From: Euzebya rosea
GTDB taxonomy: Bacteria; Actinomycetota; Nitriliruptoria; Euzebyales; Euzebyaceae
Direction of reading: 5' to 3'
Assembly (NCBI RefSeq): GCF_003073135.1
Contig: NZ_PGDQ01000019.1
Location: 1 to 64,000, forward strand
DNA: 64,000 nucleotides
Positions 1 through 64,000 of the stretch are shown here, one piece after another. How positions within the stretch are numbered: the stretch's first letter is position 1; the number at the start of each line of letters is the position of its first letter. A program made the translations under genes and the position numbers. The notes below the pieces were generated by a model. That model was not told the origin of the DNA and did no database searches. It was given only the letters and a program-made list of their open reading frames with translations.

Positions 1-1
1 C

Positions 2-91
2 ACCGAGCAGGCCCGCACCGAGCAGGCCCGCACCGACCGGTCCGACGACGCCGAGCGCCCCGTGCAGGTGCCGCCCGGCGACGATGCCTGA
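2..91 (+). CDS. 3' end of an unidentified gene (possibly lspA)
   Basis: Only the last 29 codons are inside the window. They encode a hydrophilic tail with a doubled TEQAR motif, made by two tandem 15-bp repeats, and end in TGA at 89-91. The stop overlaps the ATG of the pseudouridine synthase at 84, so the two genes are translationally coupled. In many bacteria the gene directly before rluD is lspA (signal peptidase II), and a charged cytoplasmic tail would fit, but no catalytic part is visible. The identity is inferred from context only. Confidence 0.5.
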   Translation, partial: TEQARTEQARTDRSDDAERPVQVPPGDDA

Positions 92-1019
92 CCCGGTGGC
101 GGACGACACGACCATCCGCGTCGTCGGCCCCGGACACGCGGGCCAACGCTTGGACAAGGTGCTGGCCGCGCTGCTCGGCGAGTCCCGAGCCCACGTCCAG
201 CGCCTGATCGACGCCGACCTCGTGACCGTGGACGGCGAGGCGGCGAACAAGTCCATGAAGCCCGAGGAGGGGCAGACGATCGCCGTCGGCACCCCCGCCC
301 CCGTGGTCGTCGCACCGCCGCCCGAGGTCCCGATCCGCTGGGAGGACGACCACCTCGCGGTCGTCGCCAAACCTGCGGACCTGGTGGTGCACGCAGGAGC
401 CGGTGTCCGCGGACCCACCCTCGTCGACGCGTTGCTCGCCCAGGGCATGGTGCTCGCGCCTGGCGAGGATCCCGAGCGACCGGGCATCGTGCACCGGCTC
501 GACCGCGGCACGAGCGGCCTGCTGGTCGTCGCAAGGACCGCCGAGGCCATGGCCGGGCTGAAGGCCATGTTCCGAGTCCACGACGTCGACCGTGCCTACT
601 GGGCGCTGGTCGAGGGCCTGCCCGACCCGCCCGAGGCCACCATCGATGCGCCGATCGTGCGGTCACCCCGCAACCGCACGACCTTCACCACGGGTGACGG
701 CGGCCGTGACGCGGTGACCCACTACCGGGTCGAGACCCATCACCCCGTGACCGACACCACCGAGCTCGAGGTGACCCTCGAGACCGGACGCACGCATCAG
801 GTGCGCGTCCACATGCGCGCGGTGGGTCGGCCGGTCGCCGGCGACATCGCCTACGCGGCCAACACCCTCCTCAGCCGACGGCTGCGCCTGGAACGCCAGG
901 CCCTTCACGCCAAGCGGCTGTCGTTCGTCCACCCGATCACCGGCGAGGCCGTCGACGTGACCGAACCCCTGCCCGATGACCTGGAGCACGCCCGCCTCCG
1001 GGCGTCCGGGTCCAGCTGA
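84..1019 (+). CDS. rluD: RluD-family 23S rRNA pseudouridine synthase
   Basis: 311 residues. An N-terminal S4 RNA-binding domain (about residues 17-75, RLDKVLA...VTVDG) is followed by the RluA/RluD catalytic domain. The signature HRLDRGTSGLL is present, with the catalytic Asp at residue 140, and ETGRTHQVRVH follows near residue 235. The family converts uridines of 23S rRNA to pseudouridine; RluD itself acts on the helix 69 loop. The ATG start overlaps the previous gene by 8 bp. Length and domain order are normal for the family. RluD versus RluC specificity cannot be settled from sequence alone. Confidence 0.93.
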   Translation: MPDPVADDTTIRVVGPGHAGQRLDKVLAALLGESRAHVQRLIDADLVTVDGEAANKSMKPEEGQTIAVGTPAPVVVAPPPEVPIRWEDDHLAVVAKPADLVVHAGAGVRGPTLVDALLAQGMVLAPGEDPERPGIVHRLDRGTSGLLVVARTAEAMAGLKAMFRVHDVDRAYWALVEGLPDPPEATIDAPIVRSPRNRTTFTTGDGGRDAVTHYRVETHHPVTDTTELEVTLETGRTHQVRVHMRAVGRPVAGDIAYAANTLLSRRLRLERQALHAKRLSFVHPITGEAVDVTEPLPDDLEHARLRASGSS

Positions 1020-1052
1020 CGCACCGACCGCCCAACCCGACGGTCCGGCCGG

Positions 1053-1688
1053 TCAGCTGGCGGCGCCCTCCTCGACCAGCGTGTCGACAAGCGCCCGCAC
1101 CAGGCCCGGGTTGCCGTCGGTGGCCCGCTGCACGGCACGGCTGACCCGGCTGCCGGGTGTCCCGAGCCCTGCGCTGGCGACCAGCTCGTCCACGTGGTGG
1201 GGCGACAACGGCGGCAGGCGCGTGACCTCCAGCCGCGGGTCCTCCAGCATCTCGTGCACGACGGTCGGCGTGGCGTCTGAAGTGCACAGCTGGGCGATGA
1301 CCAGCAGCTGATCCGCCCGCACCGATTCGACGACGTCGGGCAGGGCCAGCAGTGCCGGCAACGGCAGCCGTTCGAGGTCCTCCAGCACGACGATGTGCGG
1401 GGCGGGAGGGACCACCGCCGGGGGGATCAGGTTGCGGAGCGCCGACAGCCCCCGGCCGGGCACGTCGGGATGGGCATGGCGCACCTCGACCGGGTCGTGA
1501 TCACGCAGGCCGGACAGCACGACATCGACCAGCGCCGACTTGCCGATCCCCGGCGGACCGGCCACGACGAGGACACCGGCCTCGCCGTCCAGCCCGCGGA
1601 GGGCACGGGCAGTCAGGGCGTCGACCTCGCGTCGACGCCCCACGAACGGGCTCCTGGCGTGCAGCTGACCTTCTCCTCGGCGACGCAC
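1053..1688 (-). CDS. orphan AAA ATPase domain protein
   Basis: 211 residues. A Walker A motif GPPGIGKS lies near residue 44 and a Walker B-like IVVLEDLERL near residue 100, preceded by FVGRRREVDAL, which is typical of the AAA_16 domain in large LuxR/LAL and MalT-type STAND regulators. Those proteins usually exceed 800 residues and carry TPRs and an HTH; this one stops after the ATPase domain. It could be a degraded regulator remnant or a stand-alone ATPase. The start is uncertain: the GTG at 1688 has no obvious SD, and a purine-rich AGGAGAAGG lies inside the reading frame, so a later start is possible. Confidence 0.65.
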   Translation of the reverse strand: MRRRGEGQLHARSPFVGRRREVDALTARALRGLDGEAGVLVVAGPPGIGKSALVDVVLSGLRDHDPVEVRHAHPDVPGRGLSALRNLIPPAVVPPAPHIVVLEDLERLPLPALLALPDVVESVRADQLLVIAQLCTSDATPTVVHEMLEDPRLEVTRLPPLSPHHVDELVASAGLGTPGSRVSRAVQRATDGNPGLVRALVDTLVEEGAAS

Positions 1689-1768
1689 CGTCCAGCGGCG
1701 GGTGGGGGCGCCGGGCCGACGCGGCGACGACGGGGGCAGGGGGCGCGATCCCGGGATGGTGCGGTCGA

Positions 1769-1774
1769 TAGCCT
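1769..1774 (+). promoter_or_regulatory. candidate -10 box (TAGCCT) for the reductase at 1805
   Basis: TAGCCT fits the TANNNT -10 pattern seen repeatedly in this window and would give a leader of about 24 nt containing GAGAGCGAG before the GTG at 1805. No good -35 was recognised. Confidence 0.3.
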
Positions 1775-1804
1775 AGTGGCCTCCCGACCCGAGAGCGAGA
1801 CACC

Positions 1805-3034
1805 GTGTCCGACCGTTCGTACGACCTCGTCCTGTGGGGCGCCACCGGGTTCACCGGCCGCCTCGTCGCCGCCCACGTCCGTGACCATGCCCCCGCCGAC
1901 CTGCGGTGGGCCATCGGCGGACGTCGCCGCGATGCCCTCGAAGGGGTTGCCGGCGACCTCGGCCTGCCCGACCTGCGCGTCGTCGTCGCCGACGCCCACG
2001 ACGACGCGGCCATGCGGACGCTGGCGGCCGACACCCGCGTCGTGTGCAGCACCGTCGGACCCTACGCCGTGCACGGATCGGCGCTGGTCGCCGCGTGTGC
2101 CGCGGAGGGCACCGACTACTGCGACCTCACCGGCGAGCTGCAGTGGATGCGCCGCATGATCGACGCCCACCAGTCCGAGGCGGAGGCGTCGGGGGCGCGC
2201 ATCCTCCATGCATGCGGGTTCGACTCCATCCCCTTCGACCTCGGCGTCGTGTTCACCCAGCAGGTCATGGTCGACCGGCACGGGGCGCCCGCCACGGCCG
2301 TGCACGGACGGCTGAAGGCCATGCGTGGCAGCGCCAGCGGCGGGACCATCGCCAGCATGGTCAACATCCTCGGCGAGGCCGTCACCGACGCCGACACCAG
2401 GGCGCTGCTGCGCGACCCCTACGGGCTGAACCCGGCGGGGGAGCGGACGGGACCCGACGGGCTCGAGCGAATGCTGCCGCAGCGCGACGAGGACACCGGC
2501 CGCTGGTCGGGGCCGTTCCCGATGTCACCGGTCAACACGCGCGTGGTCCGTCGCACCCACGCCCTGCTCGGCCACCCCTGGGGCCGGGACTTCCGCTACG
2601 ACGAGGCGATGGTGACCGGCAGCGGGCCCGTCGGGGCGCTGACGGCGGCCGGGATCGGCGTCGGCATGTCCGTGGGCGGCGTCGTCGGCGGCCTGCTGTC
2701 CGCAGCGGCGCCGACCCGCAAGCTCCTGGAGCGGGTCCTGCCCGATCCCGGTACGGGACCGTCGCCGGCCGCACAGGAGAAGGGGTTCTTCGACGTGCGC
2801 TTCGTGGCCGAGGGGCCCGCGGGTACCGACCGGACGCTGCGGACCCGTGTGCTGGGTGACCGTGACCCGGGGTACGGCGCCACGTCGCGGATGCTGGGCG
2901 AGACCGCCCTGGCGCTGGCCGCCGGCGAGGCGACGGTCGGCGGTGGCCACTGGACGCCCGGTGCGGCGCTGGGCGACAGCCTCCTGCGACGGCTCCCGGC
3001 CAACGCGGGGGTCACGTTCTCCGTCCTCGACTGA
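1805..3034 (+). CDS. saccharopine dehydrogenase-like / trans-acting enoyl reductase family protein
   Basis: 409 residues, GTG start. The N-terminus has a Rossmann nucleotide-binding motif GATGFTG at residues 12-18. The family-typical segments STVGPYAVHG and CGFDSIPFDLG follow. A Gly/Ala-rich hydrophobic stretch around residues 275-305 could be a membrane-associated hairpin. This is the actinobacterial saccharopine-dehydrogenase-like group, which includes the mycobacterial trans-acting enoyl reductase of phthiocerol/phenolphthiocerol lipid synthesis. Real saccharopine dehydrogenase activity is unlikely. The substrate cannot be predicted, and no lipid-synthesis genes adjoin it here. Confidence 0.8.
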   Translation: MSDRSYDLVLWGATGFTGRLVAAHVRDHAPADLRWAIGGRRRDALEGVAGDLGLPDLRVVVADAHDDAAMRTLAADTRVVCSTVGPYAVHGSALVAACAAEGTDYCDLTGELQWMRRMIDAHQSEAEASGARILHACGFDSIPFDLGVVFTQQVMVDRHGAPATAVHGRLKAMRGSASGGTIASMVNILGEAVTDADTRALLRDPYGLNPAGERTGPDGLERMLPQRDEDTGRWSGPFPMSPVNTRVVRRTHALLGHPWGRDFRYDEAMVTGSGPVGALTAAGIGVGMSVGGVVGGLLSAAAPTRKLLERVLPDPGTGPSPAAQEKGFFDVRFVAEGPAGTDRTLRTRVLGDRDPGYGATSRMLGETALALAAGEATVGGGHWTPGAALGDSLLRRLPANAGVTFSVLD

Positions 3035-3054
3035 GGACCGGGACGCGCCGGCCC

Positions 3055-3079
3055 GGGGACCCCGGCAGACGGGGCCCCC
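3055..3079. terminator. GC-rich hairpin between convergent genes
   Basis: GGGGACCCCG, a 5-nt loop, then CGGGGCCCCC: nine pairs with one A/C mismatch, between two convergent stop codons (3034 and 3091). There is no T-tract on either strand. It probably acts as a bidirectional terminator of the U-less kind common in high-GC actinobacteria. Confidence 0.45.
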
Positions 3080-3090
3080 GACCCCGGACG

Positions 3091-4182
3091 CTAGCCCTCG
3101 GTCGGGCCGCCCTCGACGACGGGCGCGCCCGGGACGTAGGTACCGCTGGCGGGATGGATCTCCAGCCAGGTCGTCCCGGGTGCGAGCGGCAGCTCGGTGC
3201 CGTCGGCGGCGAGGAAGCGGTACTGGTCCTCGGCCGTGGGCTTGGACCAGGTGCCCTCGAAGACCTGCCCGTCGCGGTGGATGCGGGCCGGGCCCTCGCC
3301 CAGGACGACAACCGGTTCGGCCTGGCTGCCGGTGGTCTCGACGGTCAGCACGACCACGTTGTCGGCCACGATCGGGTCGCCCTCGACGGTGCGGTCGGGC
3401 TCGCCCGAGCGGTGCGGCGTGCCGTCCTGGGAACGGACCCAGCCCTCGTCGGTCCAGGTCCAGCCGCTCAGGGTACGGAACCGGCCGTAGTCGACGGTGA
3501 ACCCGTCGGTTTCCGTGCCGCCCGCAGGCGCGGTCTCGTCGAAGGCGAAGACGGGCGTGGCGCCGGGTCCCGCGGCGTCGGGGAACCGCTCCCGGATGGT
3601 CTCCAGCGGGATGAACAGGTTGTGCGGCGCCGAGCGGGTGCCCTCGCGGCGCCAGCCGGCCTGGTTGCGGTCGTTAACCACGGTGTTGGGGAACCCGCCG
3701 TCGATCGCCGGGTAGTTGGGGCCGGCGGCGCCGGAGAAGGCGAAGATCGGCTGGAACGCCCCGAACAGCTGCGGGTCGACCCGTCGGCCGCTGCGGACCG
3801 GTCCGACCTCGCCGCTGCCGTCGGAGTGGAGGATCGCCACGAGGCGCGTCAGGCCCTCGATCGGCTCGACGATGACGACGTCGGCGGCGTCCAGGCCCAC
3901 CTGGGGGCGGGCGTCGATGTCGTTGTCGATCTTGACCGCCACGACCGGCAGCTCGAACAACGTCTCGTCGGTGATCGCCTCACCGGTCAGGGGCGCGACG
4001 GGGCCGGGTTCCTCCGTCGGCTCGGGTGTCGGCTTCACGGTCGGCGTCTCCGTCGGCTCGGGTGCCGTGGTGGTGACCTCGGCGACGGGGGTCCCGGTGG
4101 CCTCAACCTCGGGGTCGTCGCCACCGCAGGCGGCAAGGAGCGACACGAGCAGGAGCAGGGTCAGGAACGATCGCAGGCGCAA
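3091..4182 (-). CDS. DUF3048 (YerB-like) lipoprotein
   Basis: 363 residues. The signal peptide ends in a lipobox LLAAC with Cys19, followed by an acidic, Thr/Pro/Glu-rich linker (residues 20-62), so the protein is probably anchored on the outer face of the membrane. The DUF3048 region follows (VVAVKIDNDIDARPQ, ADVVIVEPIEG, VGPVRSGRRVD, FAFSGAA), with the conserved C-terminal part near residues 235-350. The family is widespread in Gram-positive bacteria and its function is unknown. It is downstream of, and on the same strand as, the IMPACT-family gene, separated by 145 bp, so co-transcription is possible but not shown. Confidence 0.88.
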   Translation of the reverse strand: MRLRSFLTLLLLVSLLAACGGDDPEVEATGTPVAEVTTTAPEPTETPTVKPTPEPTEEPGPVAPLTGEAITDETLFELPVVAVKIDNDIDARPQVGLDAADVVIVEPIEGLTRLVAILHSDGSGEVGPVRSGRRVDPQLFGAFQPIFAFSGAAGPNYPAIDGGFPNTVVNDRNQAGWRREGTRSAPHNLFIPLETIRERFPDAAGPGATPVFAFDETAPAGGTETDGFTVDYGRFRTLSGWTWTDEGWVRSQDGTPHRSGEPDRTVEGDPIVADNVVVLTVETTGSQAEPVVVLGEGPARIHRDGQVFEGTWSKPTAEDQYRFLAADGTELPLAPGTTWLEIHPASGTYVPGAPVVEGGPTEG

Positions 4183-4327
4183 CGGAACATCCAGGAGTCG
4201 GGGGCATGCAGGGCGGGCCAGCGGTCCTCACCCGCCGGTCGGCCTCCCATCTTGCCTCAGGACGCGCACGATTCCGCCGGGGGGGCATGCCCCTGGTGGA
4301 CCGACCCCCGATCCCACCGAACGACAC

Positions 4328-4936
4328 TCACCCGGCCGGGCGTGCCTCGACCCGTCCTGCCGTGGCCTCCTGGAGGGCGGCGGGGAACCCCTCGGCCAGC
4401 GCCAGCGGCAGCTGGACCCGCAGGCTGACGGCCGCCCCGTAGTCGGCGTCCAGCACGGTGGCGTCGTGGGCGGCCAGCACCCCCTCGATCGGGCCGGAGA
4501 GGTCGTAGGGGTGGTCCACGGCGAACACCACCACGCGTGGACGCACCACCCGTTCGGCGGCGTCGAGGACCGCACCCGCGCAGCCGCCGTAGGCGCGCAC
4601 CAGGCCGCCGGTGCCGAGCTTGGTGCCCCCGTAGTAGCGGGTGACGACGACCACGACGTCGGACAGGTCCGCACCACCGATGCGGCGCAGGATCGGGGCG
4701 CCGGCCGTCCCACCCGGCTCCCCGTCGTCACTGGACCGCTCGCGTCCGTCGGCAAGCCTGAACGCCCAGCAGTGATGGGTGGCCGACGGCTCGCGTTCGC
4801 GGATCGCCGCCACGAACGCCAGCGCGGCGTCGTCGTCGCCGGCGGGTGCGGCGTCGCCGATGAACCGCGACCCCTTGATCCGGTCGATCTCGAGGGTCAG
4901 CGGCCGGCCGAGGCCGGTGATCTCGTGGCTGGACAC
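4328..4936 (-). CDS. IMPACT/YigZ family protein
   Basis: 202 residues. The N-terminal UPF0029 (IMPACT) domain shows KGSRFIGDAAP, ATHHCWAFRL and the family signature SSDDGEPGGTAGAPIL, then TRYYGGTKLGTGGLVRAYG. A smaller C-terminal ferredoxin-like domain (about 135-195) follows, as in YigZ. The eukaryotic member IMPACT regulates the kinase GCN2, but the bacterial role is not established. Length is normal. Only 84 bp separate it from the small upstream gene ending at 5021. Confidence 0.88.
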   Translation of the reverse strand: MSSHEITGLGRPLTLEIDRIKGSRFIGDAAPAGDDDAALAFVAAIREREPSATHHCWAFRLADGRERSSDDGEPGGTAGAPILRRIGGADLSDVVVVVTRYYGGTKLGTGGLVRAYGGCAGAVLDAAERVVRPRVVVFAVDHPYDLSGPIEGVLAAHDATVLDADYGAAVSLRVQLPLALAEGFPAALQEATAGRVEARPAG

Positions 4937-5020
4937 GAGCCGAATGGTGGCACGAGTCGCTCGTCGGTCCCGGGGCGCGTCCCTGCGCCCGGTTCGAGGC
5001 CACGGCGCTGCGAACCGGCG

Positions 5021-5263
5021 TCAGGTGTCGTTGGCCTCCTTCTGGCGGATGAAGGCGATGAGGCCGTCGACGGTGCCGGTGCCCTCTCGCTCGACGTAGG
5101 CCGCGGCCCATTCGAACACCTGCTCGCGGGTGAACCCCGCGTCGGCCAGGCGGTCGGCGGCCTGGTTGGCCAGGAGGTGCACACCCTCCTGCTGGTCGGC
5201 GTCGGGATACGTCGCGTCGACGCCCTCGTCCGCCGGTCGTTCGGGATCGAGGTGATCGTCCAT
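5021..5263 (-). CDS. conserved small acidic protein, function unknown
   Basis: 80 residues from the ATG at 5263. That start is chosen because AGGAG sits 8 nt upstream, while the longer reading frame has no such site. The first 25 residues are acidic and probably disordered. The rest (about 27-76, GVHLLANQAADRLADAGF...) looks like three short helices and resembles the small actinobacterial proteins often placed next to regulators. I do not recognise a named domain. It is on the same strand as the Lrp gene upstream, 91 bp away. Confidence 0.7.
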   Translation of the reverse strand: MDDHLDPERPADEGVDATYPDADQQEGVHLLANQAADRLADAGFTREQVFEWAAAYVEREGTGTVDGLIAFIRQKEANDT

Positions 5264-5354
5264 CTGGCGCTCCTGTTCGTTCGGTCGGGGATCGTGGTCG
5301 TCCCGACGGGTACCCGACCCCGGACGCCGGCAACCGACGGCCACCCGTGGGAGA

Positions 5355-5825
5355 TCAGGACTCGTTGAGGTTGGGCCAGGCCGTGCGGTGGGTGTGGCTG
5401 AAGACCATCGACGTCTCGATGCTGTCGATGTGGGCCCACGACGTGAAGGCGTCCATCGCGAAGTCCCGCAGGTGGTCGGCGTCGCGCAGCACGACGTGCA
5501 CCAGGAAGTCCCGGGCACCGGAGACGTGCCAGACCCCGACGACCTCCCGGAGGGAGACGGCGTGCTGCTGGAAGGCCTCCACGACGTCGCGGGTGTGCTT
5601 GGTCAGCCTGACCCCGACCAGGGCCTGCAGCCCCACGCCGAGGACGTGCGGGTCGACCCGCGCGTGGAATCCCTCGAAGGCGCCGCGCTCCTCCAGGTGT
5701 CGTACCCGCCCCAGGCACGTGGAGGGGGCCAGGCCGACCCGCCGGGCCAGCTCCTTGTTGGGGGTCCGTGCATCGTTCTGCAGAAGGGCCAGCAGGTCGA
5801 AGTCCGTTCGATCCAGTTCGCGCAT
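5355..5825 (-). CDS. Lrp/AsnC-family transcriptional regulator
   Basis: 156 residues. An AsnC-type winged helix lies in the first 60 residues (LDRTDFDLLALLQNDARTPN, then GLAPSTCLGRVRHLEERG) and a RAM/ligand-binding domain follows (VGVRLTKHTRD..., GARDFLVHVVLRD near 103-115). The ATG at 5825 is preceded by TATCGT 6 nt upstream, consistent with leaderless transcription. It is divergent from the Cys/Met PLP enzyme at 5890, the usual arrangement for an Lrp regulator and its target. The effector is probably an amino acid, perhaps a sulfur amino acid; this is inferred from the neighbour only. Confidence 0.9.
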   Translation of the reverse strand: MRELDRTDFDLLALLQNDARTPNKELARRVGLAPSTCLGRVRHLEERGAFEGFHARVDPHVLGVGLQALVGVRLTKHTRDVVEAFQQHAVSLREVVGVWHVSGARDFLVHVVLRDADHLRDFAMDAFTSWAHIDSIETSMVFSHTHRTAWPNLNES

Positions 5826-5831
5826 GAGAGG

Positions 5832-5837
5832 ACGATA
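5832..5837 (-). promoter_or_regulatory. candidate leaderless -10 box (TATCGT) of the Lrp gene
   Basis: On the minus strand TATCGT ends 6 nt before the ATG at 5825, so the transcript would begin at or next to the start codon. No clear -35 was found. It overlaps the left half of the inverted repeat described at 5834-5870, as expected for an autorepressed promoter. Confidence 0.4.
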
Positions 5838-5870
5838 CCGTGAACTATTCGATGGACAGGTACCGGTATC
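5834..5870. promoter_or_regulatory. inverted repeat, candidate Lrp operator
   Basis: GATACCG (5834-5840) and CGGTATC (5864-5870) form a perfect 7-bp inverted repeat with a 23-bp spacer, a centre-to-centre distance of 30 bp, or about three helical turns. It lies in the 64-bp gap between the divergent lrp and PLP-enzyme genes and overlaps the putative lrp -10. Regulation by the adjacent Lrp protein is inferred. Confidence 0.4.
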
Positions 5871-5889
5871 GCACAGGATCATGGAATAC

Positions 5890-7119
5890 ATGAGCCACGT
5901 CGAACCCGATGCCGCCACGCACGTCCTCACCCGCACGGTGCACGCCGGTCGCGAGCAGCTGCGGTCCCTCGGGGTGCACACCCCGCCGCTGGACCGCAGC
6001 ACCACCTACCCCCTGACCAGCCTCGACGGGGGAACCGAGTCGCTCGACCAGCTCGCCGGGGGTGCCCGCATCGCCGACAACCCCGTGTACCAGCGGCTGC
6101 ACAACCCCACGGTCGCCCGGTGGGAGGACGCCATCGCCGGGCTCGAACACGCCGAGGCAGCCGTCGCCTTCTCCTCCGGCATGGCCGCGATCACCGCGAC
6201 CGTCATGGCTGCGCGCCTGCGGGGCGGGGACCATGTGGTCGCCGTCCGTCCGATCTACGGGGGCACCGACCACCTGCTGGCCACCGGGTTGCTCGGCGGC
6301 AGCGTGACCTGGGCACGGCCCGACGAGGTCGCCGAGGCCATCCGACCCGACACCGGCCTCGTGCTGCTGGAGACGCCGGCCAACCCGACCCTCGCGACGG
6401 TCGACATCGCCCGTGTCGTCGCGCAGGCCGCAGGGGTCCCCGTCGCCGTGGACAACACCTTCGCCACGCCGATCCTGCAGAACCCGCTCGACCACGGCGC
6501 CGCCTACGCCATCCACTCCGCCACCAAGGCCCTCGGTGGGCACGGTGACGTGACCGGGGGAGTGGTGGCCTGCAGCGAGTCGCTCGCCCAGCCCCTGCGC
6601 CAGGTGCGAATCCTCACCGGTGCGCTGCTGGACCCGCAGGCTGCCTGGCTGCTGCACCGCGGCCTCCCGACGCTGGCGCTGCGCGTCAACGCCGCCCAGG
6701 ACGGCGCCTGCACCCTGGCCCAGCGCCTTGCACTGCACCCCGACGTCATCGACGTCCGCCACCCCTCGCTGCCGGGACAGGACCCCCTCGACCTCGTGCC
6801 GAGGCAGATGGCCGGCCCCGGGCAGATGATCGCGTTCCGCGTCCGCGGTGGCTACGCGCGCGCCGCCCGCATCGTCGCTGCGGTCGACCTGATCACCCCC
6901 GCGGTCAGCCTGGGGTCGGTCGACACCCTGATCCAGCACCCGGCAGGCCTGACCCACCGCGTCGTCGACGCCGGTGCACGGGACGCCCACGGCATCGGCG
7001 ATGACCTGCTGCGGCTGTCGGTCGGCATCGAGCACCCCGACGACCTGTGGCACGACCTGACCCGCGCGCTGGCCGTCTCCGCACCCGCGGATCGGCCCCT
7101 GGAGACCGCCTCCCGCTGA
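5890..7119 (+). CDS. Cys/Met metabolism PLP-dependent enzyme (cystathionine gamma-synthase/lyase type)
   Basis: 409 residues from the ATG at 5890, or 412 from an in-frame ATG at 5881. AGGA at 5875 is better spaced for 5890. The fold-type I signature is clear: AVAFSSGMAAI near 90, VDNTFATPILQNPL, then HSATKALGGHGD with the PLP lysine at residue 213, and the C-terminal LSVGIEHPDDL motif. The family covers cystathionine gamma-synthase, cystathionine beta/gamma-lyase and methionine gamma-lyase, which cannot be separated safely by eye. The divergent Lrp regulator suggests an amino-acid-responsive role, perhaps catabolic. Confidence 0.88.
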   Translation: MSHVEPDAATHVLTRTVHAGREQLRSLGVHTPPLDRSTTYPLTSLDGGTESLDQLAGGARIADNPVYQRLHNPTVARWEDAIAGLEHAEAAVAFSSGMAAITATVMAARLRGGDHVVAVRPIYGGTDHLLATGLLGGSVTWARPDEVAEAIRPDTGLVLLETPANPTLATVDIARVVAQAAGVPVAVDNTFATPILQNPLDHGAAYAIHSATKALGGHGDVTGGVVACSESLAQPLRQVRILTGALLDPQAAWLLHRGLPTLALRVNAAQDGACTLAQRLALHPDVIDVRHPSLPGQDPLDLVPRQMAGPGQMIAFRVRGGYARAARIVAAVDLITPAVSLGSVDTLIQHPAGLTHRVVDAGARDAHGIGDDLLRLSVGIEHPDDLWHDLTRALAVSAPADRPLETASR

Positions 7120-7133
7120 CCCCCGACCGGGGG
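7120..7133. terminator. short GC hairpin after the PLP-enzyme gene
   Basis: CCCCC-GACC-GGGGG begins right after the stop codon at 7117-7119. It is short and lacks a T-tract, so it is a weak candidate. The rest of the gap to dnaE (7134-7270) holds a 7-bp palindrome CGGACGG-GTA-CCGTCCG (7161-7177) that overlaps a possible -10, TACCGT at 7169. Confidence 0.3.
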
Positions 7134-7270
7134 ACGGGTTCGCCCTTGTCCGCCCCGGCCCGGACGGGTACCGTCCGAAGCGCTTCCCCCACGAACTCCA
7201 TCCGTGTAATTCGCGGACCCTCGTCGCGCCGTTCGAGGGGGCACCCACCCGCGGGAAGGTCTTTGCGCAC

Positions 7271-10200
7271 ATGGGCGACTTCGCACATCTCCACGTCCAC
7301 ACCGAGTACTCGATGCTCGACGGCGCCAGCCGGGTCAACCAGCTGATGGAGAAGGTCGCCCAGATGGGCATGACGGCCTGCGCGATGACCGACCACGGCG
7401 TCATGTTCGGCGCCATCGACTTCCACCGGGCCGGCAGGAAGCACGGGGTCAACCCGCTCATCGGCTGCGAGCTGTACCTCGCCCCCGGGCCGCGGCACAA
7501 CACCACCGAGCTGACGCTGGAGGGCAAGCGCTACTACCACCTGACGGTCATCGCGGAGAACCAGGTCGGCTACCGCAACCTGATGAAGCTGTCCTCCCGC
7601 GCCTACACCGAGGGGTACTGGTACAAGCCCCGCGTCGACCGCGAGCTGCTGGAGGAGCACAGCGAGGGCCTGATCGTCCTCTCCGGCTGCCTCGGTGGCG
7701 AGGTCAACCAGAAGCTGCTGGCCGACAAGCGCGACGACGCCCGCGACACCATGGGCTGGTACAGGGAGGTCTTCGGCGACCGCTACTTCGTGGAGCTGCA
7801 GGACCACGACATCCCCGAGCAGCACGCCACCAACGGGCACCTGATCGACCTGGCCGGCAAGCTCGACATCGGGCTGGTCGTCACCAACGACAGCCACTAC
7901 ACCGAGCAGGCCGACTACGACGCCCACGACGCATTGCTGTGCGTCCAGACGCAGTCACTGAAGGCCGACACCGACCGCTTCAAGTTCCACAACGACCAGT
8001 TCTACGTCAAGCCGGCCGAGCAGATGCAGTCGCTGTTCCCCGACCACCCCGAGACGTGGAAGAACACGCTGCTGATCGCCGAGCGGTGCAACGTCGAGTT
8101 CGACTTCGACACCATGCACCTGCCCAAGTTCCCGTGCCCGCCCGGGCACGACGAGAAGAGCCTGCTGCGCGAGAAGGTGCGTGTCGGTGCCGTCCGCCGC
8201 TACGGGGCCGAGGACAACTCCACCTCCTACGACGGCCTGCGCGACGAGGTCCGCCAGCGGCTGGAGTACGAGCTCGGCGTCATCGAGCAGATGGGCTTCT
8301 CCGCGTACTTCCTGATCGTCGCCGACATGATCGAGCACGCCCGCAACGTGGGCATCCGTGTCGGTCCGGGTCGTGGGTCGGCCGCAGGCTGCGCGGTGTC
8401 CTACGTCACGGGCATCACCGACCTCGACCCCATCCACCACGGCCTGCTGTTCGAACGCTTCCTCAACCCCGAGCGCATCTCCATGCCCGACATCGACATG
8501 GACTTCGACGAGCGCAGGCGCGTGGAGATGATCCGCTACACCGCCGACAAGTACGGCCAGGACCACGTCGCCCAGATCGTGACATTCCAGACCATCAAGG
8601 CGAAGCAGGCCATCAAGGACGCCACGCGGGTGCTCGGGCTGCCGTACTCCTTCGGCGACCGGCTCTGCAAGATGTTCCCGCCGGCGGTCCAGGGCAAGGA
8701 GGCGCCGCTCGACGATGCGCTGGAGCAGTCCGGCGAGCTGAAGGACGCCGCGACCAAGGACCCCGATGGCCGCAAGGTCATCGCGCTGGCCAAGGGCCTC
8801 GAGGGCCTGCGGCGACAGCATTCCATCCACGCCGCCGGTGTGGTGATCGCCGACGAGCCGATCACCGACATCGTCCCGACGCTGCAGGTCGACGGCAACG
8901 GCGAAGTCGTCACCCAGTACGACGGCCGCCAGGTCGAGGACCTCGGCCTGCTCAAGATGGACTTCCTGGGGCTGCGCAACCTCACGATCATCTCCGACGC
9001 GCTGGAGCACATCGAGGCCACGACCGGTGAGACCGTCGACATCGACCACCTGCCGCTGGACGACGAGAAGACCTACGCCCTGATCAGCTCGGGTGACACC
9101 GACGGCGTCTTCCAGCTGGAGTCCTCGGGCTACAAGGCGCTGTGCCGGCTGATGAAGCCCGACCGCTTCGAGGACATCACGGCGCTGGGTGCGCTGTACC
9201 GGCCGGGGCCCATGAGCGCCAACCTGCACACCGAGTACGCCAACCGCAAGAACGGCCTGGCGAAGGTCACCTACATCCACCCCGACGTCACCGAGATCCT
9301 CGAGGAGTCCTACGGCCTGCTGATCTACCAGGAGCAGGTGCAGAAGATCGCGCAGAAGATCGCCGGCTTCACGCTTGGCCAGGCCGACATGATCCGGAAG
9401 GCCATCGGCAAGAAGCTGAAGGACAAGATGGATGCCCTGAAGGGCGACTTCGTCGACGGCACGGTCGCCTCGGGGTACGACAAGAAGCTCGGCATCGACC
9501 TGTGGGCGCAGATCGAGGGCTTCGCCTCCTACGCGTTCAACAAGTCCCACTCGGCTGCCTACGGCATGGTGACGTACCAGACCGCGTGGCTGAAGGCCCA
9601 CTACCCGGTGGAGTACATGGCTGCGCTGCTGACCAGCGTGAAGAACAACAAGGACAAGCTGCCCACCGCGCTGCACAGCTGCCGGACCATGGGCGTGGAG
9701 GTCCTCGTCCCCGACATCAACGACTCGATGATCAACTTCTCGCCGGTCATCGGAGTCGACGAGGACGGCAACAGGACCCGTCCCCGGCAGATCCGCTTCG
9801 GGATGTCGGCGGTCCGCAACGTCGGTGAGGCCGTCGTGTCGGAGATCATCAGGGCACGGACCAGCAAGGGGCTGTTCACCGACTTCCACGACTTCGTCGA
9901 CAAGGTGCCGATCGGCGTGCTCAACAAGCGCACCATCGAGTCGTTGGTCAAGGCGGGCGGGTTCGAGTCGCTCGGCCACACCCGCAAGGGCCTGCAGATG
10001 GTCGTCGAGCCGATCATCGACAACGCGCTCACGATCAAGCGCAAGGAGGAGGAGGGGCAGTACGACCTCTTCGGCGGGCTCGGCGGCGGGTCCGACGACG
10101 CCGGCGACAGCGTGACCGTCGACATCCCCGAGATGGAGTACGACCGCAAGGAGAAGCTCAACGCCGAACGCGAGATGCTCGGCCTGTACGTCTCCGACCA

Positions 10201-10768
10201 TCCGCTGTTCGGGCTCGAACGTGCCCTGTTCGAGCTGGCGTCCGCCCCGATCCCGTCGCTGCAGGAGGCCAAAGGCGGCAGCGAGGCGACGATCGCCGGC
10301 CTGCTGACGTCGGTCACCAAGAAGTTCACCAAGAAGGGCGAGACCTACGTCGTCGGCACCGTCGAGGACCTGGCCGGCGGCATCGAGGTCATGTTCTTCC
10401 CGTCGTGCTACCAGACCTACGCCGACCTGCTGGTCGAGGACGAGATCCTCGTGGTGCAGGGCCGGCTCGACGACGGCCGCGACACCATGCAGGTCATCGC
10501 CGACCGGGTGTCACGGCCCGACCTGTCGGAGGCCACCGGTGCGCCCATCCAGCTGCGGCTCGACCCACGCCAGTGCGCGCCAGAGCTGATCGGCCGCCTC
10601 AAGGGGGTCCTCGTCGAACACGCCGGGGCAGTCCCCGTGACGCTGACGGTCGCCAACGGCGGCCCTCGTGTCACCCAGCTGGCGGTGCCGGAGACCCTGG
10701 CGGTGACCCGCAGCCCCGGCCTGTTCGCCGAGCTGAAGATGCTCCTCGGGGCAGAGGCCGTCAGGTGA
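7271..10768 (+). CDS. dnaE: DNA polymerase III alpha subunit
   Basis: 1165 residues, the replicative polymerase catalytic subunit of the DnaE1 type. An N-terminal PHP domain (residues 1-280) starts with HLHVHTEYSMLDG and keeps the metal-binding His/Asp motifs (MTDHGVMFGA, VTNDSHY), so it may be an active proofreading nuclease as in mycobacterial DnaE1. The polymerase active site shows MPDIDMDFDERRR (Asp407, Asp409) and LKMDFLGLRNL (Asp564). A helix-hairpin-helix region follows, and a C-terminal OB fold at about 1010-1090. GGAAGG precedes the ATG by about 12 nt. It sits between rluD-side genes and the his operon, as in other actinobacteria. Confidence 0.97.
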   Translation: MGDFAHLHVHTEYSMLDGASRVNQLMEKVAQMGMTACAMTDHGVMFGAIDFHRAGRKHGVNPLIGCELYLAPGPRHNTTELTLEGKRYYHLTVIAENQVGYRNLMKLSSRAYTEGYWYKPRVDRELLEEHSEGLIVLSGCLGGEVNQKLLADKRDDARDTMGWYREVFGDRYFVELQDHDIPEQHATNGHLIDLAGKLDIGLVVTNDSHYTEQADYDAHDALLCVQTQSLKADTDRFKFHNDQFYVKPAEQMQSLFPDHPETWKNTLLIAERCNVEFDFDTMHLPKFPCPPGHDEKSLLREKVRVGAVRRYGAEDNSTSYDGLRDEVRQRLEYELGVIEQMGFSAYFLIVADMIEHARNVGIRVGPGRGSAAGCAVSYVTGITDLDPIHHGLLFERFLNPERISMPDIDMDFDERRRVEMIRYTADKYGQDHVAQIVTFQTIKAKQAIKDATRVLGLPYSFGDRLCKMFPPAVQGKEAPLDDALEQSGELKDAATKDPDGRKVIALAKGLEGLRRQHSIHAAGVVIADEPITDIVPTLQVDGNGEVVTQYDGRQVEDLGLLKMDFLGLRNLTIISDALEHIEATTGETVDIDHLPLDDEKTYALISSGDTDGVFQLESSGYKALCRLMKPDRFEDITALGALYRPGPMSANLHTEYANRKNGLAKVTYIHPDVTEILEESYGLLIYQEQVQKIAQKIAGFTLGQADMIRKAIGKKLKDKMDALKGDFVDGTVASGYDKKLGIDLWAQIEGFASYAFNKSHSAAYGMVTYQTAWLKAHYPVEYMAALLTSVKNNKDKLPTALHSCRTMGVEVLVPDINDSMINFSPVIGVDEDGNRTRPRQIRFGMSAVRNVGEAVVSEIIRARTSKGLFTDFHDFVDKVPIGVLNKRTIESLVKAGGFESLGHTRKGLQMVVEPIIDNALTIKRKEEEGQYDLFGGLGGGSDDAGDSVTVDIPEMEYDRKEKLNAEREMLGLYVSDHPLFGLERALFELASAPIPSLQEAKGGSEATIAGLLTSVTKKFTKKGETYVVGTVEDLAGGIEVMFFPSCYQTYADLLVEDEILVVQGRLDDGRDTMQVIADRVSRPDLSEATGAPIQLRLDPRQCAPELIGRLKGVLVEHAGAVPVTLTVANGGPRVTQLAVPETLAVTRSPGLFAELKMLLGAEAVR

Positions 10769-10772
10769 GTCC

Positions 10773-10800
10773 CGTGCCGGCACCCGTGGGTGCCGGCACG
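10773..10800. terminator. perfect 13-bp hairpin between convergent dnaE and the CBS-BON gene
   Basis: CGTGCCGGCACCC, a 2-nt GT centre, then GGGTGCCGGCACG: a perfect 13-bp inverted repeat 4 bp after the dnaE stop and 29 bp before the convergent stop at 10829. There is no T-run. The position and symmetry fit a bidirectional terminator. Confidence 0.6.
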
Positions 10801-10828
10801 TCGAGGCGGTTGACGTCAGCGCCTGGTG

Positions 10829-11965
10829 TCAGGGCGTGACGTCATCGGTGGCCCAGCCGAGCTGGGAGCCGTCCACAAGCAGCACGCCATCGCACCGTTC
10901 CACCTCACGGCACACCGGCGTGACGCGGCTGCGCAGCTTCACGGTGCCGCTCAGGTGCACCCGCCCGTCCTCGACGGTGTGGCGCACGCCGTCCTCGCCG
11001 CGGTCGGCCAGGACGGCCGTGACCGCGGCGCTGATCTCCTCGTCGTCGCGAACCAGCACCCGCAACATGTCGGATCGGGTGACGATGCCGACGACCCTCG
11101 CGCCGTCCATGACGACCAGCCGGGCCACGTCGCGGGTGGCCATGAGCGTGGCGGCCTGCCGCACGCTGGTGTCGGCCTCCGTCGTGACCGCAGGCTTGCT
11201 GCAGGCCTCGCCGGCGTTGCGCGCCGACCACCGCTTCCACGCACGGTGGGCGGCCGGGCCGAGCCCCAGGCGTTCGTCGGCGACGCGATCCAGCAGGTCG
11301 CGTTCCGACAGCACGCCGATCACCTGGTTGCGGGCGTCGACGACCGGCACCCCACCGTGTCCCGCGGCGAGCAGGACGCCGGCGGCATCACGCAGCGATT
11401 CGCCCTCGGACACGACGACGAGCTCGGGGCTCATGACGTCGCGGACGGTCAGCGCAGCGCGGCTGGGGTCGGACTGGAGCGGCCGGTCGAGGTCGTAGAC
11501 GTCCTCGACGAGCTCGCGTGCCAGGTGCCGCACCAGGCGGATGGCCGACGCCCGGGCGGTATCGCTGAGGTAGGTGTCCACCGCGTCCCCGATCGGGCCC
11601 AGCGGTGGCTCGTAGTACCCCACGAGGGACAGCTCGCAGCGCCCGTTGCCGAGGGTCAGCAGCTCGATGACGCCGTCGAAGGTGGGGAACAGGTGGGGGG
11701 CTGGATCAGCCCGCCAGCGCACCGGGATGCGGAGGACGTCCTCGCCCTCCACGCCCTGGTCGATGTGCACGCGGACACGCTTGTGGACGTCGACCCCGCC
11801 CCGGTTGCTGCGCAGCGTCATCAGCACGCTGCCGTCGCCGTCGGGCTGGGTGACGTCGTCACCCGCGGCCTGCTGGAGAAGCTCGGCGGTCCTCGTCATC
11901 AGCGCGTCCCGGAAACGTTTGGGTTCTCCGAAGATCTCGTGGCTCGTGGCGAGTGTGCGACGCAC
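10829..11965 (-). CDS. CBS-pair and BON domain protein of the Kai cluster
   Basis: 378 residues. The first 165 resemble an SRPBCC-like lipid/ligand-binding fold, but this match is weak. Two CBS domains follow (about 173-228, with VRDVMSPELVVV and VIGVLSERDLL, and 250-306, with VVGIVTRSDML), then a BON domain (about 308-367, DGVRHTVEDGRVHLSGTV). CBS pairs usually sense adenine nucleotides; BON domains bind membranes or ligands. The GTG at 11965 has a very strong SD, GGAGGTGAT, 5 nt away. It follows kaiC on the same strand after a 202-bp gap filled by the 7-bp repeat array. A role in reading ATP state for the Kai system is conceivable but untested. Confidence 0.82.
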   Translation of the reverse strand: MRRTLATSHEIFGEPKRFRDALMTRTAELLQQAAGDDVTQPDGDGSVLMTLRSNRGGVDVHKRVRVHIDQGVEGEDVLRIPVRWRADPAPHLFPTFDGVIELLTLGNGRCELSLVGYYEPPLGPIGDAVDTYLSDTARASAIRLVRHLARELVEDVYDLDRPLQSDPSRAALTVRDVMSPELVVVSEGESLRDAAGVLLAAGHGGVPVVDARNQVIGVLSERDLLDRVADERLGLGPAAHRAWKRWSARNAGEACSKPAVTTEADTSVRQAATLMATRDVARLVVMDGARVVGIVTRSDMLRVLVRDDEEISAAVTAVLADRGEDGVRHTVEDGRVHLSGTVKLRSRVTPVCREVERCDGVLLVDGSQLGWATDDVTP

Positions 11966-12063
11966 GGGCGATCACCTCCATGTCGGCAGGTGTCGATCGT
12001 GCACGGTTCGGGCCCGCCGGTCAGGGGCCGAAGGTCCCGCTGCCGCAGGGCCCCCCGTCGACC

Positions 12064-12161
12064 GCGACCCGCGACCCGCGACCCGCGACCCGCGACCCGC
12101 GACCCGCGACCCGCGACCCGCGACCCGCGACCCGCGACCCGCGACCCGCGACCCGCGACCC
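12064..12161. repeat. 14 perfect tandem copies of a 7-bp unit (GCGACCC)
   Basis: The array runs for 98 bp without a mismatch. It begins in the leader side of the CBS-BON gene and ends 6 bp before the kaiC stop codon (12168-12170). The unit is not a multiple of three, but the array is outside both genes, so copy-number change would alter spacing or RNA structure rather than a reading frame. The GGGTCGC strand is the sense strand of the kai transcript. Slippage or phase variation is possible. There are no spacers, so it is not a CRISPR. Confidence 0.97.
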
Positions 12162-12167
12162 GAAAAT

Positions 12168-13661
12168 CTACTCGGAGAACAACCCTCGGAGGCGGTCCTC
12201 GTCCTGGCCCACGCGGACCGGGGTGCCGCCGAGGATGCCCTCGACGAAGCGGAACGGCATCCCGATGTTCATGCCCTTGCCGTCGATGACGACCTCGCGG
12301 ATCTCCTTGTCGTGGGCCGATCCACGCATCTTCAGCACCGTGAGGCCGCGCTTGATCTCGCCGTACACCTCCACGTACCGCAGCAGGATGATGGAGTCAG
12401 TCAGGGTGGAGATGTGGGACACCGTGATGGAGTCGCCACCAAGCAGGGTCGGCGTCGTCGCGGTCATGATCCCGGTGATCTGGCGCTCCTTCAGGATCGC
12501 CGTCACTCCCATCATGTACTGGCGGAACGCACGTGGGCTGGCGATGTGCTCCATCGCCGACAGGCTGTCCAGGGCCACACGGTCCGGCTCGAACTCGTCG
12601 ATCTGTCGCTTCATGACCAGCAGGTGGTCCTCGAGGGACCGCACCTCCGGGTACTCACACACCACCCGGAGCTGCCCGGCCTCCTCGGCGCCCTGGAAGT
12701 CGAAGCCCCACCCGTGGGCGTTGCGGAACAGCTGCTCGCGGCTCTCCTCGTAGCCGAACAGCAGCGCGCGTTCTCCCTGCGCCACACCACCGGCCAGGAA
12801 CGTCGTCGCGGTGAGGGTCTTGCCGGTGCCGGTCGCGCCGGACACCAGGATGACGGAGTCCCGCAGGACCCCCCCGCCGCACATCTCGTCCAGCACCGGA
12901 TCGCCGCTCGGGACGCGTTCGGTGGTGGAGGACTCCTGGCGGGTCTGGCCCGTCACCGGGATCACGACCATGCCCTGCTCGGGGTCGATGGTGAACGGGA
13001 ACTCGCCCTTGCGGTGGGTGGTGCCCCTGAACTTCAGGATCTGGATGGTTCGGCGGACCTCCTCCTGGCGGAGCACGTGGCGAAGTACGAGCACGTCGTC
13101 GGCCACGAACTGCTCGACCCCGAAGCGCGAGATGGCACCGTACTCGTCGTCACGCTCGGCGGTGACCATGCACGTGACCCCCATCCGGGAGAGCCCCTTC
13201 GCCAGGCGGTGCAGCTCGCGACGGACCGAGGAGGTGTCGTCGAACTCGGCGAAGACCGCGCCGATGGAGTCCAGCACGATGCGGGTGGCGCCCGTTCGCC
13301 GCACGGCATCCTCGATGCGGGCCATCAGCGCCGCGAAGTCGTACTCGCCGACGATCGTCGTCCCGACCGTGGTCTGCATGGACGCGTCGATGAACGTCCA
13401 CTTGCCCTGCTCCGTCCAGCCGTCGATGTCCCAGCCGAAGCTGGACAGGTTGCGGGCGATGTCCACCGGTGGTTCCTCGAACGTCACGAAGACGCCCGCG
13501 GCGTCGTCCTCGGTGATCGCCGCGACCAGGTACTGGCCGGCCATCACGGTCTTCCCGGAACCCGCGGATCCCGACACCATGGTGGTGCGGCCCTTCGGCA
13601 GCCCCCCATGGGATATCTGGTCCAGCCCCGCGATGCCGGTGGTGGTCTTCTCGATGGTCAT
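12168..13661 (-). CDS. kaiC: KaiC-type circadian clock ATPase/kinase
   Basis: 497 residues, two tandem RecA-like domains. CI has Walker A GSAGSGKT (31-38) and the Glu pair E62-E63; CII has GATGTGKT (275-282) and E305-E306. In CII the segment SITVSHISTLTDS keeps residues matching the cyanobacterial KaiC phosphosites: Thr413 (T426), Ser418 (S431) and Thr419 (T432). GEIKRGLTVLKMRGSAHDK also matches KaiC closely. The C-terminal tail after residue 480 is about 20 residues shorter than in Synechococcus KaiC, where it forms the A-loop and KaiA-binding peptide. The ATG overlaps the kaiB stop (ATGA). This is a full double-domain KaiC, not a single-domain RadA/GvpD-like protein. Confidence 0.93.
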   Translation of the reverse strand: MTIEKTTTGIAGLDQISHGGLPKGRTTMVSGSAGSGKTVMAGQYLVAAITEDDAAGVFVTFEEPPVDIARNLSSFGWDIDGWTEQGKWTFIDASMQTTVGTTIVGEYDFAALMARIEDAVRRTGATRIVLDSIGAVFAEFDDTSSVRRELHRLAKGLSRMGVTCMVTAERDDEYGAISRFGVEQFVADDVLVLRHVLRQEEVRRTIQILKFRGTTHRKGEFPFTIDPEQGMVVIPVTGQTRQESSTTERVPSGDPVLDEMCGGGVLRDSVILVSGATGTGKTLTATTFLAGGVAQGERALLFGYEESREQLFRNAHGWGFDFQGAEEAGQLRVVCEYPEVRSLEDHLLVMKRQIDEFEPDRVALDSLSAMEHIASPRAFRQYMMGVTAILKERQITGIMTATTPTLLGGDSITVSHISTLTDSIILLRYVEVYGEIKRGLTVLKMRGSAHDKEIREVVIDGKGMNIGMPFRFVEGILGGTPVRVGQDEDRLRGLFSE

Positions 13662-13969
13662 GATGGGTGTGGTCCTCTGTGTGCCTGAGGTGGCAAGGGG
13701 ATGAGCAGCAGTTCGTGTGCCAGCACGTCGGCGGATCGTGGCATGCCGATGATCCGTCGACGGGGCAGGGGGGCGAGCAGGTCGTAGGTGGGCGTGGTGA
13801 TCACGCCCGCGGCATCGGCCAGGGCCGGTTCGCTGGTGACGTCGATGACGGTGATCTCGGCGTCGCCCCCGAAGTGGGTGTCAGCGACGTCCCGGAGCAG
13901 GGCGACGGCTCGGGAGGCGTGGTTCGACCCGCCCACGACATAGACGTTGACTCGGAAGCGAAGTGGCAC
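13658..13969 (-). CDS. kaiB: KaiB-domain protein
   Basis: 103 residues, GTG start. It aligns along its length with cyanobacterial KaiB: VYVVGGSNHASRAVALL matches the first strand and helix, TVIDVTSEPALAD the second, and ITTPTYDLLAPLPRRRIIG the diagnostic TPTL...PLPxRRIIG segment. In cyanobacteria KaiB binds phosphorylated KaiC, sequesters KaiA and changes fold. The gene overlaps kaiC by 4 bp and starts 6 bp after the response-regulator stop, so the three are almost certainly co-translated. A short Pro/His-rich tail follows the KaiB core. Confidence 0.92.
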   Translation of the reverse strand: MPLRFRVNVYVVGGSNHASRAVALLRDVADTHFGGDAEITVIDVTSEPALADAAGVITTPTYDLLAPLPRRRIIGMPRSADVLAHELLLIPLPPQAHRGPHPS

Positions 13970-13975
13970 CGGACG

Positions 13976-14779
13976 TCACCGCTGCCCGCGGTTGTTGGCG
14001 TGCAGCCGGTAGTGCAGTGCGAGGTAGCCGACAACCTCCAGCAGCACCATCCGGCCTTCCTCCGCCAACGCCGACAACCGTTCGGGGTGCACACGGTCGC
14101 TGAGGCGGTGGAGGGCGCTGATGTGGACGTCGATGACGTCACGTGGCACGGCGTTGAGGATCCCGAACTCGCGGCCCAGGGTCTTCATCGCGGGGACCGG
14201 ACGGCGTCCGTCGGCGTAGGCAAGGGCTTCCACGGTTGACTCCAGCAGCTCGACGTAGCGGTCCACCAGCAGGCCGTACACCTCGGGCAGGGCCGTCTTC
14301 AGGCGCTGGTCACCGAGCATCTCCAGCGTGATCGGCGTCGCCGACGCCAGGATGTCGTCGCCGATCTCCGGCTCGCCGATCTCCGCGTACTCCAGGGACA
14401 CCGACAGGGCCCGTGCCACCGCGTGGTTGCGATGCCGCTGGCGGACGATGGCCGCCTCCACCCGAGGGGGCAGCCCCTCGATGTCGGACTTGAGCACGAA
14501 GTCCTGTGCTCCGGCCTCGATGGCCTGCGGCCCGATCGCAGGGTCCTCGTTGCCGGTCAGCACGACGACCGGGATCTGGGGTGCCTGCGCCAGCAGCTGT
14601 GCGAGCGTCTCGAAGCCCTCCGAGTCGGGCAACCCGAGGTCCAGCAGCACGACGTCGACGCCCTCGAGTCCGACGAGCGCCTTCGCGACGCTCCTGACGT
14701 GCTGGACGTCGAACGTCGGGAACTGGGCGGTCACGAAGGCGGCGTCGTCGGCTTCGTCCTCGACGAGGAGCATCTTCAT
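13976..14779 (-). CDS. response regulator with KaiA-like C-terminal domain
   Basis: 267 residues from the ATG at 14779, chosen because AAGGAG lies 9 nt upstream. The receiver domain (1-115) is complete: acidic VEDE at 7-10, phosphoacceptor Asp47 in LLDLGLP, Thr75 in VLTG, Lys97 in FVLKSD. A helical linker leads to a C-terminal domain (about 160-260) whose motifs VIDVHISAL and EGRMVLLEVVGYLALHYR resemble the KaiA C-terminal motifs VVEIHMELM and DYRLALIDVIAHLCEMYR. The distantly similar RsbU N-terminal fold is the alternative. Cyanobacterial KaiA3 has the same receiver-plus-KaiA design. Adjacency to kaiB-kaiC supports a KaiA-like role; the homology is my by-eye judgement. Confidence 0.78.
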   Translation of the reverse strand: MKMLLVEDEADDAAFVTAQFPTFDVQHVRSVAKALVGLEGVDVVLLDLGLPDSEGFETLAQLLAQAPQIPVVVLTGNEDPAIGPQAIEAGAQDFVLKSDIEGLPPRVEAAIVRQRHRNHAVARALSVSLEYAEIGEPEIGDDILASATPITLEMLGDQRLKTALPEVYGLLVDRYVELLESTVEALAYADGRRPVPAMKTLGREFGILNAVPRDVIDVHISALHRLSDRVHPERLSALAEEGRMVLLEVVGYLALHYRLHANNRGQR

Positions 14780-14859
14780 CCAGTCTTGCTCCTTGGATCG
14801 ACGGGGCGAACGGGCCGAGCTCGCCCTTGAATGTGGTTCATGGCGAAACTCGGCCCAGA

Positions 14860-14865
14860 AGGATA
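14860..14865 (-). promoter_or_regulatory. weak candidate -10 (TATCCT) for the kai operon
   Basis: TATCCT on the minus strand, followed by a leader of about 75 nt, sits in the 124-bp gap before the response-regulator gene. No convincing -35 was seen. The upstream small gene ends at 14904 on the same strand, so read-through from there is also possible. Confidence 0.3.
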
Positions 14866-14903
14866 CCGCACCGGTTGTGCACGTACCGTAGGTGATGCTG
14901 AGC

Positions 14904-15128
14904 TCACCGTAGCAGCGCCGTCGGGTCGACGAACCGAAGGCCAAGGCGGATCAGCGCCAGGCCCAGGGCCTGCCGCAGTCCACCTGCCAACGTGGTGGAC
15001 AGGGATCGAGCGGTGCCGGCCCGACGGGCCGGCCGACGACTCGGGGGGTGCTGGCGGCGCAGCGCAGCGGCACGCGAGAGCTCCTCGCGGTGCAGCCGGG
15101 CCATCTCGCCGTGGATGTGGGGCAGCAT
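14904..15128 (-). CDS. small basic protein, function unknown
   Basis: 74 residues from the ATG at 15128, with AAAGG about 11 nt upstream. The N-terminus (HIHGEMARLHREELSRAAALRR) resembles short helical segments common in small actinobacterial proteins. A basic middle (RRPARRAGTAR) and a moderately hydrophobic C-terminal helix (about 48-66) follow, so it could be peripheral to the membrane. It lies just upstream of the response regulator, kaiB and kaiC on the same strand and may be the first or second gene of that operon. A + strand frame overlapping its start looks less convincing. Confidence 0.5.
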   Translation of the reverse strand: MLPHIHGEMARLHREELSRAAALRRQHPPSRRPARRAGTARSLSTTLAGGLRQALGLALIRLGLRFVDPTALLR

Positions 15129-15295
15129 GACTGAACAGACCTTTCGAGCAACGTGGGTCCTCGTGGACCCGGGAAGCACGCCACCGCGGGATGCGGCGGC
15201 CCGAGCCGTCGAGCGGCTCGTCTACAACGACGAGGCGTGGCCCGCCCACGGAGCTGGGGCGGGGGTCGTTGGAGCTGGAGGGGAGGGTGGGCGGC

Positions 15296-15412
15296 CTAGG
15301 CCGCGGCGCGACAGCCCGGACGGTTCGTCTGCGATCCGGCCTGATCGGTCGGTGCCGTGGTGACCACGGCCGTATCGAGCGACATCGAGGTGTCGAGGTG
15401 GGTGATACGCAT
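15296..15412 (-). CDS. candidate 38-residue peptide with a perfect Shine-Dalgarno site
   Basis: On the minus strand AAAGGAGG is followed 9 nt later by ATG (15412) and a 38-codon frame ending in TAG at 15296. The peptide starts MRITHLDTSM, is Thr-rich in its first half and ends in RPGCRAAA with a single Cys. No known family is recognised. The SD is among the strongest in the window, which argues for real translation as a leader peptide, small regulator or peptide precursor. The next 167 bp (15129-15295) hold no convincing gene before the small protein at 15128. Confidence 0.45.
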   Translation of the reverse strand: MRITHLDTSMSLDTAVVTTAPTDQAGSQTNRPGCRAAA

Positions 15413-15537
15413 TACGGGCTGCCTCCTTTCCGGTGCTCGGGGTTCGTGTAGCCGGCTGACATTGCCACGACGGTGACGGCGCTGTCAACGACCTTCCGCC
15501 AGAAAGTTCCTGCGGTCGCCTGCTGGGCCGTCCGGGG

Positions 15538-15543
15538 TAGGCT
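15538..15543 (+). promoter_or_regulatory. candidate -10 box (TAGGCT) of the histidine kinase gene
   Basis: TAGGCT lies 25 nt before the GTG at 15569, with AGGAG in between. Its flanks, GGGGTAGnnTCCCG, are shared with the candidate -10 in front of the surface-protein gene (23977), which suggests use by the same sigma factor. Confidence 0.4.
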
Positions 15544-15568
15544 CCCGACGCCCCCTCCAGGAGACGAA

Positions 15569-16654
15569 GTGACGACAGCCCCGACCGACCCACCGCCCGA
15601 CGCTGCCGCCGGCGTTGCGGGCACGGAAGTGTGGGTTCAGGCAGCGGACGCGGCCCGATCCGCGGCATTGCGAGACGCCATGCCGGAGGCGTACCGCGTG
15701 ACCCACTTCACCGCGCATGACCTGCAGGAACGCCTGGCTGACGGGCAACGCCCGACCGCGCTGCTCGTCGACGGGGAGGAGCTCGACGCACGGGCGTTCG
15801 TGGTCCACGCACCCGCGACGGCGGTGCTGGTCGTTGGCGCCTCCGACCCTGCCGCTGGCCTCGGCGATCCGGCGACCGACGCCGTGCCAGCAGGGGTCCC
15901 GGTTGCCGAGGTGGTCGCACGGCTCCAGCGGGTCGTGCAGGCTCGGCAGCTGCGACGGGAGCTGACGCGCACCACCGAGGTGCTGACCCACACGAGCCAT
16001 CAGCTGGAGCGGTTCGTGTACACGGCATCCCATGACCTCAAGGAGCCGTTGCGGGCGATAACGGGGTTCTCCAAGCTGCTGGTCACCCGCCATGCCGACC
16101 AGCTGGAGGACCAGGCCCGCACGTACCTCGACTTCGTCACCGACGGCGCGGAGCGCCTCGGGCGGATGATCGGGTCCCTCACGACGTTCTCGGTGCTCTC
16201 CCGCCACCAGGTCACGACGACCGAGGTCTCCCTCGACGCCGTCGTAGCTGACGTGCTCGAGCGGTTGGAGACCGACGGGACCGAGGTCACCGTCACCGAC
16301 CTGCCCGCTGTCCGCACGGACAAGACCCTGGTCAGCGAGGTCGCTCGGGTCCTGATCGACAACGCAGTGCGGTACCGCACCGACGACCCCGGCCACCGCG
16401 TCACGGTCACGGCGACGGTGGGCCCCGAATCGTGGACGCTGGCCGTCGCCGACACCGGCATCGGCGTGGCCCCGTCCGACCAGGACCGCATCTTCGACAT
16501 GTTCTCGAGGCTGCACACCCGCGAGGCCTACGACGGTCAGGGGATCGGGCTGGCGGTCGCCCGCATGGCCGCTGGTCGGCTCGGTGGTCGCATCCAGGTC
16601 GAGTCGCGCCCGGGGGAGGGATCGACCTTCACGGTCACCGTTCCCATCGTGTGA
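15569..16654 (+). CDS. sensor histidine kinase with degenerate N-terminal receiver
   Basis: 361 residues from the GTG at 15569, chosen because AGGAG is 5 nt upstream. Residues 20-130 follow the secondary-structure pattern of a receiver domain (VWVQAADAA, ALLVDGEELD, AVLVVGAS, then VPVAEVVARLQRVVQARQLRREL) but lack the acidic pocket and the switch Thr, so it looks like a pseudo-receiver. The kinase core has H155 in YTASHDLKEPLRAITGF, the N-box IDNAVRYR (264-270), DTGIGVAP and GQGIGLAVARM. This SHDLKEPLR class includes phytochrome-like kinases and CikA. No membrane segment is visible, so it is probably cytoplasmic. It is divergent from the kai-side genes and may be their partner kinase. Confidence 0.87.
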   Translation: MTTAPTDPPPDAAAGVAGTEVWVQAADAARSAALRDAMPEAYRVTHFTAHDLQERLADGQRPTALLVDGEELDARAFVVHAPATAVLVVGASDPAAGLGDPATDAVPAGVPVAEVVARLQRVVQARQLRRELTRTTEVLTHTSHQLERFVYTASHDLKEPLRAITGFSKLLVTRHADQLEDQARTYLDFVTDGAERLGRMIGSLTTFSVLSRHQVTTTEVSLDAVVADVLERLETDGTEVTVTDLPAVRTDKTLVSEVARVLIDNAVRYRTDDPGHRVTVTATVGPESWTLAVADTGIGVAPSDQDRIFDMFSRLHTREAYDGQGIGLAVARMAAGRLGGRIQVESRPGEGSTFTVTVPIV

Positions 16655-16679
16655 GACCGGTCCCGGACCGCAGCTGGGG

Positions 16680-17270
16680 TCAGCCGAAGTCGCAGGCGGC
16701 CAGGTGGTCGTTGACCATGCCCATGGACTGCATGAAGGCGTAGGCGGTCGTCGGGCCGACGAACCGGAAGCCGGCCCGTTTCAGGGCCTTGGACAGGGCC
16801 GTGGACTCCTCCGTCGTCGCGGGGATGTCGTCCCTCCGGGCGGGTCGGGGTCCGCGGCGGTCCGGCGCGAACGCCCACACGAAGGTGTCGAGGCTGCCGT
16901 GGCTGTCCTGGATCGCAAGGGTCGCCCGGGCGTTGGCGATCGTCGCCTCCACCTTGCCCCGATGGCGGATGATCCCCGGATCGTCGAGCAGTCGCGCGAC
17001 GTCCTCGTCGTCGTACCCGGCAACAGCCGCAGGCTCGAAGCCGTCGAACACCTCGCGGAACCGTGGCCGCTTGCGCAGGATCGTCAGCCACGACAGGCCG
17101 GACTGGAAGCCCTCCAGGCACAGCTTCTCGAACAGGCGGATGTCGTCGTGGACCGTCCGGCCCCACTCGGTGTCGTGGTAGGCGACGTAGTCGGGGTGGG
17201 TTCCCGGCCACCAGCACCGCGCGGTCCCGCCCTCGTCGACGATGACGTCGTCCCGCGCCTCGTCGCCCAT
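16680..17270 (-). CDS. tag: DNA-3-methyladenine glycosylase I
   Basis: 196 residues, the normal length for TagI. RCWWPGTHPDYVAYHDTEWG is the family opening, then LFEKLCLEGFQSGLSWLTIL with the base-recognising Glu/Trp region, and GFRFVGPTTAYAFMQSMGMVNDH near the C-terminus. The enzyme removes 3-methyladenine from alkylated DNA. Of the zinc ligands of E. coli Tag, C-terminal His188 is kept in NDH and a Cys follows in ACDF. The ATG start is 4 bp beyond the LON-domain gene, so the two minus-strand genes read in the order LON-domain then tag. Confidence 0.93.
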   Translation of the reverse strand: MGDEARDDVIVDEGGTARCWWPGTHPDYVAYHDTEWGRTVHDDIRLFEKLCLEGFQSGLSWLTILRKRPRFREVFDGFEPAAVAGYDDEDVARLLDDPGIIRHRGKVEATIANARATLAIQDSHGSLDTFVWAFAPDRRGPRPARRDDIPATTEESTALSKALKRAGFRFVGPTTAYAFMQSMGMVNDHLAACDFG

Positions 17271-17274
17271 CGTG

Positions 17275-17955
17275 TCAGTTCAGCTGGGCGCCGCCGGGGC
17301 CGGCTGGGCGGAAGGACCCGACCATGCCGAGGTGGCGGATGATGCCGGTCTCGCGCCGGATGATGCGGGCGGTGGCGTCCATGCGCTCGGCATGGGTCGG
17401 CAGCTCCAGCAGCTGCTGCTGCACGGGCACCTCGACCTGCAGGGCGCTGCAGGCCATCCACGACAGCTCGCACGGGTCGACCGGCAGCCGGTCGGTGTAC
17501 TCGCGCGGCACGCCCAGCCCCAGCAGGTACGGCACCAGGACGTCCCGAAGGTTCTCCGCGGCGATCCGGTCACGGGTCGCCGCGCGGTCCTCGGGCAGCA
17601 CCTCGACGTCGGCCCGCAGGTAGGCACGGTCGTTGAGGGGCTGCACCAGCCGGAAGCGCTCCGACCCCTTGGTGATGATGTCGAACCGCCCGTCGGGCCG
17701 CTCGGCCACCGTGCGGATCTCCGTGACCGTGCCGACCTGGTGCAGCACCGAGTCGGCGGGCACGTTGTTGCCGTCGGCGTCGGTGTACCAGTCGCTGCCG
17801 ACCTCCCGACCGGAGCGGATCGCGACCACGCCGAAGCGCCGGTCACCGTCCAGGCAGTCGCGCAGCATCGCCAGGTAGCGGGGTTCGAAGAGGTGCAACG
17901 GCAGCGGACGGCCCGGAAACAGCACCAGATGGAGCGGGAAGATCGGGAGGTCCAC
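17275..17955 (-). CDS. LON substrate-binding domain protein
   Basis: 226 residues from the GTG at 17955 (VDLPIFPLHLVLFPG...). It is a stand-alone PUA-like LON N-terminal domain: LPLHLFEPRYLAML, FGVVAIRSGREVG, then VGTVTEIRTVAERPDGRFDIITKGSERFRL, followed by a helical C-terminal half. It lacks the AAA+ and protease domains of Lon. The function of such stand-alone domains in actinobacteria is not established. No SD precedes the GTG, and the 78-bp gap to hisD holds the promoters of both genes. Upstream frame extension over hisD is spurious. Confidence 0.85.
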   Translation of the reverse strand: MDLPIFPLHLVLFPGRPLPLHLFEPRYLAMLRDCLDGDRRFGVVAIRSGREVGSDWYTDADGNNVPADSVLHQVGTVTEIRTVAERPDGRFDIITKGSERFRLVQPLNDRAYLRADVEVLPEDRAATRDRIAAENLRDVLVPYLLGLGVPREYTDRLPVDPCELSWMACSALQVEVPVQQQLLELPTHAERMDATARIIRRETGIIRHLGMVGSFRPAGPGGAQLN

Positions 17956-17996
17956 GAAGCGCCAGACTAATGGGCTTGCAACGATCCTGCTCCGCG

Positions 17997-18026
17997 TTGG
18001 GCAGCCCGTGCCCGCGCCTCTACCCT
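17997..18026 (+). promoter_or_regulatory. promoter of the his operon, leaderless
   Basis: TTGGGC (17997-18002), an 18-bp spacer, then TACCCT (18021-18026). The hexamer ends 7 nt before the GTG of hisD at 18034, which places transcription start on the start codon. It is the best -35/-10 pair found in the window. Confidence 0.6.
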
Positions 18027-18033
18027 TGGCGAG

Positions 18034-19386
18034 GTGAAGCCCGAGGCCCCCTCCCTGCAACGCATCGACCTTCGCGGCGACCGCCGCCACCCCGGTGCCG
18101 ACCTGCCGCGCCCACCTGCCGACACCATGCGGAAGGCCCGGGAGACCGTGGCCGAGGTGCTGGCGGACGTGCATGCCCGCGGGGACCGCGCGGTCGCCGA
18201 GTACACCGCACGCTTCGACGGCTGGGACGGCACCGAGTGGGAGGTGCCGCGGGCCGAGCTCGACGCGGCGCTCGCCGGCATCGACCCCTCGCTTCGTACG
18301 GCGCTGGAGACCGCTCGCGAACAGGTCCAGTGGTTCCACGAACAGGCCAGGCCCCGCGACTGGGCCGGCGTGCACGCCGGTGCGGAGATGGGGGTGCGTC
18401 ACGCCCCGCTCAAGCGGGTCGGTGTCTACGTGCCCGGCGGACGGGCGGCGTATCCCTCCACCGTGCTGATGACCGTCGTGCCCGCACGCGTTGCCGGTGT
18501 CGACGAGGTCGTCGTCGCCACACCGCCAGGTCCCGACGGCCGCCCGAACCAGACCATCCTGGCTGCCGCCGCGCTGGTCGGTGCCGACCGGGTCCTCCGG
18601 ATCGGTGGTGCGCAGGCCGTTGCGGCCCTGGCGTACGGCACCGAGCAGGTGCGACGCGTCGACAAGGTCGTCGGACCGGGCAACGCCTTCGTCGCCGAGG
18701 CCAAGCTGCAGGTCGCCGCGCAGGGGCTGGTCGGCATCGACGCCATGGCCGGGGTGACGGAGGTCATGCTGATCGCCGACGACTCCGCTGACCCACGGCT
18801 GGTCGCCACCAGCCTCATCGCCCAGGCCGAGCACGACCCGCTGGTGACCTCCATCCTCGTGACGCCGTCGGTCGAGCTCGCCGATGCCGTCGTGCCCCTC
18901 GTGGCGGAGGAGGTCGACGGGCTCGCCTCCCGTGACCGGCTGCTCGAGGCGCTGTCCGGGCAGGGGGCCATCGTCCTCGTCGACGACCTCGACCACGCCG
19001 TCGCCGTCGCCGACGACTTCGCCCCCGAACACCTGGAGATCCAGACCCGCGACGCCCGCGGTGTGGCCGACCGGGTGCGTGCGGCCGGCACCATCTTCGT
19101 GGGTGTGCAGACGCCGACGGCCCTCGGTGACTACTGCGCCGGTCCGAACCACACGCTGCCCACCGGCGGGACCGCACGGTTCACCGGGGGGCTGCGCACC
19201 GACGACTTCATGGTGCCGATCAACTGGGTCGAGTTCTCCGACGACGCCCTGACCCACATGGCTCCTGTCGTGCGGGCGCTCGGTGCCGCCGAGGGACTGC
19301 CGGCCCATGTCCGGTCCGTCGACGCCCGGCTCGCCGCCATGGAGCGGGCCCGCGACGCCGCCGCCACGGTGCCCTCCTCGCGATGA
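18034..19386 (+). CDS. hisD: histidinol dehydrogenase
   Basis: 450 residues, GTG start with a likely leaderless transcript. The enzyme oxidises L-histidinol to L-histidine in two NAD-dependent steps. Visible motifs are VGVYVPGGRAAYPSTVLM, DKVVGPGNAFVAEAK, GIDAMAGVTEVMLIAD, QAEHDPLVTS and DDFAPEHLEI, with the last containing the catalytic Glu-His pair, plus GDYCAGPNHTLPTGG for zinc. It is the first gene of hisD-hisC-hisB-hisH-hisA-hisF, overlaps hisC by 4 bp, and is complete. Confidence 0.97.
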   Translation: MKPEAPSLQRIDLRGDRRHPGADLPRPPADTMRKARETVAEVLADVHARGDRAVAEYTARFDGWDGTEWEVPRAELDAALAGIDPSLRTALETAREQVQWFHEQARPRDWAGVHAGAEMGVRHAPLKRVGVYVPGGRAAYPSTVLMTVVPARVAGVDEVVVATPPGPDGRPNQTILAAAALVGADRVLRIGGAQAVAALAYGTEQVRRVDKVVGPGNAFVAEAKLQVAAQGLVGIDAMAGVTEVMLIADDSADPRLVATSLIAQAEHDPLVTSILVTPSVELADAVVPLVAEEVDGLASRDRLLEALSGQGAIVLVDDLDHAVAVADDFAPEHLEIQTRDARGVADRVRAAGTIFVGVQTPTALGDYCAGPNHTLPTGGTARFTGGLRTDDFMVPINWVEFSDDALTHMAPVVRALGAAEGLPAHVRSVDARLAAMERARDAAATVPSSR

Positions 19387-20465
19387 CCGACCGACCTGCC
19401 CGTCGCCCCGCCGTCCGGGACGACCTCGCTGACCTGTCGCCGTACGGGGCTCCCCAGCTGGACGTGCCCGTCCGGCTCAACACCAACGAGACGCCGTGGG
19501 CCCCGCCTCCGGCGTTCACCGCGGCGCTGGCCGAACGGATCGCCGCAGGCCTGGACCTGCACCGCTACCCCGACCGTGACGCCGTGGCCCTGCGCACGGC
19601 CCTGGCGGGCCGCGAGGACCTGTCGCCCGACCGCGTCTGGGCGGCCAACGGGTCCAACGAGGTCCTCGTGCAGCTGTTCGGCGCCTACGCCGGCGCTGGC
19701 CGCACCCTGCTGCTGTTCCAGCCCGGCTACTCCGCCCACCCGCTGCTGGCCCGCGTCACCGGGACCACGGTGGTCACCGAGGACCTCGACGAGGACTTCC
19801 GGCTGACCCCCGAGGCGGCCCGCGCGGCCGTGGCGGCCCACCAGCCGGCCATCGTCTGCGTGGCGTCACCCAACAACCCGACCGGCATCCCGGTGGACCC
19901 CGACGCCGTCCGCGCGCTGCACGACGGCTTCGACGGCCTGGTCGTGCTGGACGAGGCCTACGTGGAGCTGGCCCCCGACCCGGGGGAGGGCCGGGCGCTG
20001 CTGGACGAGCTGGACCGGCTCGTCGTCGTCCGCACCTTCTCCAAGGCCTGGCGGATGGCCGGGCTGCGGCTGGGCTACCTGCTGGCCCACGACTGGGTCG
20101 TCCAGGACCTGCTGAAGGTCCGGCTGCCCTACCACCTGGACGCCATCACCCAGGCCGCCGGCTGCCTCGCGGTGGAGATGGCCGACGACGTCACCGCCCA
20201 CATCGCCGACCTCGTCGCCGAACGCGACCGACTGCTGGTGGCGCTGGACGGCATCGACGGCGTGACCGTGTGGCCGTCGGCCGGCAACTTCCTGCTGCTC
20301 CGTGTCGACCGTGCGCGTGACGTCTTCGAGTCGATGCTCGCCGACGGGGTGCTCATCCGCGACTTCTCGACGCTTCCCCGACTCGAGGGCTGCCTTCGCG
20401 TGACGGTCGGCACCCCCGAGGAGAACGACCGCTTCCTCTCTGCCCTCAAGGAGTCCCTGCGATGA
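19383..20465 (+). CDS. hisC: histidinol-phosphate aminotransferase
   Basis: 360 residues, ATG overlapping the hisD stop (ATGA). A PLP-dependent fold-type I enzyme that aminates imidazole acetol-phosphate with glutamate. It opens with LNTNETPWAPP and has NGSNEVLVQLF, SPNNPTG (residues 162-168), VLDEAYVEL, and VVRTFSKAWRMAGLRLGYL with the PLP Lys near residue 221. The final GTPEENDRFLSAL is typical. Length is normal. The stop overlaps hisB by 4 bp. Confidence 0.96.
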   Translation: MTDRPARRPAVRDDLADLSPYGAPQLDVPVRLNTNETPWAPPPAFTAALAERIAAGLDLHRYPDRDAVALRTALAGREDLSPDRVWAANGSNEVLVQLFGAYAGAGRTLLLFQPGYSAHPLLARVTGTTVVTEDLDEDFRLTPEAARAAVAAHQPAIVCVASPNNPTGIPVDPDAVRALHDGFDGLVVLDEAYVELAPDPGEGRALLDELDRLVVVRTFSKAWRMAGLRLGYLLAHDWVVQDLLKVRLPYHLDAITQAAGCLAVEMADDVTAHIADLVAERDRLLVALDGIDGVTVWPSAGNFLLLRVDRARDVFESMLADGVLIRDFSTLPRLEGCLRVTVGTPEENDRFLSALKESLR

Positions 20466-21052
20466 CCCGCATCGGCCGCGTCGAACGCACCACCAAGGAG
20501 ACCACCATCATCGTCGAGGTCGACCTCGACGGCGGCGGCAAGGTCGAGGTGTCCACCGGCGTGCCCTTCTTCGACCACATGCTGGACCAGCTCGGCCGCC
20601 ACGGCCGGCTGGACCTGACCGTCCGCGCGGACGGGGACACCGAGATCGACGACCACCACACCGTCGAGGACGTCGGCATCGCGCTGGGCCAGGCGCTCGC
20701 CGAGGCATGGGGTGACCGGGCCGGCGTCGAGCGCTTCGGCGACGCGACCGTCCCGATCGACGAATGCCTGACCCGCACCGCCGTCGACCTCGCCGGCCGG
20801 CCGTACCTCGTCTGGGACGCCCCCGTCCCGCTGGAGGTCATCGGCACCTTCGAGACGTCGTTGGTCAAGCACTTCTTCGAGGCGGTCATCGCCAACTCGC
20901 GCATGACCCTGCACGTGAAGCTCCTGGAGCCCGGCAACACCCACCACGTCTTCGAGTCGGTCTTCAAGTCCTTCGCCGTGGCGCTGCGACGTGCCGTCGC
21001 GGTCACCGCGCCCGGCGCTGCCGTGCCGTCCACCAAGGGCGTGCTGCAGTAG
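20462..21052 (+). CDS. hisB: imidazoleglycerol-phosphate dehydratase
   Basis: 196 residues, the monofunctional HisB found in actinobacteria, without the histidinol-phosphatase domain of enteric HisB. It dehydrates imidazole glycerol phosphate to imidazole acetol-phosphate. The manganese-binding repeats are clear: FFDHMLDQLGRHG and DDHHTVEDVGI in the first half, and HFFEAV... NTHHVFESVFKSFA in the second. ATGA overlap with hisC; its TAG shares one base with the GTG of hisH. Confidence 0.97.
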   Translation: MTRIGRVERTTKETTIIVEVDLDGGGKVEVSTGVPFFDHMLDQLGRHGRLDLTVRADGDTEIDDHHTVEDVGIALGQALAEAWGDRAGVERFGDATVPIDECLTRTAVDLAGRPYLVWDAPVPLEVIGTFETSLVKHFFEAVIANSRMTLHVKLLEPGNTHHVFESVFKSFAVALRRAVAVTAPGAAVPSTKGVLQ

Positions 21053-21705
21053 TGGGCACGACCGCGGCCGTCCTCGACTACGACGCCGGCAACCTGCGGT
21101 CGGCGGAGAAGTCGCTGCAGCGCGTCGGCTTCGAGACCGTGGTGACCGCCGACGCCGACCGTGCCGCCGAGGCCGACCTGGTCGTCGTGCCCGGCGTGGG
21201 CCACTTCGGCCAGTGCGTCCGTCGGTTCGACGACGCCGGGTTCGCGCCGCTGATCCGCCAGCGCGTCGCCGCCGAGCAGCCGGTCCTGGGCATCTGCGTC
21301 GGCATGCAGATCATGTACGAGGGCTCCGACGAGGACCCCAGGGTCCCCGGCTTCGGCTTCCTGCCCGGCTGGGTGCGACGCATCCCGTCGACGACCCCGG
21401 ACGGCAGGACGCTCGCCGTCCCGCACATGGGCTGGAACGTGCTGCGCGCGCGGCGCGACGACCCCCTGCTGGCCGGGATCGGCGGCGAGCGGGTCTACTT
21501 CGTGCACTCCTACTACGCCGACCCCAGCGACCACGACCACGTCATCGCCGAGTCCACCTACGGCGTGCCGCTCCCCGCCATCGCCCGCGAGGGCAGCGTC
21601 GTCGTCACCCAGTTCCACCCCGAGAAGTCCGCCGACGTCGGCCGGCAGCTGCTGGCCAACCTCCACGACGAGGTCTCGGCCCGATCCACGAAGGTCCGTT
21701 CCTGA
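21052..21705 (+). CDS. hisH: imidazole glycerol phosphate synthase, glutaminase subunit
   Basis: 217 residues from the GTG at 21052, which shares its G with the hisB TAG. A class I glutamine amidotransferase that supplies ammonia to HisF. It starts AAVLDYDAGNLRS, and shows PGVGHFGQCV (oxyanion region), the nucleophile Cys in GICVGMQIMYEGS, and the His-Glu pair in TQFHPEKSA. The reading frame continues upstream through hisB but has no start as well placed. The TGATG overlap with hisA indicates coupling. Confidence 0.96.
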   Translation: MGTTAAVLDYDAGNLRSAEKSLQRVGFETVVTADADRAAEADLVVVPGVGHFGQCVRRFDDAGFAPLIRQRVAAEQPVLGICVGMQIMYEGSDEDPRVPGFGFLPGWVRRIPSTTPDGRTLAVPHMGWNVLRARRDDPLLAGIGGERVYFVHSYYADPSDHDHVIAESTYGVPLPAIAREGSVVVTQFHPEKSADVGRQLLANLHDEVSARSTKVRS

Positions 21706-22430
21706 TGCCCCTCACCCTCTTCCCGGCCGTTGACATCAAGGACGGCCGAGCCGTCCGCCTCACCCAGGGCAAGGCCGACGCCGAGACCGTCTACGACGCC
21801 GACCCGGTCGCGGCCGCCCAGCGCTTCGCCGACGAGGGAGCCGAGTGGCTGCACGTCGTCGACCTCGACGCCGCCTTCACCGGCGAACCACGCAACCGCC
21901 ACCTCGTGGCCGACATCGTCGAGGCCACCGGCGTACCCGTGCAGGCATCCGGTGGGGTCCGGACGCTCGCGGACCTCGACGCGGCGATCGGTTTCGGCGC
22001 CTCCCGTGTGGTCATCGGCACGATGGCGCTGGAGCAGCCCGACTTCGTCAGGGCCGCCCTGGACGCCCACGGCGACAAGGTCGCCGTCGGGCTCGACGCC
22101 GACGGGACCACGCTGAAGGCCCGGGGCTGGGTCACCGAGGGCGGCGACCTCTTCGAGGCCCTGGCGATGTTCACCGAGATGGGTGTCGCCCGCTTCGTCT
22201 TCACCGACATCGGACGTGACGGCATGCTGTCCGGCCCGAACGTCGAGCGGTTGACGCAGGTCGCCGAGGCCACCACGGCCCGGGTGACCGCGTCCGGCGG
22301 GGTGTCGTCGCTGGAGGACCTCCGGGTGCTCAGCAGCGCGCACGAACGGGTCGACGCCGCCATCGTCGGCAAGGCCCTGTACGCCGACCGGTTCACCCTC
22401 GCCGAGGCGCTGGAGCTGACGCGGGCGTGA
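21705..22430 (+). CDS. hisA: phosphoribosyl isomerase (HisA, possibly PriA-type)
   Basis: 241 residues, a TIM barrel that isomerises ProFAR to [22 protein letters not shown] carries the catalytic Asp near residue 10; the second catalytic Asp is in [14 protein letters not shown]. Actinobacteria lacking trpF use a bifunctional PriA for both the HisA and TrpF reactions. No trpF is seen next to the trp genes here, so PriA activity is plausible but cannot be decided from sequence alone. Start by TGATG overlap with hisH, GTGA overlap with hisF. Confidence 0.94.
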
Positions 22431-23227
22431 CCGCCGTGCCGACCGGTCCCGCCGACGGCCTGGCCGCGCGGGTCATCCCCTGCCTGGACGTCGACGGCGG
22501 GCGGGTCGTCAAGGGCGTGCAGTTCGTCGACATCCGCGACGCCGGGGACCCGGTCGAGCTGGCGCGGGTCTACGACGCCGAGGGCGCCGACGAGCTGGTG
22601 TTCCTCGACATCACCGCGTCCTCGGACCAGCGGGAGACCATCTACGACGTGGTCGCCGTCACCGCCGAGCAGGTCTTCATCCCCCTCACCGTGGGGGGAG
22701 GGGTGCGGTCGGTCGCCGACGCCCGCCGGCTGCTGCAGGCGGGGGCCGACAAGACCGCCGTCAACTCCGCAGCGGTGGCCGACCCGACGGTGCTGTCGGC
22801 CATCGCCGACGCCTTCGGCAGCCAGTGTGTGGTCGCCGCCATCGACGCCAAGCGACGTGATCCGGCCGACGCATCGGCCGGATGGGAGGTCTTCGTCCAT
22901 GGTGGACGCACCGCCACCGGCATCGACGCGGTCGAGTGGGCCGCCGAGTGCGGACGGCGGGGGGCCGGGGAGATCCTGCTGACGTCGATGGACCGGGACG
23001 GCTCGAAGATCGGCTTCGACACCGAGCTGCTGCGAGCCGTCGACGACGCCGTCGGCATCCCGGTGATCGCCAGCGGGGGAGCAGGGACCATCGACCACAT
23101 GGTGGAGGGCATCACCGAGGGCCGCGCGTCGGCGGTGCTCGCCGCCTCCATCTTCCACTTCGGGGAGCTCTCCATCGGCGAGGTCAAGGCCGGCATGGCC
23201 GCCGCCGGCGTGCCCGTGCGTCGTTAG
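22427..23227 (+). CDS. hisF: imidazole glycerol phosphate synthase, cyclase subunit
   Basis: 266 residues, GTG start overlapping the hisA stop. A TIM barrel that closes the imidazole ring using ammonia from His[20 protein letters not shown] carries the first catalytic Asp, [13 protein letters not shown] and [11 protein letters not shown] follow, and [15 protein letters not shown] carries the second. GGAGTIDHM is the phosphate-binding end. It is the last gene of the operon; its stop overlaps the stop of the convergent hydrolase by 4 bp. In Mycobacterium hisI follows directly, whereas here hisI is 11 kb away. Confidence 0.97.
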
Positions 23228-23922
23228 GTCGCCGGGGCGGCCGGGATCGCGGCTGCCACCAGCTCGAGCAACGTGGCGGTGATCGCCTCCGGCCGGTTCA
23301 GCAGGTCCAGGTGCTTGCCGGCCTCGACGGCGACCGGCCAGCCGCGTTCCGCGGCGGCGGCCAGGTCGGCGCCGTAGGGGTCACTGAGCAGCAGGTAGGC
23401 GCACGGCGTGTGGGTCCAGCCCTTCGGCACCGGCACGGCCTCGGCGAAGTAGGACAGTGGCAGCTGCGGCAGCTCGGCCGCCGCTGCCGATCGCACCTCC
23501 GGGTCCTGCACCAAGTCGGACATGACGTCGTCGCCGAACCAGTCCGACCACCGCGGCAACCGGCCGTCGACCGACAGCCCGAGCAGGTGGTCGAAGAACG
23601 CCGGGGGCACCAGGTCGGCCGTGCCCGACGCCGGGGGGACGCCTGCATCGACGAACACCAAGGCCGCCGGGGTGGGGGAGATGCGCTTGGCGATCATCGG
23701 CAGCAACGGTCCGGCACCGCTGTGCCCCACCACGACATGGGCACCGGTCCCTTCGCAGGCCCCTGCGGCAGCCGCCTCGACGACCTGCTGCCATCGGCCC
23801 CGGGTGGCCACCGCCACGAGGGACGGCACGGCCACGTCGTGGCCCAGCTCGCGGAGTCGAGTCGCGACCAGGGACCAGGTCACCGGTCCGACCAGCGGGG
23901 AGTGCACGAGGGTGAAGCGCAT
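23224..23922 (-). CDS. alpha/beta hydrolase fold protein
   Basis: 232 residues. [32 protein letters not shown] is a typical hydrolase opening, and the nucleophile elbow is GHSGAG (Ser near residue 68). A lid region follows, and the expected C-terminal His is in [13 protein letters not shown]. The substrate is unknown. Similar proteins form small RsbQ- or esterase-like groups in actinobacteria. It is convergent with hisF, and 89 bp separate its start from the divergent surface-protein gene. Confidence 0.82.
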
Positions 23923-23976
23923 GGGGTCGAGATATTACGTCTCCTCCATGGCTCCACGGGCTGGCCGCTGCCGGGG

Positions 23977-23982
23977 TAGCGT
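23977..23982 (+). promoter_or_regulatory. candidate -10 box (TAGCGT) of the surface-protein gene
   Basis: TAGCGT inside GGGGTAGCGTCCCG gives a leader of about 25 nt with GGAG before the TTG start at 24012. The flanks match the candidate -10 at 15538. No -35 was recognised. Confidence 0.4.
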
Positions 23983-24011
23983 CCCGGAGTCCTCTGAAAC
24001 GGAGCAGACAG

Positions 24012-27000
24012 TTGCAGAACCTCGTGTCCTTCACGGCGAGCCGGCTCGCCGTCCTGCTCCTGCTCGTGGCCAGCGTGCTGGCGTCCCCGTCGTCGGTGGC
24101 GGCCCAGGAACGCCAGCGCAGCGAGATCATCGTCCTCGGCGGCCCTGCCGCCGTCTCGGAGGAATCCGTCGAGTCGCTGCGCGACCTGGCCGACGACCTG
24201 ACGGTCGTCGCCGGTGCGGACCGGTACGAAACGGCGGTTGCCATCGCGGCCGGGGCCTACCCTGACGGCGCAGACGTGGTGTTCGTCGCCACCGGCGAGG
24301 ACTTCGCCGACGCCCTGGCCATCGGCCCCCACGCCGCGCGCAGCGGCGGACCGATCCTGCTGACCCGGCCCGGCGACCTGCCCACCTCCACCGAGGCAGA
24401 GGTCCGTCGACTCTCCCCCGAACGGATCGTCGTCGTCGGCGGGCCATCCGCGGTCGGACCGCAGGTCGAGGCGTCCCTGGCCACGATCGCGCCGGTCGTG
24501 CGGATCGCTGGTGACTCCCGCCTCACCACCGCGGTGGCCGTCTCCGCGGTCTCCCATCCCGACGGGACGGACGAGGTCGCCATCGCCCGGGCCGACGACT
24601 TCGCCGACGCCCTGGTGGCCGGGCCGCTGATGGCCGAGCGCAACGGGCCGATCCTGCTGACCGGCACCGACGAGCTGTCGGAGGTCACCCGTGCCGAGCT
24701 GCTGCGGCTCGACCCCACACGCATCACCATCCTGGGTGGGACCGCTGCGGTCGGCGCGGAGGTCGAAGCCGCGGTGGCCGACCTGGCCCCGACCGTCGAG
24801 CGGATCGCCGGGGAGAACCGGTTCGAGACCGCCCTCCAGATCGGGCTGGCCCTGTTCGGGGAGCACGGCGCCCAGCGTGTGTACGTCGTCAGCGGCGAGT
24901 CGTTCGCCGACGCCCTCGCCGGCGCCGCCATCGCCGTTCGCCCCGACTCGGGCGGCTTCGCCCAGACTGTCGGCGGGCTCCCTGGCCCCCTGGTTCCCGT
25001 GGGTCCGCCCATCAGTCTGGGCATCATCGCCCAGCTGCTCATCGAGGCGGACCTCGTGTTCGAACCCCCGACCGTGGCCGACATCACGGTGACCACCGAC
25101 AAGGACACCCCGGTCGACATCACCCTCGACGGCACACCCAACCCCAGCGTCGACCTGCCGCTCACCTACGCCATCGATGACCTGCCGTCCGACGCCGACG
25201 TGACCCTCGATGGGGACATCGTCACCTTCGACCCGCTGGGTGCGCCGGGTGCCCGCACGTTCACCTACACCGCGTCGCAGGGCGACGAGACCTCCGAGCC
25301 GGCCACGGTCACCGTCGAGGTCACCGACCTGCCGGACACGCCCGGCAACCGTGCCCCCACCGCCACCGACCTCGCCGTGACCACCGACGAGGACGTCCCC
25401 GTCGTCATCACGATGACCGGCACCGACCCCGACGGCGACCCGCTGACGTTCACCGCAGGCGCCGCCACGTCGGGCACGGTCGTGCCCGGCCCCGGACCCG
25501 ACGAGGTCACCTACACCCCGGACCCGGACACCAACGGGCCCGACAGCTTCACCTACACCGCGTCCGACGGCAGCCGTGACAGCGCGCCGGCCACCGTCGA
25601 CATCACCGTCACCCCGGTGCCCGACGCCCCCGTGGCCATCGACGGGTCGGGGACGACCGACGAGGACGTCGACCTGGTCGCCAGCGTCTCCGGGACCGAC
25701 GCCGACGGCGACGTGCTCGCCTTCGCCGTCGACACCGCGCCCACCGCGGGATCGTTGACCGCCTTCGACACCGCCACGGGCGCGTTCACCTACACCCCGA
25801 CGCCCAACGCCAACGGCACGGACAGCTTCACCTTCACCGTCGACGACGGCAGCGGACCGACGGCACCGGGCACCTTCGACATCACCGTCACCCCCGTCGA
25901 CGACCCGCCGGTGGCCAACCCGGACACCATCACCACCAACGAGGACACCCCGGCGGGCGGCACCGTGACCGCTACCTCCGTCGACGGGGGCACGATCACC
26001 TACGCGCTCGACACCGACGCCACGAACGGCACCGCGACCGTGGCAGCCGGCGGCGCCTACACCTACACGCCGGACCCCGACTACAACGGGCCCGACAGCT
26101 TCACCTTCAGCGCCACCGAGGACGGGTTGGCCTCCACAGCCACCGTGTCGATCACCGTCGACCCGGTCGCGGACGCGCCCACCGCGGACGACCAGACCCT
26201 CAGCACCGACGAGGACGTTCCGGTCAACGGCACGCTGACCGGTGACGACGCCGATGGCGACGCGATCACCTTCGCCGTCGACCCGGCGGACCCACGGGTC
26301 ACCGGCCTCGACGTCAACACCGGTGACTTCACCTTCACCCCCGACGCCAACACCAACGGGTCGCAGAGCTTCACGTTCCGCACCAACGACGGTGCGCTCG
26401 ACTCGCCGCTCGCCACGGTGACGATCGACGTGGCCCCCCTCCAGGACGCACCCACGGCCACCGCCCGCACGGCAGGGGTGGACGAGGACGACTCCGTCGT
26501 GATCGCCCTGGCCGGGACCGACGCCGACGGTGACCCGCTCGTCTTCGCGATCGACACGGATCCGACCGACGGCACCGTGACCGCGCCCGTGTCGACCGGG
26601 GTCACGTCGGCAGAGGTCACCTACACCCCGAACGCCGACTTCAACGGACCGGACAGCTTCACGTTCACCGTGGACGACGGCACCGACACGTCGGCGCCGG
26701 CAACCGTGGACATCACCGTGTCCAACGTCAACGACCCGCCCACCGTCGACGACGCCAGCGCGACGACCGACGAGGACGTCGCGGTGACCGTCAACCTCGT
26801 GGGTGACGACATCGACGGGGATGCGCTGACCTTCACGGTCGTGTCCGGTCCCACCAACGGCACCGTCGGCGCGATCACGCCGACGGGCAACGAGACCGCA
26901 ACGGTGACCTACACGCCCAACGGCGACTACAACGGCTCCGACTCCTTCACGGTCAGGGCCAACGACGGCGCGCTCGACTCCAGCAGCAACGCCACGGTCA

Positions 27001-30000
27001 CCATCACCGTCGACGCGGTCGACGACCCGCCGACCGCGACGGCCGGCAGCGAGAACGTCGACGAGGACGACTCGGTGCTCATCACCCTGGCGGGCACCGA
27101 CGTCGACACGGCCGACCTGGCCTTCGCGCTGGGGACCGGACCGACGAACGGGACGCTCGGCGCCATCAGCGGCAGCGGGGTCGGCCAGTCCGCGACGGTG
27201 ACCTACACGCCGAACGCGAACTACAACGGATCGGACAGCTTCACGTTCACCGTCTCCGACGGGACCACGACGTCGGCCGCCGCCACCGTGTCCATCACGG
27301 TCGACCCGGTCGACGACGCGCCGGCCGCGACCGCCGGCAACGCGACCGTCGACGAGGACGACTCGGTGCTGATCACCCTGGAGGGCACGGACCCCGACGG
27401 CGGGAACCTGACGTTCACGATCGGGACGGGGCCGAGCAACGGCGGGTTGGGCGCCATCGGTGGCAACGGGGCCGGCCAGTCCGCAACGGTGACGTACACG
27501 CCGAACGCGAACCACAGCGGGTCCGACAGCTTCACGTTCACCGTCTCCGACGGGACCACCACGTCGGCTCCTGCAACCGTCTCCATCACCGTCACCCCGA
27601 TCAACGACCCCCCGGTCGCGGCCGACGACGACTACGACGCGTTCGGCAACACCGAGCTCATCGTGGTCACCGACCTCGCCGATGCCACCCCCGCGCTGCG
27701 TGGGCCGGGCGTCCGCATCCAGGGGACCCTGCTCGACGGGGACACCGACGTCGACGGCGACACGCTCTCGGCGGTTGCCGCGACCGGGCAGGCAACGACC
27801 CAGGGCGGCAGCGTCGACATCCAGGCCGACGGCACGTTCGTCTACACGCCTGCCGTCGGGTCGACCACCACCGACACGTTCACCTACACGGTCACCGACG
27901 GCACCGTGGACGATTCGGGCCTCGCGACCATCACGCTCTCGGAGCTGATCTGGTACGTCGACGCCGACGCGGCCGCCGGTGGCGACGGGCGGTCCCACAC
28001 CCCGCTCGACACGATGCCCAGCACCGTCGGCGCGGCGGGCGACATCGTGTACGTGGGCGAGTCGGCGACCGCGGTCGGTGGAGCCGGTACGACCCTGCAG
28101 GCCGACCAGCAGCTGATCGGCGCCGGGGTCGCCCTCCAGGTCGGGCTTCCCTCGACCGAGCTCGCCCCGGCCTCGACCGCGCCGGTCATCACGAGCACCG
28201 CCGATGGCGTCACGCTGGGCGTCAACAACACCGTTCGTGGGATCGACATCGGCACGACGAGCGGCATCGGCCTCGTCGGCAACAGCGGCTTCGGGACCCT
28301 GTCGATGTCGGATGTCGTGATCAGCGGGACGGGGAGGGCCATCTCCCTGATCGGCGGCACGATGGGCGCCCCGCCAGCGGGGACCCGACACATCGACTCG
28401 GTGGACGTCGTCCTGGCAGGAGGAGCTGATCGCGCCATCCACACCAACCAGCTCAGCGGGGCTCTCCTGCTCGGGACGGTCGACGTGACGGGCACCGGCC
28501 ACGGCCTCCGCCTCATCGACACGGGCGGCGTCAGCATCGACAGCCTCGACGTCGACGTCACCGGGATCGCGCTGCAGGCCCAGGACCTGACCACCCTTGC
28601 CATCCTCAACGGCACGGTCGAACAGGAACGGCTGCACAGCAGCGCCGACGCGGCCCTCGACCTGGACAACATCCGCCTCCTGTCGTTGACCACCGACAGC
28701 GTGTCGAGCAACTCCTCGGGTACGGGGGTATCCGTGTCCTCGACTGCAGGGGCGCTGACCGTGGAGGGCCCCACGACCGTCGACTCCGTCGCCACGACGG
28801 CGATCGACATCGACAGCGGACCATCCGTGACGTTCGGCGGCCTCGTCCAGGCAGCAGGCAGTAGCGGTCTCCAGCTGACCGGTGGAACGACCACCCTGAG
28901 CGCCATGGGTGGCCTTCAGGTGAGCGGCACGACCGGCATCGGCCTCGAGGTCGGGTCCGGCACGACGATCAACGTGTCCGGGCCGGGGTCCACCGCGTCC
29001 TCCACCAGCAACACGGCGGTCGACATCACCGGAACGATCGGTGGAAGCGGCGTCACCTTCGACAGCGTCACGGCCGGGGGTGGCACCCACGGCATCGTGT
29101 TGTCGAACACCGGCGCGGGGGCGTTCACCGTCACCGGTACGGGTGGCCCCGACAGCGGCGGCACGATCTCCTCCACGACAGGGGAGGGGGTGCTCCTGAC
29201 CAACACGGGTGGCCCCATCAGCTTCACCGACATCCGGATCACCGGCACCGGCAACCACGGAATACGCGGTACCAGCCAGACCGGCGGGTTCACCGGTAAC
29301 CGGCTGACCCTGACCACCATCGGCAACGCCGACGACGAGCGCGGCATCTGGTTGACCAACCCAGGCACGGTCACCATCACCGACCCGTCCCTCACCACGA
29401 TCGCCGACACCGCGATCGAGATCGACCGGACCACTGCGTCGACGGGAGACGTGACAATCACCGCCACGACCCCCGGACCGCACATCGACACCACCGCCAA
29501 CTCCGGCGCAGGCGTGGAGATCACGGCGATCGGTGCTGGAGCAGTCGTTCCGGGTGGGTCCATCGACGGGATCGACATGACCGGCATCGACGGCCCCGCG
29601 ATCCGGCTGCTCGCCGGCGACACGTTCGGTTCGGCGGCTGGAGCCATCGGCACCCAGGGCACGGCCGGCACCGACTCGACCGGATCGTTCAGGATCTCCG
29701 ACGTCGCCGTCGGCACGGTGGCGCCGTTCGTCGCGGGTGCCGGAGGTGGCGGCATCCAGATCCGCGGCGCCGGCAACGGCACCATGGACGTCGACATCAG
29801 CGACGCCGACATCGTCACCGACAACGCGTTCATGGCCAGCGCCGTCTCGGCTGACGAAGCCGATGTCGTGGTCGAGATCGCCGGCAGCACCCTCGCCATG
29901 GACAACCCCGCGTTCAACGCGGTCGGCGTCGGGGCCGCGCTGGTGGCCGACCCGGGTCAGTCCCCGGTCCTGCACACCACGATCACCAACACCGCGGTCG

Positions 30001-30539
30001 GTGTCGCCGGCCAGGTCGGGAGCGCCGGAAGCATCGGCGTCGCCATCGAGGGCAGCAACGGAACGGGTGCCATCGACGCGATCCTGTCCAGCACCACCAT
30101 CGTCAACTCCAGCAGCACCGGGGTGCTCGTCGACAGGGGCATCGGCGCCAACGTCATCCGCAGCAGCCTCGCCACCCACACGGCACAGGACGGCGTCCCG
30201 GACATCGCCCTGGATGTCCGGTCCGACATCGGTACCGGTGGCACGCTCGACCTCGCGGTCACCAACAGCACACTCACCGGCCAGCGCGCCGGCATGTTCG
30301 CCACCATCGACGACGGTGCCGCGGGATGCCTCGACATCAGCGCCAACTCCCTGACATCCACGCTGGGCTTCCCCGGCGCGGACATCGCCGTCGGAGGAAC
30401 CTCGACGCTCGAGTTCCCGGACTACGCCGGCGGGAACCCAGAGGCCTACCTGACGGGACGAAACACCCTCATCTCGGCAGCTCCGATCGTGACCGGGGCT
30501 CCCACCAACGGCGCGTGCATCCCGCCGGAGATCCGATAG
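24012..30539 (+). CDS. giant secreted repeat protein: cell-wall-binding repeats, cadherin-like repeats, beta-helix
   Basis: 2175 residues. TTG start at 24012 with GGAG 9 nt upstream. The Sec signal peptide (about 1-36, LAVLLLLVASVLASPSSVAAQ) is followed by three cell-wall-binding type 2 repeats (about 37-340: IIVLGGPAAVSEE, ADRYETAVAIA, GEDFADAL...GGPILLT). Ten tandem cadherin/Ig-like modules follow (about 353-1310), most with TTDEDVPV, DADGD, YTPN..NG.DSFTFT and ATVxITV, about 97 residues each; the acidic loops suggest calcium binding. Residues 1310-2175 look like a parallel beta-helix (GTGHGLRL, IVLSNTGAGAFTVTG). No LPXTG or C-terminal helix is present, so attachment is probably through the N-terminal repeats. 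Likely an adhesin or surface-layer protein. Confidence 0.9.
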   Translation: MQNLVSFTASRLAVLLLLVASVLASPSSVAAQERQRSEIIVLGGPAAVSEESVESLRDLADDLTVVAGADRYETAVAIAAGAYPDGADVVFVATGEDFADALAIGPHAARSGGPILLTRPGDLPTSTEAEVRRLSPERIVVVGGPSAVGPQVEASLATIAPVVRIAGDSRLTTAVAVSAVSHPDGTDEVAIARADDFADALVAGPLMAERNGPILLTGTDELSEVTRAELLRLDPTRITILGGTAAVGAEVEAAVADLAPTVERIAGENRFETALQIGLALFGEHGAQRVYVVSGESFADALAGAAIAVRPDSGGFAQTVGGLPGPLVPVGPPISLGIIAQLLIEADLVFEPPTVADITVTTDKDTPVDITLDGTPNPSVDLPLTYAIDDLPSDADVTLDGDIVTFDPLGAPGARTFTYTASQGDETSEPATVTVEVTDLPDTPGNRAPTATDLAVTTDEDVPVVITMTGTDPDGDPLTFTAGAATSGTVVPGPGPDEVTYTPDPDTNGPDSFTYTASDGSRDSAPATVDITVTPVPDAPVAIDGSGTTDEDVDLVASVSGTDADGDVLAFAVDTAPTAGSLTAFDTATGAFTYTPTPNANGTDSFTFTVDDGSGPTAPGTFDITVTPVDDPPVANPDTITTNEDTPAGGTVTATSVDGGTITYALDTDATNGTATVAAGGAYTYTPDPDYNGPDSFTFSATEDGLASTATVSITVDPVADAPTADDQTLSTDEDVPVNGTLTGDDADGDAITFAVDPADPRVTGLDVNTGDFTFTPDANTNGSQSFTFRTNDGALDSPLATVTIDVAPLQDAPTATARTAGVDEDDSVVIALAGTDADGDPLVFAIDTDPTDGTVTAPVSTGVTSAEVTYTPNADFNGPDSFTFTVDDGTDTSAPATVDITVSNVNDPPTVDDASATTDEDVAVTVNLVGDDIDGDALTFTVVSGPTNGTVGAITPTGNETATVTYTPNGDYNGSDSFTVRANDGALDSSSNATVTITVDAVDDPPTATAGSENVDEDDSVLITLAGTDVDTADLAFALGTGPTNGTLGAISGSGVGQSATVTYTPNANYNGSDSFTFTVSDGTTTSAAATVSITVDPVDDAPAATAGNATVDEDDSVLITLEGTDPDGGNLTFTIGTGPSNGGLGAIGGNGAGQSATVTYTPNANHSGSDSFTFTVSDGTTTSAPATVSITVTPINDPPVAADDDYDAFGNTELIVVTDLADATPALRGPGVRIQGTLLDGDTDVDGDTLSAVAATGQATTQGGSVDIQADGTFVYTPAVGSTTTDTFTYTVTDGTVDDSGLATITLSELIWYVDADAAAGGDGRSHTPLDTMPSTVGAAGDIVYVGESATAVGGAGTTLQADQQLIGAGVALQVGLPSTELAPASTAPVITSTADGVTLGVNNTVRGIDIGTTSGIGLVGNSGFGTLSMSDVVISGTGRAISLIGGTMGAPPAGTRHIDSVDVVLAGGADRAIHTNQLSGALLLGTVDVTGTGHGLRLIDTGGVSIDSLDVDVTGIALQAQDLTTLAILNGTVEQERLHSSADAALDLDNIRLLSLTTDSVSSNSSGTGVSVSSTAGALTVEGPTTVDSVATTAIDIDSGPSVTFGGLVQAAGSSGLQLTGGTTTLSAMGGLQVSGTTGIGLEVGSGTTINVSGPGSTASSTSNTAVDITGTIGGSGVTFDSVTAGGGTHGIVLSNTGAGAFTVTGTGGPDSGGTISSTTGEGVLLTNTGGPISFTDIRITGTGNHGIRGTSQTGGFTGNRLTLTTIGNADDERGIWLTNPGTVTITDPSLTTIADTAIEIDRTTASTGDVTITATTPGPHIDTTANSGAGVEITAIGAGAVVPGGSIDGIDMTGIDGPAIRLLAGDTFGSAAGAIGTQGTAGTDSTGSFRISDVAVGTVAPFVAGAGGGGIQIRGAGNGTMDVDISDADIVTDNAFMASAVSADEADVVVEIAGSTLAMDNPAFNAVGVGAALVADPGQSPVLHTTITNTAVGVAGQVGSAGSIGVAIEGSNGTGAIDAILSSTTIVNSSSTGVLVDRGIGANVIRSSLATHTAQDGVPDIALDVRSDIGTGGTLDLAVTNSTLTGQRAGMFATIDDGAAGCLDISANSLTSTLGFPGADIAVGGTSTLEFPDYAGGNPEAYLTGRNTLISAAPIVTGAPTNGACIPPEIR
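27021..27602 (+). repeat. two recent 291-bp tandem copies within the surface-protein gene
   Basis: Modules 8 (27021-27311) and 9 (27312-27602) are each exactly 291 bp and nearly identical in their second halves at the DNA level (compare from 27183 and 27474). The other modules are far more diverged. This indicates a recent in-frame duplication of one 97-residue module. Confidence 0.85.
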
Positions 30540-30553
30540 GAGACGATCGCACC

Positions 30554-31054
30554 GTGTCCGAACCATTCCTCGCCGAGATCAGGATCGTCGGCTTCAACTT
30601 CGCCCCTCGTGGGTGGGCGCTCTGCGATGGCCAGATCCTGCCGATCAACCAGAACCAGTCGTTGTACTCGCTGCTCGGCACCACGTACGGCGGCGACGGA
30701 CGGACCTCGTTCGGCCTGCCCGAGCTGCGGGGTCGGGCGCCGATGCACATCGCCGGCTCCCATCCGTGGGGTCAGAAGACAGGGGAGGAGACCCACACGT
30801 TGAGTCAAGCGGAGATGCCATCCCACGGTCACGGCGCGACGGGGCGGACCTCCGATGCCACCTCCGCCGACCCGACGACCAGCAGCGCCCTCGCCCGGGC
30901 CAGCACACCCATGTACGGCGACAGCGCCACGGGCCAGCTCGCCTCGACTGCGGTGGCCAACGCCGGCAGCGGCCAGGCGCACAACAACATGCAGCCCTAC
31001 CTGGTCCTCAACTTCTGCATCGCGTTGCAGGGCCTGTTTCCGAGCCGGAACTGA
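30554..31054 (+). CDS. phage tail-collar (MdpB-like) domain protein 1
   Basis: 166 residues from the GTG at 30554, 14 bp after the surface-protein stop, with TAGGAGA upstream. The tail-collar motif NFAPRGWALCDGQILPINQNQSLYSLLGTTYGGDGRTSFGLPELRGR occupies residues 13-59, and HNNMQPYLVLNFCIAL closes the protein. This is the microcystin-dependent-protein type found in many free-living bacteria outside prophages. There is no signal peptide, so any surface role needs another export route. It is one of three consecutive paralogues that probably share a transcript with the surface protein. Confidence 0.88.
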   Translation: MSEPFLAEIRIVGFNFAPRGWALCDGQILPINQNQSLYSLLGTTYGGDGRTSFGLPELRGRAPMHIAGSHPWGQKTGEETHTLSQAEMPSHGHGATGRTSDATSADPTTSSALARASTPMYGDSATGQLASTAVANAGSGQAHNNMQPYLVLNFCIALQGLFPSRN

Positions 31055-31063
31055 GGAGCCCTC

Positions 31064-31585
31064 GTGTCCGAACCCTTCGTCGGTGAGCTGCGCATGTTCG
31101 CCGGAAACTTCGCCCCCCGGGGCTGGGCGTTCGCGGACGGCCAGCTGCTGGCCGTCTCCCAGAACGACACCCTCTTCTCGCTGTACGGCACCACCTACGG
31201 CGGGGACGGACGGACCACCTTCGGACTGCCCGACCTCCGTGGCCGCGTGCCGATCCACGCCGGCAGCGGACCGGGCCTGACCCCTCGATCGCTCGGATCG
31301 AAGAGCGGTGCCGAGACCGTCACGCTCACCACGGCCCAGCTCCCGTCCCACGCCCACGCCTGGCCGGCCACCAACAGCGCCGCCACCGAACGCGACCCCG
31401 GCGGGCACGTTCCGGCCGCGGCGGCAGGTACAGCCCGCGCCTACGGCACCACCGGAACCGCCATCACGCTCTCGCCGGACGTCGTCGAGTCCACCGGCGG
31501 CTCCAGCCCCCACACCAACATCCAGCCATTCCTGTGCGTCCACTTCATCGTGGCGCTGACCGGGATCTACCCGACCAGGAACTGA
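31064..31585 (+). CDS. phage tail-collar (MdpB-like) domain protein 2
   Basis: 173 residues, GTG start, 9 bp after paralogue 1. The collar motif NFAPRGWAFADGQLLAVSQN...TTYGGDGRTTFGLPDLRGR is near residues 11-57. A variable middle (residues 75-140) contains TVTLTTAQLPSHAHAW, and the end is PHTNIQPFLCVHFIVALTGIYPTRN. The intergenic GAGGAGCCCTC is the same before paralogues 2 and 3 and includes the SD, showing that the cassette arose by duplication. Function outside phages is unknown. Confidence 0.88.
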   Translation: MSEPFVGELRMFAGNFAPRGWAFADGQLLAVSQNDTLFSLYGTTYGGDGRTTFGLPDLRGRVPIHAGSGPGLTPRSLGSKSGAETVTLTTAQLPSHAHAWPATNSAATERDPGGHVPAAAAGTARAYGTTGTAITLSPDVVESTGGSSPHTNIQPFLCVHFIVALTGIYPTRN

Positions 31586-31594
31586 GGAGCCCTC

Positions 31595-32113
31595 GTGTCC
31601 GAACCCTTCCTGGCAGAGATCCGAATCTTCGCCGGCAACTTCGCCCCCCGCAGCTGGGCCCTCTGCAACGGCCAGCTGCTCCCCATCGCCCAGAACACCG
31701 CCCTGTTCAGCCTCATCGGCACCACCTACGGCGGCGATGGGCGAACCACCACCCAGCTCCCCGACCTGCAGGGACGGCTGCCCATGCACCCGGGTCGAGG
31801 CCCCGGCCTGACGGCCAGACAGCTGGGGGAGCGCGACGGGGCCGAGACCGTCACCCTCAACGCGTCCCAGGTTCCCAACCACGACCATTCCGCCACGGCG
31901 GTGGACGGGCTCGCCCGTGACAGCCGCCCCGAGGACAACCGCTTCGCGGCCGGACGCGCCATCGGACACTACGTTGACGCCACGGCAGGATCCGCCGCGG
32001 CCATGACCCCGCTGGGGTCGAGCGGGGGAGGGCAGGCGCACAACAACCTGATGCCCTCGTTGGCGCTCAGCTACATCATCGCGCTCGTCGGGCTGTACCC
32101 CTCGCGCTCGTGA
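31595..32113 (+). CDS. phage tail-collar (MdpB-like) domain protein 3
   Basis: 172 residues, GTG start, 9 bp after paralogue 2. The motif NFAPRSWALCNGQLLPIAQNTALFSLIGTTYGGDGRTTTQLPDLQGR differs from its neighbours mainly by Gly to Ser (PRSW) and Thr-Gln for Gly-Leu. The C-terminus HNNLMPSLALSYIIALVGLYPSRS is typical. Its stop overlaps the GNAT start by 4 bp, tying the acetyltransferase to this cassette. The middle region (75-135) is unlike paralogues 1 and 2, consistent with diversified tips on a shared scaffold. Confidence 0.88.
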   Translation: MSEPFLAEIRIFAGNFAPRSWALCNGQLLPIAQNTALFSLIGTTYGGDGRTTTQLPDLQGRLPMHPGRGPGLTARQLGERDGAETVTLNASQVPNHDHSATAVDGLARDSRPEDNRFAAGRAIGHYVDATAGSAAAMTPLGSSGGGQAHNNLMPSLALSYIIALVGLYPSRS

Positions 32114-32613
32114 ACCGGCCTCGTCCGACAACTGCGGTGGACACCCCGCCGACCCTGCACCCGGCGTCAGCCGAGGACCGTCCGTTCCTCCTGGCGTTGT
32201 TCCGTAGCGTGCGGGGCGACAGGTTCGCCCTGCTCGACATGGCCGACGGCGATCGCGATGCCCTCGTCGAGCAGCAGTTCGTGGCGCAGGGCCGGGACTA
32301 CCGCAGCCGGTTCCCCGGCTCCGACCACCTGATCGTGCGGCTCGGCACGCAGCCCGTGGGGCGGCTCTGGGTCGATCGTCGGCCGGAGGAGATCAGGTTG
32401 CTCGACATCGCCGTGCTTCCCACTCACAGAAACCTCGGGATCGGGACCACGCTGCTGCGGGGCCTCCAGGCCGAGAGTCGCCGGACTGGTGTGCCACTCG
32501 GCCATGCAGTGGACAACGACAACGACGCCGGCCTCCGCTTCTACGCCCGCCTGGGATTCGAGGTCGCCGGTCCCCTGGGGCACAGCCACGTGTTGATGCG
32601 CTGGCACCCGTGA
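32110..32613 (+). CDS. GNAT-family N-acetyltransferase
   Basis: 167 residues, GTG start overlapping the third collar gene (GTGA). GNAT features: LLDIAVLPTHRNLGIGTTLLRGLQAES is the acetyl-CoA binding motif A (RNLGIG, near 100-110), then NDNDAGLRFYARLGFEVAG is motif B. GNAT genes often accompany triple tail-collar cassettes, and the substrate, protein or small molecule, is unknown. The stop lies 3 bp from the stop of the convergent DUF6916 gene. Confidence 0.87.
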   Translation: MNRPRPTTAVDTPPTLHPASAEDRPFLLALFRSVRGDRFALLDMADGDRDALVEQQFVAQGRDYRSRFPGSDHLIVRLGTQPVGRLWVDRRPEEIRLLDIAVLPTHRNLGIGTTLLRGLQAESRRTGVPLGHAVDNDNDAGLRFYARLGFEVAGPLGHSHVLMRWHP

Positions 32614-32616
32614 CGG

Positions 32617-32925
32617 TCAGGCAGGCAGGCGGGTGAACACGGCCTCGAAACGCGGTCGCCCGTCGGCGCCCGGTCCGATCGGGACCAGGAACAGCGGCAG
32701 GTCCAGGACGTCGTCCCCCAGGGTCACCATCGACTGTGGCAGGTCGAGGCCAGCGGGACCCGCGAACAGGACGGAGAAGGCCGATCCCGACGCCCCGTCG
32801 GGTCCGACCGTCCGCTCGACAGCCTCCAGCACCTCGAGCTCCAGTCCCTCCACCTCGGCCACCGACACCTGCTGGCCGGTCCGTTCGGCGAACGTGGCGA
32901 GTGTGACCTCGCTCGGGTCCGTCAC
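32617..32925 (-). CDS. DUF6916-like small protein
   Basis: 102 residues from the GTG at 32925, whose GTGA overlaps the stop of the upstream binding-protein gene. The sequence (LATFAERTGQQVSV, FSVLFAGPAG, LPLFLVPIGPGADGRPRFEAVFTRL) matches my memory of the DUF6916 family, short beta-rich proteins typically found beside tail-collar cassettes. No signal peptide is present. Its placement opposite the collar genes supports the assignment; the function is unknown. Confidence 0.72.
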   Translation of the reverse strand: MTDPSEVTLATFAERTGQQVSVAEVEGLELEVLEAVERTVGPDGASGSAFSVLFAGPAGLDLPQSMVTLGDDVLDLPLFLVPIGPGADGRPRFEAVFTRLPA

Positions 32926-34025
32926 AGGCACAGGAACTCGTTGGTGACGCCCGCCACCGGGAGCGAGAGGTTGCCCCGGTCGCCCGGCGGGACGGCCAGC
33001 GGCCGGCCGTCGGCCAGCATGGCAACCGGCCCGGCGGTCACACCCGTCGACGACACGCGCAGGCGTCCCCGGTCGGTGTCGAAGGACGTCCCCGGGAACA
33101 CCACGCCGTGGCCGCCACCGCGTCGCAGGGCCGCCACCAGCAGGCTCCCGGTCTCCGCGCCGAGCACCCCGGCCGGGTCCGTGCCTCGGCTCCACGACGC
33201 GCAGGCAGGCAGGGCGTCGCCACCGGAGGCCAGCGGGTCGATGGTCACCGGCACGCCGCGGAAGGAACCGTCCTCGAGCAGGTCCAGGAACGGGGCGGCG
33301 TCCCTGCCTGCGACCTCGATGTGGAGGGCGTCCAGACCCGCCTGTTCGAGGCGGTCGGCGGCAGCCGAGAGCTCACCGGGCTCGCTGACGATCTCCAGCG
33401 CCGCCATCGTCCCGCCAGCACTGGTCACGCCTCGGCCCAGCTGACCGATCAGGTCGAACATCGCCTCCCTGTCCGAGGCGAGCACGCCCACACGCGGTCC
33501 GTGCTCGCGCACCGTCCAGGCGCCCAGCGCCGCAGCGGCGTCCGCCAGGTGCAGGCCGTGCACGGTTGCGGCGACGTCGCCGCGGCCGAGGCGACGCGGG
33601 GTCGTCGCGCCGAAGGTCGACACGAGCAGCGGTACCGACGCCGCTGCCGCCAGTTCGACGAGCGGGTCGGCCGCCAGCGGGTTCGTGGCCGCGAGCAGCA
33701 CGTCGACGTCACGGGCCAGCAGGTCGGATGCGGCGCTGCGAATCCCGACCGTGCCACCCACGACCTCGCGTTCGACCATCTCGACCGACAACCAGTCCGG
33801 CGCCGACAGGGCGTCCCGCAACCCGGCAACGATCCGACGCGGGAGCTCGGCGTCCCACGGAGAAGTCGGCAGGATCGCGCCGATCCGAAGCGACGTCGGC
33901 TTCATCGCCCCGAGTCCCAGCCGCATGGGCGAGGTCCCCGTGGGCTGGAGGAGGGTCGAGGCAGCTGCTGCGGCGACCACCGCCGCACCGCCGAGGCCCA
34001 GCTGGCGTCTGGTCAGCGTCTGCAC
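32922..34025 (-). CDS. Tat-exported periplasmic-binding-protein-like protein
   Basis: 367 residues, GTG start. The N-terminus (TRRQLGLGG followed by an Ala-rich hydrophobic stretch to about residue 25) is a twin-arginine signal. From residue 44 (LRIGAILPTSPWDAELPRRIVAGLRDAL) the protein resembles the type I periplasmic binding fold of branched-chain amino acid/amide ABC receptors (VDVLLAATNPLAADPLVELA, VPLLVSTFGATTPRR, VGVLASDREAMFDLIGQLG). No permease or ATPase adjoins it, so a scaffold or sensor role in the surface cluster is as likely as transport. It is coupled to the DUF6916 gene. Confidence 0.75.
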   Translation of the reverse strand: MQTLTRRQLGLGGAAVVAAAAASTLLQPTGTSPMRLGLGAMKPTSLRIGAILPTSPWDAELPRRIVAGLRDALSAPDWLSVEMVEREVVGGTVGIRSAASDLLARDVDVLLAATNPLAADPLVELAAAASVPLLVSTFGATTPRRLGRGDVAATVHGLHLADAAAALGAWTVREHGPRVGVLASDREAMFDLIGQLGRGVTSAGGTMAALEIVSEPGELSAAADRLEQAGLDALHIEVAGRDAAPFLDLLEDGSFRGVPVTIDPLASGGDALPACASWSRGTDPAGVLGAETGSLLVAALRRGGGHGVVFPGTSFDTDRGRLRVSSTGVTAGPVAMLADGRPLAVPPGDRGNLSLPVAGVTNEFLCL

Positions 34026-34149
34026 GTCATGCCTGTGGTCATGACGGCAGCCTAGGGGGCGCCGTCCGACGGCGGAGACCAGCGAGGACGATGTAAGGAT
34101 TCGTCGTCCACGGCCCCGACGGCTGGGGAACGGGGCGACACGGGCCCGC

Positions 34150-34155
34150 TACCAT
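34150..34155 (+). promoter_or_regulatory. candidate near-leaderless -10 box (TACCAT) for hisI-trpE
   Basis: TACCAT ends 10 nt before the ATG of hisI at 34166. The intervening TTCCCCCTCC has no SD, so the message would carry a leader of only a few bases. It is the only promoter candidate ahead of the hisI-trp genes. No attenuator or Trp-rich leader peptide was found. Confidence 0.45.
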
Positions 34156-34165
34156 TTCCCCCTCC

Positions 34166-34507
34166 ATGGACGCCGACGAGTTGCGCTCGACCCTGACCCT
34201 GACCAGCGACGGCCTCATCCCCGCCATCGTGCAGCAGCACGACAGCGGTGAGGTCCTGATGATGGCGTGGATGACGCCGGACACGCTGGCCGAGACCCTT
34301 GCCCTGGGCGAGACCGTGTTCTGGTCCCGCTCGCGCAAGGAGCGCTGGCACAAGGGTGCGACGAGCGGCAACACGCAGAGGGTGGTCTCCGTCGACGCCG
34401 ACTGCGACGCCGACACGCTGCTGATCCGCGTCGACCAGGGCCCCGACGGCGTGGCCTGCCACACCGGGGCGCGCAGCTGCTTCGGCACCCGGATCGCCTC
34501 CTCGTGA
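34166..34507 (+). CDS. hisI: phosphoribosyl-AMP cyclohydrolase
   Basis: 113 residues, the stand-alone cyclohydrolase without a fused HisE domain. It opens the adenine ring of phosphoribosyl-AMP in step 3 of histidine synthesis. [29 protein letters not shown] and the zinc/magnesium residues in [11 protein letters not shown] and [13 protein letters not shown] are all present, including three Cys. It is separated from the main his operon by the accessory block, overlaps trpE by 4 bp (GTGA) and is expected to be co-expressed with the trp genes. Confidence 0.96.
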
Positions 34508-35994
34508 ACGGCTATCGCCCGGACCGCGACACCTACGTCGCCCTCGCTGCCGACCACGTCCTCGTCCCCGTCGTGCGCGAGGTCCTCGCCGACGTCTCCA
34601 CGCCCGTCAGCGTCTACGACCGCCTGCGCGGGCCCGGCACGTTCCTGCTGGAGTCCGTCGAACACGGCGAACGGTGGGGTCGGTACTCCTTCACGGGCCT
34701 CAACCCGCTGATCTCCCTCCGTGCCCGCCACGGCCAGGTGGCCGTCACCGGTCCCGTCCCGGACGCCGTCGCGACCGCCGCCGACACCGGTGACCCCCTC
34801 GCCACCATCGAGGCGCTGCTGGAGTCGCTGACGGTCCCCGAGCTCGACGACATGCCGCCGCTGTTCGCCGGGCTCGTCGGCTACCTCGGCTGGGACATCG
34901 TCCGCCACATCGAGGACCTGCCCGACGACACCCTCGACGACCAGGGCCTCGACGACGTCCGCATGATGCTGCCCGGCCAGGTCGTGGCCTTCGACCACCT
35001 GCGCCAGCGCCTGGTGGTCGTCACCAACACCATCCCCGGCGACGACCCGGGGGCCGACTGGGACCGCGCCGTCGCCGACACCGAGGCGCTCGTCGCCCGG
35101 CTGGCCGAGCCGATCACCGCACCGGTCATCCCGCCGCCGCAGCCCAGCCGGGTCGACCGAGCCGACGCCAACATGACCCCCGAGGCCTACATGGCCAGCG
35201 TCGAGGCATGCAAGGCCTACATCCGGGCCGGCGACGCCTTCCAGGTCGTCCCCTCCCAGCGGTTCTCCCTCGACACCGACGTCGACCCCCTGGCCGTGCA
35301 CCGGGTCCTGCGGGTGATCAACCCCTCGCCCTACATGTACCTGTTCGACTACGGCGACCTGCAGATCGTCGGGTCCTCACCCGAGGCGCTGGTCACCGCC
35401 CGCAAGGGCGTCGCGGAGATCTGGCCGATCGCCGGCTCCCAGCCGCGCGGCGAGACCGAGGCGGAGGACGCCGCCTACGAGGCCACCCTGCGCGGCGACG
35501 AGAAGGAACGTGCCGAACACGTCATGCTCGTCGACCTGGCGCGCAACGACCTCGGCCGCATCTCCCGCACCGGATCGGTCCGCGTCGACGACTTCATGTC
35601 CGTCGTCCGCTACAGCCACATCATGCACCTGGTCTCACGCGTGCAGGCCCGGGTCAACGAGGGCATGGGCGCCGTCGACGTCATCCGCGCCACGTTCCCG
35701 GCCGGCACCCTGTCGGGCGCCCCCAAGGTCCGGGCGATGGAGATCATCGACGAGGTCGAACCCACCCGCCGTGGCATCTACGGCGGCGGGATCGGCTACG
35801 TCGACCTGGCCGGCAACGTCGACCTGTGCATCGCGATCCGCACCCTCGTCTTCCACAGCGGCCGTGCCCACGTGCAGGCCGGCGCCGGCGTCGTCGCCGA
35901 CAGCGTGCCCGAGAAGGAGTACGAGGAGACACGAAACAAGGCCATGGCGCTGCTGTCGGCCGTCCGGGCAGCCGAGGCGTGGACGGCGGGATGA
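34504..35994 (+). CDS. trpE: anthranilate synthase component I
   Basis: 496 residues from the GTG at 34504. It uses chorismate and ammonia from TrpG to form anthranilate. The N-terminal domain has [19 protein letters not shown], where LLES is the tryptophan feedback site. The chorismate-binding domain has [65 protein letters not shown] and [17 protein letters not shown]. No trpG or trpD lies next to it here. ATGA overlap with the membrane-protein gene downstream. Confidence 0.95.
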
Positions 35995-36545
35995 ACGCTC
36001 GCAACGCCGCCCTGCTGACCCTCGCGGCGGCCCTGCTGCTGCTCGGCGCCAGCGTGGCGGACTGGGCCACCATCACCGTGGAGGAACCCTTCGGCGAGGA
36101 AGTCGTCGTCGAGCGCACCGAGACCGTCGCCGGCCCCGAGGTCGCCGGCAACCTGATCACCGTCGGCCTGGCCGCCCTCGTGGTCGCTGGCCTTGCCGTT
36201 CGCTGGCCCCGACTGGGTGGTGTCACGGTCGCCCTGGGGCTGGTCGGTGCCGTGTCGGCGATCGGCGGCCTCGATCCCGACGCCGGCGTGGCCACCAGCG
36301 CCCCCGGCATCGCGCTCGCCGCCTGCATCGGCATGGTCGCCAGCGGCAGCATGGCCGTTTCTACCACCCTCCGCCGACAAAGCACCGCCGCCGACCGGGC
36401 CGCCCCGGCTCGCCCCGACAGCCCCTCCCGCTATACGGTCGAGGCCGTTCGCGGTGACGCGGCTGCCGGCCCCGACGACTGGGACCTGGCCGTCGCCGAC
36501 GACGAGACCGCCCACCCCGATGCGATAGCAGAGGACAACACGTGA
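35991..36545 (+). CDS. Trp-biosynthesis-associated membrane protein
   Basis: 184 residues, ATG overlapping the trpE stop. About four hydrophobic segments are visible (6-24, 50-68, 76-96, 101-121), with an extracytoplasmic acidic loop (VEEPFGEEVVVERTE) after the first and a hydrophilic acidic C-terminal tail. This matches the actinobacterial Trp_oprn_chp family found between trpE and trpC (Rv1610 position in M. tuberculosis). Function unknown; a transport or membrane-assembly role is only a guess. It overlaps the next gene by 4 bp. Confidence 0.85.
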   Translation: MNARNAALLTLAAALLLLGASVADWATITVEEPFGEEVVVERTETVAGPEVAGNLITVGLAALVVAGLAVRWPRLGGVTVALGLVGAVSAIGGLDPDAGVATSAPGIALAACIGMVASGSMAVSTTLRRQSTAADRAAPARPDSPSRYTVEAVRGDAAAGPDDWDLAVADDETAHPDAIAEDNT

Positions 36546-37531
36546 CCCGCCTGGCAGCCCTCGACCTGGGCTCCAACTCCTTCCACCTGCTGGTGGCCGA
36601 CACCCGGCCCCGCGGACGGATCAAGCGGGTCACCACCCGCAAGAAGACCATCCGCCTGGGCGAGCCGGTGTCACGGACGGGTCGGCTCGGTCCCGAGGCG
36701 TTCGGTCGCGCCGTCGACGCCTTCACCGACCTGGTCGAGCTCGCCGACGACGAGGGGGCCGACCGGATCATCGCCGTCGGCACCGAGGCGCTCCGCGTCG
36801 CCGAGGACGGCCCCGAGTTCCTGCAGCAGATGAAGGACCGACACGGCGTGCCGGTGCAGCTGCTCGACGGGCTGGACGAGGCGGCCCTGTCGCTGAAGGG
36901 CATGGCGTGCGCCCTCAACCTCGCACCCGAGCAGGAAGTCCTCGGCCTGGACCTCGGCGGCGGATCACTCGAGGTCGCCCTGGGTGGTACCAACGGCATG
37001 GTGGCCGGCGCCACCTTCCCCCTCGGCGGGGCGAAGCTGGTCGACCGGATCTCCGATCCGCCGCGGCTGCACGAACGGGCCGCGTTGCACGCAACGGCGA
37101 TGGAGATCATCCAGCCGGCCGCCGACAAGGTCCTCGCCGCACGCACCACCCCCGACGAGCCGCTCGTGGCGCTGGCGACCGCGGGCAGCATCCGTGACAT
37201 CGCCCGGTTCGGCCTCGCGCTGACCAGCGGCTCGGCGCCGGCCAAGGTCCGCGGGATGATGGTCAGCAGGGAGCAGATGGAGCTGGCCTACGCCCGGCTG
37301 TGCTCCGTCGACGCCCACGACCGGATGGACCTGCCCGGCATCAGCTCCAAGCGCGCCGACCTGCTGCCCGCCGCCGGCATCGCCGTCCTGGCCGCCATGG
37401 AAGCCTTCGGCCTGCAGTCGCTGACCCTGTGCGACTGGGGGCTGCGGGAGGGCGTCCTGCTGGACCTCGGCAGCGACGGCCACATCGTCGATCCCGACTT
37501 CGTCGTCGACCAGGAGGACCGCCGTGGCTGA
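36542..37531 (+). CDS. Ppx/GppA family phosphatase
   Basis: 329 residues, GTG start. Actin-like ATPase fold: LAALDLGSNSFHLLVAD is the phosphate-1 motif, VIAVGTEALRVAED and LGLDLGGGSLEVALGG the phosphate-2 motif, and LATAGSIRDIARF follows. Members hydrolyse inorganic polyphosphate (Ppx) or pppGpp (GppA). The protein has only the catalytic half, as in short actinobacterial exopolyphosphatases. It is embedded in the trp operon by 4-bp and 8-bp overlaps with its neighbours, which is not the usual order. AGGAGG before trpC is inside its 3' end. Confidence 0.9.
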   Translation: MTRLAALDLGSNSFHLLVADTRPRGRIKRVTTRKKTIRLGEPVSRTGRLGPEAFGRAVDAFTDLVELADDEGADRIIAVGTEALRVAEDGPEFLQQMKDRHGVPVQLLDGLDEAALSLKGMACALNLAPEQEVLGLDLGGGSLEVALGGTNGMVAGATFPLGGAKLVDRISDPPRLHERAALHATAMEIIQPAADKVLAARTTPDEPLVALATAGSIRDIARFGLALTSGSAPAKVRGMMVSREQMELAYARLCSVDAHDRMDLPGISSKRADLLPAAGIAVLAAMEAFGLQSLTLCDWGLREGVLLDLGSDGHIVDPDFVVDQEDRRG

Positions 37532-38360
37532 CCGATCCGACTTCCTCGCCATGGTCTGCCGCGAGGCGGTCGACCGCGTCGCCGCCGACCGCGCGCACGA
37601 ACCGACCGACGTGCTGCGCCGGCGGGTCGCCGAGCTGCCTTCGCCGCCGCGGTTCGCCGAGGCGCTGGGCCGCCCCGGCGTCCGGGTCATCGCCGAGGTC
37701 AAGCGGGCCAGCCCCTCACGCGGCCACATGACCGACATCCCCGACCCCGCGGGTCTGGCCGGCGCCTACGTGCGCGGGGGCGCGGCCGCGGTGAGCGTGC
37801 TGACCGAACCCGCCCACTTCGGTGGGTCGCTGGAGGACCTCCGTGCGGTCGCAGGTGCCGTCGACGCGCCGGTGCTCCGCAAGGACTTCGTCGTGGATGC
37901 CCACCAGCTGTGGCAGGCCCGCGACGCCGGCGCCGCCGCAGCGTTGCTGATCGTCGCCGCGCTCGACGACGAGACCCTGACCACGCTGATGGTCGCGGCC
38001 GACGAGGCGGGGCTGGACACCCTCGTGGAGACCCACTCCGCAGAGGAGGTCCGACGTGCCGTCGTCTGCCACGACCGCGCCGCCACCGGCCGAACCCTCG
38101 TGCTCGGCGTCAACGCCCGCGACCTCGTGACGCTCCGCGTCGACCGGGACCACATCGCCCGGGTCCGCGCCGAGGTCGAGCTGCCGCCCGGCGCCCTGCT
38201 GGTGGCCGAGAGCGGCGTCCGCGGCCCCGACGACGTCCGCGCCTACGCTGCGGTTGACGCCGATGCGGTCCTGGTGGGCGAGCACGTCGCCACCCACGCC
38301 GACCCCGAGGCGGCCGTCCACGAGCTGGCCACGGCCGTCCCCACCCCACACACCGCCTGA
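37524..38360 (+). CDS. trpC: indole-3-glycerol phosphate synthase
   Basis: 278 residues, GTG start with AGGAGG upstream, overlapping the previous gene by 8 bp. It forms indole-3-glycerol phosphate from CdRP. The TIM-barrel active site is visible: [15 protein letters not shown] with the catalytic Lys, [57 protein letters not shown] and [12 protein letters not shown]. Monofunctional, without a fused TrpF domain. 53 bp separate it from trpB. Confidence 0.96.
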
Positions 38361-38413
38361 TCGCCGGCCCGACCCGGACCGCCCCCATCCCCAACTTCGA
38401 CGAGGAGTCATCC

Positions 38414-39637
38414 GTGAGCACCGTCGTCCCCCGCACCGAGGAGCCCCAGTTCGGGCGATTCGGTGGCCAGTACGTCCCCGAGGCCCTCATGGGGGCCCTG
38501 GACGAGCTGGACACCAGCTTCGCCGCCGCCATGGCCGATCAGGCGTTCCTGGACCGCATGAACGGCCTCCGCGCCGAGTACGGCGGCCGGCCGACCGCTC
38601 TGTACCGGGCCGACCGGCTGACCGAGCACGCCGGCGGGGCCACCGTCTGGCTGAAGCGCGAGGACCTGGCCCACACCGGCTCGCACAAGCTGTGCAACGT
38701 CCTCGGGCAGGGCCTGCTGGCCCAGCGCATGGGCAAGCCACGGCTGATCGCCGAGACCGGCGCCGGCCAGCACGGGGTGGCCACGGCCACCATCGCCGCG
38801 CTGCTCGGCATGGAGTGCGTCGTCTACATGGGCGAGGAGGACTGCCGTCGTCAACGCCTCAACGTCGTGCGCATGCGGCTGATGGGCGCCGAGGTCATCC
38901 CGGTCACCTCCGGCACCCGCACCCTCAAGGACGCCATCAACGAGGCCATGCGCGACTGGGTCACCAACGTCGAGTCGACCCACTACCTCATCGGGTCGGC
39001 CATGGGCCCCCACCCGTTCCCGACCATGGTCCGTGACTTCGTGAAGGTCATCGGCCAGGAGATCCGCTGGCAGATGATGGAGCGGACCGGCGGCCTGCCC
39101 GATGCGGTCGTGGCCTGCGTCGGTGGTGGCTCCAACGCCATCGGGGCCTTCCACGAGTTCATCGGCGACCCCGACGTCCGGCTCATCGGTGTGGAGGCGG
39201 GCGGCTCCGGCATCGCCTCCGGCGCCCACGCCGCCACCATCGGCGGGGGGACCGAGGGCATCCTCCACGGTGCCCGCACGATCGTGCTGCAGGACGACTT
39301 CGGCCAGGTCATCCCCACCCACTCGGTCTCGGCCGGCCTGGACTATCCCGGCATCGGCCCCGAGCACGCGTGGCTGGCCGACACCGGACGTGCCACCTAC
39401 CTCAACGCCACCGACGAGGAGGCGCTGGACGGCTTCAAGCTGGTCTGCGAGCTCGAGGGCATCATCCCGGCGCTCGAACCCGCGCACGCGATCATCCCGG
39501 CGCTGCGGATCGCCCGCGAGGTGGGGGAGGGCGGCAACGTCGTCATCAACCTGTCGGGTCGTGGCGACAAGGACGTCGACGAGGTCGCCCGCGTGCTGGA
39601 GATGACCGACGTGAAGGCAAGCGAGGACCACGCATGA
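38414..39637 (+). CDS. trpB: tryptophan synthase beta subunit
   Basis: 407 residues, GTG start preceded by GAGGAG. A PLP enzyme that condenses indole with serine. [17 protein letters not shown] is the standard start, the catalytic Glu is in [14 protein letters not shown], and the glycine loop is [10 protein letters not shown]. The PLP lysine lies in [13 protein letters not shown]; most TrpB proteins have HKINN or HKLNN here, so the first Asn is replaced by Cys. Otherwise the protein looks like an ordinary TrpB1. ATGA overlap with trpA. Confidence 0.96.
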
Positions 39638-40449
39638 GCCAGACCCCGAAGGTGTCGGAGACCATCCGCGCCGCCAACGCCGACGGCCGGGCTGCGCTGG
39701 TCATCTACCTGCCTGCCGGTTACCCCGACATGGAGACCTCCCAGGAGTGCCTGGAGGCCGCGGTCGAGGGTGGTGCCGACGTGCTGGAGGTCGGCTTTCC
39801 CTACTCCGACCCGCTGATGGACGGCCCCGTCATCCAAGCCGCCAACCAGGTCGCCCTCGACGCCGGGTACACCCCCGTCGACGACGTCGCCATGTGCGAC
39901 CGCCTGACCAGCCGCGTCGACGTGCCGGTGCTGGCGATGACCTACTTCAACATCGCGTGGCACTACGGCGGTGTCGAGCGCCTCGACGGGTTCGCCGACG
40001 ACTGCGCCCGGGCGGGCCTGTCGGGTGTGATCCTTCCCGACCTGCCGGCCATCGAGGGCGGCCCGTGGCAGGAGACCGCCGACCGCGTCGGACTGCAGAC
40101 GGTGTTCCTCACCTCGCCCGCCTCCACCGACGAACGGATCGGTGCGGTCGCCGACCGAACCACCGGCTTCGTCTACGCCACCTCCACCATGGGCGTGACC
40201 GGCGTGCGCGAGTCCCTGTCGGACCGTGCCGCCCCCCTCGTCGACCGCATCCGGTCGGTCACCGACAAGCCCGTGTGCGTCGGCATCGGCGTGTCCACCG
40301 CCGAGCACGCCCGTGAGGTGGCCTCGTTCGCCGACGGGGTCATCGTCGGCTCGGCAGCCGTGCGTGCGGTCACCGACGGCGGCCCGAAGGGCGTCCGCAA
40401 GCTCGTGGAGTCCCTCGCGAAGGGCGTCCGCGAGGCCGACCGGGGCTGA
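39634..40449 (+). CDS. trpA: tryptophan synthase alpha subunit
   Basis: 271 residues, ATG overlapping the trpB stop. It cleaves indole-3-glycerol phosphate and passes indole to TrpB. The catalytic Glu and Asp lie in [50 protein letters not shown], the loop [14 protein letters not shown] and [13 protein letters not shown] follow. It is complete and ends the operon; the convergent glgB fusion ends 21 bp away, with no strong terminator in between. Confidence 0.97.
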
Positions 40450-40470
40450 TCCGCCCCGGCCGCGGTGGCC

Positions 40471-43400
40471 TCAGTCCTCGGCGACGAACCAGACGACGCC
40501 CAGCGGCGGTGCGCTGATCAGCGCCGAGGCGGGCAGGCCGTGCCACGGCTGGTCGGTTGCCTCGACCCGGCCCATGTTCCCGACGTTGCCGCCGCCGTAG
40601 ATCTCGGAGTCGGTGTTGAGCGCCTCGCGCCAGCCACCCGTGTGGGGCAACCCGATCCTCAGGTCGTGCTGCGGCATCGGGGAGAGGTTGGCCACCACGG
40701 CCACCGCCGGATCCCCGTCGGCGCCGTACCGGACGAAGGCCAGCAGGTTGGCGTCGGCGTTGTTGGCGTCGATCCACTGGAAGCTGGTCGGGTCGTCGTC
40801 GCGTCGCCACAGGGCCGGCAGGTCGCGGTACGCCCGGTTGGCATCACGGACCAGGTCGCGGACACCCGCGTGTGCGCTGTCCATCAGCGACGGCCAGTCC
40901 AGCTCGCGCTCCTCCGACCACTCGCGCTCCTGGGCGATCTCGCCACCCATGAACAGCAGCTGCTTGCCGGGATGGCCCCACATCCAGCCGTACAGCGCCC
41001 GCAGGTTGGCGAACCGCTGCCAGCGGTCGCCGGGCATCTTGCCGATCAGGCTGCCCTTGCCGTGGACGACCTCGTCGTGGGACAGCGGCAGGACGAAGTG
41101 CTCGCTCCACGCGTACATCATCCCGAAGGTCAGCTGGTTGTGGTGCCAGCGCCGGTAGACCGGTTCCTTGGAGAAGTACGACAGCGTGTCGTGCATCCAG
41201 CCCATGTTCCACTTGAACCCGAACCCGAGCCCGCCGAGGTGGGTGGGACGTGACACGCCCGGCCAAGCGGTGGACTCCTCGGCGACGGTGAAGGCGTGCG
41301 GGTTGCGCTTGTAGGCGGTGGCGTTGACCTCCTGGAGCAGCTCGACGGCCTCGAGGTTCTCGCGTCCGCCGTGCTTGTTGGGCACCCACTCGCCGGACTT
41401 GCGGGAGTAGTCGAGGTACAGCATCGACGCGACCGCGTCCACGCGCAGGCCGTCGACGTGCAGCGACTCGAGCCAGAACAGCGCCGAGGCCATCAGGAAG
41501 TTCTTGACCTCCGTACGGGCGTAGTTGAACACCAACGTGCCCCAGTCGGGGTGTTCGCCCTGGCGGGGGTCGGCGTGCTCGTACAGCTTGGTGCCGTCGT
41601 AGTTGGCCAGGGCCCACTCGTCCTTGGGGAAGTGTGCTGGCACCCAGTCCACGATCACCCCGATGCCGCGATCGTGCAGGCGGTCGACGAGGTAGCGGAA
41701 GTCGTCGGGCGTGCCGAACCGCGAGGTCGGCGCAAAGTGCCCGGTGACCTGGTACCCCCACGAGCCACCGAAGGGATGTTCGGCGACCGGCAGGAACTCC
41801 ACGTGCGTGAACCCCATGTCGGCCACGTAGTCACCGAGCTCGTCGGCCAGCTCGCGGTAGGTCAGCGGCCGACGGCCACCCTCGCCGTCGTCGGTCCAGC
41901 GCCACGACGCAAGGTGCACCTCGTAGATCGACATGGGACCGTGCAGGTGGTCCGTCGACGGGGGCGCGGCGGTCCACTCGTACTCGCCCTTCCAGACCCG
42001 GCTCGCCGTGCCCGGGGGAACGTCGGACCACTTGGCCCACGGGTCGGCGCGCAGGACCAGGCTGCCGTCGGCGGTGACGATCTCGTACTTGTAGTGGGCG
42101 CCGTTGGGCACGTCGGGGACGAACAGCTCCCAGATGCCCGAGGATCCCAGGGACCGCATCGGATGCAGCCGCCCGTCCCACGAGTTGAACGATCCGACGA
42201 GGCGCACCGACTGGGCGTTCGGGGCCCAGACGGCGAACGCGAACCCGTCGATGCCGTGCATCGTCCGGGGGTTGGCGCCCATCGCCGTCCACGCCTGCTC
42301 GTGCCGGCCCTCGGCCAGCAGGTGCATGTCGACCTCGCCGAGGGTGGGCTCGAAGGCGTAGGCGTCGACCAGCTCGAAGGCCTGGTCGTCGGGGTAGGTG
42401 ATCCGCCATCGGTAGGTGCCGGGGTCGGGTTCGGACGTCGTGGTGGCCTGGAACAGCCCGCCCGTGACCTCCTCGGCCTGACCGGCGTCGGCGACGCCGA
42501 CCAGCTCGGCGGACACCGCACCGGGACGCCAGGTCCGCACCACCCACGTGCCGTCGCCGAGCTGGTGGCGGCCCAGCAGCCGGTGCGGGTCGTGCAGCCG
42601 ACCGTCACGGAGCGCCTGCACGTCCTCGCCGATGTCGGGAAGGTCCGGCTCGGCGGCGGCGGGCGCTGCGGGAGGGGCGGGTGCGGCTGTCGCCGGCGTC
42701 GTGGGGGCAGGACTGGCCTCGGGGGTGCTGGTCTCGGGGGCGCCGGCCTCGGTGGCGCCGGCCTTGCGGCCCTTCTTGGCCTTGCGGCCCTTCGACGACT
42801 CGGACGGGGTGGATGGAGTGGCCATGGTGGCTCCCAGCGGGGCGAGTGCCTGCAGGGGTATCTGCAGCCAGTCAGGACGGTTGGCGGCCTCGTAGCGGGC
42901 CTCGTACAGCAGCTTGTCCAGGACGAAGAGGTCCAGCCACGGACGGTCGACCGCACCGTAGCCATCGACGAACGCCTGCTCGGCCCGGTGTCGCCACCGG
43001 CCGGCCGCGTCCGGGTCGCCGCCAGCGCGCACGGCGGCGGCCTCGGCGTAGGCGAAGGACCGCAGCATCCCGGCGACGTCGCGCAGCGGGTGGTCGGGGC
43101 GTCGGCGTTCGCTGACGGGCCGGCCCGGTTCGCCCTCGAAGTCCAGGATCATCCAGCCGTCGTCGCCGTCGGTGATGACCTGCCCGAGGTGGAAGTCGCC
43201 GTGGATCCGCTGCAGGCGGCCCATCGTCGACGGCGTCGCGGCGCGGCGGTTGGCGACCGCGTCGACCAGGCCGCTGCCGACCTCCGGGACGGTCCGCTCG
43301 GTGGTGCGCGCGTCCTCCATCAGCCGGTTGCGCATGCGGTCGGCGTCCTCGACCGTCGACTGCCGGACCTCCAGGGTGGACGCCAGCGTCCGGTGCATCT

Positions 43401-44123
43401 CGGCGGTCAGCCGGCCGAGGTCGGCCATCCGGTCGGCGACCCCGTGGTCAGCGGTGCCGGCCGCCTCGGCGACCGCCAGCTCCCATGCGCCGTGCGAGCC
43501 GAGGACGTAGCCGGTCATGACCGCCATGGCGGTCTCGTCGGGGCCGGTGATGACGCCCAGCAGGGGAGGGGTGCCCTCGAACCCGGCCGTGGTCAAGGCC
43601 TCGGTGATCTCCACGTCGGGGTTCGGGCCGGGCTCCAGCCGGCGGATCACCTTGACCGCGACCTGTTCGCCGAGCACGACGGAGGTGTTGGACTGCTCGA
43701 CCCCCATCAGCCGTTCGGTCGGCGCGGGATCCGGCGACCGGCCGACAGGTCTGGCGGTGACCGTCGCACCGGACGCGGCCGCAAGGTGCGCGCCCCGTCG
43801 GGCGCTGTCCAGCAGCGCGAGCGCTGCCCGTGGGGCCGAGACCAGCTCGGTGACAGGCACCCCGTCGACGGTGCCGAGCAGCGGCTCGGCCTGGTGCAGC
43901 CGCCGGGTCAGCACGAGCTGCCAGCTGGTCGACGGGCCGTCGTCGGCATGGTCCACGGCGACCGTCACGAGCCATGTCCGCGGGTCACCCGCCACCCGCA
44001 GCGGGACGGCGTCGGCCACCCGGGCCGCCTCGATCGGGCGGTCCTTGGCGGCGAACCAGCGCTGGCGTGTCAGCCACGCCGTCAGGTCGGGCAGGTCGGG
44101 CAGGTCGGGACGGGTCGTGGCCA

Positions 44124-44127
<4 letters not shown>
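40471..44127 (-). CDS. glgB: maltokinase-GlgB (branching enzyme) fusion
   Basis: 1218 residues. Residues 1-430 are a maltokinase (Mak/Pep2): [15 protein letters not shown] cap, [24 protein letters not shown], then catalytic [14 protein letters not shown] and ILDFEGEP. A linker rich in Ala, Pro, Thr and Lys (435-500) leads to a complete branching enzyme: CBM48 domains, [26 protein letters not shown], nucleophile Asp in [11 protein letters not shown], Glu in [10 protein letters not shown], and [12 protein letters not shown]. Mak phosphorylates maltose to feed GlgE; GlgB branches the glucan. Starts are GTG 44127 or ATG 44124, overlapping the treS stop. Met435 has GGAG just upstream, so free GlgB might also be made. 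Confidence 0.93.
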
Positions 44128-45770
<1,643 letters not shown>

Positions 45771-45822
45771 CGTCTGGTTCTGGCTCCTCTGGGTTCGGCC
45801 GGTGGTCGGTCAGCGGGGTCGG

Positions 45823-47784
45823 TCAGCGGGGTGGGCGGATCTCGAAGACGTGGAGGGGTTCACCCCAGCTCGGGTCCAGCCGTACCCAGTTGGCGTGGCT
45901 CTGCCACGTCCAGGTCTGGCCGGTCAGCAGGTCATGGACCTCGAAGGGCACCTCGCCGCCGTCGATGCCCAGCCACCACAGGTCCAGCCACGTCCATCCC
46001 TCCTGCGGGTGGTGCTGGTCGAGGTTGACGATCGTCAGCAGGACCCTCGTCCGGTCCTCGCTGGCTCGCGAGAACACCATCAGGTTGTCGTTGTCGATGT
46101 GGTGGAAGCGGATGTTGCGGATGTCGCCGAGGACGTCGCGGTGCTCGCGGCGGATCTCGTTGATGCGGGTCACGAACGGCGCGATGGAGTGGGGTGCGTC
46201 GAAGTCACGCGGTCGGTAGGCGTACTTCTCGGAGTTGAGGTACTCCTCGCTGCCGGGTCGGACCGGGACGTGCTCGAGCAGCTCGTAGCCGGAGTAGATG
46301 CCGTAGTTCGGGCTGGTCAGCGCCGCCAGCGCCAGCCGGACCTTGAACGCCGCCGGCGACCCCGACTGCAGGTACTCGTGCAGGATGTCGGGGGTGTTGG
46401 GCCAGAAGTTCGGGCGGAAGTAGTCGGCCTGGTCGGTGTGGGCCAGCTCGGTCAGGTACTCCGTCAGCTCGCCCTTGGAGTTGCGCCAGGTGAAGTAGGT
46501 GTAGGACTGCGTGAAGCCCAGCTTGGCCAGCCGCTGCATCATCACCGGGCGGGTGAAGGCCTCGGCGAGGAACAGCACGTCGGGGTGGTCGGCGTGGACC
46601 TCCGCGATCACCCACTCCCAGAACGGCAGCGCCTTGGTGTGGGGGTTGTCGACGCGGAAGATCCTGACGCCGTGACCGATCCAGAAGTCGAGGACCGCCT
46701 TGAGCTCGGCGGTCAGCCCCTCGATGTCGGGGGTGTCGAAGTCGATCGGGTAGATGTCCTGGTACTTCTTCGGCGGGTTCTCGGCGTAGGCGATGGTCCC
46801 GTCGGCGCGGTGGCGGAACCACTCGGGGTGCTCGGTCACCCATGGATGGTCGGGGGAGCACTGGATCGCGAAGTCCAGGGCGATCTCCACGCCGGCGTCC
46901 TCGGCGGCCGCCATGAAGTCGTCGAAGTCGTCGATCGTCCCGAGGTCGGGGTGGACCGACATGTGCCCGCCGTCGGGCGACCCGATGGCCCAGGGGACGC
47001 CCGGGTCGTCGGGACCGGCGTGAAGGGTGTTGTTCGGCCCCTTGCGGTGGCTGTGGCCGATCGGGTGGATCGGCGGCAGGTAGACGACGTCGAAGCCCAT
47101 GCCGGCGATGGCCGGCAGGCGCGTGGCGGCCGTGGCGAACGTGCCGCTGCGGACCCCGTCGGAGCCGACGGACCGCGGGAACATCTCGTACCACGCGCTC
47201 CAGCAGGCCCGGTCGCGGTCCACCCACAGGGGCAGCTCGGCGGTGGCCGTGGCGTCGCGCCGGTCCGGGTGCTGTCGGAGCAACTCCAGCAGCTCCGGCG
47301 ACCGGGCGGCCTCCACCCGCTGGTGGACCGGCACGGCGTGGTCGCGCAGGATTGCGGCGACCTCCTTCAGCCGCGGTGGCACCGGGGCAGGGACCCCGGC
47401 CGGCGCCGCGTGGGCTTCCAGGAGCAGCGCACCCTCCTCCATCTCCCCGGAGAGGTCGGCGACCCCCGCACGGTGCTTCTTGACCAGCCCGTCCAGCCAC
47501 GAGGCGTAGTGGTCGGTCCACCCGACCAGCTGGTAGACCCACGCCCCGTTGCGGTCCGGGACGAAGCGTCCCGTGAAGGCGTCGTGTTCGTGGGCGTCGA
47601 GCATCGCGACGTTCCACCGGTCGTCGTCGACCATGCGGTAGCGGACCATCGCCGCGACCTTGTCGTGGCCCTCGCGGAAGATGGTGGCGGCGACGTCGAC
47701 GGGCTGGTCGACGCAGCCCTTGGCGGCGTAGCGGCCACCGTCGATGCAGGGCCGGATGTCGTCGAACTGGATGCGGTTCCTCAC
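45823..47784 (-). CDS. glgE: alpha-1,4-glucan:maltose-1-phosphate maltosyltransferase
   Basis: 653 residues from the GTG at 47784; a long upstream extension of the frame over glgP is spurious. GlgE extends alpha-glucans with maltose 1-phosphate. Landmarks: IRPCIDGGRYAAKG, CWSAWYEMFPRS, VVYLPPIHPIGHSHRKGPNN, the nucleophile Asp379 in FRVDNPHTKALPFWEW and acid/base Glu408 in LFLAEAFTRP, 29 residues apart as in Streptomyces GlgE. GAWVYQLVGWTDHYASW is in the N-terminal domain. TACAAC ends 7 nt before the GTG, which suits leaderless transcription. First gene of glgE-treS-mak/glgB. Confidence 0.95.
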   Translation of the reverse strand: MRNRIQFDDIRPCIDGGRYAAKGCVDQPVDVAATIFREGHDKVAAMVRYRMVDDDRWNVAMLDAHEHDAFTGRFVPDRNGAWVYQLVGWTDHYASWLDGLVKKHRAGVADLSGEMEEGALLLEAHAAPAGVPAPVPPRLKEVAAILRDHAVPVHQRVEAARSPELLELLRQHPDRRDATATAELPLWVDRDRACWSAWYEMFPRSVGSDGVRSGTFATAATRLPAIAGMGFDVVYLPPIHPIGHSHRKGPNNTLHAGPDDPGVPWAIGSPDGGHMSVHPDLGTIDDFDDFMAAAEDAGVEIALDFAIQCSPDHPWVTEHPEWFRHRADGTIAYAENPPKKYQDIYPIDFDTPDIEGLTAELKAVLDFWIGHGVRIFRVDNPHTKALPFWEWVIAEVHADHPDVLFLAEAFTRPVMMQRLAKLGFTQSYTYFTWRNSKGELTEYLTELAHTDQADYFRPNFWPNTPDILHEYLQSGSPAAFKVRLALAALTSPNYGIYSGYELLEHVPVRPGSEEYLNSEKYAYRPRDFDAPHSIAPFVTRINEIRREHRDVLGDIRNIRFHHIDNDNLMVFSRASEDRTRVLLTIVNLDQHHPQEGWTWLDLWWLGIDGGEVPFEVHDLLTGQTWTWQSHANWVRLDPSWGEPLHVFEIRPPR

Positions 47785-47791
47785 AAGCACG

Positions 47792-47797
47792 GTTGTA
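47792..47797 (-). promoter_or_regulatory. candidate leaderless -10 box (TACAAC) of glgE
   Basis: On the minus strand TACAAC ends exactly 7 nt before the GTG at 47784, the same geometry as at hisD and the aldo/keto reductase. It supports that start over the GTG two codons earlier. The remainder of the 189-bp divergent gap holds the glgP promoter and no gene. Confidence 0.4.
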
Positions 47798-47935
47798 GAG
47801 GACGCCGACGGTGCGCGCACACGTACCGGCAATATCGCATGCCGAGCCGGGGCTCCGTCCATCCGCGTGCGGCGGCTCCGCTCGACGACACCCGCCCGAA
47901 ACCTGGAGGTGGTTCCCTGTCGCGCTGGCCGCCAG

Positions 47936-47941
47936 TACGCT
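47936..47941 (+). promoter_or_regulatory. candidate -10 box (TACGCT) of glgP
   Basis: TACGCT lies 32 nt before the ATG of glgP, with TGGAGCTGG as SD in between. No -35 was recognised. It is divergent from the glgE promoter, so shared control of glucan synthesis and breakdown is possible. Confidence 0.35.
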
Positions 47942-47973
47942 GCGACACCCCCCGATGATGCCTGGAGCTGGAC

Positions 47974-50541
47974 ATGGTCAAAGCCGTCCGAACCTTTCGT
48001 GTGAGCCCCTCCCTCCCCGAGGAGCTCGGCCCCCTGGCCGAGCTCGCTGCCAACCTGCGCTGGGCGTGGGATCCGGCGACGCGAGAGGTGTTCAAGTGGG
48101 CCGACAAGCAGCTGTGGGAGGCCGTCGAGGGCAACCCCGTCGGGCTGCTGGGTCGGCTGGGGCGTGACCGGATGGCCGAGCTGGTGGCCGACAAGGCGTT
48201 CCTCGGGCGGCTCACGGAGGTCCGCGCGGACCTGGAGACCTACCTGACCGGGGCTCGCTGGGCACAGGCGCAGGAGCCCGCCCCACCCGGGGTGGCCTAC
48301 TTCTCCGCGGAGTTCGGCATCACCGAGGTCATGCAGACCTACTCCGGCGGCCTCGGCGTGCTGGCCGGTGACCACCTGAAGGCCGCCAGCGACCTCGGCC
48401 TGCCGCTGGTCGGCATCGGCCTGCTGTACCGCCACGGCTACTTCCGCCAGCTGCTGGACCACGACGGCTGGCAGCGCGAGCAGTACCCACACGTCAATCC
48501 CCACGACCTGCCGCTCACCCGGCTGGAACGTGACGGCGAACCGTTGCTGGTCGAGGTCGACCTGCACGGTCGCACCGTGCAGGCGCAGATCTGGAAGGCC
48601 GACGTCGGTCGGGTGCCGTTGCTGCTGCTGGACACCGACGTCCCGTCCAACCACCCCGACGACCGCCTGGTCACCGACCGCCTGTACGGCGGCGACAGCG
48701 AGCACCGCCTGCGTCAGGAGATCGTGCTGGGCATCGGCGGGGTCCGGGCCCTGTACGCCGCGATCGAGGCCGGTGCCGTCGGCGTCGAGCCCGTCATGTT
48801 CCACGCCAACGAGGGGCACGCCGGGTTCCTGCAGTTCGAGCGCATCCACCGGCTGATGAGCGACGGGGGGCTGGACTTCGACCAGGCCATCGAGACGGCT
48901 CGTGCGTCGGTGCTGTTCACCACCCACACCCCCGTGCCCGCCGGCATCGACCGGTTCCCTCGCGACCTCATGGAGCGGTACTTCTCGGGCTACGCCGACA
49001 TGGTCGGCGTGTCGATGGACCGCCTGCTGGCCATCGGCCGCGAGCCCGGCGACCAGTCGGGCAGCATCTACAACATGGCGTTGATGGGCCTGCGCCTGTC
49101 CGCCGGCGCCAACGGCGTGTCGAAGCTGCACGGCCAGGTGTCGCGGGAGATGTTCAGCGACCTGTGGCCGGGGGTGGAGTCACCCGAGGTGCCGATCACC
49201 TCGATCACCAACGGCGTGCACGCCTCGACGTGGATCGGCCCGGAGATGGCCGCCGTGTACGACCGCGTGCTGCCGCCGGACTGGTCGCACAACCCCGACG
49301 CGTGGACCCTCGCTGGCGGCATCGGGGACGACCAGCTGTGGCGTGCCCGCGGCCGGGCCCGCGAACGGCTGGTCCAGACCGTCCGGGAGTGGGCGCGCGC
49401 CCAGGGTCGTCGTCGCGGCGAGAGCAACCTCGGCTGGACCGACGCGATCCTCGACCCCGAGGCGCTGACCATCGGCTTCGCACGCCGCTTCGCGACCTAC
49501 AAGCGGGCGACCCTCCTGCTGAGCCAGCCCGAACGGCTGCGCGAGCTGCTGCTGTCCACCGACCGCCCCGTGCAGTTCGTGTTCGCCGGAAAGGCCCACC
49601 CCCGCGACGACGGGGGCAAGGGCCTGATCCGTGACATCGTGCACTTCAGCCGTGACCCCGAGATCCGCACCCGGCTGGTCTTCGTCGAGGACTACGACAT
49701 GCGGATCGCCCGCACGATGCTGGCCGGCTCCGACGTGTGGCTGAACAACCCGCGGCGACCCCACGAGGCGAGCGGCACGAGCGGCGAGAAGTCCGTGCTC
49801 AACGGCGGGCTGCACGCCTCGGTGCTGGACGGCTGGTGGGACGAGATGTACGAGCCGTCCGTCGACGGGGTCGCCAACGGCTTCGCCATCGGTGGCCGCG
49901 GCAACGGGTCGGACCCGGGCCATCAGGACGCCGCCGACGCCGCGTCGTTGTTCGACGTGCTGGAGCGCCAGATCGTCCCGGCCTTCTACGACCGTACCGA
50001 CGGGCAGCTGCCGCGTCGCTGGCTGGCCCACGTCCGCGCGTCGATCACGACGCTCGGCCCGAAGGTCCTCGCGACCCGCATGGTGCAGGACTACACCACC
50101 CAGCTGTACACGCCGCTGGCCCAGCGGGCGATGCGCCTGACCGCCGACGGCGGCAAGCGCGCGCTCGAGCTCGGGGCGTGGCGAGGACGGCTGGCCACGA
50201 CCTGGGACGGCATCTCCATCGAGGACGTAGAGCTGGAGAAGGCGTCGGGCACCCTCGGCGACGACCGCGACGTCGTCGTCGACGTGCGCCTGGGCGACAT
50301 CTCCGCCGACGAGGTCGAGGTGCAGATCGTGCACGGCCACGTGCGCGCCGACGGCACCATCGAGGCACCCCGCGTGGCCACGCTGGAGCCCGGCGACGGC
50401 CACGACGGCTGCATCCGGTACCGCGGGACGATGTCGCTGGACATCTCCGGTGAGTACGGGCTGGCCGCACGGGTCGTCCCGCGCCACGAGGACCTGCGCA
50501 GCTGGGCCGAGACCGGCCTGGTGACCTGGGCAGGGGAGTAG
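47974..50541 (+). CDS. glgP: alpha-glucan phosphorylase
   Basis: 855 residues, the actinobacterial/archaeal short type. An N-terminal DUF3417 domain (about 13-120: LPEELGPLAELAANLRWAWDPATREVF) precedes the GT35 domain: VAYFSAEFGITE, YSGGLGVLAGDHLKAASDLGLPLVGIGLLYRHGYF, FHANEGHAGFLQFERI, and SGTSGEKSVLNGGLHASVLDGWWDEMYE with the PLP Lys near residue 606. It releases glucose 1-phosphate from alpha-1,4-glucan. It is divergent from the GlgE branch and forms the degradative arm. An SD, GGAG, precedes the ATG. Confidence 0.95.
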   Translation: MVKAVRTFRVSPSLPEELGPLAELAANLRWAWDPATREVFKWADKQLWEAVEGNPVGLLGRLGRDRMAELVADKAFLGRLTEVRADLETYLTGARWAQAQEPAPPGVAYFSAEFGITEVMQTYSGGLGVLAGDHLKAASDLGLPLVGIGLLYRHGYFRQLLDHDGWQREQYPHVNPHDLPLTRLERDGEPLLVEVDLHGRTVQAQIWKADVGRVPLLLLDTDVPSNHPDDRLVTDRLYGGDSEHRLRQEIVLGIGGVRALYAAIEAGAVGVEPVMFHANEGHAGFLQFERIHRLMSDGGLDFDQAIETARASVLFTTHTPVPAGIDRFPRDLMERYFSGYADMVGVSMDRLLAIGREPGDQSGSIYNMALMGLRLSAGANGVSKLHGQVSREMFSDLWPGVESPEVPITSITNGVHASTWIGPEMAAVYDRVLPPDWSHNPDAWTLAGGIGDDQLWRARGRARERLVQTVREWARAQGRRRGESNLGWTDAILDPEALTIGFARRFATYKRATLLLSQPERLRELLLSTDRPVQFVFAGKAHPRDDGGKGLIRDIVHFSRDPEIRTRLVFVEDYDMRIARTMLAGSDVWLNNPRRPHEASGTSGEKSVLNGGLHASVLDGWWDEMYEPSVDGVANGFAIGGRGNGSDPGHQDAADAASLFDVLERQIVPAFYDRTDGQLPRRWLAHVRASITTLGPKVLATRMVQDYTTQLYTPLAQRAMRLTADGGKRALELGAWRGRLATTWDGISIEDVELEKASGTLGDDRDVVVDVRLGDISADEVEVQIVHGHVRADGTIEAPRVATLEPGDGHDGCIRYRGTMSLDISGEYGLAARVVPRHEDLRSWAETGLVTWAGE

Positions 50542-50567
50542 CCGCCGTCCACACGGGTGCCCGGCCC

Positions 50568-50625
50568 CACCCGGCCGTGCCCGACGCCACCCGGCCGTGC
50601 TGGACGCCACCCGGCCGTGCCCGAC
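50568..50625. repeat. 2.9 tandem copies of a 20-bp unit after glgP
   Basis: CACCCGGCCGTGCCCGACGC at 50568, 50588 (two substitutions) and 50608 (partial, 18 bp). They start 26 bp after the glgP stop, in the convergent gap. Purpose unknown; it may be a terminator-associated or slippage-generated repeat. Confidence 0.85.
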
Positions 50626-50656
50626 CCGATGTGCAGTTCGCTCGATGCGTTGGCCG

Positions 50657-50715
50657 AGCTGCACAACCCGGCGTCCCGCTCGTGCAGCTTGGCCGGGTTG
50701 GGCGCACAGCTGCAC
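50657..50715. other. interlocking inverted repeats with mutually exclusive pairings
   Basis: AGCTGCAC (50657-50664), AACCCGG (50665-50671), GTGCAGCT (50682-50689), CCGGGTT (50693-50699) and a second AGCTGCAC (50708-50715). The first four can pair in an H-type pseudoknot order, and the third element can instead pair with the fifth. The site lies between the convergent glgP and aldo/keto reductase genes. It could be a structured 3' end or a small RNA. No gene was found in the 208-bp gap. Confidence 0.6.
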
Positions 50716-50749
50716 GATCCGGGGGAGGAGGGGGGCGCCGGCCGTCCCC

Positions 50750-51724
<975 letters not shown>

Positions 51725-52081
51725 GGTCGGCAGCGTAGGCCCCTCGCGAACCGTCATGCCCGAACACCGTCCCGACGAGCGTCCCGGACACACATCCGGA
51801 CAAGAGAAGGGCCACGGTGGACCGAGCCGATAGCCCACCGTGGCCGTGGGGTGCACTCGTGAACGAGGACCACCGGCGAGCAAGGTACGGGTGGTCCGTG
51901 GCCGGCAGGTGGCGCCGTCGTTTCGTGTGCGTAACAGGTTCCGGAGCGGGCTCGGTCGGGCCGTCCACCCGTACAGGGCAACGCCGGTTGCCGAGCTGCC
52001 CCCCACTTCGTGGAGGACTCCCTGCCGCCCACGACGAACAGCCGAGCACACCACAAACCACATCGACCGGGGGGAACCGCC
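51725..52081. other. 357-bp intergenic region with one strong hairpin
   Basis: No gene is supported on either strand. GGCCACGGTGG (51810-51820) and CCACCGTGGCC (51835-51845) make a perfect 11-bp stem with a 14-nt loop; there is no T-tract. The segment 51846-52065 is featureless apart from a GGGGGGAA SD just before the ATG at 52082. The hairpin may mark a long leader of the + strand gene or an upstream operator. Confidence 0.55.
51732..51737 (-). promoter_or_regulatory. candidate leaderless -10 box (TACGCT) of the aldo/keto reductase
   Basis: TACGCT on the minus strand, then 7 nt, then the ATG at 51724. No SD is present. No -35 was assigned. Confidence 0.45.
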
Positions 52082-53656
52082 ATGGCCAGCTCACTCGTCA
52101 TCCGGATGGCACTGTCCATCGTGCTCGCCGCAACGGCGGTGGCACCCGCCGCCGCGCTCCAGCCGGAGGAGGAGCGGTGCCTGCCCGTGCCGGTGGTCGA
52201 CGACCGGTGCGAGTCGTGGCAGCTCGTCCACGACCCCGTCGCCGACGCCGACGAGCCGTACCAGCAGCCCTCGGCCATGGTCACCTCCACCAGCGCCGAC
52301 CTGATCGCCGTGGCCGGCTACGGCGCCCAGGACCTGTTCGACACCCAGGGACAGGCCCACAGCGCATGGCGCATCCTCGGCATCGACCCCGACACCGGGG
52401 AGGTCCGCTGGCTGAGCCGACCCGGCCTGACCGACGCCTACAGCCGGCCGCTCGGCATCCACATCACCGACGACGGCTCCACGGTCCTGGTCGCCGGGTA
52501 CCGCGCGTCGGCCTTCGGGCAGGCCGACGCCCTGATGGTCGTCATGGCGCTGGACGCGGCGACCGGTGCGGTCCGCTGGAGCACGACGGTCGACGGCGGT
52601 CGTGCAGACGCGCGCAGCGCGGATGCCCGCGGCTGGTTCGTTGCCGAGGCCGACGGCTCCGTCCTCGTCCTGGGCACGCATCGCCAGGCACCGCCGGCGG
52701 TCGCCCAGGGCCTGGTCGTGGTCCGCCTCGACGGGGCCACGGGCGAGCCGACGGCGATCCGCCTCGTCCCCGGCGTGATCCCCACTGGCACGTCGGTCCC
52801 GGCTGGCCTGGCCGTCAGCGCCGACGGCAGCCACGCGGTGGTCGGTGCCACGGTCGACGGGGTGGGCACCTACGACCTGGACATGCTGGCGGTGGGCCTC
52901 GACCTGTCCGGCGGCGGCCTCGACGTGGCCTGGTCCCACGCGTGGGACGGCGTCGGCGCCAACGCCCCCGACCGCGTGCACGGCATGGCCGCCGACCCCG
53001 AGGACGGGCTCGTGGTCCTCACCGGCATCTCCAGCAACGACGTCGACGGCCCCCCGTTCGACGTCGACTACGCCACCGCGACCATCGCCTACGACATGCA
53101 GACCGGTGCACGCCGCTGGCTGTCGCGCGAGATGCTCGCCGAGCGGATCGCCATGCCGTCGGGCGTTGCCGTCGACGACGGACGCGTCGTCGTCGTGGGC
53201 GGCAGGTCCGTGGACGGCACCGGTCAGGGCTACGCCCTCGGCCTCGACGCGACCGACGGGTCCACGGGCTGGGTCGCGCCCATCGACACGCCCGACCGGG
53301 ATCGGGAGACCGCCACGGCCGTCGCGGTCAGCGGCGACCACGTCGTGGTGACCGGCAGCTCGTCCTCGTCGGTGGCGGCAACCGTCATGCCCAACCGCGC
53401 CACGATCTCCGACACGCTGACGGTCGCCCTGTCCGCCAGCGACGGCGCGCCTCGCTGGACCGCCCGCCACAACAGCACCGACATCGGCGACGACGCCGGC
53501 CGCGCGGTGACCGTCACCCCGTCGGGCGACGCCCACGTCCTCAGCCAGGTCACCCGCAACATCGACATGGACGAGAACTTCTACGACCTCGCCGTGCTCG
53601 GCTACCTGCACACCGCCACCCCGCTGGCGCTGCCCGACGCGATCGGTCAGTCGTAG
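52082..53656 (+). CDS. secreted PQQ/WD-like beta-propeller protein
   Basis: 524 residues from the ATG at 52082, preceded by GGGGGGAA. A Sec signal peptide (1-31, ALSIVLAATAVAPAAA) is followed by about seven repeats of the pattern ALDAATGAVRW, AVSADGSHAVVGAT, ITDDGSTVLVAGY, AVDDGRVVVVGG, as in quinoprotein-like propellers. The Trp-docking motif AxDxxTGxxxW is seen several times. The PQQ-binding catalytic residues of alcohol dehydrogenases are not apparent, so a binding or scaffold role is more likely than dehydrogenase activity. Two early Cys residues (about 37 and 47) may form a disulfide. The 3' end overlaps the convergent Lrp gene by 10 bp. Confidence 0.8.
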   Translation: MASSLVIRMALSIVLAATAVAPAAALQPEEERCLPVPVVDDRCESWQLVHDPVADADEPYQQPSAMVTSTSADLIAVAGYGAQDLFDTQGQAHSAWRILGIDPDTGEVRWLSRPGLTDAYSRPLGIHITDDGSTVLVAGYRASAFGQADALMVVMALDAATGAVRWSTTVDGGRADARSADARGWFVAEADGSVLVLGTHRQAPPAVAQGLVVVRLDGATGEPTAIRLVPGVIPTGTSVPAGLAVSADGSHAVVGATVDGVGTYDLDMLAVGLDLSGGGLDVAWSHAWDGVGANAPDRVHGMAADPEDGLVVLTGISSNDVDGPPFDVDYATATIAYDMQTGARRWLSREMLAERIAMPSGVAVDDGRVVVVGGRSVDGTGQGYALGLDATDGSTGWVAPIDTPDRDRETATAVAVSGDHVVVTGSSSSSVAATVMPNRATISDTLTVALSASDGAPRWTARHNSTDIGDDAGRAVTVTPSGDAHVLSQVTRNIDMDENFYDLAVLGYLHTATPLALPDAIGQS

Positions 53657-54066
53657 CGCCTGAGCACCACGAACGTCGTCGTCCGGGTCGTGGCTGGCCA
53701 GCGCTTGATCTCGTCGAGGGTCGCGTCGAGGTCGGCAGCGGTCGGTGCCTCGAAGCGGACCAGCAGGTCGTAGGCCCCGGCCACCGCCTCGGCCTCACGG
53801 AACGCCGGCATGGCCGACAGCCGACGGACGTACCGGGCGGTGTCGCCGGTGTCGGTCTCGATGCCGACCCGGGCCACGTGCGCCGCCGGATCGTCGGGCA
53901 GGGCCACGTCCGCGTGGTACCCGCGGATGATGCCGTCGCGTTCCAGCCTGCGCACCCGGGCAAGCGCCGCGGTGCGCGACAGGCCCACGGACCGACCCAG
54001 CTCCGCCATCGTCAGGCGCGCGTCGTGCCGCAGCTCGCGGACGATCGCGTGATCGAGGTCGTCCAC
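53647..54066 (-). CDS. Lrp/AsnC-family regulator of lysine catabolism
   Basis: 139 residues from the GTG at 54066, chosen because AAGGAG is 8 nt upstream. HTH: DLDHAIVRELRHDARLTMAELGRSVGLSRTAALARVRRLERDGII. The RAM domain (about 55-135) includes AVAGAYDLLVRFEAP and ends with TTTFVVLRRYD. It is divergent from lat, as LrpA (Rv3291c) is associated with lat in M. tuberculosis, so it probably controls lat-pcd in response to an amino acid such as lysine. A second Lrp in the window (5355-5825) has a different neighbour. Confidence 0.9.
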   Translation of the reverse strand: MDDLDHAIVRELRHDARLTMAELGRSVGLSRTAALARVRRLERDGIIRGYHADVALPDDPAAHVARVGIETDTGDTARYVRRLSAMPAFREAEAVAGAYDLLVRFEAPTAADLDATLDEIKRWPATTRTTTFVVLRRYD

Positions 54067-54104
54067 GTGCCCGCTCCTTCCGTCCCGGCCCGGCTGCTGA
54101 CGAT

Positions 54105-54133
54105 CCGTCGGCATGTTGCCATCGACTCGACGG
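54105..54133. promoter_or_regulatory. inverted repeat, candidate operator between lrp and lat
   Basis: CCGTCG (54105-54110) and CGACGG (54128-54133) form a 6-bp inverted repeat with a 17-bp spacer in the 110-bp divergent gap. Binding by the adjacent Lrp is inferred from position only. Confidence 0.3.
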
Positions 54134-54176
54134 AATGGCTAGCCGATCTGACACTCCCTGCCCGCACCATGCCCCC

Positions 54177-55490
54177 ATGCGACCCAACGACGTCCACGAC
54201 TCCCTCCGCGCCCACGTCCTCGTCGACGGCTACGACATGGTGCTCGACACCGCGGCCTCCCGGGGGTCGTGGCTGGTCGACGCCCGCACGGGCGACCGCT
54301 ACCTCGACGTGTTCACCTTCTACGCGTCCTCGCCGCTCGGGATGAACCACCCCGACCTGCTGGAGGACGAGGACTTCCGCGCCACCCTCCTCGAGGTGGC
54401 CATGAACAAGCCGGCCAACTCCGACGTCTACACCGTGGAGATGGCTCGCTTCGTCGACACCCTCGCCCGGGTCCTCGGCGACGACGCGCTGCCGCACTAC
54501 TTCTTCATCGAGGGCGGGGCCGCCGCCGTCGAGAACGCCCTGAAGGTCGCGTTCGACTGGAAGTCCCGCCACAACGCCATGCACGGGCGGGCCGCCGCAG
54601 GCAGCCGGGCGATGCACCTCACGGGTGCGTTCCACGGCCGCAGCGGCTACACGATGTCGCTGACCAACACCGACCCGGCCAAGGTCGCGAAGTTCCCCAA
54701 GTTCGACTGGCCCCGGCTGACCACCCCGATCGTGCGCCACCCGCTGGCCGACCACGCCGACGACCTGGCCCGCCAGGAGGCCGTCGCGCTGGCCGAGGCC
54801 GAGGCCGCGTTCGCCCGCTACCCCCATGACATCGCCTGCATCATCGCCGAGCCGATCCAGGGCGAGGGCGGCGACAACCACCTGCGGCCCGAGTTCCTCC
54901 GCGCCCTGCAGGAGCTGGCCCACGCCAACGACGCCCTGTTCGTCCTCGACGAGGTCCAGACCGGCGCCGGCATCACCGGTCACGCCTGGGCCCACCAGGG
55001 CATGGGCCTCGAGCCCGACGTGATCGCGTTCGGCAAGAAGCTGCAGGTCTGCGGCGTCATGGCCGGCCGACGTGTCGACGAGGTGCCCGACAACGTGTTC
55101 CGTGTCTCCAGCCGCATCAACTCCACCTGGGGCGGCAACCTCACCGACATGGTCCGCGCCCGCCGGATCCTCGAGGTCGTCGAGTCCCGGGACCTGATCA
55201 CCAACGCCAAGGTCCAGGGCGAGCACCTGCTCGGCCGCCTGCTCGACCTCGCCGAGACCCACCCCGAGCTGGTCAGCAACGTCCGCGGCCGTGGGCTGCT
55301 GTGTGCCGTCGACATGCCCGACAGCGACACCCGTGACCGGGTGACCACCCGCCTGATGGCCGAGGAGAAGGTCATGATGCTGGGCTGCGGCACCCGCACT
55401 CTCCGCTTCCGCCCGTCCCTCGCCGTCACCGCCGAGGAGCTCGACATCGCCGTCGACGCCCTCGACCGCGTCCTCTCCACCATCCGCTAG
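54177..55490 (+). CDS. lat: L-lysine 6-aminotransferase
   Basis: 437 residues from the ATG at 54177. A class III PLP aminotransferase that moves the epsilon-amino group of lysine to 2-oxoglutarate and yields piperideine-6-carboxylate. Typical segments are YLDVFTFYASSPLGMNHP, FFIEGGAAAVENALKVAFDWK, HLTGAFHGRSGYTMSLTN, IIAEPIQGEGGDNHL, FVLDEVQTGAGITG and AFGKKLQVCGVMAG with the PLP Lys at 287 or 288. RINSTWGGNLTDMVR is characteristic of Lat. An in-frame ATG 14 codons earlier is less likely. It forms an operon with pcd, 13 bp downstream. Confidence 0.95.
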   Translation: MRPNDVHDSLRAHVLVDGYDMVLDTAASRGSWLVDARTGDRYLDVFTFYASSPLGMNHPDLLEDEDFRATLLEVAMNKPANSDVYTVEMARFVDTLARVLGDDALPHYFFIEGGAAAVENALKVAFDWKSRHNAMHGRAAAGSRAMHLTGAFHGRSGYTMSLTNTDPAKVAKFPKFDWPRLTTPIVRHPLADHADDLARQEAVALAEAEAAFARYPHDIACIIAEPIQGEGGDNHLRPEFLRALQELAHANDALFVLDEVQTGAGITGHAWAHQGMGLEPDVIAFGKKLQVCGVMAGRRVDEVPDNVFRVSSRINSTWGGNLTDMVRARRILEVVESRDLITNAKVQGEHLLGRLLDLAETHPELVSNVRGRGLLCAVDMPDSDTRDRVTTRLMAEEKVMMLGCGTRTLRFRPSLAVTAEELDIAVDALDRVLSTIR

Positions 55491-55503
55491 GAGCATCCGC
55501 ACC

Positions 55504-57060
55504 ATGACCCGCACCGTCACCTCCGTCATCAACGGCAAGGCCGTCACCGACGCCGCCGGCACGATGACCCTCAACAACCCCGCCGACCTGTCCGACCACG
55601 TCGCCGACGTCACGCTGGCCAGCTCGCGCACCTTCCTGGACGCCTGCCGCGCCGCCAAGGACGCGCAGGCCGAATGGGCCGCCACGCCCGCCCCGACCCG
55701 CGGCCGTGCCATCCAGCAGATCGGCCGGCTGATCGAGGCCAACAAGGAACGGCTGGCCACGCTGGTCACCCGCGAGATCGGCAAGCCCTACCCCGAGGCG
55801 CTCGGCGAGGTCCAGGAGATGGTCGACACCTGCGACTTCTTCCTGGGCGAGGGACGCCGGCTGTACGGCCAGACCGTCCCCTCGGAGATGCACGACAAGC
55901 AGCTGTTCACCTTCCGCCGTCCGGTGGGGTCGCTGGCGATCATCACCGCCGGCAACTTCCCCGTCGCCGTGCCGTCGTGGTACCTCGTGCCCGCGCTGCT
56001 GTGCGGCAACAGCGTCACCTGGAAGCCCGCGGAGTACGCCGCCGCCAGCGCACAGGCGACGGCGGAGCTGTTCTGGCACGGCGGCCTGCCCGAGGGCCTG
56101 CTCAACCTCGTGATCGCCGACGGCCCAACCACCTTCGAGGGGCTGGAGCTCGGCATGGACGCCGGCGTCATCGACAAGGTCGGTTTCACCGGCTCCGTCG
56201 AGGTCGGCCGCCGCATCGGCGAGCTTGCCGGCCGCAACCTGCAGCAGGCCACCCTGGAGCTGGGCGGCAAGAACCCGCTGGTCGTCATGCCCGACGCCGA
56301 CCTGGACCTGGCCGTCGAGGGGGCGCTGTTCTCCGGCTTCGGCACCTCCGGCCAGCGGTGCACGTCGCTGGGCACCGTGTTCGTCCACGAGTCCATCCAC
56401 GACGAGTTCCTCCGTCGCTTCGACGAGGCCACCCGGGAGGCGAAGGTCGGCGACCCCATGGACCCCTCGGTGCTGTACGGCCCGATGATCTCCCAGAAGT
56501 TCTGTGACAACGCCGAGCGCTGGCTGGACGCCGTGGAGGGTCACCACACCCTGCACGGGTCGACGGGCACCGGCCGCATCACCGCCGACAACCCCCGTGA
56601 GGGTTTCGTCGGCGACCCCGACGCCGGCATCTTCATGCACCCCACCATCGTCGACGGCATCACCGCCAAGGACGAGCTGTACCGCAACGAGACGTTCGGC
56701 CCGATCGTCGGCGTCGGCACGTTCGCGGACTTCGACGAGGCCATCGAGCTGGCCAACGGCCACGGCTACGGGCTGTCGTCGTCGATCTACACCACCGACC
56801 CCAGGACCGCGTTCCGGTTCGCCGAGCGGATCAGCGCCGGCATGACGTCGATCAACAACTCCACGTCCGGCGCCGAGGCACACCTGCCGTTCGGCGGCAA
56901 CGGCAAGTCGGGCAACGGCTCTCGCCAGTCCGGCATGTGGGTCATCGACCAGTTCACCCGCTGGCAGTCGGTCAACTGGGACTACGCCGGCAAGCTGCAG
57001 AAGGCGCAGATGGACGTCACCGACGTCTCCGCCGACCTGGACTTCCGCCTGGCCGACTGA
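55504..57060 (+). CDS. pcd: piperideine-6-carboxylate / aminoadipate semialdehyde dehydrogenase
   Basis: 518 residues, ATG 13 bp after lat. An ALDH-superfamily enzyme close to the ALDH7/Pcd group: GSLAIITAGNFPVAVPSWYLVPALLCGNSVTWKP, FTGSVEVGRRI, catalytic Glu252 in LELGGKNPLVV, nucleophile Cys286 in SGQRCTSLGT, ETFGPIVGV and FGGNGKSGNGSRQSG. With lat it converts lysine to alpha-aminoadipate. In some streptomycetes this feeds beta-lactam synthesis; no such cluster is here, so catabolism or osmoadaptation is more likely. Confidence 0.93.
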   Translation: MTRTVTSVINGKAVTDAAGTMTLNNPADLSDHVADVTLASSRTFLDACRAAKDAQAEWAATPAPTRGRAIQQIGRLIEANKERLATLVTREIGKPYPEALGEVQEMVDTCDFFLGEGRRLYGQTVPSEMHDKQLFTFRRPVGSLAIITAGNFPVAVPSWYLVPALLCGNSVTWKPAEYAAASAQATAELFWHGGLPEGLLNLVIADGPTTFEGLELGMDAGVIDKVGFTGSVEVGRRIGELAGRNLQQATLELGGKNPLVVMPDADLDLAVEGALFSGFGTSGQRCTSLGTVFVHESIHDEFLRRFDEATREAKVGDPMDPSVLYGPMISQKFCDNAERWLDAVEGHHTLHGSTGTGRITADNPREGFVGDPDAGIFMHPTIVDGITAKDELYRNETFGPIVGVGTFADFDEAIELANGHGYGLSSSIYTTDPRTAFRFAERISAGMTSINNSTSGAEAHLPFGGNGKSGNGSRQSGMWVIDQFTRWQSVNWDYAGKLQKAQMDVTDVSADLDFRLAD

Positions 57061-57073
57061 CCCCCGGCCGGCC

Positions 57074-57799
57074 TCAGGCCAGCCCCAGCACCCCGGGCAG
57101 CTCCGACAGCGCGTCGATCACGGCGTGGGCGTCGGAGGGATCGCCCGGGGTGTGGTCGTTGCGGACCCACACCGCCGACATCCCCGCTTCCACCGCACCC
57201 TGGATGTCGTCGATCGGCCGGTCGCCGACGAAGACACACCGTTCCATGGGGACCCGCAGGCGCTGCACGACGGTGGCGAACGGCTGGATGTGGGGCTTCA
57301 CCCAGTCGATCTCGGAGGTGTAGAGCCGCACGTCGATCAGCCCGTCGAGGCCGTCGCGCTCCAGGAACCGTTCGTGGAAGCTGCGTGGCCAGTGGGTGTT
57401 GGAGAGCATCCCGATCCTCAGCCCTGCCGCCCGCAGCGCCTGCAGCGTGGGCACCGCGTCGTCGCGGTGGCGGATGGTCGGGGTCCACGCGTCGAGGTGG
57501 GCCTCCTGGGCGGCGTGCAGGACCGCCTCGGCGACGTCGACGTCCAGCACGTGACCGGCCTCCAGCAGCAGATCCATCAGCCGGGAGGACCGCATGGTCG
57601 TGGTCGTCTTGGCCCACGACGCCGCCTCGATGGCGACCAGCTGCTCGGTCAGCTCCTCGGCCCGCTCGGGGTCGATGCGTTCGGCTGCGACACGCCACAT
57701 GTCGATCAGCTCGACCTCGACGTGTTCGGTGAGGGTGCCGCCCCAGTCCAGCACCACCGCCTCGAGCGGTTCGCCGGTCAGGGGCGACACGATCGTCAT
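57074..57799 (-). CDS. HAD-superfamily hydrolase
   Basis: 241 residues. Motif I is AVVLDWGGTL, with nucleophile Asp18; the usual second Asp is Gly, as in several HAD subgroups. Motif II is GMLSNTHWPRSF, motif III the Lys in WVKPHIQPF, motif IV VFVGDRPIDDIQGAVEAGM. A helical cap lies between residues 30 and 125. Likely a small-molecule phosphatase of unknown substrate. It overlaps the upstream ThDP-fold gene by 4 bp, so the two are probably co-expressed. Confidence 0.9.
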   Translation of the reverse strand: MTIVSPLTGEPLEAVVLDWGGTLTEHVEVELIDMWRVAAERIDPERAEELTEQLVAIEAASWAKTTTTMRSSRLMDLLLEAGHVLDVDVAEAVLHAAQEAHLDAWTPTIRHRDDAVPTLQALRAAGLRIGMLSNTHWPRSFHERFLERDGLDGLIDVRLYTSEIDWVKPHIQPFATVVQRLRVPMERCVFVGDRPIDDIQGAVEAGMSAVWVRNDHTPGDPSDAHAVIDALSELPGVLGLA

Positions 57800-59496
57800 T
57801 GCTGCCAGCCCTGCTGGCGGTACCAGCGATGCTGGTCGGTCGGCGGGGCAGCAAGCCGGCTGCGGACCACAAGCATGGTCGGGTCGGGCGCGGCGATGTG
57901 GGCGCGCAACGCCTTCGTCAGGTCCTCGCCGATGACCTCGATCACGTCGGCACGCATGCCGAAGGTCCGGGCGAGCGCCGCGAAGTCGGGGGTCGGCCGG
58001 TCCAGCGTCGTCGGGTCGAGGTCGAGGGTGTCCAGCAGCGGGCGCAGCCGTCCGGCGCCACCGTCGTCGACGACGAGCAGCGTGAGCGGCAGCTTCTCCC
58101 GAGCCATCGTGGCCAGCTCGCCGAGGTTGGTCAGCATGCCCTGGTCACCGACGACCGCCACGACCGGTTCGGTCGAGTCGGCCGCAGCCGCGCCGATCGC
58201 CGCAGGGATCGCCGAACCGACCGCGTCCAGCGTCGGGGGGAACCAGAGGGTCCGGGGAAGGGTCCACTCGTGGAACGCCGCCAACCACCGTCCTGCCGCG
58301 CAGGGGTCGGTGACCACCGTGGCCCGGTCGGGGATGGCCGCGGACACGGCGGTGAGGAACGCCATCTCGGGACCGTGTGCCGCCTCGAGCTGGCGCCTGA
58401 CGGTGGACCGGACCTCGTCCAGCCGTGACCGCACGACCGCGGTGCCGCCCCGGTAGCCGACGGTGTCGGCCAGGGCCTTGGTGAGGGTCCGTGCGTCGCC
58501 GCGCAGCAGCACGTCGGGCCGGTACCGCCGGCCGGCGGCAGCCGGATCGACGTTGATGGCGATCAGGGCGTCGGGGTCGGGCTGGGCACCACCCTGGGTG
58601 GACTCGTCGTCGAAGTCGGTGCCGATGCCGACGATCAGGTCGGCGTCGTCCCACAGCGCCCCGACCGCGGGCAGGTGGGGTGGCATGCCGACCAGGCAGG
58701 GGTGGCGTGCCGGCAGCAGTCCGGCCGCGTGCACCGTCGTGACGACGGGCACACCGACCTTCTCCGCCAGCTCCGCGACCGCCCCACCCGCGCCGGCGCG
58801 CATCGCGCCGCCACCGACCCAGATCAGCACGTTCTGGGAGGAGTCGACCAGGTTGGCCGCACGGCGCAGCTGGACGTGCTCGACGGGCTTTGCGGCCGTG
58901 GCCGACGAGGTGTCGGCGGGCTGGTCGGGATCCTCGGGTTCGGGGGCGACGGGAGCGGATGCGAAGCCCGGCGGCAGGTGGATCACGACCGGTCCGCCGG
59001 GGGCGGTCATGGCCATCTCGCGTGCCCGGGACACCTGGGCCCGCAGGTCGTCGGTCGGCCGCAGGACGATCGAGCCGACCGTCACCTCCTCCAGCCCCAC
59101 CGGCAGCGGCGCGACCTCGGCGGTGTCGCCGGGACGGACGGTCCGCGGGACGACCGTGGGGGAGTGGGAGATCACCAGGACGGGCGCGCCGAGCTGCCGC
59201 GCCTCCTCCAGCGCACGGAGCACCCCGAGGGTGCCGTCGCCGGGACCGGGCACCGCGACCGCGGGCCGTCCGGTGCGATGGGTCCACCCAGCGGCGGCGG
59301 TCACCGCGGCGTCTGCCCGTTGCATCGCGACGAAGCGCAACCCCTGGGCTCGGAGCTGCACGATCAGCTCGAGGTCGTGTGGTCCGGGCACCCCGAACGC
59401 ACGATCCGCTCCGGCTCGCTGCAGCGCCCTGACCAGCGCTTCTGCACCGGTCGGACCGCCTGTGTCACCGCCTGTGGGCATCGCCATGCCCGCCAC
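57796..59496 (-). CDS. ThDP-fold (acetolactate synthase-like) protein lacking the conserved Glu
   Basis: 566 residues with the three-domain layout of ThDP decarboxylases: Pyr domain (1-175), central domain (200-340), PP domain (355-545). The segment that normally reads H-E-x-x-A...A-x-G-Y is AMQRADAAVTAAAGW here, so Ala replaces the cofactor-activating Glu. The PP motif GDG...NN is GDQGMLTNLGEL...VVDDGG, keeping the first Asp. Either the reaction does not need the Glu, as in glyoxylate carboligase, or the protein is catalytically weak. Similar actinobacterial proteins are usually called acetolactate synthase large subunit, which I doubt here. An internal start may exist at the second Met (residue 4 or 6). 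Confidence 0.8.
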   Translation of the reverse strand: MAGMAMPTGGDTGGPTGAEALVRALQRAGADRAFGVPGPHDLELIVQLRAQGLRFVAMQRADAAVTAAAGWTHRTGRPAVAVPGPGDGTLGVLRALEEARQLGAPVLVISHSPTVVPRTVRPGDTAEVAPLPVGLEEVTVGSIVLRPTDDLRAQVSRAREMAMTAPGGPVVIHLPPGFASAPVAPEPEDPDQPADTSSATAAKPVEHVQLRRAANLVDSSQNVLIWVGGGAMRAGAGGAVAELAEKVGVPVVTTVHAAGLLPARHPCLVGMPPHLPAVGALWDDADLIVGIGTDFDDESTQGGAQPDPDALIAINVDPAAAGRRYRPDVLLRGDARTLTKALADTVGYRGGTAVVRSRLDEVRSTVRRQLEAAHGPEMAFLTAVSAAIPDRATVVTDPCAAGRWLAAFHEWTLPRTLWFPPTLDAVGSAIPAAIGAAAADSTEPVVAVVGDQGMLTNLGELATMAREKLPLTLLVVDDGGAGRLRPLLDTLDLDPTTLDRPTPDFAALARTFGMRADVIEVIGEDLTKALRAHIAAPDPTMLVVRSRLAAPPTDQHRWYRQQGWQQ

Positions 59497-59507
59497 GCTA
59501 CACAGGA

Positions 59508-61850
59508 TCAGTGGCCGGAGTCCTGATCATGAACCGGGGCCGGCTGCCGCGGCGCGGCCGCACGGGCAGCGTCGAGGGACCTGACCATCGCCTCGTTGAC
59601 GGGCTGGGTGGCCTGTCCCCGTCGGCGCACCACGCCGGCTTCCTCGCCGTCGGCCGGGGCCTGCTCGCCCGGCGACAGCTGGGCCCGGGCTGCGTCGGCG
59701 GCCTCGGCGGCCCGCGCCTCGTCCTCGGTCTCCAGCCGAGCCTGCTTGACGGCTTCGACGGTCTTCTTGGGGTCCTTCGGGTACTGGATACGAGGGTGGT
59801 AGACGCCTTCCAGCGCCTCGATCAACGACTGCTCGACCGCGCGGAGGTCCGCGAAGGTCAGCGGCGAGTCGTCGAGCTGGCCGTCGGCGACGCGGTCGCT
59901 GATCAGGCCGGTCACGATCTGGCTGATCTGGTCCCGCGACATCGTCGCGCTGTTCTGCGACGCCGCACGCACGGCCCCCTCGCAGCAGTCCGACAGCATC
60001 AGCACGGCCTGCTCGCGCGAGTGGGGCTTTCGGCCCTTGTAGCGGAAGAACGCCTCGTCCGGCTCGGGACCGTCGCTGTCCTCCGCCCGCTGCAGGGCCT
60101 GCCGGTAGAAGTAGGCGACGACGGTGGTGCCGTGGTGGGTGCGGATGCCGTCGACGATCTCGGGCGGCAGCTTGTGCACCGCGGCCATCTCGATGCCGTC
60201 GGTGACGTGTCGCTGGATGATGAGCGCGCTCTGCCGGGGGTCGTCGAGCTGGTCGTGGGGGTTGGCGATCGCGACCTGGTTCTCCACGAAGAAGTAGGGC
60301 TTCGCGACCTTGCCGATGTCGTGGTAGAGCGCCATGACCTCCGCCAGGAGCGGGTCGGCACCGATCCTGCGGCAGGCACGGCTGGCGAGGTTGGCCACCA
60401 TCACCGAGTGGTTGTAGGTGCCGATCGCCTTGTCCTCCAGCTCGCGGAGGAGGGGATGGTTGCGGTCGGCGAAGTCCAGCAGGCTGTTGGCGGTGATGAT
60501 GCCGAACAGGCTCTCCAGGAACGGCAGCAGCCCGTTGACCATCAGCGCGGTCAGCACGCCGTTGAGCGCGCCGGCCACCAGCGCACCGGTGATGCCCTCC
60601 GTGCCGCTGTAGACGACGGTGAACGCGCCGGCCAGGACGATGTAGGCCAGCGTGGACTGCCACGCCGCCTGGCGGAGCTGCCCGCGGGCGGTCAGGCGAC
60701 CGATGATCGGGATGGACAGCAGCCCGGAAACGGCCGCGAACGGCACGATGCCGAGCTGCCCGGGCACCTGGTAGGAGATCAGCGCCACCATCGGGATGAC
60801 CAGCAGCACACCGATCCGGGCGTCGAACAGGATCGTGGCCAGCATCGCCATCGCGCCGACCGGGATCAGGAAGTGGCGTTCGTTGCCGCCGACGGCGACG
60901 GTGTTGATGGCGACGAGGATGGCGGTGAACATCACCAGCAGCACCGCCATCAGCATCAGCTGCTTGGGGGTGCTCCAGATGGTCGGCCGGTAGGTCCGGA
61001 CGTAGACCGCCACGACCGTGGTCAGGATCACGCTCAGCAGCAGCGCCTGTGCGAACTCCTGGGTGGGGTCGGTGCCGTCCTGGCCGGTGTCGCGCAGCGC
61101 CTGCACCTGCAGGTCGGTGACGGTGTCGCCCACCCGGACGATCGGGGTGCCGCGCTGGATGACCAGCGCCACCTCCTCCACCTGGGCCGACGCGGCGGCG
61201 CGGGCTTCGCTGGTGGCGTCGACGTCGATGGTGAAGGTCGGTCGCAGGGCATCCCGGATGATCGGGTCGAGGACCTGGGAGGCGACCGGCTGGCTGACGG
61301 TGGACAGGGCGAGGGCACGCTGCAGGTCGTTGTCGGCCCAGCGCTGCACGTCGTCGGCGTCCTCCAGCTCCGTCGCGGCGGCGCTTCGGGCGATGTCGAT
61401 CGCCTCGGCGCGGGCCACCGACAGCTGGCTGCTCGTCAGCCCGACCAGCAGGTCGATGCCCTCGGTGGACAGCATGGTCAGCCGCTCCTCCAGCGCCGCG
61501 ATCTGGTCGCTGCGGCTGGGGATGGTGCCGTCGGGGCCCGGGGAGGCGGTGGTTGCGGCCACGTCGAAGGCGTCGATGACCCTATCGATCAGCGCCGTCT
61601 GCGCCTCGAGGTCCGGGGTGACGACGGGGTCGACCTCCTCAGCGGCCTGGCGGCGCTGGAGCTCGGTCTCCTCGTCGTCGACCACCCGGACCTGCTCGGC
61701 GGCGATGACGGTCCGCGGGGACGGCTCCCCGGCGACGATCGGGGCCTCGGTGAAGAACGCGGCAAGGCCGAGCACCGTGGGGATGCCCAGCATCATCACG
61801 ACCAGGGCGGCGATCCGCCCGGGCCACTGTGCGCGTGTGTTGCGATCCAT
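59508..61850 (-). CDS. PgpH-like 7TM-HD phosphohydrolase
   Basis: 780 residues. One N-terminal helix (12-34) is followed by a large extracytoplasmic 7TMR-HDED domain (about 40-265), seven membrane helices (about 270-455), and a cytoplasmic HD domain with YNHSVMVANLASRA and YHDIGKVAKPYFF, plus HKLPPEIVDGIRTHHGTT and LMLSDCCEGAVRA. PgpH of Listeria hydrolyses the signal c-di-AMP. The charged C-terminal tail (about 690-780) is longer than in firmicute PgpH. In many genomes it sits near ybeY and phoH, which are not seen here. The same activity is likely but inferred from family. Confidence 0.9.
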   Translation of the reverse strand: MDRNTRAQWPGRIAALVVMMLGIPTVLGLAAFFTEAPIVAGEPSPRTVIAAEQVRVVDDEETELQRRQAAEEVDPVVTPDLEAQTALIDRVIDAFDVAATTASPGPDGTIPSRSDQIAALEERLTMLSTEGIDLLVGLTSSQLSVARAEAIDIARSAAATELEDADDVQRWADNDLQRALALSTVSQPVASQVLDPIIRDALRPTFTIDVDATSEARAAASAQVEEVALVIQRGTPIVRVGDTVTDLQVQALRDTGQDGTDPTQEFAQALLLSVILTTVVAVYVRTYRPTIWSTPKQLMLMAVLLVMFTAILVAINTVAVGGNERHFLIPVGAMAMLATILFDARIGVLLVIPMVALISYQVPGQLGIVPFAAVSGLLSIPIIGRLTARGQLRQAAWQSTLAYIVLAGAFTVVYSGTEGITGALVAGALNGVLTALMVNGLLPFLESLFGIITANSLLDFADRNHPLLRELEDKAIGTYNHSVMVANLASRACRRIGADPLLAEVMALYHDIGKVAKPYFFVENQVAIANPHDQLDDPRQSALIIQRHVTDGIEMAAVHKLPPEIVDGIRTHHGTTVVAYFYRQALQRAEDSDGPEPDEAFFRYKGRKPHSREQAVLMLSDCCEGAVRAASQNSATMSRDQISQIVTGLISDRVADGQLDDSPLTFADLRAVEQSLIEALEGVYHPRIQYPKDPKKTVEAVKQARLETEDEARAAEAADAARAQLSPGEQAPADGEEAGVVRRRGQATQPVNEAMVRSLDAARAAAPRQPAPVHDQDSGH

Positions 61851-61937
61851 GTCTGCCAGAAGCTCCAGTCTCCCATGCTACGGCGGACGGCGTCCCGCGG
61901 ATATCCGCTGGACGCCGTCGAGCACGGTCGGCTGGGG

Positions 61938-62345
61938 TCAGAGGACTCCGCGGGCGACGAGGATCGCCGACAGCCCGCGGGCGGTCAGCCCGAAGTTCAC
62001 GAGCCCCACCACGGAGAAGACCAGCAGCGGGTGGTACCGGCCCTCACGGGCGAACTTGTGGCCGTAGAACAGCACCACCAGCGGGAACACGAAGCCGTAC
62101 AGGAAGTGGAACGCCGTCGTGAACGTGTCGCCCGGCATGGGCACGCGGCCCATCAGCAGCAGGACCACCCCGAACAGCAGCTGGACGGCCAGGAGGATCT
62201 GGGCGACCGACACGATGCGCCAGAACCAGGGCACGTCGTCGTCCCCCTTCACCACGCGAAGGACGAGGGCAAGGACCATGACGATCAGCCACGAGCCGAC
62301 GATCGAACCGCCGACCACGTAACCGTGGATCTGAGAGATGCTCAC
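61938..62345 (-). CDS. four-helix membrane protein, function unknown
   Basis: 135 residues with four predicted membrane helices (about 10-32, 44-68, 79-97, 107-132), a short KGDDDVPWFW loop and the His-containing TTAFHFLYGFVFPLVVLFYGHKFAREGRYH. I do not recognise a named family. The conserved-looking His residues (HGY, FHF, GHK) could bind metal or haem, which is a guess. Transcribed from the gap beside the divergent ABC-F gene; 92 bp upstream of the PgpH-like gene on the same strand. Confidence 0.75.
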   Translation of the reverse strand: MSISQIHGYVVGGSIVGSWLIVMVLALVLRVVKGDDDVPWFWRIVSVAQILLAVQLLFGVVLLLMGRVPMPGDTFTTAFHFLYGFVFPLVVLFYGHKFAREGRYHPLLVFSVVGLVNFGLTARGLSAILVARGVL

Positions 62346-62405
62346 GCGGGGGAGGGTACCGGGCGGATGGACGGTCGCCGGTCTGCCACCCGTGTACCGG
62401 CGACG

Positions 62406-62411
62406 TACCCT
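62406..62411 (+). promoter_or_regulatory. candidate leaderless -10 box (TACCCT) of the ABC-F gene
   Basis: TACCCT, then 8 nt (GCTCGCTT), then the GTG at 62420. No SD is present. It is the same hexamer as the his-operon promoter. Confidence 0.5.
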
Positions 62412-62419
62412 GCTCGCTT

Positions 62420-64000
62420 GTGATCACCGTCGGGTCCGTGACCAAGTCCTTCGGGGGGCGAACCCTGTTCGCCGACGTCAGCATGCGCATCGACGCTGGC
62501 ACCCGAACCGCGATCGTGGGCCCCAACGGTGCCGGCAAGACCACCCTGATGAAGATCATCACCGGTGTCGAACCCGCCGACAGCGGCGAGGTCGCCGTCC
62601 AGCGCGGGGTGGAGGTCGGCGTCCTCGAGCAGGACGTCGCCGACTGGGCCAATGCCCAGGCCGAGGCAGAGGGCAAGAACCCCACGCCGATCGACCTCGT
62701 CGTGTCCGGCGTGCCCGTCAAGGAGCTCGAGGGACGCCTGACCGAGCTCGGCATGGCCATGGCCGAGGACCCCGAGGACGAGGCGATCCTCGAGGAGTTC
62801 GGCCGCGTCCAGACGCGCTTCGAGCACCTCGGCGGCTACGACCTCGACGCCCGCGCCCGCCGGATCATGGCCGGCCTCGGGTTCGACGAGCGAACCATGG
62901 ACGAGCCGCTCCGCACCCTGTCCGGTGGCTGGATGATGCGGGTGGCGCTGGCCCGGCTGCTGCTGCGCAACCCCGACGTGCTGATGCTGGACGAGCCGAC
63001 CAACCACCTGGACCTGGAGTCCGTCGGCTGGCTGCAGCAGTTCCTCGCCGCCTACGACGGCGCCATCGTGCTGATCAGCCACGACCGCGACTTCATCAAC
63101 GCCATCGCCAACCAGGTCGTCGAGGTCGCCGACGGGCGGGTCACCAGCTACGCCGGCGACTACGAGTACTTCATCACCTCCCGAGCCGAACGCCAGGAGC
63201 AGCTGCTCGCGCAGGCCAAGAACCAGGCCAAGAAGGTCGCGGAGGTCGAGGCCTTCGTCGAGCGGTTCCGCTACAAGGCCAGCAAGGCCAAGCAGGTCCA
63301 GTCGCGCGTCAAGATGCTGGAGAAGATGGAGACCGTCGAGGTCGACGACCGCAAGGCCCGGGCGATGAAGCTGACCTTCGGCGAGGCCCCCCGCGCCGGC
63401 CGGACGGTCGTCGAGCTGCGCAACGCCCGCAAGGCCTACGGCGACAACGTCGTCTACACCGGCCTCGACCTGGCGCTGGAACGCGGCATGAAGGTCGCGC
63501 TCGTGGGCCCCAACGGCGCCGGCAAGTCGACCCTCCTCAAGATGCTCGTCGGCGCGCTGGAGCCCGACGAGGGCGAGCGGGTGCTCGGCCACAACGTGCA
63601 GGTCGCCTACTACGCCCAGCACCAGGTCGACGCGCTGCACATGGAGAAGACCGCCCTGCAGGAGGTCGCCGCCGCCGTCGACACCTCCAGGGTCAACCCC
63701 CGGTCGGTCCTCGGATCGTTCCTGTTCTCCGGTGAGGACGTCGACAAGAAGGTCGCCGTGCTGTCCGGTGGCGAGCGTGCCCGCATCGCGCTGGCCCGCC
63801 TGATCGCCCAGCCGGCCAACCTGCTGTGCATGGACGAGCCGACCAACCACCTCGACATCGCCAGCCGCGACGTCATCGAGGACGCGCTCATCGCCTACCC
63901 GGGCACCGTGGTGCTGATCACCCACGACCGCCACCTGATCCGCTCGGTCGCCGACGTCGTCATCGCCGTCGGCGACGGGACCGCCCGCATGCACCTCGGC
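62420..64000 (+). CDS. ABC-F family ATPase (3' end outside the window)
   Basis: 527 codons are visible from the GTG at 62420, with no stop before the edge. Two ABC domains: the first has Walker A GPNGAGKT (about 34-41), signature LSGGW and Walker B LMLDEPTNHLD; a linker rich in Lys/Gln (about 255-310, RFRYKASKAKQVQSRVKMLEKME) is the P-site tRNA interaction motif region. The second has GPNGAGKS, LSGGER and CMDEPTNHLD with ITHDRHL. No membrane domain is present. ABC-F proteins act on the ribosome; this one resembles the general Uup/EttA-like group more than a dedicated resistance factor, but the subfamily cannot be fixed. Confidence 0.93.
   Translation, partial: MITVGSVTKSFGGRTLFADVSMRIDAGTRTAIVGPNGAGKTTLMKIITGVEPADSGEVAVQRGVEVGVLEQDVADWANAQAEAEGKNPTPIDLVVSGVPVKELEGRLTELGMAMAEDPEDEAILEEFGRVQTRFEHLGGYDLDARARRIMAGLGFDERTMDEPLRTLSGGWMMRVALARLLLRNPDVLMLDEPTNHLDLESVGWLQQFLAAYDGAIVLISHDRDFINAIANQVVEVADGRVTSYAGDYEYFITSRAERQEQLLAQAKNQAKKVAEVEAFVERFRYKASKAKQVQSRVKMLEKMETVEVDDRKARAMKLTFGEAPRAGRTVVELRNARKAYGDNVVYTGLDLALERGMKVALVGPNGAGKSTLLKMLVGALEPDEGERVLGHNVQVAYYAQHQVDALHMEKTALQEVAAAVDTSRVNPRSVLGSFLFSGEDVDKKVAVLSGGERARIALARLIAQPANLLCMDEPTNHLDIASRDVIEDALIAYPGTVVLITHDRHLIRSVADVVIAVGDGTARMHLG

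Follow-up and report, generated by a model that had tools for sequence, protein, structure and literature searches.

The closest described relatives of the locus reported here are the Kai systems built around a response-regulator version of KaiA. For a long time KaiA was regarded as a cyanobacterial protein, and an earlier survey found it in cyanobacteria only (Schmelling et al. 2017, PMC5520375). Work published in 2024 added the chimeric protein KaiA3 in a few other genera: KaiA3 and KaiB3 of Synechocystis were shown experimentally to drive phosphorylation rhythms of KaiC3, and the genera listed with KaiA3 comprise cyanobacteria together with Roseiflexus, Chloroflexus, Chloroherpeton, Rhodospirillum and Bradyrhizobium (Koebler et al. 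2024, PMC11372060). The same study notes that KaiA and RsbU_N share a four-helix fold and names the KaiBC hourglass of Rhodobacter, likewise a Kai timer outside cyanobacteria. The Rhodobacter system differs in having no KaiA and in the extended C-terminus of its KaiC (a 568-aa chain, against 497 aa in the protein described below). Its structures are PDB entries 8dba and 8fwi. The literature searched yielded no account of KaiA3 from Actinomycetota; a cyanobacterial-type kaiABC has been mentioned in a Propionibacteriaceae bacterium (Dvornyk and Mei 2021, PMC8113500), so there is an earlier claim of a kaiA in this phylum, for a kaiA of another type.

The window analysed here is a stretch of 64,000 nucleotides from Euzebya rosea. 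Like the Synechocystis system, it encodes a response-regulator/KaiA chimera with an intact phosphoacceptor and a short-tailed KaiC bearing S/T phosphosites, and its genes stand in the order usual for this type of module, kaiA3-kaiB3-kaiC3, although in Synechocystis itself kaiC3 lies apart. Unlike that module, it has an actinobacterial host, a strongly derived KaiB, two operons in the genome and an adjacent divergent kinase. With the KaiABC systems of Synechococcus and Thermosynechococcus it has in common the KaiC domains and phosphosites, the KaiA-type four-helix C-terminal domain and the order kaiA-kaiB-kaiC. In contrast to those systems, its receiver is a true one with a phosphorylatable Asp where cyanobacterial KaiA has a pseudo-receiver, its KaiC tail is without the long KaiA-binding extension, and no SasA was found in the genome. 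The KaiCs nearest to that of the window (60% identity) include those of the Roseiflexus-type loci L080-L082, in which a histidine kinase gene precedes kaiA3, kaiB and kaiC.

Organization of the kai locus

The features of the locus, in window coordinates, are as follows.

10829..11965, minus strand: two-CBS-domain protein with a weak BON domain; a neighbour, without support as a member of the Kai module
12062..12162, no strand: perfect (CCGCGAC)14.4 array just past the kaiC stop; a neighbour outside the module
12168..13661, minus strand: kaiC, two RecA-like domains (TIGR02655, NF006799)
13658..13969, minus strand: kaiB, strongly derived (PF07689, E 2.3e-12)
13976..14779, minus strand: kaiA3-like gene encoding a receiver, a linker and a KaiA-type four-helix C-terminal domain (PF00072, E 1.7e-14)
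13979..14329, minus strand: the predicted KaiA-type C-terminal domain of this regulator, 117 aa (AlphaFold2, Foldseek)
15569..16654, plus strand: divergent histidine kinase, HisKA and HATPase (PF00512, E 2.2e-10; PF02518, E 1e-23)

The three minus-strand genes for the regulator, KaiB and KaiC form a tight operon. As the original prediction had it, the junctions are short: a gap of 6 bp separates the regulator gene from kaiB, and kaiB overlaps kaiC by 4 bp (ATGA). The regulator starts at the ATG at 14779, with AAGGAG ahead of it. That the DNA is of actinobacterial origin, also predicted, is confirmed by the presence of three WhiB genes in the assembly; among the control set, WhiB matches were obtained only in Corynebacterium.

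Two parts of the cluster as first proposed did not hold. The CBS-BON protein had been counted among the Kai components; its CBS pair is solid, but the BON match (23.3) falls short of the Pfam cut-off of 27, and we rejected it as a conserved Kai partner since no relatives of it were found beside the other kaiC genes examined and the roughly 200 bp between it and kaiC include the heptamer array. This array, 14.4 perfect copies over 101 bp and unique in the genome, is likely a length-variable site. Two small proteins had also been placed between the regulator and the kinase, and no candidate there reaches a coding score: three small ORFs lie in the interval, two with non-coding-like codon-position G+C and one (14904-15122, minus strand) ambiguous.

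The regulator and its relation to KaiA

The regulator had been predicted to carry a KaiA-like C-terminus, and several independent lines of analysis agree with this. Its receiver keeps the phosphoacceptor Asp47 (LLDLGLPDS), and D47 is invariant in the three members from the genus. Pfam finds the receiver only; the KaiA family (PF07688) gives no match to the window protein and 12.5 bits, below the gathering score of 22.2, with the paralogue from a second kai operon of the same genome (C1, described below). The relation to KaiA is a remote one, and searches with single sequences returned only marginal E-values for it.

Because a full-length query was swamped by ordinary receivers, we used the C-terminal domain alone. 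A profile of this domain, built from three proteins of the same genus only, was run on the top 80 kaiC loci from the GTDB species collection; in 65 of them it matched the gene that directly precedes kaiB-kaiC, with E-values down to 4e-29; these loci were picked by KaiC similarity, so 65/80 is no prevalence, and several of the other 15 end at contig ends. The order of genes in the window operon is that of the 65 related loci. These loci come from Chloroflexota, Cyanobacteriota, Pseudomonadota, Nitrospirota, Bacteroidota, Ignavibacteriota, Thermodesulfobacteriota, Acidobacteriota, Myxococcota, Planctomycetota, Gemmatimonadota, Spirochaetota and Calditrichota, plus an Acidimicrobiales bin.

In a profile-profile comparison (hhalign), a 67-row profile of the family was set against the C-terminal domains of eight cyanobacterial KaiA proteins, taken from the same cyanobacterial genomes that supplied kai loci. 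The two aligned colinearly over 91 columns (P 1.7e-5, score 34.0); 60 column-shuffled KaiA alignments scored at most 20.2, and the reversed alignment 14.7. When 25 family members were submitted to Pfam, RsbU_N and KaiA were the two families matched by most, and in a sequence search of the PDB KaiA C-terminal domains were the best matches (E 0.007-0.015). AlphaFold2 models the full regulator as a receiver followed by a four-helix domain (pLDDT 88.8), and the isolated C-terminal domain with pLDDT 90.4 and pTM 0.83. Foldseek with the isolated domain placed six KaiA entries in the top 18 (5jwr, 1r5q, 5n8y, 1q6a, 1r8j and 4g86) at probabilities of 0.82-0.95 but E-values above 0.3; the full-length model retrieved mostly receivers, although KaiA 4g86 appeared at rank 28 with an alignment of 296 columns. 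Taken together, these sequence comparisons and predicted folds establish the C-terminal domain family as KaiA-type. With the profile match at the 65 loci and the KaiA match by profile, Pfam, PDB and fold, the window operon represents, in actinobacterial form, the KaiA3-KaiB3-KaiC3 module of the 2024 study and is not a lone oddity. The central proposal of the original prediction, a Kai-type cluster in an actinobacterium that includes a KaiA-like activator of its own, is thus supported by profile-profile alignment, Pfam, PDB sequence, predicted fold and synteny.

The original prediction had further described Kai proteins as rarely discussed in actinobacteria. KaiB and KaiC are not especially rare there (KaiB exceeds its cut-off in 15 of 297 sampled Actinomycetota genomes), but the KaiA-like partner is: of 397 Actinomycetota genomes, only three have the KaiA-type domain with a convincing E-value, namely the window's own, the same-genus genome G002, and G343. 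A search for the same gene order beyond this one locus recovered it in the same-genus genome, in the Acidimicrobiales bin and at the second locus of the own genome.

Across loci L080-L159, KaiA-type domains lie upstream of kaiBC in at least a dozen phyla, a much wider range than the five non-cyanobacterial genera reported. Some of the open frames carrying the domain there span 540-660 codons, a length that suggests extra N-terminal domains.

KaiB, KaiC and the second kai operon

KaiC is a double-domain protein, as predicted, scoring 561.1 bits against TIGR02655 circ_KaiC (cut-off 546.25) and 651 bits against NF006799 (cut-off 408). The Walker lysines and both catalytic Glu pairs are kept, as are the phosphosites T426, S431 and T432, here T413, S418 and T419, and the C-terminal tail is short, like those of other kaiA3-linked KaiCs. 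The B-loop of the CI domain departs from the family: positions 115/116 are V-G in the window protein, mostly E-E in relatives and E-D in the C1 copy.

KaiB, on the other hand, is not the canonical protein it was first taken for. It matches the PF07689 KaiB domain at 46.9 bits (cut-off 27) and the circ_KaiB equivalog TIGR02654 at 42.6 bits, below the cut-off of 145.3. Of the 42 columns that more than 75% of 75 relatives conserve, 23 are changed in the window KaiB, which makes it the most divergent KaiB in the comparison; the worst of the 75 relatives departs at 14, the C1 paralogue at 10 and an orphan KaiB of the same genome (C8) at 5. The changes (11/18, 7/18 and 5/6 conserved columns by segment) are spread over the whole protein and include, in T. 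elongatus numbering, K58G, K67L, D79M, G89E and D91L. Among the 75 relatives D79 is present in 75, a basic residue at 67 in 99% and at 58 in 95%; actinobacterial KaiBs that are also very divergent, with 16-20 departures, still have D79 and the basic residues at both 58 and 67, and the C1 KaiB retains R58, K67, D79 and D91. The window kaiB frame is nevertheless intact and translationally coupled, with coding-like codon-position G+C (0.75/0.50/0.79). Judging from aligned sequences, we infer that these KaiB positions and KaiC positions 115/116 may be contacts in the window proteins.

Further kai loci of the genome and the genus are listed here.

L008 9015-11742 (G000:C1:209014-211741): second kaiA3-kaiB-kaiC operon of the same genome, with more regular KaiB and KaiC
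L067 4356-5548 (G000:C8): purM/purF-linked locus in the same genome, orphan kaiB followed by a PAS-GGDEF gene
L068 3125-4682: purM/purF-linked locus in G001, kaiB and GGDEF
L030 1964-5883: purM/purF-linked locus in the same-genus genome G002, kaiA3-kaiB-kaiC-PAS-GGDEF
L189 4677-5126: purM/purF-linked locus in G003, kaiB

In a KaiC tree (a quick tree with long branches) the window copy groups with the KaiCs of two genomes of the same class, G034 and G030 (SH-aLRT 94), whereas the C1 copy groups with the Acidimicrobiales KaiC (95). The two operons therefore do not look like a recent duplication, as far as KaiC phylogeny indicates. At the sister loci in G034 and G030 the order is kaiC-kaiB and no KaiA-type domain was found; these pairs (L071, L072) lie beside a convergent receiver gene and a PAS kinase whose N-terminus is receiver-like. 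The C1 operon is flanked by genes for a methyltransferase, a PHP-domain protein and an FHA-LuxR regulator.

The purM/purF-linked locus contains kaiB without kaiC in three of the four genus genomes, and in two of these three a PAS-GGDEF diguanylate cyclase gene adjoins it. In G001 and G003 no KaiC was detectable at E 1e-5, and no orthologue of the window KaiC was found there. The retention of kaiB without kaiC beside PAS-GGDEF suggests a KaiB role tied to c-di-GMP and partly independent of KaiC.

Probable kinase input and behaviour of the module

The divergent histidine kinase is present as predicted, a HisKA-HATPase protein whose best start is the GTG at 15569 after AGGAG. Its N-terminal ~130 aa have no domain match in Pfam, KaiB included, and no relatives of this N-terminus were found near the other kaiC genes examined. 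A kinase gene lies within 300 bp at 21 of the 65 kaiA3 loci. At the Roseiflexus-type loci a PAS kinase similar to that of the window is co-directional and ends 4-36 bp before kaiA3, whereas the window kinase is divergent and ~790 bp from the regulator; the C1 operon is without an adjacent kinase. In the Actinomycetota genome G343 a GAF-PHY-HisKA-HATPase bacteriophytochrome gene overlaps kaiA3 by 4 bp and runs off the contig end, and another contig ends in the first 183 phytochrome codons (PAS_2, E 3.9e-17) right after kaiB-kaiC.

L168 4370-6879 and L190 3873-6304: putative kaiB-kaiC-bacteriophytochrome-kaiA3 operon in G343, at two contig ends

No sequence overlap joins the two ends, which look like one phytochrome gene split by an assembly gap and would make G343 an actinobacterial candidate for a light-fed Kai system. 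The G343 phytochrome and the Roseiflexus-type kinases beside kaiA3 lend support to a kinase feeding the KaiA3 receiver, and the window kinase is the probable partner of the regulator's receiver.

A search of the window's genome for microbial rhodopsin gave no match, and the control was equally silent. No SasA-type kinase with a KaiB-like N-terminus was found, the KaiB-family matches in the genome being three stand-alone KaiBs. A 533-aa C8 frame with a KaiB domain, considered as a SasA, was rejected because it resolves into a 112-aa KaiB followed by the PAS-GGDEF gene.

We consider it probable that the window module is a kinase-fed KaiC phosphorylation timer, either hourglass or damped. We infer binding, activation, kinase pairing and timing behaviour as follows. 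Homology suggests that the regulator, through its KaiA-type domain, would bind the C-terminal region of KaiC and stimulate KaiC autophosphorylation at the equivalents of S431 and T432. As the receiver retains a phosphorylatable aspartate, a histidine kinase, probably the divergent neighbour, could phosphorylate it and so set the strength of the KaiA3 push on KaiC. KaiB normally opposes KaiA by binding the phosphorylated KaiC ring; since residues kept by nearly all relatives are lost, binding by the window KaiB may be weakened or re-specified, and it is this altered KaiB that makes a signal-fed timer the likeliest behaviour.

The divergence across the whole of KaiB would also fit a protein that is decaying or repurposed, leaving the kinase, KaiA3 and KaiC as a phosphorylation relay without timing, and KaiB and KaiC are indeed retained independently within the genus (a KaiB persists in G001 and G003, in which no KaiC could be detected). 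We think this doubtful given the open frame, a GC3 still at 0.79 and a Pfam score well over the cut-off. Somewhat less plausible is a paralogous operon that diverged and became insulated from the second one, with joint changes in KaiB and the B-loop of KaiC that keep the two Kai sets from cross-binding. The C1 operon does have the more regular KaiB and KaiC, and where the window KaiB has lost K58 and K67, the KaiC of the same operon has correspondingly lost the acidic pair at 115/116, C1 keeping both; but the complementary charges come from alignments and not from a structure of these proteins, the argument rests on one genome, and G002 shows a partly similar loss (L58, 116R) despite having a single operon.

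A complete self-sustained circadian oscillator like Synechocystis KaiA3B3C3, with a derived KaiB that still switches fold and binds KaiC, is an improbable reading of the window operon. It has in its favour the three core genes in conserved order, the intact KaiC residues and the intact, coupled and coding-like kaiB, but KaiB is the family outlier, KaiC is without the acidic B-loop pair, and the genome yielded no KaiB-domain kinase. Because KaiB is without D79, K67 and K58, the three-protein cycle may not close; this lowers the likelihood for the window operon, and the C1 operon is the better oscillator candidate. An RsbU_N-type partner-switching role for the C-terminal domain of the regulator, with no functional relation to KaiA, is highly improbable, for although the window domain alone matches RsbU_N (E 0.13) and not KaiA, and six of the 25 family members match RsbU_N, the family is linked to kaiBC in 65 of the 80 loci, aligns colinearly with KaiA and includes a protein type that acts on KaiC in Synechocystis (PMC11372060).

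The kinase-fed timer remains our preferred reading. A more elaborate arrangement is speculative and at present unlikely: one cell with two KaiA3-KaiB-KaiC timers insulated from each other, of which one is regular and the other has a re-specified KaiB-KaiC interface, with output through the orphan KaiB and the diguanylate cyclase (c-di-GMP) and input through two-component phosphorylation of KaiA3, as with the phytochrome in the same operon of the related actinobacterium.

The Kai operon of the window is real, actinobacterial and of the KaiA3 type, and its KaiB is derived. It brings KaiA3 into Actinomycetota, and the survey extends KaiA3 to at least a dozen phyla. The true receiver of the chimera offers an obvious two-component input for Kai timers outside cyanobacteria, and light entrainment can be tested directly thanks to the apparent phytochrome-kaiA3 pair of a related genome. 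Finally, the derived KaiB together with its more regular second copy constitutes a natural experiment on which KaiB features a cycling timer needs.

Follow-up and report, generated by a model that had tools for sequence, protein, structure and literature searches.

A fourteen-copy heptanucleotide array beside a kaiC cassette of Euzebya rosea, probably a young product of slippage

Phase-variable repeats of bacterial pathogens are located in reading frames or in promoter spacers. A different kind of short tandem array was described by Rehm et al. in 2015, namely the heptameric G-rich repeats GGGAATC of Xanthomonas and GGGGA(C/T)T of Nostoc (PMC4692102). These heptamers lie at most 50 bp from a stop codon, on the sense strand, and are rare between divergent genes; a genome harbors many of them, and 83% of their positions are kept between species (PMC4692102). 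The authors found no regulatory role for them and deemed phase variation unlikely (PMC4692102). A survey from 2025 reported that a subset of 6-9 bp repeats is enriched in prokaryotic phyla and that short tandem repeats are enriched at indels (PMC12699852).

Here we describe a heptamer array of Euzebya rosea. It is located in what we call the window, that is, the whole stretch of 64,000 nucleotides that was analysed. At positions 12064..12161 the plus strand reads GCGACCC in 14 perfect copies, where the exact copy number hangs on the reads underlying a 40-contig draft assembly of 5.5 Mb. The absence of errors, claimed in the initial annotation, is confirmed by the sequence itself and by TRF, whose call (12062-12162, 14.4 copies, 100% match, score 202) comprises the exact 14-copy block with two and one extra bases. 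Three to four or more perfect head-to-tail copies of 7 bp make a heptameric simple sequence repeat, and the array, with 14, is one. Minus is the sense strand for kaiC, kaiB, the response regulator and the CBS-BON gene; the unit there reads GGGTCGC, so the G-rich strand of the array is the sense strand. In the order of transcription, the kaiC stop codon (TAG, 12170-12168) is followed by a spacer of 6 nt and then by the array. The 6-bp spacing had thus been given correctly, but the array begins at this distance from the stop and does not end there. On its other side, 98 bp separate the array from the GTG start of the CBS-BON gene at 11965.

In a sample of 1.67 Mb of the genome (1,674,787 bases), no other perfect array comes close to this one in length. 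For units of 5-12 bp and a minimum length of 28 bp, the sample contains a single further perfect array, a 9-mer in 3.4 copies, and the runner-up among heptamers reaches 3.6 copies. When the entire 5.5-Mb assembly was searched for the unit, no second locus with four or more copies of GGGTCGC was found; dimers occur at two further places. As a single heptamer it is neither unusual nor over-represented (794 observed, 925 expected), which rules out an over-represented seed motif. Likewise, none of 60 relatives carries GCGACCC as an array, and a genome-wide repeat family is ruled out. Because the array is so much longer than any other, its unit is arrayed nowhere else in the genome or in the relatives, and the heptamer is not enriched, the array is not due to chance and is a true outlier for its genome. 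The window has two further tandem repeats: one of about 291 bp at 26615-27614 (3.4 copies, 75% alike), which probably reflects domain repeats in a large secreted protein, and one of 20 bp at 50557-50627 (3.5 copies).

The array follows a cassette of three minus-strand genes. The first encodes a response regulator (13976..14779; Pfam PF00072, E 2.5e-14), with a probable ATG start at 14779 picked from the sequence. It is followed by a kaiB-like gene (13658..13969, 103 aa; PF07689, E 2.3e-12) and a kaiC-like gene (12168..13661, 497 aa) with two KaiC ATPase domains (PF06745, E 2e-109, two stretches). The CBS-BON gene, also on the minus strand (10829..11965, 378 aa), matches Pfam CBS above the cut-off and BON, with E 8e-5, below it. 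The order response regulator-kaiB-kaiC is found again in another cassette, on contig C1 of this genome, and in the congener G002. A KaiC-based search of public genome contigs recovered no relative. Searching for a plasmid-borne version of the locus gave matches to remote kaiC-like, response-regulator and similar genes only, and neither a known RNA family nor a tRNA was found as an integration site.

The neighborhood of dnaE and CBS-BON is common to the congener G003 at 86-88% nucleotide identity, and the gene order in G003 is likewise dnaE, CBS-BON, small ORF and histidine kinase. The blastn alignment with G003, however, stops at 12056 and restarts at 14903, which is the end of the small ORF. 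The 2.85-kb segment in between (12057..14902), containing the response regulator-kaiB-kaiC cassette and, at the edge facing CBS-BON, the array, is missing in G003, where its equivalent consists of about 100 bp with a strong inverted repeat (predicted hairpin of -56.8 kcal/mol over 118 nt). The edge of the array and the last base that can be aligned with G003 are 5-8 bp apart. Since synteny breaks at 12056 and resumes at 14903, the array, judged by this comparison, marks the CBS-BON-side (downstream) junction of a cassette specific to this lineage. No KaiC match was found in G003, and kaiC is present at this locus in none of three congeners (G001, G002 and G003). The CBS-BON gene with its leader is shared, within the congener comparison, by this genome and G003 only; the G003 protein is 89% identical and has no kaiC beside it. 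For these reasons, the simplest reading would be that this lineage gained the cassette, rather than that G003 lost it; the species itself is represented at the locus by one Euzebya rosea genome.

The second cassette (L085 ~9045-11884, G000:C1) is also missing from an otherwise aligned G003 locus. Both cassettes measure about 2.84 kb and show presence or absence relative to G003, which has about 100 bp left at the first locus and some 40 bp at the second. A clock-like cassette cleanly gained or lost twice, in separate events, would merit its own study. Another peculiarity of G003 is a second, diverged dnaE-matching stretch on its small replicon (G003:C2:188243-190358, 67% nucleotide identity).

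Between the alignment break and the CBS-BON start lies a conserved leader of 91 bp (11966..12056, minus strand) with a near-perfect Shine-Dalgarno sequence, GGAGGTGATC. Compared with G003, 85 of 92 aligned columns are identical (92%), and the figure for third codon positions of CBS-BON is 70.7%. Conservation of the leader exceeds that of the gene, and some 30-odd bases nearest the start are identical in both genomes. In predicted structure the leader folds strongly, and it may contain a regulatory site. Although a consensus scan found no sigma-70 promoter in the gap between kaiC and CBS-BON, CTGACC-N17-CACGAT at 12024..11996 can perhaps be read as a weak candidate -35/-10 pair within the leader. 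High conservation of the leader, together with the occurrence of the gene in G003 with no kaiC ahead of it, suggests that CBS-BON probably has upstream signals of its own. The initial annotation had placed the array in a transcript joining kaiC to CBS-BON; on the same two grounds, such a single transcript is possible but doubtful. The array itself falls outside the leader.

RNA from the sense strand of the array is predicted to form a single long hairpin (MFE -72.1 kcal/mol, z -6.8 against dinucleotide shuffles), in which UCGCGG pairs with UCGCGG and one G.G mismatch is left per unit. The opposite-strand RNA reaches -39.3 kcal/mol, and both strands fold far more weakly as DNA.

Apart from Euzebya rosea, 49 species out of 84,980 carry the unit in five or more exact copies, at scattered loci in several phyla and mostly in high-GC actinobacteria and proteobacteria. 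Copy numbers range from 5 to 18 across species, and all eight genomes checked have one array locus each. The 18-copy array belongs to Burkholderia strain D-99, and none of the 19 Burkholderia sister loci that were examined has it; because of this, the Burkholderia arrays look young as well. Degenerate edge copies and mixed neighboring repeats are found at the arrays, as is typical of slippage. GGGTCGC arrays at two loci (L097 and L123) are embedded in or flanked by different short repeats (TAGCTCG; ACTGAAT-like), and these mixtures suggest slippage hotspots. As to the fast change of length expected in the initial annotation, turnover is made plausible by the scattered loci in 49 species, by the single locus per genome and by the Burkholderia absences.

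From the sequence of the array, its uniqueness, its position at the junction, the conservation of the leader and the predicted fold, we infer, with a probability of roughly 0.68, that the array is a young microsatellite born by slippage at the cassette junction and persisting in neutral space, with a passive hairpin effect if any. Replication slippage would have begun at a seed that arose by chance (GTCGACC GCGACCC in the junction sequence), where the lineage-specific cassette abuts the older CBS-BON leader. Self-complementarity of the unit probably aided its growth. Lying between the end of kaiC and the conserved leader, the array would then persist in neutral space. Any effect would most likely be passive: kaiC mRNA reaching the array would gain a very stable 3´ hairpin, which would shield it from 3´-5´ decay, hinder read-through and separate kaiC from CBS-BON. 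This insulating part of the reading is opposed by the lack of a U tract and by the fact that other hairpins are not depleted near such arrays (p 0.91, see below). Fourteen flawless copies in a nearly array-free genome could reflect selection or a very recent burst, which are indistinguishable here.

Selection would be central if the array were a 3´-end element, with the RNA hairpin protecting kaiC mRNA or ending its transcript, in place of the junction hairpin of G003. We regard this as unlikely. The predicted hairpin is exceptionally stable and starts 6 nt past the stop, the short junction of G003 also has a strong hairpin, and in our reading of the sequences, related Burkholderia loci have terminator-like inverted repeats where D-99 has its array. 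No U tract, however, follows the array on either strand; a scan of the gap for Rho-independent terminators gave no hit, and the array, with a predicted GC-rich hairpin and no U tract, is not a canonical one. Moreover, the locus does not lack a hairpin, since the CBS-BON leader is itself predicted to fold well. The distribution of arrays in other genomes is expected under both tolerated slippage away from promoters and function at 3´ ends. By our own rough gene calls, 11 of 42 placeable arrays are inside called genes, with coding sequence covering 85% of these loci, and the other 31 are intergenic: 13 in tandem gaps with the G-strand sense, 5 in tandem gaps antisense, 11 in convergent and 2 in divergent gaps. 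Avoidance of divergent (promoter) gaps is modest (2 of 31, p 0.013), as is the preference for the upstream stop within tandem gaps (14 of 18, p 0.03), and the excess of sense over antisense in tandem gaps (13 versus 5, p 0.10) is a trend only. When 33 array-bearing 3´ regions were compared with 145 controls, hairpins other than the array were no scarcer in the former (p 0.91), which rules out the arrays as general stand-ins for terminator hairpins. A broader version, in which a self-complementary heptamer recurs at 3´ ends in GC-rich bacteria, insulates newly acquired genes, such as the kaiC cassette, by its RNA hairpin and is tunable by slippage, seems to us rather improbable.

Distinctly improbable, in our opinion, is the copy-number switch proposed in the initial annotation, where slippage would alter read-through, mRNA stability or spacing and so cause heritable variation of CBS-BON expression. 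It is true that perfect short tandem arrays are mutable, that this one lies between two genes of the same strand and that some 40 bp separate its end from the possible -35 hexamer downstream in the leader. Nevertheless, gain or loss of units alters no frame or promoter core, and CBS-BON has its own conserved leader, which exists in G003 without kaiC and does not include the array. The hairpin is also large long before 14 copies, with predicted energies of -24.5 kcal/mol at 6 copies and -36.4 at 8, about 6 kcal/mol being gained per unit. Because it is already so strong at 6-8 copies, its effect would be near maximum well below 14, and changes around that number would matter little. Leader conservation and the hairpin strength at low copy numbers thus weaken two premises of the switch, the joint transcript and the sensitivity near 14 copies. 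With a conserved leader, with neither promoter nor terminator detected by scanning and with this energy profile, the claim that copy number sets downstream expression is unsupported. Phase variation was also considered unlikely by Rehm et al. for the G-rich heptamers related to this one (PMC4692102).

One might also take the array for a G-quadruplex repeat of the GGGNATC type known from Xanthomonas and Nostoc, acting via a DNA or RNA quadruplex. Its heptamers contain GGG tracts on the sense strand just past a stop, the place preferred by those repeats (PMC4692102), and the G4Hunter score of 1.14 equals that of GGGAATC; the sequence pattern fits G3N4, though the RNA energy model prefers the hairpin. 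ViennaRNA with quadruplex energies keeps the hairpin for GGGTCGC and chooses a quadruplex for GGGAATC and GGGGACT. As GGGTCGC moreover forms a single locus here and no genome-wide family, we hold a quadruplex repeat to be very improbable. Substitutions in edge copies gave no clear pattern that would indicate selection for either hairpin or quadruplex. Finally, an assembly artefact or miscount is hardly credible: short-read assemblies can collapse tandem repeats and this one is a 40-contig draft, but ordinary 150-bp reads can span the 101-bp array, its flanks are unique, the cassette genes are intact, and the same unit is arrayed in many independent genomes.

Returning to the young slippage-born microsatellite, the array, if neutral, cleanly marks a cassette junction of recent date and could serve for strain typing. 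If the transcribed hairpin matters, it would represent a slippage-born array serving as a 3´-end element for newly acquired genes. In either case, the hairpin predicted for GGGTCGC warns against classifying every GGG-containing heptamer array as a G-quadruplex repeat.

Among described systems, the heptamers of Xanthomonas and Nostoc resemble the Euzebya array in lying just past a stop with the G-rich strand as sense. They differ in that the Euzebya array occupies one locus, has 14 copies instead of the preferred 4 and is not kept in a congener; its unit is self-complementary and is predicted to form a hairpin rather than a quadruplex. Membership in the GGGNATC / GGGGA(C/T)T class is ruled out by the different unit, GGGTCGC, and by the lack of many loci. 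The TAACTGA direct repeats of Beggiatoaceae and cyanobacteria (PMC4679880) are likewise intergenic heptamer arrays, sometimes long, but they consist of another, AT-rich unit, lie mostly just upstream of starts and occupy many loci per genome. With phase-variable repeats of pathogens the array shares a perfect short tandem structure able to slip. Those repeats, however, act by altering a frame or promoter spacing, neither of which changes here with length, distant effects aside; the Euzebya array is behind a stop and outside a conserved leader, and switching is putative at most. Hairpin-cluster intrinsic terminators (PMC8355165), too, are hairpin-forming sequences downstream of a stop; theirs are short hairpins, and that of Euzebya, as predicted, is one long hairpin built from a repeat.
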